From JBFLXN01 sp040755715 [NCBI: Candidatus Edwardsbacteria bacterium] (GTDB taxonomy: Bacteria; Edwardsbacteria; AC1; JBFLXN01): DNA of 13,234 nt. The notes below the pieces were generated by a model. The model was not told where the DNA came from. It did no database searches and worked only from the letters and a program-made list of their open reading frames with translations. Shown here one piece after another: positions 1 to 13,234 of this stretch (the stretch's first letter is position 1; the number at the start of each line of letters is the position of its first letter). The DNA lies in contig JBFLXN010000068.1 of the NCBI GenBank assembly GCA_040755715.1, positions 1-13,234 of the forward strand, given 5' to 3'. A program made the translations under genes and the position numbers.

Positions 1-2687
1 GCAACGACGAATGGCGGATAGCAAATAGCGAACGGCAAACGGCGAGCGGCGAATTTCTCATTGATACGAGTGTTGTTTATGTCCCTGCGGCTGGTTACCA
101 AAGGTCTCCTTCAGTTGCCTTTGACGGGACAAACTATTTGGTCGTATGGCAAGATTATCGCAGCGGTTTTTCTTCTGACATTTATGGTGCGCGGGTGAAT
201 CAATCCGGCACGGTTTTAGACACTTCAGGGATTGCCATCTCCACTGCTGCTAGTTCCCAATATTATCCTTCAGTTGCCTTTGATGGCACAAACTATCTGG
301 TCGTATGGCAAGATTATCGCGGTTCTTCCTGGGACATTTATGGTGCGCGGGTGAATCAATCCGGCACGGTTTTGGACTCTTCAGGGATTGCCATCTCTCT
401 TGCTGCTAGTTCCCAATCTTATCCTTCGGTTGCCTTTGATGGCACAAACTATCTGGTCGTATGGGGAGATTATCGCGGTTCTTCCTGGGACATTTATGGT
501 GCGCGGGTGAATCAATCCGGCACGGTTTTAGACACTTCAGGGATTGCCATCTCTCTTGCTGCTAGTTCCCAATCTTATCCTTCGGTTGCCTTTGATAGCA
601 CAAACTATCTGGTCGTATGGCAAGATTCTCGCAGCGGTTTTTCTTCTGACATTTATGGTGCGCGGGTGAATCAATCCGGCACGGTTTTAGACACTTCAGG
701 GATTGCCATCTCTACTGCGGCTGATGACCAATATTTTCCTTCAGTTGCCTTTGACGGGATAAACTATTTAGTGGTCTGGGACGACTATCGCAGCGGTTCT
801 TCTTCTGACATTTATGGTGCGCGGGTCTCTCAATCCGTCACGGTTTTGGACACTTCAGGGATTGCCATCTCTCTTGCGGCTGATGACCAATATTCTCCTT
901 CAGTTGCCTTTGACGGGATAAACTATTTAGTGGTCTGGGACGACTATCGCAGCGGTTTTTCTTATGACATTTATGGTGCGCGGGTGAATCAATCCGGCAC
1001 GGTTTTGGACTCTTCAGGGATTGCCATCTCTCTTGCGGCTGATTGGCAATATTTTCCTTCAGTTGCCTTTGATGGCACAAACTATCTGGTCGTATGGCAA
1101 GATTATCGCGGTACTTCTTCTGACATTTATGGTGCGCGGGTGAATCAATCCGGCACGGTTTTGGACACTTCAGGGATTGCCATCTCCACTGCGGCTGATT
1201 ACCAAAGGTTTCCTTCAGTTGCCTTTGATGGGACAAACTATCTGGTCGTATGGGGAGATTATCGCGGTTCTTCTTATGACATTTATGGTGCGCGGGTGAA
1301 TCAATCCGGCACGGTTTTAGACCCTTCAGGGATTGCCATCTCTCTTGCTGCTAGTGACCAATGGTCTCCTTCAGTTGCCTTTGATGGCACAAACTATCTG
1401 GTCGTATGGGGAGATTATCGCAGCGGTACTTCTTATGACATTTATGGTGCGCGGGTGAATCAATCCGGCACGGTTTTGGACACTTCAGGGATTGCCATCT
1501 CTCTTGCGGCTGATGAGCAATATTATCCTTCAGTTGCCTTTGATGGGACAAACTATCTGGTCGTATGGCAAGATTCTCGCAGCGGTACTTCTTCTGACAT
1601 TTATGGTGCGCGGGTGAATCAATCCGGCACGGTTTTAGACACTTCAGGGATTGCCATCTCCACTGCGGCTGATTGGCAATATTTTCCTTCAGTTGCCTTT
1701 GATGGCACAAACTATCTGGTCGTATGGCAAGATTATCGCAGCGGTACTTCTTCTGACATTTATGGTGCGCGGGTGAATCAATCCGGCACGGTTTTAGACA
1801 CTTCAGGGATTGCCATCTTTCTTGCGGCTGATGACCAATATTCTCCTTCAGTTGCCTTTGATGGGACAAACTATCTGGTCGTATGGTACGATTATCGCAG
1901 CGGTTCTTCCTGGGACATTTATGGTGCGCGGGTGAATCAATCCGGCACGGTTTTAGACACTTCAGGGATTGCCATCTCCACTGCGGCTCATTCCCAATAT
2001 TCTCCTTCAGTTGCCTTTGATGGGACAAACTATCTGGTCGTATGGCAAGATTATCGCAGCTATTATTCTTCTGACATTTATGGGGCCAGGGTAAATCAGT
2101 CAGGCGCAGTGATTGATTCTTTTGCGGTTTCTCTACAATCAGGAAACCAGATTTCACCAGCATTAGCACCCGGGTTGGCCGGGCAAATGCTCATTACCTA
2201 TTCAGGTTGGACTGATTCCATCAATGGCAAACCAGCCAATACCATGCGTATCTGGGGCAAGCTTTATCCGTTTACAGGCGTGGAAGAGACTTCAGTTCAT
2301 AGTTCAAAGTTCGTAGTTCATAGTAAGTTGTATCAGAATGCACCGAATCCATTTAGCAAGGCTACGGAGATAAGGTATCAGATTCCGGATTGTGGAAGAT
2401 TACACACCCCCTGCCCCCTCTCAAGAGGGATTATGCGGAATGCGGATAGCGGAAAGCGGTCAGCGGTTAGTTTGAAGATTTACAACATTGCCGGACAATT
2501 GGTGAAGACGCTTGTCAACGAACTAACCTCTCCCTCTGTCCCTCTCCCAGTGGGAGAGGGAAGGGTGAGGTCGGTGGTATGGGACGGTAGAGATGAAAGT
2601 GGAAAGTGTGTAGCCTCCGGCGTGTATTTCTATCGCCTGCAGTCAGGGGATTTTACGGATACAAAGAAGATGATTTTGGTGAGATAG
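1..2687 (+). CDS. Secreted repeat protein with C-terminal sorting domain (5' end outside window)
   Basis: The frame is open from the first bases (first full codon at 3), so the gene begins upstream; the 894 residues seen are its C-terminal part. Residues about 1-18 are coded by 7-bp tandem repeats. Residues about 36-713 are 13 near-identical units of 52-53 residues with the core PSVAFDGTNYLVVW and DIYGARVNQSGTVLD, probably beta-rich, propeller-like blades (inference). Residues 775-894 form a FlgD-like/type IX-type sorting domain: KLYQNAPNPF, then IRYQIP, VSLKIYNIAGQLVKTL, VVWDGRDESG, ASGVYFYRL and KKMILVR. This suggests export across the outer membrane and attachment at the cell surface. The sorting domain carries two in-frame insertions (nt 2391-2465 and 2526-2571) made of dispersed DNA repeats. 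The gene is followed by a strong terminator. The ligand is unknown; adhesion or recognition is a guess. Confidence 0.85.
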   Translation, partial: NDEWRIANSERQTASGEFLIDTSVVYVPAAGYQRSPSVAFDGTNYLVVWQDYRSGFSSDIYGARVNQSGTVLDTSGIAISTAASSQYYPSVAFDGTNYLVVWQDYRGSSWDIYGARVNQSGTVLDSSGIAISLAASSQSYPSVAFDGTNYLVVWGDYRGSSWDIYGARVNQSGTVLDTSGIAISLAASSQSYPSVAFDSTNYLVVWQDSRSGFSSDIYGARVNQSGTVLDTSGIAISTAADDQYFPSVAFDGINYLVVWDDYRSGSSSDIYGARVSQSVTVLDTSGIAISLAADDQYSPSVAFDGINYLVVWDDYRSGFSYDIYGARVNQSGTVLDSSGIAISLAADWQYFPSVAFDGTNYLVVWQDYRGTSSDIYGARVNQSGTVLDTSGIAISTAADYQRFPSVAFDGTNYLVVWGDYRGSSYDIYGARVNQSGTVLDPSGIAISLAASDQWSPSVAFDGTNYLVVWGDYRSGTSYDIYGARVNQSGTVLDTSGIAISLAADEQYYPSVAFDGTNYLVVWQDSRSGTSSDIYGARVNQSGTVLDTSGIAISTAADWQYFPSVAFDGTNYLVVWQDYRSGTSSDIYGARVNQSGTVLDTSGIAIFLAADDQYSPSVAFDGTNYLVVWYDYRSGSSWDIYGARVNQSGTVLDTSGIAISTAAHSQYSPSVAFDGTNYLVVWQDYRSYYSSDIYGARVNQSGAVIDSFAVSLQSGNQISPALAPGLAGQMLITYSGWTDSINGKPANTMRIWGKLYPFTGVEETSVHSSKFVVHSKLYQNAPNPFSKATEIRYQIPDCGRLHTPCPLSRGIMRNADSGKRSAVSLKIYNIAGQLVKTLVNELTSPSVPLPVGEGRVRSVVWDGRDESGKCVASGVYFYRLQSGDFTDTKKMILVR
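14..55 (+). repeat. 7-bp tandem repeat tract 1 (GCGRAYR-like, 6 units)
   Basis: Six consecutive heptamers: GCGGATA, GCAAATA, GCGAACG, GCAAACG, GCGAGCG, GCGAATT. All begin GC and vary mainly at the last three bases. The tract lies in the open frame of the surface-protein gene and codes a low-complexity segment (RIANSERQTASGEF) immediately before the repeat domain. A tract of the same heptamer family occurs at 2435-2469. Confidence 0.85.
108..2140 (+). repeat. Intragenic array of 13 tandem 156/159-bp repeats
   Basis: The GAC codon of the DIYGARV motif recurs at 177, 333, 489, 648, 807, 966, 1122, 1278, 1437, 1596, 1755, 1914 and 2073, so spacings are only 156 or 159 bp and always keep frame. 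A half unit precedes the first full copy. The stretch coding DIYGARVNQSGTVLDTSGIAIS is nearly identical at DNA level in most copies, a sign of recent duplication or gene conversion. Unit 5 (SQSVTVLD) and unit 13 (NQSGAVIDSFAVS) diverge most, unit 13 being the terminal capping copy. Variation concentrates in two short patches, just after VVW and just before PSVAF. Confidence 0.95.
2294..2328 (+). repeat. 7-bp tandem repeat tract 2 (AGTTCAT-like, 5 units)
   Basis: Heptamers AGTTCAT, AGTTCAA, AGTTCGT, AGTTCAT and the degenerate AGTAAGT run head to tail inside the surface-protein gene. They code SVHSSKFVVHSK, the linker just before the sorting domain. The unit differs from the GCGG-type heptamer but the period is the same. 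Confidence 0.8.
2402..2429 (+). repeat. C-rich palindromic repeat, intragenic copy
   Basis: A 28-bp stretch beginning ACACACCCCCT and ending in a small hairpin (CCCTCT-CA-AGAGGG). It matches 2978-3005 at 27 of 28 positions (G instead of A at position 12). Here it sits in the sorting domain, between the strands coding IRYQIPD and VSLKIYN, and is read as HTPCPLSRG. Together with the adjacent heptamer tract it makes a 75-nt, frame-preserving insertion (2391-2465). Confidence 0.8.
2435..2469 (+). repeat. 7-bp tandem repeat tract 3 (GCGGNNN, 5 units)
   Basis: Five heptamers GCGGAAT, GCGGATA, GCGGAAA, GCGGTCA, GCGGTTA, of the same family as the tract at 14-55 (GCGGATA is shared exactly). Read in the sorting-domain frame as RNADSGKRSAVS, it completes the first insertion in this domain. 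Confidence 0.85.
2526..2571 (+). repeat. 46-bp palindromic element, intragenic copy
   Basis: Imperfect palindrome: outer arms ACCTCTCCCT and AGGGTGAGGT (9 of 10 pair) around an inner 9-10-bp stem of CCCTCTCCC and GGGAGAGGG. It is identical to 9838-9883 except for one base (G versus A at position 13). It adds about 15-16 residues (TSPSVPLPVGEGRVR) between VKTLVNEL and VVWDGRDESG of the sorting domain, where family members normally have a short loop. The frame is intact. Confidence 0.9.
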
Positions 2688-2689
2688 CG

Positions 2690-2708
2690 GTCCCGATTCT
2701 ATCGGGAC
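2690..2708. repeat. Short REP-like hairpin after the surface-protein gene
   Basis: GTCCCGAT-TCT-ATCGGGAC, an 8-bp stem three bases after the stop codon. It belongs loosely to the CCCCGAT/ATCGGGG hairpin type found at 10408, 13069 and 13177. There is no T-run behind it, so it is not itself a terminator. Confidence 0.6.
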
Positions 2709-2740
2709 GGCATTTGGTCCGACGAATACAGAAAACCCGT

Positions 2741-2777
2741 CCCGCACCCCGCCATTGGTGGGGTGCGGGATTTTTTT
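2741..2777 (+). terminator. Rho-independent terminator of the surface-protein gene
   Basis: The 13-bp stem CCCGCACCCCGCC / GGTGGGGTGCGGG (one G-T pair) has an ATT loop, one A and then seven Ts. It lies 54 bases after the stop codon and is the strongest terminator in the window. It separates the surface-protein gene from the macroglobulin gene. Confidence 0.9.
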
Positions 2778-2942
2778 CTTGCTTTTTTTTCGTATTCTTG
2801 CTATACTGAAAATTAACTTAAACTTTGGCAAAAATTGCTTTTGTCCGCATTTTGATTATTTGCGGGAACTTCTCCATCTGGTGATTAGAAAATAGAACAA
2901 AGTTCTCAAGGTCATAACCTCTTGGAACTCAACCCGTTTCAT

Positions 2943-2967
2943 CCCCTTCTCTTTGTAAGAGAAGGGG
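2943..2967. repeat. Perfect 11-bp hairpin
   Basis: CCCCTTCTCTT-TGT-AAGAGAAGGGG. An additional pair CATCCCC (2940-2946) and GGGGATG (2971-2977) allows an alternative longer fold. It lies inside the MITE-like segment and has no T-run. Confidence 0.75.
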
Positions 2968-2977
2968 AGAGGGGATG

Positions 2978-3005
2978 ACACACCCCCTACCCCCTCTCAA
3001 GAGGG
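2978..3005 (+). repeat. C-rich palindromic repeat, intergenic copy
   Basis: Matches the intragenic copy at 2402-2429 at 27 of 28 positions and continues into GGGATGAG. The hairpin is CCCCTCT-CA-AGAGGGG. It shows that the stretch in the sorting domain is a dispersed element rather than native coding sequence. Confidence 0.8.
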
Positions 3006-3040
3006 GATGAGTTAGACTCTAACCCAAATTTGCCAAAGTT

Positions 3041-3069
3041 TTGTTAGTAAGATAACAGTGACCTAATCT
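3041..3069 (+). promoter_or_regulatory. Candidate sigma-70-type promoter for the macroglobulin gene
   Basis: TTGTTA (3041-3046) and TAATCT (3064-3069) with a 17-base spacer, 46 bases before the start codon. The -35 box begins at the last base of the right inverted repeat of the MITE-like segment, so the element may have supplied part of the promoter. The match is by consensus only. Confidence 0.35.
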
Positions 3070-3105
3070 AGACAAAAACATTAACCAATAACAAATATAT
3101 TACAC

Positions 3106-3112
3106 AAGGAGG
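3106..3112 (+). promoter_or_regulatory. Ribosome binding site of the macroglobulin gene
   Basis: AAGGAGG lies 3 bases before ATG 3116 and 6 bases before ATG 3119. The second ATG has the more usual spacing and may be the true start, costing one residue. Confidence 0.8.
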
Positions 3113-3115
3113 AAG

Positions 3116-6100
3116 ATGATGAAAAGAATAGCTGAGATTCTGCGTGGGCCATATTTTATTACTCTTCTGATGGTCCTTATCTTCGGCTCGTTCCTCAAAT
3201 TCAATACCTGGAGTTTTTCGGTAAAACTCCTGCAGAGCTTTTACAGCCATTGGTGGATTTTCATATTTGGACTAGCATTACTCATTACGCTTATTCGGAA
3301 ATTTGTTTTGAGAACAGAGGCAAGGTTCTTTACCGTTCTACTGACCTTTTTTGTCTCAGACCTGGTGTTCTTTCAATCTAAGTTGTTTTTTGTTCGTGCT
3401 AAACCCACTCTGTATTTTGTTATGGTTTATCTATTTGCAGCATCGTTTTATACCGGAATCTGTCTCGGTGCGTTAAAGCAATGGTTCAGAATAATCGTGG
3501 AAAAGTTGAAACAGGTTAGTCTTCTTAGAAGACCGCTGATTCGATTTCTTATTTATCTACTTTTTGGGGGAATCCTATTTGGGCTCTTTATTCTTGTGAG
3601 TGCCGCTTCCACCGACAAATATATTCTCATATTTTTGCTGGCGCTCTTATTTATCGCCTCGGTCTTTTTTGATATATTAATCAGATTGTTGATAAAACTT
3701 TCTGATAGATTAAAAATAGGTTACCTGAGAAAACCTTTATTTCTACTTTTTATTTACTTGATCTCTCTGGCCGCTCTGGTGGTTATCCTTAAGCCCAAGG
3801 TTTCAGGTCTAATAACCGAGTTTTATAATCGGTATTGGATGCCGATAGTCTTATTGTCGCCGGTAATTGTAATGTTGTTTAAAAAGGTAAAGAAGAATAA
3901 AAAGGAGAATTACTTTACCGGGGTAATCGTTTATTTCTTTGGGTATGTGATATTCAGGCTGATTAACAGATGGTTGAAAAGTAATCTAGCCGAAAACCTT
4001 GCCGTGTCAGCGATACTTTATTTAGGCACCATCATTTATTTTTATTTTACGGAAATAGGAACGAACTTGAGTCAGATAATAGCAAAACTTCTTTTGGTAA
4101 TAAAAGAGAAAATTATTCCTAGGGTTGTTGGAACAAAAAACACCCTTGTCAGTGTGGCTTCAGCTGTTAGAACAAAATCGTCAAGTGTTGGACAAGTCAT
4201 TTTTCCAAAGATAATTGCTCATCGGGGCAAGATTATCATCTTCTTGGTTCTAATTGCGCTAGTGATTGCCGGTCTGAAAATAGCGTCTGTAGTCGCAAGG
4301 CAATTTTATGTCACGGTCATGGAATTTTCTCCGCAGGGAGAGGTGCCACCAAAAACTATCATCCGGTTGACATTTTCAAAACCAGTGAAGCTAACCGTTG
4401 ACGATATAAGTAAGTTAGACTGTTTTAACATAACACCACCAATAGAAGGAGAATATAGAATAGAAGGAGAGCGAACCATAGTATTTATTCCCAGGGAGGA
4501 ACTGAAACCATCAACTCTGTATCAGGTCAGACTGAATTCCAAGAACCTGAAATCATTCAAAAAGAAAATCACTTCCGGCGACAAAATTGAGTTTCATACA
4601 GAATTGTTTAAGGTTGCCGATGTCAGGATGTTCTATCTTTATGACCTGGCGAATAATGAAGAGAAGATGATAATGGGTGAAATAAATTTTAACTATCCGG
4701 TGGAGTTAGAAAGGCTAAAAGAAAAAGTGGAGGTTTTTTGTGAACTCAAGCCAGTAGAGATTGAATTTGAAAAATCGTATGTTCCAACCAGATTCTATTT
4801 TAAAACCGGCTTGGTGCAGAGGGCAAAAAAGAAACAAACCATCAGATTCATAGTTAGAAAAGACCTAGCCTGCATTAATGGCACGACTCCCTTAACCAGG
4901 GAGGTAGAGAGAATTCTTTCCCTGCCGGCCAAGATGAAATTTCAAGTTTCGCAAATTAAACTATGGCATGAGCCGGGAAATACTATGATAACTATTCTCT
5001 TTAATATGCCGGTCTCCAAGGAACAGGTTTCCAAGTTTGTCTCAATAAAGCCCCAAATTCCGGTTACCATTGAAACCGAGTATTGTTATGCAGTGCTGAG
5101 AGGTGATTTTAAACCTAATATTGAGTATAGTGTCACGGTTAATCAGGGGCTTTTATCAAAAAGTGGAGAGATACTGGAAGAAAAACGAGTTCAATCCATA
5201 GTGATAACCGACCTGCCGCCCAAGGTAGAATTTGCGCACAACGGCAGAATACTGCCTTTGGAAGGAGAAATGAATATAGCCGTTAAGACGATGAATCTGG
5301 ATAATGTTCAGGTCACTATCAGAAAGATATTCAGAAACAACCTGATTCAGTTCTTAAACAGTGGCGAGAGCCCAAATTATAACATCAGTTCTGAGGTATA
5401 TTCAGGGAGTTACACGGTAAAGGGGGGACAGATTAATGAAGAGCTTTTGCAATATATAAATTTAAGGAAGTTCCACCATGCTCCGTATAAAGGCTTATTT
5501 TCCGTAGAGCTTCAGGCAAGAGGTGTGAATAACAACAGTTATGAGAGAGATTATGGTGAAGAAGGCGAATACGAGGGAGAAGGTGAATATTACGGCTATA
5601 CAACACACGGCCAGACCAGAAGGTGGTTCTTATGCACCGAGATTGGTTTGATGGCCAAAAAATCCGGAGACGACCTCATCGTCTATGCCCTCTCACTAAA
5701 GGATTTGAGCCCTAAACCAAATACCAAAGTCAAATTGATTAGCCAATCTAACCAAGTTATTGATGAAGGATTAACCGGAGAAGATGGCAAAATCATTTTT
5801 ATAAACTGGGAGAAAAACAGTTTTGGATTTAACCCCTATGTGCTAGTGGCGGAGAAAGACGATGATTTTTCTTTCCTGAAATTTAATTCATCAATGCTCA
5901 ACCAACATCAGTTCCAAATCGGAGGCACACCTTATTCGGACAAAGGAATGGAAGCCTTCTTAAGTCCGGAAAGGGGAGTATATCGGCCGGGTGAGAAAGC
6001 CTATATCACCGCTATAGTCAGAAACAAAGATTTTTCTACCCCACCGGTTTTACCGGCCAGAATTATCGTCCAGGATCCTCAAGGTGGGGAATTCGCCCGG

Positions 6101-9100
6101 TTTGAAAAGAAATGGAACGACAATGGGATGATGTCTTTTGAGGTCAATTTTCCTACTCAGTCTTTAACCGGTGAATATCAGATAACTCTAGTGAGGATTG
6201 ACAAAGACGAAACCATCGGCCGCACCTCGGTTAAGGTGGAAGAATTTATTCCGGATAAGTTGAAGGTAGAAGTCGTCCCGGAAAGGGAGACCATGGAGGC
6301 TGGTAATTTGTTAGTCTTTTCAGTGATTGGCAAACAAATGTTTGGCCCTCCGGCTGCTGGGAATAAAGTGAATACAGTAGTTCAGTTTCTGCCGAGAATT
6401 TTTTCCCACCCCAATTTTGGGGAATATAAATTTTCTGATCCCTCCCGAAGCTTTGAAGAAGAGACCCAGCGGCTGGGTGAAGCAGTGTTGGACGCAACCG
6501 GCACTAAGAAATATGAGGTGGGAGTTCCCCGGTTAAAGCCGCCTTCAGCACTTCTTGCCTATATCTATGCTGAGGTCTATGATTCCGGCGGCCGGGCGGT
6601 GAGTGCGGTTACCACTGTTCCGATAAATAATTATCCCTATTATCTAGGGATAAAAGTGCAAAAGGAGCCTTTCTACAAAACTGGACAGGAAATAAAGATA
6701 GACTATGTAGCAATTAATTCTCAGGGCAAACTGCAGGACATCAAAAATGTTCAGCTTTTGGTGAAAAGAAAAATCTGGTATTCCATCTTCCGACAAGGTT
6801 CCTGGGGCAGGTCCGGTTTTCAATCCTCAACTTATGAAGAGGTGGTAATTCAGAAAGTGGTAAACATCAGAGGCAAAGGCGAATTTTCTTTTGTTCCAGA
6901 GATGGCCGGAGAATATTATATCTACTTAGGCAACGAAGATGGTATGCGCACCGGTATGGTGCTGAATGTGGTTGGGACAGGTTATCAGGCCTGGGGACTG
7001 GAATCTCCTGAGAAATTGGAAATCAGCCTGGATAAAAAGGTCTACGATGCTGGCGACAACGCGGTAATTAATATCAGGGCGCCGTTTACTGGAAAACTAT
7101 TTTTGAGTATAGAACGGGAGAAGGTTTATTATACCGAAATCGTAGAGCTCAAAGAAAAAACTGTCCAGATTAACATTCCGGTAAAATCAGAATATCTGCC
7201 AAATGTTTATGTAACCGGAATGTTAGTGAGACAGCCTGGTAATGGAAATGAAAATTTTCCTATGGTCTCTTTCGGCATTGTGCCTCTGGAAGTGAACAAA
7301 TCGCCCCAAAAAATTAGTATTACCCCTATTTGTAAAGATAAAGTAGATTCAAAAGATGGCATAGATGTGACGGTCAAACTAGACAATTTTGAGCCAAAAA
7401 CCAATGTAGTTCTGATAGCGGTGGACCAAGGAATTTTGCAGATAACCAATTTTCAAACGCCTGACCCCTTGCAATTCTTCTATCGCAAGAATTCCTTGAC
7501 CACCCAGACCTATTCTATTATGGATATGATATTGCCTGACATCAAAACAAAAATGTTTGCCGTCGGCGGCGATTATGGAGAATTTACCAGAAGGCACTTG
7601 AATCCAGTGGCGGCCAAACGGCCTAAATCCTTAGCTCAATACTCCGGAATATTAACTCCAGACCAAAACGGCGAGGTGAAATATCATTTCAATACCTCAA
7701 ACTTCAATGGAGAAGTGCGGGTAATGGCACTGGCAGTGTCCGGCGATAAATTCGGCTCCATTGCTAAACAAGTTACCGTAGTTGACCCAATAGTGCTGGT
7801 GCCCAACTTTCCGAGGTTCTTGGGTCCCGGCGATCAGTTTGAGATTCCAGTTCAGGTCTACAATAATACCGGAAAGTCAGGCAACTTTACTATCGCTATT
7901 GAAGCGAGCGGTCCGGTCGACCTTTCTGGAGATAAAGAAAAGAAAGTTTTCCTCCGGCACAAAGCCGAAAACAAATTGGTTTTTACTGCTCAGGCCCGAT
8001 ATGATGCTGGTGTGGCTAAGTTTAAAGTGATTGCCAGAGGTGTGGATAAAGAGGCTGTTAATCAAGCAGAGGTGAGCGTCAGACCTTATACTCATCTGGA
8101 ATCTACCGTCAAACTGGGAGAATTGAACTCTGAGCAATCAGTCAAAATCAACATTCCGGCAGGATTCATTCCTTACGGTCAGAGAATCCGTTTTACACTC
8201 TCTTCAAATCCTTTGATTCAATATCTACAAAGTCTGGAATATCTGATAACCTATCCTTATGGTTGCATAGAGCAAATCACTTCAAAGATTTTTCCATTGC
8301 TCTATTTTAAAGAACTAGGCTATGCTACCGGAATGTTTGCCGAAAAGGCCAATGCCGTGGACCTGTTCGTCCAGGAGGGCATAGGAAAAATAGAAGATAT
8401 GCAACTATCAGATGGCACTTTTGCCTTATGGCCTGGTGGGAGCTTTTGCGGAAGATGGCTTAATCTCTATGTCTGCCATTTTTTGATAGAAGCGCAAAAG
8501 ATGGGATATAAAATCAATCCGGAGATGATGAGTAAAGTCCTTTCCTATTTAAACAGTCTAAATGTTATCCCTCAGGCTCAAGGTCGCTTAGACCGCAGGA
8601 GCCAAAACCTCCCCAGGGAAATTGATGTCTACGCCTTATATGTCAAAACCCTGTCCGGCAGTCTAGACAAAGAACTAATGGCTTTCTTACTGCAAAACAA
8701 GTTGAATTCGTTAGGGGAAGTAGACCGGGCCTTACTTTCGTTATGTTATTCCGAAATAGGCGATAAGGCCACGGCCTTACGCGTCCTGAAGCCTGATTTC
8801 AAGAGTTTATTCCAGTACCGCGAGCAATACGGCTCATTTAATTCGCCTATTCGGAATACCGCTATGTATCTCTTGGCTTTGGCTTCTTCAGAGACCCCGA
8901 CTTCGGCCAAGATAAACGAGATCATTCGTTACCTGGGAGAAAATATGAGAGACGGCCATTTCGGGAATACGCAAGAAGACGCCTGGGTGTTTATTTCTTT
9001 GGGCAAGGCAGTTCAGGCTTTGGAGCATGGCATTAATGTTCAAATGAATGTTGATGAGAAACCTTACAAAACTATAACCGGCAAAACGGAGATTGTAAGC

Positions 9101-9646
9101 GATTCTCATCTTAGTGGGAAAAAAGTGGAACTGAAGAATATCTCGGATAAAAAATGCTATTACCACTTGATTGCTGAAGGCACCCCGCTGGAGAAACATC
9201 AGTCCAACAATTTTAACGGACTTGAAATCACCAGAAAATATTTAGATGAAAACGGAAAGCCTTTAAACCTTTCCAGCGTGGTTCAAGGACAGATGGTAAT
9301 AGCCACCATCAATGTTAAGTCGCAAAGAGAAGCAATTCATAATTTAGTGATTGTGGACCTCCTGCCGGCTGGGTTTGAGGTGGAGAATCCGAGACTGGCC
9401 TCCAGAGGAAATATTAGATTTCAGCCGGAAATCAGCCTGTATCCGATTTATCAGGATATCCGGGACGACAGGCTCTTGATATTTTTAGATCAGCTATCCG
9501 GTTCACAGAGTTTCTCTTATGTGTTAAGAGCAGTAACGCCGGGAAGGTTCACCATTCCCAATATTTACGGCGAGGCGATGTATGACCCGGATATCAAAGG
9601 GGAGGAATTTGAAAAGAATTATCTGGTGATTGTGCCGAGTAATTAG
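3116..9646 (+). CDS. Alpha-2-macroglobulin, YfhM type, with polytopic N-terminal membrane domain
   Basis: Bacterial alpha-2-macroglobulins trap attacking proteases: a bait region is cut and an internal thioester binds the protease covalently. Residues 1 to about 395 hold about eleven hydrophobic segments (near 11-28, 46-60, 70-93, 98-118, 142-163, 168-190, 205-225, 240-256, 265-285, 293-315, 371-392); an odd number would put the rest in the periplasm. Then come Ig-like MG domains (from 404, TFSKPVKL), VYRPGE at 955-960, an A2M_N_2-like part (about 1402-1456, VDQGILQITNF), a probable bait stretch near 1475-1515, the A2M core (about 1530-1574, FNGEVRVMALAVS, PRFLGPGD), thioester PYGCIEQ with Cys1717 and Gln1720, and a final domain ending MYDPDIKG. 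E. coli YfhM has about 1650 residues and is a lipoprotein; no lipobox is seen here. An acidic Glu/Gly/Tyr tract lies at about 808-830. pbpC follows, as in yfhM-pbpC loci. Confidence 0.9.
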   Translation: MMKRIAEILRGPYFITLLMVLIFGSFLKFNTWSFSVKLLQSFYSHWWIFIFGLALLITLIRKFVLRTEARFFTVLLTFFVSDLVFFQSKLFFVRAKPTLYFVMVYLFAASFYTGICLGALKQWFRIIVEKLKQVSLLRRPLIRFLIYLLFGGILFGLFILVSAASTDKYILIFLLALLFIASVFFDILIRLLIKLSDRLKIGYLRKPLFLLFIYLISLAALVVILKPKVSGLITEFYNRYWMPIVLLSPVIVMLFKKVKKNKKENYFTGVIVYFFGYVIFRLINRWLKSNLAENLAVSAILYLGTIIYFYFTEIGTNLSQIIAKLLLVIKEKIIPRVVGTKNTLVSVASAVRTKSSSVGQVIFPKIIAHRGKIIIFLVLIALVIAGLKIASVVARQFYVTVMEFSPQGEVPPKTIIRLTFSKPVKLTVDDISKLDCFNITPPIEGEYRIEGERTIVFIPREELKPSTLYQVRLNSKNLKSFKKKITSGDKIEFHTELFKVADVRMFYLYDLANNEEKMIMGEINFNYPVELERLKEKVEVFCELKPVEIEFEKSYVPTRFYFKTGLVQRAKKKQTIRFIVRKDLACINGTTPLTREVERILSLPAKMKFQVSQIKLWHEPGNTMITILFNMPVSKEQVSKFVSIKPQIPVTIETEYCYAVLRGDFKPNIEYSVTVNQGLLSKSGEILEEKRVQSIVITDLPPKVEFAHNGRILPLEGEMNIAVKTMNLDNVQVTIRKIFRNNLIQFLNSGESPNYNISSEVYSGSYTVKGGQINEELLQYINLRKFHHAPYKGLFSVELQARGVNNNSYERDYGEEGEYEGEGEYYGYTTHGQTRRWFLCTEIGLMAKKSGDDLIVYALSLKDLSPKPNTKVKLISQSNQVIDEGLTGEDGKIIFINWEKNSFGFNPYVLVAEKDDDFSFLKFNSSMLNQHQFQIGGTPYSDKGMEAFLSPERGVYRPGEKAYITAIVRNKDFSTPPVLPARIIVQDPQGGEFARFEKKWNDNGMMSFEVNFPTQSLTGEYQITLVRIDKDETIGRTSVKVEEFIPDKLKVEVVPERETMEAGNLLVFSVIGKQMFGPPAAGNKVNTVVQFLPRIFSHPNFGEYKFSDPSRSFEEETQRLGEAVLDATGTKKYEVGVPRLKPPSALLAYIYAEVYDSGGRAVSAVTTVPINNYPYYLGIKVQKEPFYKTGQEIKIDYVAINSQGKLQDIKNVQLLVKRKIWYSIFRQGSWGRSGFQSSTYEEVVIQKVVNIRGKGEFSFVPEMAGEYYIYLGNEDGMRTGMVLNVVGTGYQAWGLESPEKLEISLDKKVYDAGDNAVINIRAPFTGKLFLSIEREKVYYTEIVELKEKTVQINIPVKSEYLPNVYVTGMLVRQPGNGNENFPMVSFGIVPLEVNKSPQKISITPICKDKVDSKDGIDVTVKLDNFEPKTNVVLIAVDQGILQITNFQTPDPLQFFYRKNSLTTQTYSIMDMILPDIKTKMFAVGGDYGEFTRRHLNPVAAKRPKSLAQYSGILTPDQNGEVKYHFNTSNFNGEVRVMALAVSGDKFGSIAKQVTVVDPIVLVPNFPRFLGPGDQFEIPVQVYNNTGKSGNFTIAIEASGPVDLSGDKEKKVFLRHKAENKLVFTAQARYDAGVAKFKVIARGVDKEAVNQAEVSVRPYTHLESTVKLGELNSEQSVKINIPAGFIPYGQRIRFTLSSNPLIQYLQSLEYLITYPYGCIEQITSKIFPLLYFKELGYATGMFAEKANAVDLFVQEGIGKIEDMQLSDGTFALWPGGSFCGRWLNLYVCHFLIEAQKMGYKINPEMMSKVLSYLNSLNVIPQAQGRLDRRSQNLPREIDVYALYVKTLSGSLDKELMAFLLQNKLNSLGEVDRALLSLCYSEIGDKATALRVLKPDFKSLFQYREQYGSFNSPIRNTAMYLLALASSETPTSAKINEIIRYLGENMRDGHFGNTQEDAWVFISLGKAVQALEHGINVQMNVDEKPYKTITGKTEIVSDSHLSGKKVELKNISDKKCYYHLIAEGTPLEKHQSNNFNGLEITRKYLDENGKPLNLSSVVQGQMVIATINVKSQREAIHNLVIVDLLPAGFEVENPRLASRGNIRFQPEISLYPIYQDIRDDRLLIFLDQLSGSQSFSYVLRAVTPGRFTIPNIYGEAMYDPDIKGEEFEKNYLVIVPSN

Positions 9647-9810
9647 TTCTTCCTGAAAAACCCTATCTTCTAGCACAAACAGCACAGAAAATTCAATTCA
9701 AAATTAGCAGTGCAAAGCTATCATTTTAAAATGGTAATTACTAATTTTACATTTTGCAATGAAGTTGTGTCCTGCATTAAGGAACAATAGGCAGGAGAAG
9801 GGACGAAATT
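9647..9810. other. Intergenic spacer with AT-rich inverted repeats
   Basis: No gene is seen. AAAATTAG (9700-9707) and CTAATTTT (9741-9748) flank the 12-bp palindrome CATTTTAAAATG (9722-9733), so the segment can fold. TCCTGC/GCAGGA makes a further short pairing near 9770-9796. No convincing terminator closes the macroglobulin gene. Confidence 0.5.
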
Positions 9811-9821
9811 AATCTCTAGCC

Positions 9822-9837
9822 CAGCCGTTCACGGCTG
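9822..9837. repeat. Left-end hairpin of the tnpA unit
   Basis: CAGCCGT-TC-ACGGCTG, a 7-bp stem preceded by CTAG-CC. It abuts the 46-bp palindrome without a gap and resembles the hairpin at 9888-9901 in its CGTTYACG centre. Confidence 0.75.
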
Positions 9838-9883
9838 ACCTCTCCCTCTATCCCTCTCCCAGTGGGAGAGGGAAGGGTGAGGT
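9838..9883 (+). repeat. 46-bp palindromic element, intergenic copy
   Basis: Same element and orientation as 2526-2571, 45 of 46 bases identical. Outer arms ACCTCTCCCT/AGGGTGAGGT enclose the CCCTCTCCC/GGGAGAGGG stem. It lies between two hairpins at the left end of the tnpA unit. Confidence 0.9.
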
Positions 9884-9884
9884 G

Positions 9885-9901
9885 GTAGGGCGTTTACGCC
9901 C
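9885..9901 (+). repeat. GTAG-led REP-like hairpin
   Basis: GTAG (9885-9888) is followed by GGGCGT-TT-ACGCCC (9888-9901). In enterobacterial REP sequences a GTAG or GGAG tetranucleotide stands 5' of the hairpin and is recognised by the RAYT transposase; the same layout is seen here 30 bases upstream of tnpA. Confidence 0.6.
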
Positions 9902-9930
9902 TTATAAAGACAGAAATTGTTATTTTTGAT

Positions 9931-10362
9931 ATGTCTCATACCTATCATAAAGTTTGGATTCATCTAATCTGGACTACAAAAGAGAGATTTCCATATCTTA
10001 ACAAAGAGATTAAAAACGATGTCATCTTTCATATCAAAGAAAAAGGTGGTAATGAAGGAATTCATGTTGATACCATCAATGGTGTAGCAGAATATATCCA
10101 TTGTTTGATAGAATTGGATGTAAAACAAAATATTTCCAATGTGGCTAACCAACTTAAAGGCGAATCATCTCATTGGATTAACCAGCAAAAATTGACGAAA
10201 TCTCATTTTGCCTGGCAGGAAGGCTATAGTGCTTTTTCCATAGGGGAATCGCAGGTAACAAAGGTAAGAGAATATATTCGCCATCAAGAAGAACATCATC
10301 AGAAGATGAGCTTTCAAGAGGAAATGAATAGATTTTTAAAAGCTTACAATTTGAATTCCTAA
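9931..10362 (+). CDS. tnpA: IS200/IS605-type TnpA (Y1 transposase), altered HUH motif
   Basis: 143 residues, the usual length of a single-domain Y1 transposase, which cuts and joins single-stranded DNA at hairpins. Family signs: the opening HTYHKVWIHLIWTTKER, KGESSHWIN (about 73-81), FAWQEGYSAFSI, and the C-terminal REYIRHQEEHH with the presumed nucleophile Tyr115. The metal-binding HUH motif, normally DHxHC in close relatives, reads E54-Y55-I56-H57-C58: the first His is Tyr (TAT, one base from CAT). The frame is otherwise intact. No clear ribosome binding site precedes the ATG. The protein is probably impaired or inactive, unless Tyr is tolerated in this lineage. No tnpB is present. Confidence 0.85.
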   Translation: MSHTYHKVWIHLIWTTKERFPYLNKEIKNDVIFHIKEKGGNEGIHVDTINGVAEYIHCLIELDVKQNISNVANQLKGESSHWINQQKLTKSHFAWQEGYSAFSIGESQVTKVREYIRHQEEHHQKMSFQEEMNRFLKAYNLNS

Positions 10363-10379
10363 AGGCCATGAATGGCCTT
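10362..10379. repeat. Hairpin overlapping the tnpA stop codon
   Basis: AAGGCCAT-GA-ATGGCCTT, a perfect 8-bp stem starting at the last base of the TAA stop. A second stem AACAATA/TATTGTT (10382-10405) follows. Together they may act as transposition end structures or slow transcription. Confidence 0.7.
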
Positions 10380-10407
10380 AAAACAATATTCATCGCTTTA
10401 TTGTTCT

Positions 10408-10423
10408 CCCCGATAAATCGGGG
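10408..10423. repeat. Right-end REP-like hairpin of the tnpA unit
   Basis: CCCCGAT-AA-ATCGGGG, immediately followed by the right inverted repeat GGGCTAGAGATT (sharing G10423). On the minus strand it reads CTAG then CCCCCCGAT and its complement, the same layout as the palindromes at 13069 and 13177. Confidence 0.75.
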
Positions 10424-10523
10424 GGCTAGAGATTTTTATCCACTTGATCGGGAGAAGACCCGAAATGAATAAGCGACACAGAATAATTCTGGCCATCTTG
10501 CAGTATCCGAATTTCAATAATTA

Positions 10524-10620
10524 CCACGAATTAACACGAATAGACATAAAATCTCCCTTTCTCCGTTTTTTAGAGAGAATGGGGAGGATTCCACTAGTGT
10601 TCATTCGTGTGCATTCGTGG
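10524..10620. repeat. 97-bp inverted repeat over the pbpC start region
   Basis: Arms CCACGAATTAACACGAAT (10524-10541) and ATTCGTGTGCATTCGTGG (10603-10620) pair at 16 of 18 positions. Inside, ATCTCCCTTTCTC (10551-10563) can pair, with bulges, with GAGAGAATGGGGAGGAT (10573-10589). The fold would cover the ribosome binding site, and the right arm begins just after the GTG start. It could be an inserted repeat or an RNA control element. Confidence 0.75.
10581..10588 (+). promoter_or_regulatory. Ribosome binding site favouring the GTG 10597 start of pbpC
   Basis: GGGGAGGA stands 8 bases before GTG 10597, an ideal spacing. The alternative ATG at 10465 has only GGGAGA (10449-10454) 10 bases upstream, and ATG 10579 has GAGAGA directly adjacent, which is too close. 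Confidence 0.6.
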
Positions 10621-12960
10621 TTTATCTTAGTCCTAGCCCTTGGGTGGCTGGGGTATCATATCTTGATGTCTCTCTCACTGCTCGTCTTTCCGCTTCCGAT
10701 GGATGTCTTGGAGCAAGGCTATTCTACAGTCCATCTGGCCAGCAATGAAGAACTTCTAAGAATATCTTTGTCGCCCTCAGGAAAATACCGAATAAAGTTA
10801 AGACTTGAAGATTTTTCAGAGTATCTTAGTAAAGGATTTATTATCTACGAAGATAATTATTTTTATTATCACCCGGGGGTTAATCCGTTTGCCCTCATCC
10901 GAGCCTTGGTGACAAATATCCGGAAGGGAAAGATAGTTTCCGGCGGGTCTACCATCACTATGCAGGTTGCCAAACTGATGGAACCGAAGGAACGAACAGC
11001 AAAATCAAAAATAATTGAAATATTCAGAGCCTTGCAGTTAGAGGAGAAATATTCCAAAAAAGAGATTTTGGAAATCTACCTGAATCTTGTCCCTATGGGC
11101 GGTAATATTGAAGGCACAGGAGCAGCCGCTTATCTCTATTTTGGCAAGCCGGCAAAATATCTATCTTTAGCCGAAAGTGCTTTGCTGATTGGCCTCCCCA
11201 AATCACCTAATCGGTATAGGCCGGATAGAGCTGTTGAAAGGGCTGAAAAACAACGCAACCTGGTGCTGAATAAAATCGCCACCAAGCTTAAGGTGCAGAC
11301 AGAATTAGTCCAGACAGCAAAGAATTTGAAAATTCCCCAGCAGAGATTTAAAAATAGTTATGAAACACCGTCATTGATTGTCCGCACGCAAGCTATAGGC
11401 CCCAAGTTCGTCAAAAGATATTCAATAGACATGGCGTTACAAAGATATTGCGAGCAGTCGCTGGCAAAGGCGGTTGATAAATTCAAAATCAACGGCTGTC
11501 ACAATGGAGCCGTCATAGTTTTAGACAACCATACTATGGAAGTTCTGGTCTATGTGGGATCGGTGAATTTCTATGATTCTATTTATGGTGGACAAATAAA
11601 CTGCGCCAATATCAAACGCTCGCCCGGTTCTCTGCTTAAACCGTTTTTGTATGCGGTGGGGATGGAAAGGGGATTGGTCACGCCCAAGAAAATATTGTTT
11701 GATATTGAAAGAAACTATCAGGGATATAATCCCATCAACTTCAATCGGAAATTTTTGGGCCCGGTTACGGCAGAAGATGCTCTCATAGGTTCTATGAATG
11801 TGCCGGCGGTAAATTTAGAATATGAATTGGGCAAGGATGGATTGTCTTCCTTCATTAGGGAAACGCATCTTAGCGATGAGAAAAGAATAAAGATTGACGC
11901 TGGGCTTTCCTTGGTTTTGGGCGCTTACCCGATGACCTTGGAAGAATTGGTTAAATTATATGCCTGCCTAGCTAACGGGGGAAAATTGAGGGAGATAAGG
12001 TTTTTTAAAGATGACTGTGGTAGAAATGAAGGTTTTTCTGTGCTTACCCCCGAGGCTTGTTTTATCATTACTACTATGCTTTCAGAAATAGAGCGTCCAG
12101 ACCTTCCTCAATGCTGGGAATTCACCAATAATCGTGGCAGAATCGCCTTTAAAACCGGAACCTCGTTTGGACTAAGAGATGCCTGGTGCATTGGATATAA
12201 CCCCGATTACACCGTCGGCGTCTGGGTTGGCAATGTTGATTGCAAGGGCTCCGATGTTCTGGTGGGAATAAAGGCCGCCGCTCCTATTACCGTAGATATC
12301 TTAAATCATCTCACCCGATATAAAGATTCCTGGTTTAAAAGGCCGGACAAGGTTCAACAAAGAGAAGTTTGTGCGATAAGTGGAGAGGTAGCCGGTCCTT
12401 ATTGCCACAGAACAGTGTGGGATTATTACATCCCCGGCATCAGCAGCAATAAAATATGTGCGGTACATAAGCAAATACATCTCAGAAAATCAGACGGACT
12501 GGAAGTCTGCCGTTTCTGCATGAACCAAAGCGCGGACAAGTATTATTCAAAAGTGGTAGAGGTTTGGCCACCGGAGGTGGCTAATTATCTAAGGGCTTCA
12601 GGCAGAAAAATAGAAAAAATCCCCAGACATAATCCTGAATGCAATACTATAAACATCTGTGGCGGGTTAAAGATAAAGAGTCCACTTTCTGGTGGATACT
12701 ATGCCTTAAACGAAAGACTTGATAGCCAGGAACAGAAGATTTTACTACAAGCAGAAAGCGATACTGATTGCGAGCCGATTTACTGGTTTCTGGATGATAA
12801 GTTCATTTATCAGGGTTCACCAGACCAAACATTTTATATTAAGCCAGTCCCTGGAGAACACACTGTTACGATAATAGACTCAAGGGGCAGAAATGAAGAG
12901 GTGACATTTGTAGTTCATAAAAGATTGTTCCCAAACATAAATGCCTGGACTACGGATTAA
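10597..12960 (+). CDS. pbpC: Penicillin-binding protein 1C (bifunctional glycosyltransferase/transpeptidase)
   Basis: PBP1C polymerises lipid II and has a transpeptidase domain; it is anchored in the inner membrane facing the periplasm. With GTG 10597 it has 787 residues (E. coli about 770), a membrane segment at about 7-30 and then FPLP, which lines up with the E. coli N-terminus. The frame is open further upstream (ATG 10579, ATG 10465, TTG 10444; up to 838 aa), but the extra 51 residues are partly coded by an inverted repeat. GT51 motifs: E85-D86 with H92 (EDNYFYYHPG), GGSTITMQ (116-123), EILEIYLN. Transpeptidase motifs: S345-L-L-K348, S399-M-N401, K519-T-G. A Cys-rich linker (from C592) and the PBP1C-specific C-terminal domain (about 689-780) complete it. 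All catalytic motifs are intact. It pairs functionally with the macroglobulin upstream. Confidence 0.93.
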   Translation: MFIRVHSWFILVLALGWLGYHILMSLSLLVFPLPMDVLEQGYSTVHLASNEELLRISLSPSGKYRIKLRLEDFSEYLSKGFIIYEDNYFYYHPGVNPFALIRALVTNIRKGKIVSGGSTITMQVAKLMEPKERTAKSKIIEIFRALQLEEKYSKKEILEIYLNLVPMGGNIEGTGAAAYLYFGKPAKYLSLAESALLIGLPKSPNRYRPDRAVERAEKQRNLVLNKIATKLKVQTELVQTAKNLKIPQQRFKNSYETPSLIVRTQAIGPKFVKRYSIDMALQRYCEQSLAKAVDKFKINGCHNGAVIVLDNHTMEVLVYVGSVNFYDSIYGGQINCANIKRSPGSLLKPFLYAVGMERGLVTPKKILFDIERNYQGYNPINFNRKFLGPVTAEDALIGSMNVPAVNLEYELGKDGLSSFIRETHLSDEKRIKIDAGLSLVLGAYPMTLEELVKLYACLANGGKLREIRFFKDDCGRNEGFSVLTPEACFIITTMLSEIERPDLPQCWEFTNNRGRIAFKTGTSFGLRDAWCIGYNPDYTVGVWVGNVDCKGSDVLVGIKAAAPITVDILNHLTRYKDSWFKRPDKVQQREVCAISGEVAGPYCHRTVWDYYIPGISSNKICAVHKQIHLRKSDGLEVCRFCMNQSADKYYSKVVEVWPPEVANYLRASGRKIEKIPRHNPECNTINICGGLKIKSPLSGGYYALNERLDSQEQKILLQAESDTDCEPIYWFLDDKFIYQGSPDQTFYIKPVPGEHTVTIIDSRGRNEEVTFVVHKRLFPNINAWTTD

Positions 12961-13034
12961 ATTTTGTGACTCCTATTGGGTACTATATATGGGTCCCTAG
13001 TGCTATGTCGCATTAATTTTTGACAGGATGAGGC

Positions 13035-13063
13035 CTTTATTTTTAGGAAATAAGTTGTTTTTT
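13035..13063 (+). terminator. Possible weak AT-rich terminator after pbpC
   Basis: CTTTATTT (13035-13042) and AAATAAG (13048-13054) can pair with one bulged T around loop TTAGG, followed by TTGTTTTTT. The stem is AT-only apart from one pair, so termination may be leaky. It lies 75 bases after the pbpC stop. Confidence 0.4.
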
Positions 13064-13068
13064 AATAG

Positions 13069-13088
13069 CCCCGACCTTTAGGTCGGGG
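13069..13088 (+). repeat. REP-like palindrome, ATAG-led
   Basis: CCCCGACCT-TT-AGGTCGGGG, a perfect 9-bp stem preceded by ATAG (13065-13068). It pairs in opposite orientation with the GTAG-led copy at 13177-13200. Confidence 0.8.
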
Positions 13089-13099
13089 TTGAAAGAGAC

Positions 13100-13166
13100 C
13101 CACTCCCCCCCTGTTTCCCCCTCTCCCCGACAAAGTCGGGGAGAGGGGGACAGAAGGGGGTGAGGG
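13100..13166. repeat. Large G/C-rich palindrome with nested REP-like core
   Basis: The inner stem CCCCCTCTCCCCGAC (13117-13131) and GTCGGGGAGAGGGGG (13135-13149) gives 15 perfect pairs around an AAA loop. Outer arms (CACTCCCCCCC-CTGT and ACAG-AAGGGGGTGAG) add imperfect pairing. The outer part resembles the arms of the 46-bp element (…CCCTCTCCC, AAGGGTGAGG), while the core CCCCGAC/GTCGGGG resembles the neighbouring REP-like palindromes. Confidence 0.8.
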
Positions 13167-13176
13167 TTTTAGTTTT

Positions 13177-13200
13177 CCCCGACATAAATGTCGGGGCTAC
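13177..13200 (-). repeat. REP-like palindrome, GTAG-led on the minus strand
   Basis: CCCCGACAT-AA-ATGTCGGGG followed by CTAC; on the minus strand this is GTAG directly before a 9-bp hairpin. It is homologous to the reverse of 13069-13088, giving a BIME-like pair of inverted REPs. A bare TTGACA at 13229-13234 could be a -35 box for a gene outside the window, but the -10 region is not visible. Confidence 0.75.
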
Positions 13201-13234
13201 TCATATTTCGACATTAGGTCTTTTTTTCTTGACA

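Follow-up and report, generated by a model that had tools for sequence, protein, structure and literature searches.

A 46-bp palindrome translated in frame in a bacterial sorting domain and its resemblance to palindromes flanking DUF559 nuclease genes

Rickettsia palindromic elements (RPEs) are short palindromes that occur in frame in unrelated proteins and are translated with them, and GTAG- and CGTC-tagged REPs are end-tagged hairpins that are found as inverted pairs in many phyla, some of them within genes (Di Nocera 2013). RPE-4/6 correspond to CGTC-tagged repeats, as stated in PMC3733652. How RPEs and CGTC REPs spread into proteins with no obvious transposase is an open question. In IS200/IS605 elements and RAYT/REP systems, a single small enzyme gene lies between hairpins, and miniature non-autonomous copies occur. 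Known EDxHD or Vsr-like homing endonucleases are encoded within introns or inteins, which are removed by splicing. The element described below shares features with each of these systems.

The window analyzed is a stretch of 13,234 nt (contig JBFLXN010000068.1, Candidatus Edwardsbacteria) in which a 46-bp palindrome (D3) occurs twice on the + strand, at 2526–2571 (copy 1, coding) and 9838–9883 (copy 2, non-coding). The two copies differ by one mismatch over 46 bp, which agrees with the 45/46 identity reported in the first-pass annotation. Allowing up to three mismatches, the pattern has these two occurrences in the window and none in 200 dinucleotide shuffles (0/200), and a slightly degenerate version of it has no exact match in the genome-contig or viral-contig collections. 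In copy 1 the hairpin reads TCCCTCTCCC-AGT-GGGAGAGGGA, and the tag AGGGTGAGGT comes after it. Each copy forms a bulged hairpin made up of a 10-bp inner stem and an outer stem, plus a bulge of 3 nt, with DNA folding dG values of -18.7 (copy 1) and -18.6 kcal/mol (copy 2; z -6.0 and -5.3). The tag AGGGTGAGG is present at both copies; the GTAG directly 3′ of copy 2 belongs to an IS left end and is missing at copy 1. Copy 1 is translated as TSPSVPLPVGEGRVR plus 1 nt (46 nt being 15 codons and 1 nt). Two of the three + strand frames of the element are open, rather than the single one noted before, as are 3/3 - strand frames in copy 1 and 2/3 in copy 2.

Copy 1 lies in frame in a gene for a beta-propeller-repeat protein (3–2687, + strand), whose 894-aa frame is open at the left window edge. 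The frame ends in a C-terminal sorting domain (2331–2684, + strand; FlgD-like or T9SS type A-like) that holds both copy 1 and a second palindrome (D4), and this end matches FlgD_ig (27.9 bits; cut-off 27) and NCBIfam Por_Secre_tail (28.6 bits; cut-off 23). As the first-pass annotation had proposed, copy 1 is placed between two conserved strands of the domain (LVNE and VVWDG). In an alignment of the 30 homologous rows that extend across the loop (a further 4, which end before it, were dropped), the loop has one length, 9 residues shorter than in the window protein, and the residues of copy 1 are absent from 30/30 domains; homologues with the same residues, named beforehand as grounds for refutation, did not appear. 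A 46-nt element thus adds only 27 nt net, and about 19 nt of the ancestral loop are missing. Judged from this alignment, copy 1 is an insertion with loss of target and not the clean one suggested earlier; the evidence does support the broader claim of a dispersed palindrome that entered a gene and continues to be translated. A single-sequence AlphaFold model of the domain had a mean pLDDT of 50.5 and was not used.

The same gene also carries D4 (2398–2429, + strand), which is in frame in the loop of the sorting domain that precedes VSLKIY, and in-frame heptad repeats: AGTTCAT × 4.4 before the domain (2294–2324, + strand) and GCGGNNN adjoining D4 (2435–2469, + strand). The D4 hairpin by itself is weak (z -1.2); a non-coding copy at 2974–3005 (+ strand) is 94% identical to it. 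Two further palindromes, with no strand assigned, are an intergenic C-rich one at 2942–2968 and a longer one of similar architecture (I1, 13099–13166) that ends in GGGGGTGAGGG downstream of pbpC, where the region 13090–13200 has a folding z of -8.34. PBP1C matches were found in 11/13 and 50/115 genomes, the best-scoring one being 38% identical. Rfam gave no family at the gathering threshold within the window.

Copy 2 lies near tnpA (9931–10362, + strand), which encodes a Y1 transposase of the IS200/IS605 type (143 aa; Y1_Tnp 89.3 bits). The protein scores 67.8 bits against the IS200 model (cut-off 55) and 24.6 bits against REP_Tyr_transpos, far under its cut-off of 80; its relatives are at most 55% identical. 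The IS200-type left end (9820–9902, + strand) comprises a hairpin at 9820–9837, copy 2 and a hairpin at 9887–9902, so that copy 2 appears to occupy the left-end spacer. The first-pass annotation was thus right that this copy is non-coding, and its position is corrected from beside tnpA to inside the left end. The IS region has no plasmid match.

The 46-bp element fits an architecture that recurs across phyla, namely a C-rich hairpin (CCCTCTCCC/GGGAGAGGG) with a G-rich tag, GGGTGAGG. Palindromes of this kind were found in unrelated phyla in one search (3/82 genomes) and in further pattern searches (3/199 and 9/82 genomes), with 170 copies in one genome (G182), and the reversed-pattern control gave 0 matches in the listed genomes. 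Among plasmids, 16 records matched at E ≤ 0.1, and 6 of the 16 cover at least 80% of the query. Copies in other genomes are often intergenic. As far as tested, then, copies do extend beyond the two in the window, although those elsewhere are related, not identical, and the earlier proviso that no further copies might be found did not apply. In one genome (G148), the two exact copies of the pattern both flank its sole DUF559 match. G182 has two DUF559 matches despite its 170 copies, and at one of them, near a contig end (L196), none of the searched motif strings lies beside DUF559; three genomes (G170, G177, G180) have copies and no DUF559 match. Presence of DUF559 in genomes with and without the exact pattern (6/9 vs. 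29/73) does not differ significantly (Fisher p 0.16).

At the level of loci, palindromes are enriched beside DUF559 genes. A palindrome lies within 250 nt of DUF559 in 77/89 loci (27/30, 24/29 and 26/30 in three phyla), with 12/89 lacking one by the criterion used. Counting each site once, the sequence within this distance of DUF559 (43.3 kb) holds 168 sites, or 3.88/kb, vs. 0.31/kb elsewhere in the same loci. The upstream and downstream flanks have a common repeat (score ≥36) in 60/83 loci, whereas same-spacing control pairs elsewhere gave 0 direct and 2 inverted among 284, pairs and loci being not fully independent. The 46-bp palindrome itself resembles flanks (score ≥34) at 18/89 DUF559 loci, compared with 3/164 stretches 500–1000 nt away and 0/80 Y1_Tnp loci (Fisher 4e-6 for DUF559 vs. 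Y1_Tnp loci). For D4 the corresponding figures are 7/89, 1/164 and 0/80, and its best match among DUF559 flanks is at L190 (score 53). The window contains no DUF559 gene, but the source genome presumably carries one. In a profile comparison, DUF559 hits two PDB entries, 3r3p ("Mobile intron protein"; 4e-6) and 3hrl (7e-34), and PMC9403480 assigns DUF559 to EDxHD. Judging by title or the start of the abstract, none of the matches listed from an open literature library deals with DUF559 genes flanked by repeats, of which an earlier description elsewhere is possible; those listed for the repeat motif are, by title, all unrelated.

Palindrome–DUF559 cassettes also occur in frame within other genes, restriction-modification genes among them; the hosts include the genes for MetH, LeuRS, HsdR and HsdM and for DUF1156 and Eco57I MTases, and the frame of these ORFs is open throughout. 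Among the 13 such cassettes in frames of at least 700 aa, palindromes by the criterion used are present on both sides in eight and on neither side in one (L233). In cassettes such as L246 and L257, the bordering palindromes are translated on both sides. For ORFs with in-frame DUF559, Pfam gave no intein domain among its listed matches, either in a set of 2 (E ≤ 0.001) or in one of 10 (E ≤ 1e-5). In MetH, the interval between anchors is 199 and 187 aa where occupied and 46 aa in other loci (the 5/24 in which the anchors matched). In LeuRS, site B holds a cassette in two genomes (L257/L308 and L310), a lone palindrome in a third (L235/L288) and no insert in L306 (33 aa). Site C holds lone palindromes in L233/L286 and L257 (65 and 63 aa), compared with 49–51 aa in 10 other matching loci. 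DUF559 cassettes and heptad repeats of a different type are both found at site A. L233, L235 and L257, the LeuRS genes in which lone palindromes occur, are not independent of DUF559, since they were found via DUF559 and each has a cassette at another site.

These observations suggest that copy 1 probably belongs to a DUF559-associated palindrome family, as a solitary copy that is translated, and the 46-bp unit is best read as a REP-like palindrome that stands alone and is non-autonomous. We infer that DUF559 performs the movement by a cut-and-repair route. In this scheme, a small mobile cassette (palindrome–DUF559–palindrome) would have the palindromes as its ends or as recognition sites. Lone palindromes could spread after a cut or nick by the nuclease, with repair copying a palindrome into the break, often with about 20 to 30 nt of the target lost. 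Copies in surface loops that keep the frame would be tolerated and translated, as in the sorting domain, because several open frames encode Ser/Pro/Gly-rich turns. Whether DUF559 nucleases and GGGTGAGG-type palindromes together form a class of mobile elements in several phyla, which inserts in frame and unspliced into housekeeping genes (LeuRS, MetH), leaving behind or seeding solitary translated palindromes like those of the window, seems to us evenly balanced.

An ordinary REP or REPIN mobilized by a Y1 transposase (RAYT or IS200-type), such as the product of tnpA, would make copy 1 an intragenic REP, and intragenic REPs are already described in PMC3733652. Such an origin is consistent with the position of copy 2 within an IS200-type left end, with the C-rich palindromes near 51/80 Y1_Tnp loci (2.55/kb vs. 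0.11) and with the seven Y1_Tnp matches, six above cut-off, of the genome with 170 copies. However, the palindromes flanking the 80 Y1_Tnp loci differ in sequence type from the 46-bp element, and none resembles it or D4 at score 34; tnpA is therefore not a likely partner, given the resembling flanks at DUF559 loci, and was dropped as the leading candidate for a mobilizer (0/80 vs. 18/89). In addition, none of the seven Y1_Tnp loci of G182 has the complete hairpin, although two hold GGGTGAGG, and four genomes with the palindrome (G346, G177, G181, G148) have no Y1_Tnp match. With the window tnpA being IS200-type, well below the REP_Tyr_transpos cut-off, and copy 2 apparently a spacer occupant, mobilization by a Y1 enzyme is unlikely.

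A rather less remote explanation, though still a doubtful one, gives copy 1 the same family membership and differs on what moves what: the palindromes would be older, enzyme-independent repeats, spreading by template switching or recombination, into which DUF559 homes, so that the flanking palindromes could be homing targets rather than cassette ends. G182, with many copies but no visibly flanked DUF559, points this way, as does LeuRS site A, where unlike heptad repeats share the site with cassettes and such loops may therefore simply be permissive. Against it stand the sole two exact copies in G148, which flank its only DUF559 match, and the translated palindromes at both borders of in-frame cassettes; the sharing of LeuRS site B by a lone palindrome and a cassette also argues for cassette ends, but homing would give that too. 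Coincidence, in which C-rich hairpins serving as terminators would recur and copy 1 would have been duplicated from copy 2 by chance or by recombination, fits the simple C/G-rich composition and the often intergenic location elsewhere. It is already disfavored by the 45/46 identity, the absence from shuffles, the conserved tag with its zero reversed-pattern control and the enrichment at DUF559 genes, and is very improbable. The preferred reading of copy 1, as a member of a DUF559-associated family, would offer a concrete, testable enzyme for a palindrome family related to those whose spread lacks an obvious transposase. LeuRS and MetH are housekeeping enzymes that carry these putatively mobile cassettes with the open frame intact, which counsels caution, as some indels of bacterial proteins may be mobile DNA rather than adaptive loops.

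With regard to known systems, the analogy to RPEs drawn in the first-pass annotation is a fair one as to behavior: copy 1 is an in-frame insertion by the standard applied to RPEs, being absent from 30 homologue rows with a net gain of 27 nt. The tag differs from the CGTC of RPE-4/6, and DUF559 is put forward here as a candidate enzyme. Nor would one expect such a sorting domain in Rickettsiales. GTAG- and CGTC-tagged REPs are likewise set apart by their tag, that of the window being GGGTGAGG, and by their associated gene, which is RAYT and not DUF559; TGAGG is absent from the main text of Di Nocera (2013). The window element has both the C-rich hairpin and the G-rich tag of the proposed DUF559-associated palindromes. 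DUF559 is a nuclease family related to EDxHD or Vsr-like homing endonucleases such as 3R3P, which we take to be I-Bth0305I, but here nuclease and palindromes, as read from the DNA, remain in an unbroken open frame. Compared with IS200/IS605 and RAYT/REP, in which the enzyme is a Y1 HUH transposase, the proposed enzyme here is a PD-(D/E)XK-type nuclease and the flanking hairpins differ in sequence. If the proposal is correct, it describes a REP-like system with a homing-type endonuclease in place of a Y1 transposase.

The 46-bp palindrome occurs in the window as two plus-strand copies (copy 1, 2526–2571; copy 2, 9838–9883) that differ at a single base, and none of 200 shuffles of the window sequence contains the pattern. 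On folding, both copies form a hairpin with an inner stem (TCCCTCTCCC/GGGAGAGGGA), an AGT loop, a 3-nt bulge and an outer stem. Near its end, an 894-aa open frame that encodes beta-propeller repeats and a C-terminal FlgD-like/T9SS-type sorting domain contains copy 1 in frame; the first-pass annotation was right that a repeated palindrome is translated within a coding sequence. Its statement that one of the three plus-strand frames is open needs correction, as frames 1 and 3 both are, together with all three minus-strand frames of copy 1. Upstream, a 159-bp tandem repeat (86–2105; 12.8 copies, 90% match) encodes the beta-propeller-like repeats.

The sorting domain was matched in all 61 genomes searched, from one phylum. 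Thirty fetched loci yielded 34 aligned stretches, of which four ending before the loop were set aside; in all 30 that span it, the LVNE-to-VVWDG distance has one single length, and the loop in the window is 9 residues (+27 nt) longer. Because the element is 46 nt, about 19 nt of the ancestral loop is gone, and the clean insertion proposed earlier is not borne out. A second loop, before VSLKIY, is also much longer in the window than in homologues, one of which (L093) has this loop partly extended as well. It holds heptad repeats and a second palindromic repeat in frame, D4 (2398–2429, plus strand; non-coding copy at 2974–3005), the hairpin of which is weak alone on folding (z −1.2). In-frame runs of 7-bp units (AGTTCAT, GCGGAAA, GCGAACG) are seen in the same gene at 2294–2324, 2435–2469 and 28–53.

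Copy 2 is flanked by two hairpins upstream of the Y1 transposase gene (9931–10362) of an IS200-type element. By our reading of the alignment, four relatives (L001–L004) have an A-rich spacer at this position, and copy 2 is therefore placed within an IS200-type left end, part of which it seems to have displaced, a detail that is weak because the proteins of these relatives are only 51–55% identical. A bacterial alpha-2-macroglobulin gene and pbpC (PBP1C) are a common pair; in the window (3116–9646 and 10444–12960, respectively) the IS200-type element separates them. The pbpC open frame has at its 5′ end repeats of the AATTAACACG/GTGTGCATTC type (10519–10541, 10597–10619), oriented roughly as an inverted pair, and the true start of pbpC may be further downstream.

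The 46-bp element, slightly degenerate, has no exact match in the genome or viral contig collections, nor a shorter form among the viral contigs. Looser searches find a hairpin followed by GGGTGAGG in several genomes, in single to few copies each, and in 170 copies in one genome (G182); the reversed-pattern control gives zero. At E ≤ 0.1, 16 plasmid records contain similar DNA, which covers 80% or more of the query in six of them. So do 9 of 5,426 E. coli genomes (seven with that coverage), the plasmids being partly the same. The palindrome is intergenic in all four annotated records inspected; a fifth (Azospirillum) has no annotation. Twenty stretches of G182 were read, with 34 copies between them, including six inverted pairs with starts 42 nt apart; since only one of the 34 lies in an open frame of at least 150 aa, at its very start, the palindrome behaves in this genome as an extragenic REP. 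The 170 copies in the 7.3 Mb of G182, among them inverted pairs that surround a TAGCTA-type spacer (L155, L156, L161, L168, L170, L171), make up a REPIN-like population.

In another genome (G148), two inverted copies bracket a small domain identified by Pfam as DUF559, and DUF559 loci were therefore surveyed. The 89 loci, from three phyla, comprise 30 of 67 matches listed, all 29 listed in a second set and 30 of a longer list (the latter two sets at E ≤ 1e-20), picked by score and not by flanks. At 60 of the 83 loci with enough flank, the sequences upstream and downstream of DUF559 have a repeat in common (direct or inverted, score at least 36). Among 284 control pairs drawn from other parts of the same loci, none shares a direct repeat and 2 share an inverted one; 1,500 mismatched flank pairs give 45 of each kind, and loci of other genes give 2 of 296. 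C-rich palindromes cluster near DUF559: their density within 250 nt of the gene is about 12 times that in the rest of the loci, with at least one this close at 77 of 89. Palindromes are also near the transposase at 51 of 80 Y1 loci, but are of another sequence type. Flanks resembling the 46-bp palindrome occur at 18 of 89 DUF559 loci and flanks resembling D4 at 7 of 89 (best match, L190), versus 0 of 80 Y1 loci for each; stretches 500–1000 nt from DUF559 give 3 and 1 of 164, respectively, at the same score. Around seven DUF559 genes (L217, L254, L192, L242, L240, L193, L184), the flanking repeats extend beyond the length of one palindrome and score 203 to 287 on alignment; six are direct and the seventh is inverted.

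DUF559 is embedded in a long open frame (700 aa or more, counted within the locus) at 13 of 89 loci; by the same criterion, 12 of these have a palindrome upstream, 8 have one on both sides and 1 has none on either side. Pfam scans of 12 of these identify the hosts as DUF1156 and Eco57I methyltransferases (L172, L176), MetH (L246, L251), LeuRS (L233, L235, L257), HsdR (L236, L238), HsdM (L243) and two other methyltransferase-type genes (L231, L232). MetH is strongly matched in 33 of 41 genomes, including the cassette source; the anchor-to-anchor stretch is 199 and 187 aa when occupied versus 46 aa in all five others with matched anchors (of 24 read), and the cassette-free form is the usual state.

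LeuRS was matched in 130 of 148 genomes, and three sites were compared in 30 loci plus three earlier ones (three from the same genomes), many loci, uncounted, lacking an anchor match. At site A, three genomes carry the DUF559 cassette. At site B, two carry it and another has a lone palindrome; L306 is empty there (33 aa), and L289, at 48 aa, is intermediate. At site C, two genomes hold a palindrome alone, with lengths of 65 and 63 aa, and the 10 other matched loci have 49–51 aa. The lone inserts are CCTCCCC/GGGGAGG hairpins with 3–5-nt loops and a G-rich tag, and are not independent of DUF559, because each such gene also has a cassette at another site. Heptad-type repeats are in frame in three further LeuRS genes (L301, L302, L296) where others carry cassettes. 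In other loci, 120 palindrome sites lie farther than 300 nt from DUF559, and 31 site-frame rows fall in open frames 200 aa or longer. Some of these frames overlap or are spurious, and others look, by our reading, like genes for methyltransferases and, in one case, a regulator; copy 1 and D4 of the window sit in such a setting.

The best-supported reading is that palindrome and DUF559 gene would form one mobile unit, of which lone palindromes would be the miniature form; that DUF559 performs the movement is what we infer. The loss of target in the window, and in MetH, where the cassette apparently replaces part of a linker, would fit repair of a break better than a transposase that duplicates its target, but not every case shows it: at LeuRS site C, the insertion in L257 is nearly clean. 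Alternatively, DUF559 may home into palindromes instead of moving them, which accounts for much of the same data. Four genomes (G182, G170, G177, G180) show that palindromes can be present with no visibly flanked DUF559. An alignment of 11 DUF559 sequences has 16 invariant columns, and the family profile matches 3hrl and 3r3p, a mobile-intron protein. Published work places DUF559 in the EDxHD homing family (PMC9403480), describes it as a Vsr-like PD-(D/E)XK nuclease behind the SOS response in Caulobacter without a cytosine methyltransferase (PMC12907096), and reports that segments with a transposase plus DUF559 are hotspots of recombination (PMC12308824).

The titles and abstract openings listed by literature searches do not link DUF559 to flanking palindromes, and this link, if confirmed, would be the real advance; the translated palindrome of the window is real and points beyond its own locus. 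A paper that sorts REPs by GTAG and CGTC tags describes intragenic REPs, Rickettsia RPE-4 and RPE-6 among them (PMC3733652). TGAGG is absent from its main text, and the tag of the window palindrome fits neither class. Translated palindromes as such are an already known kind of element, of which that of the window is a variant.
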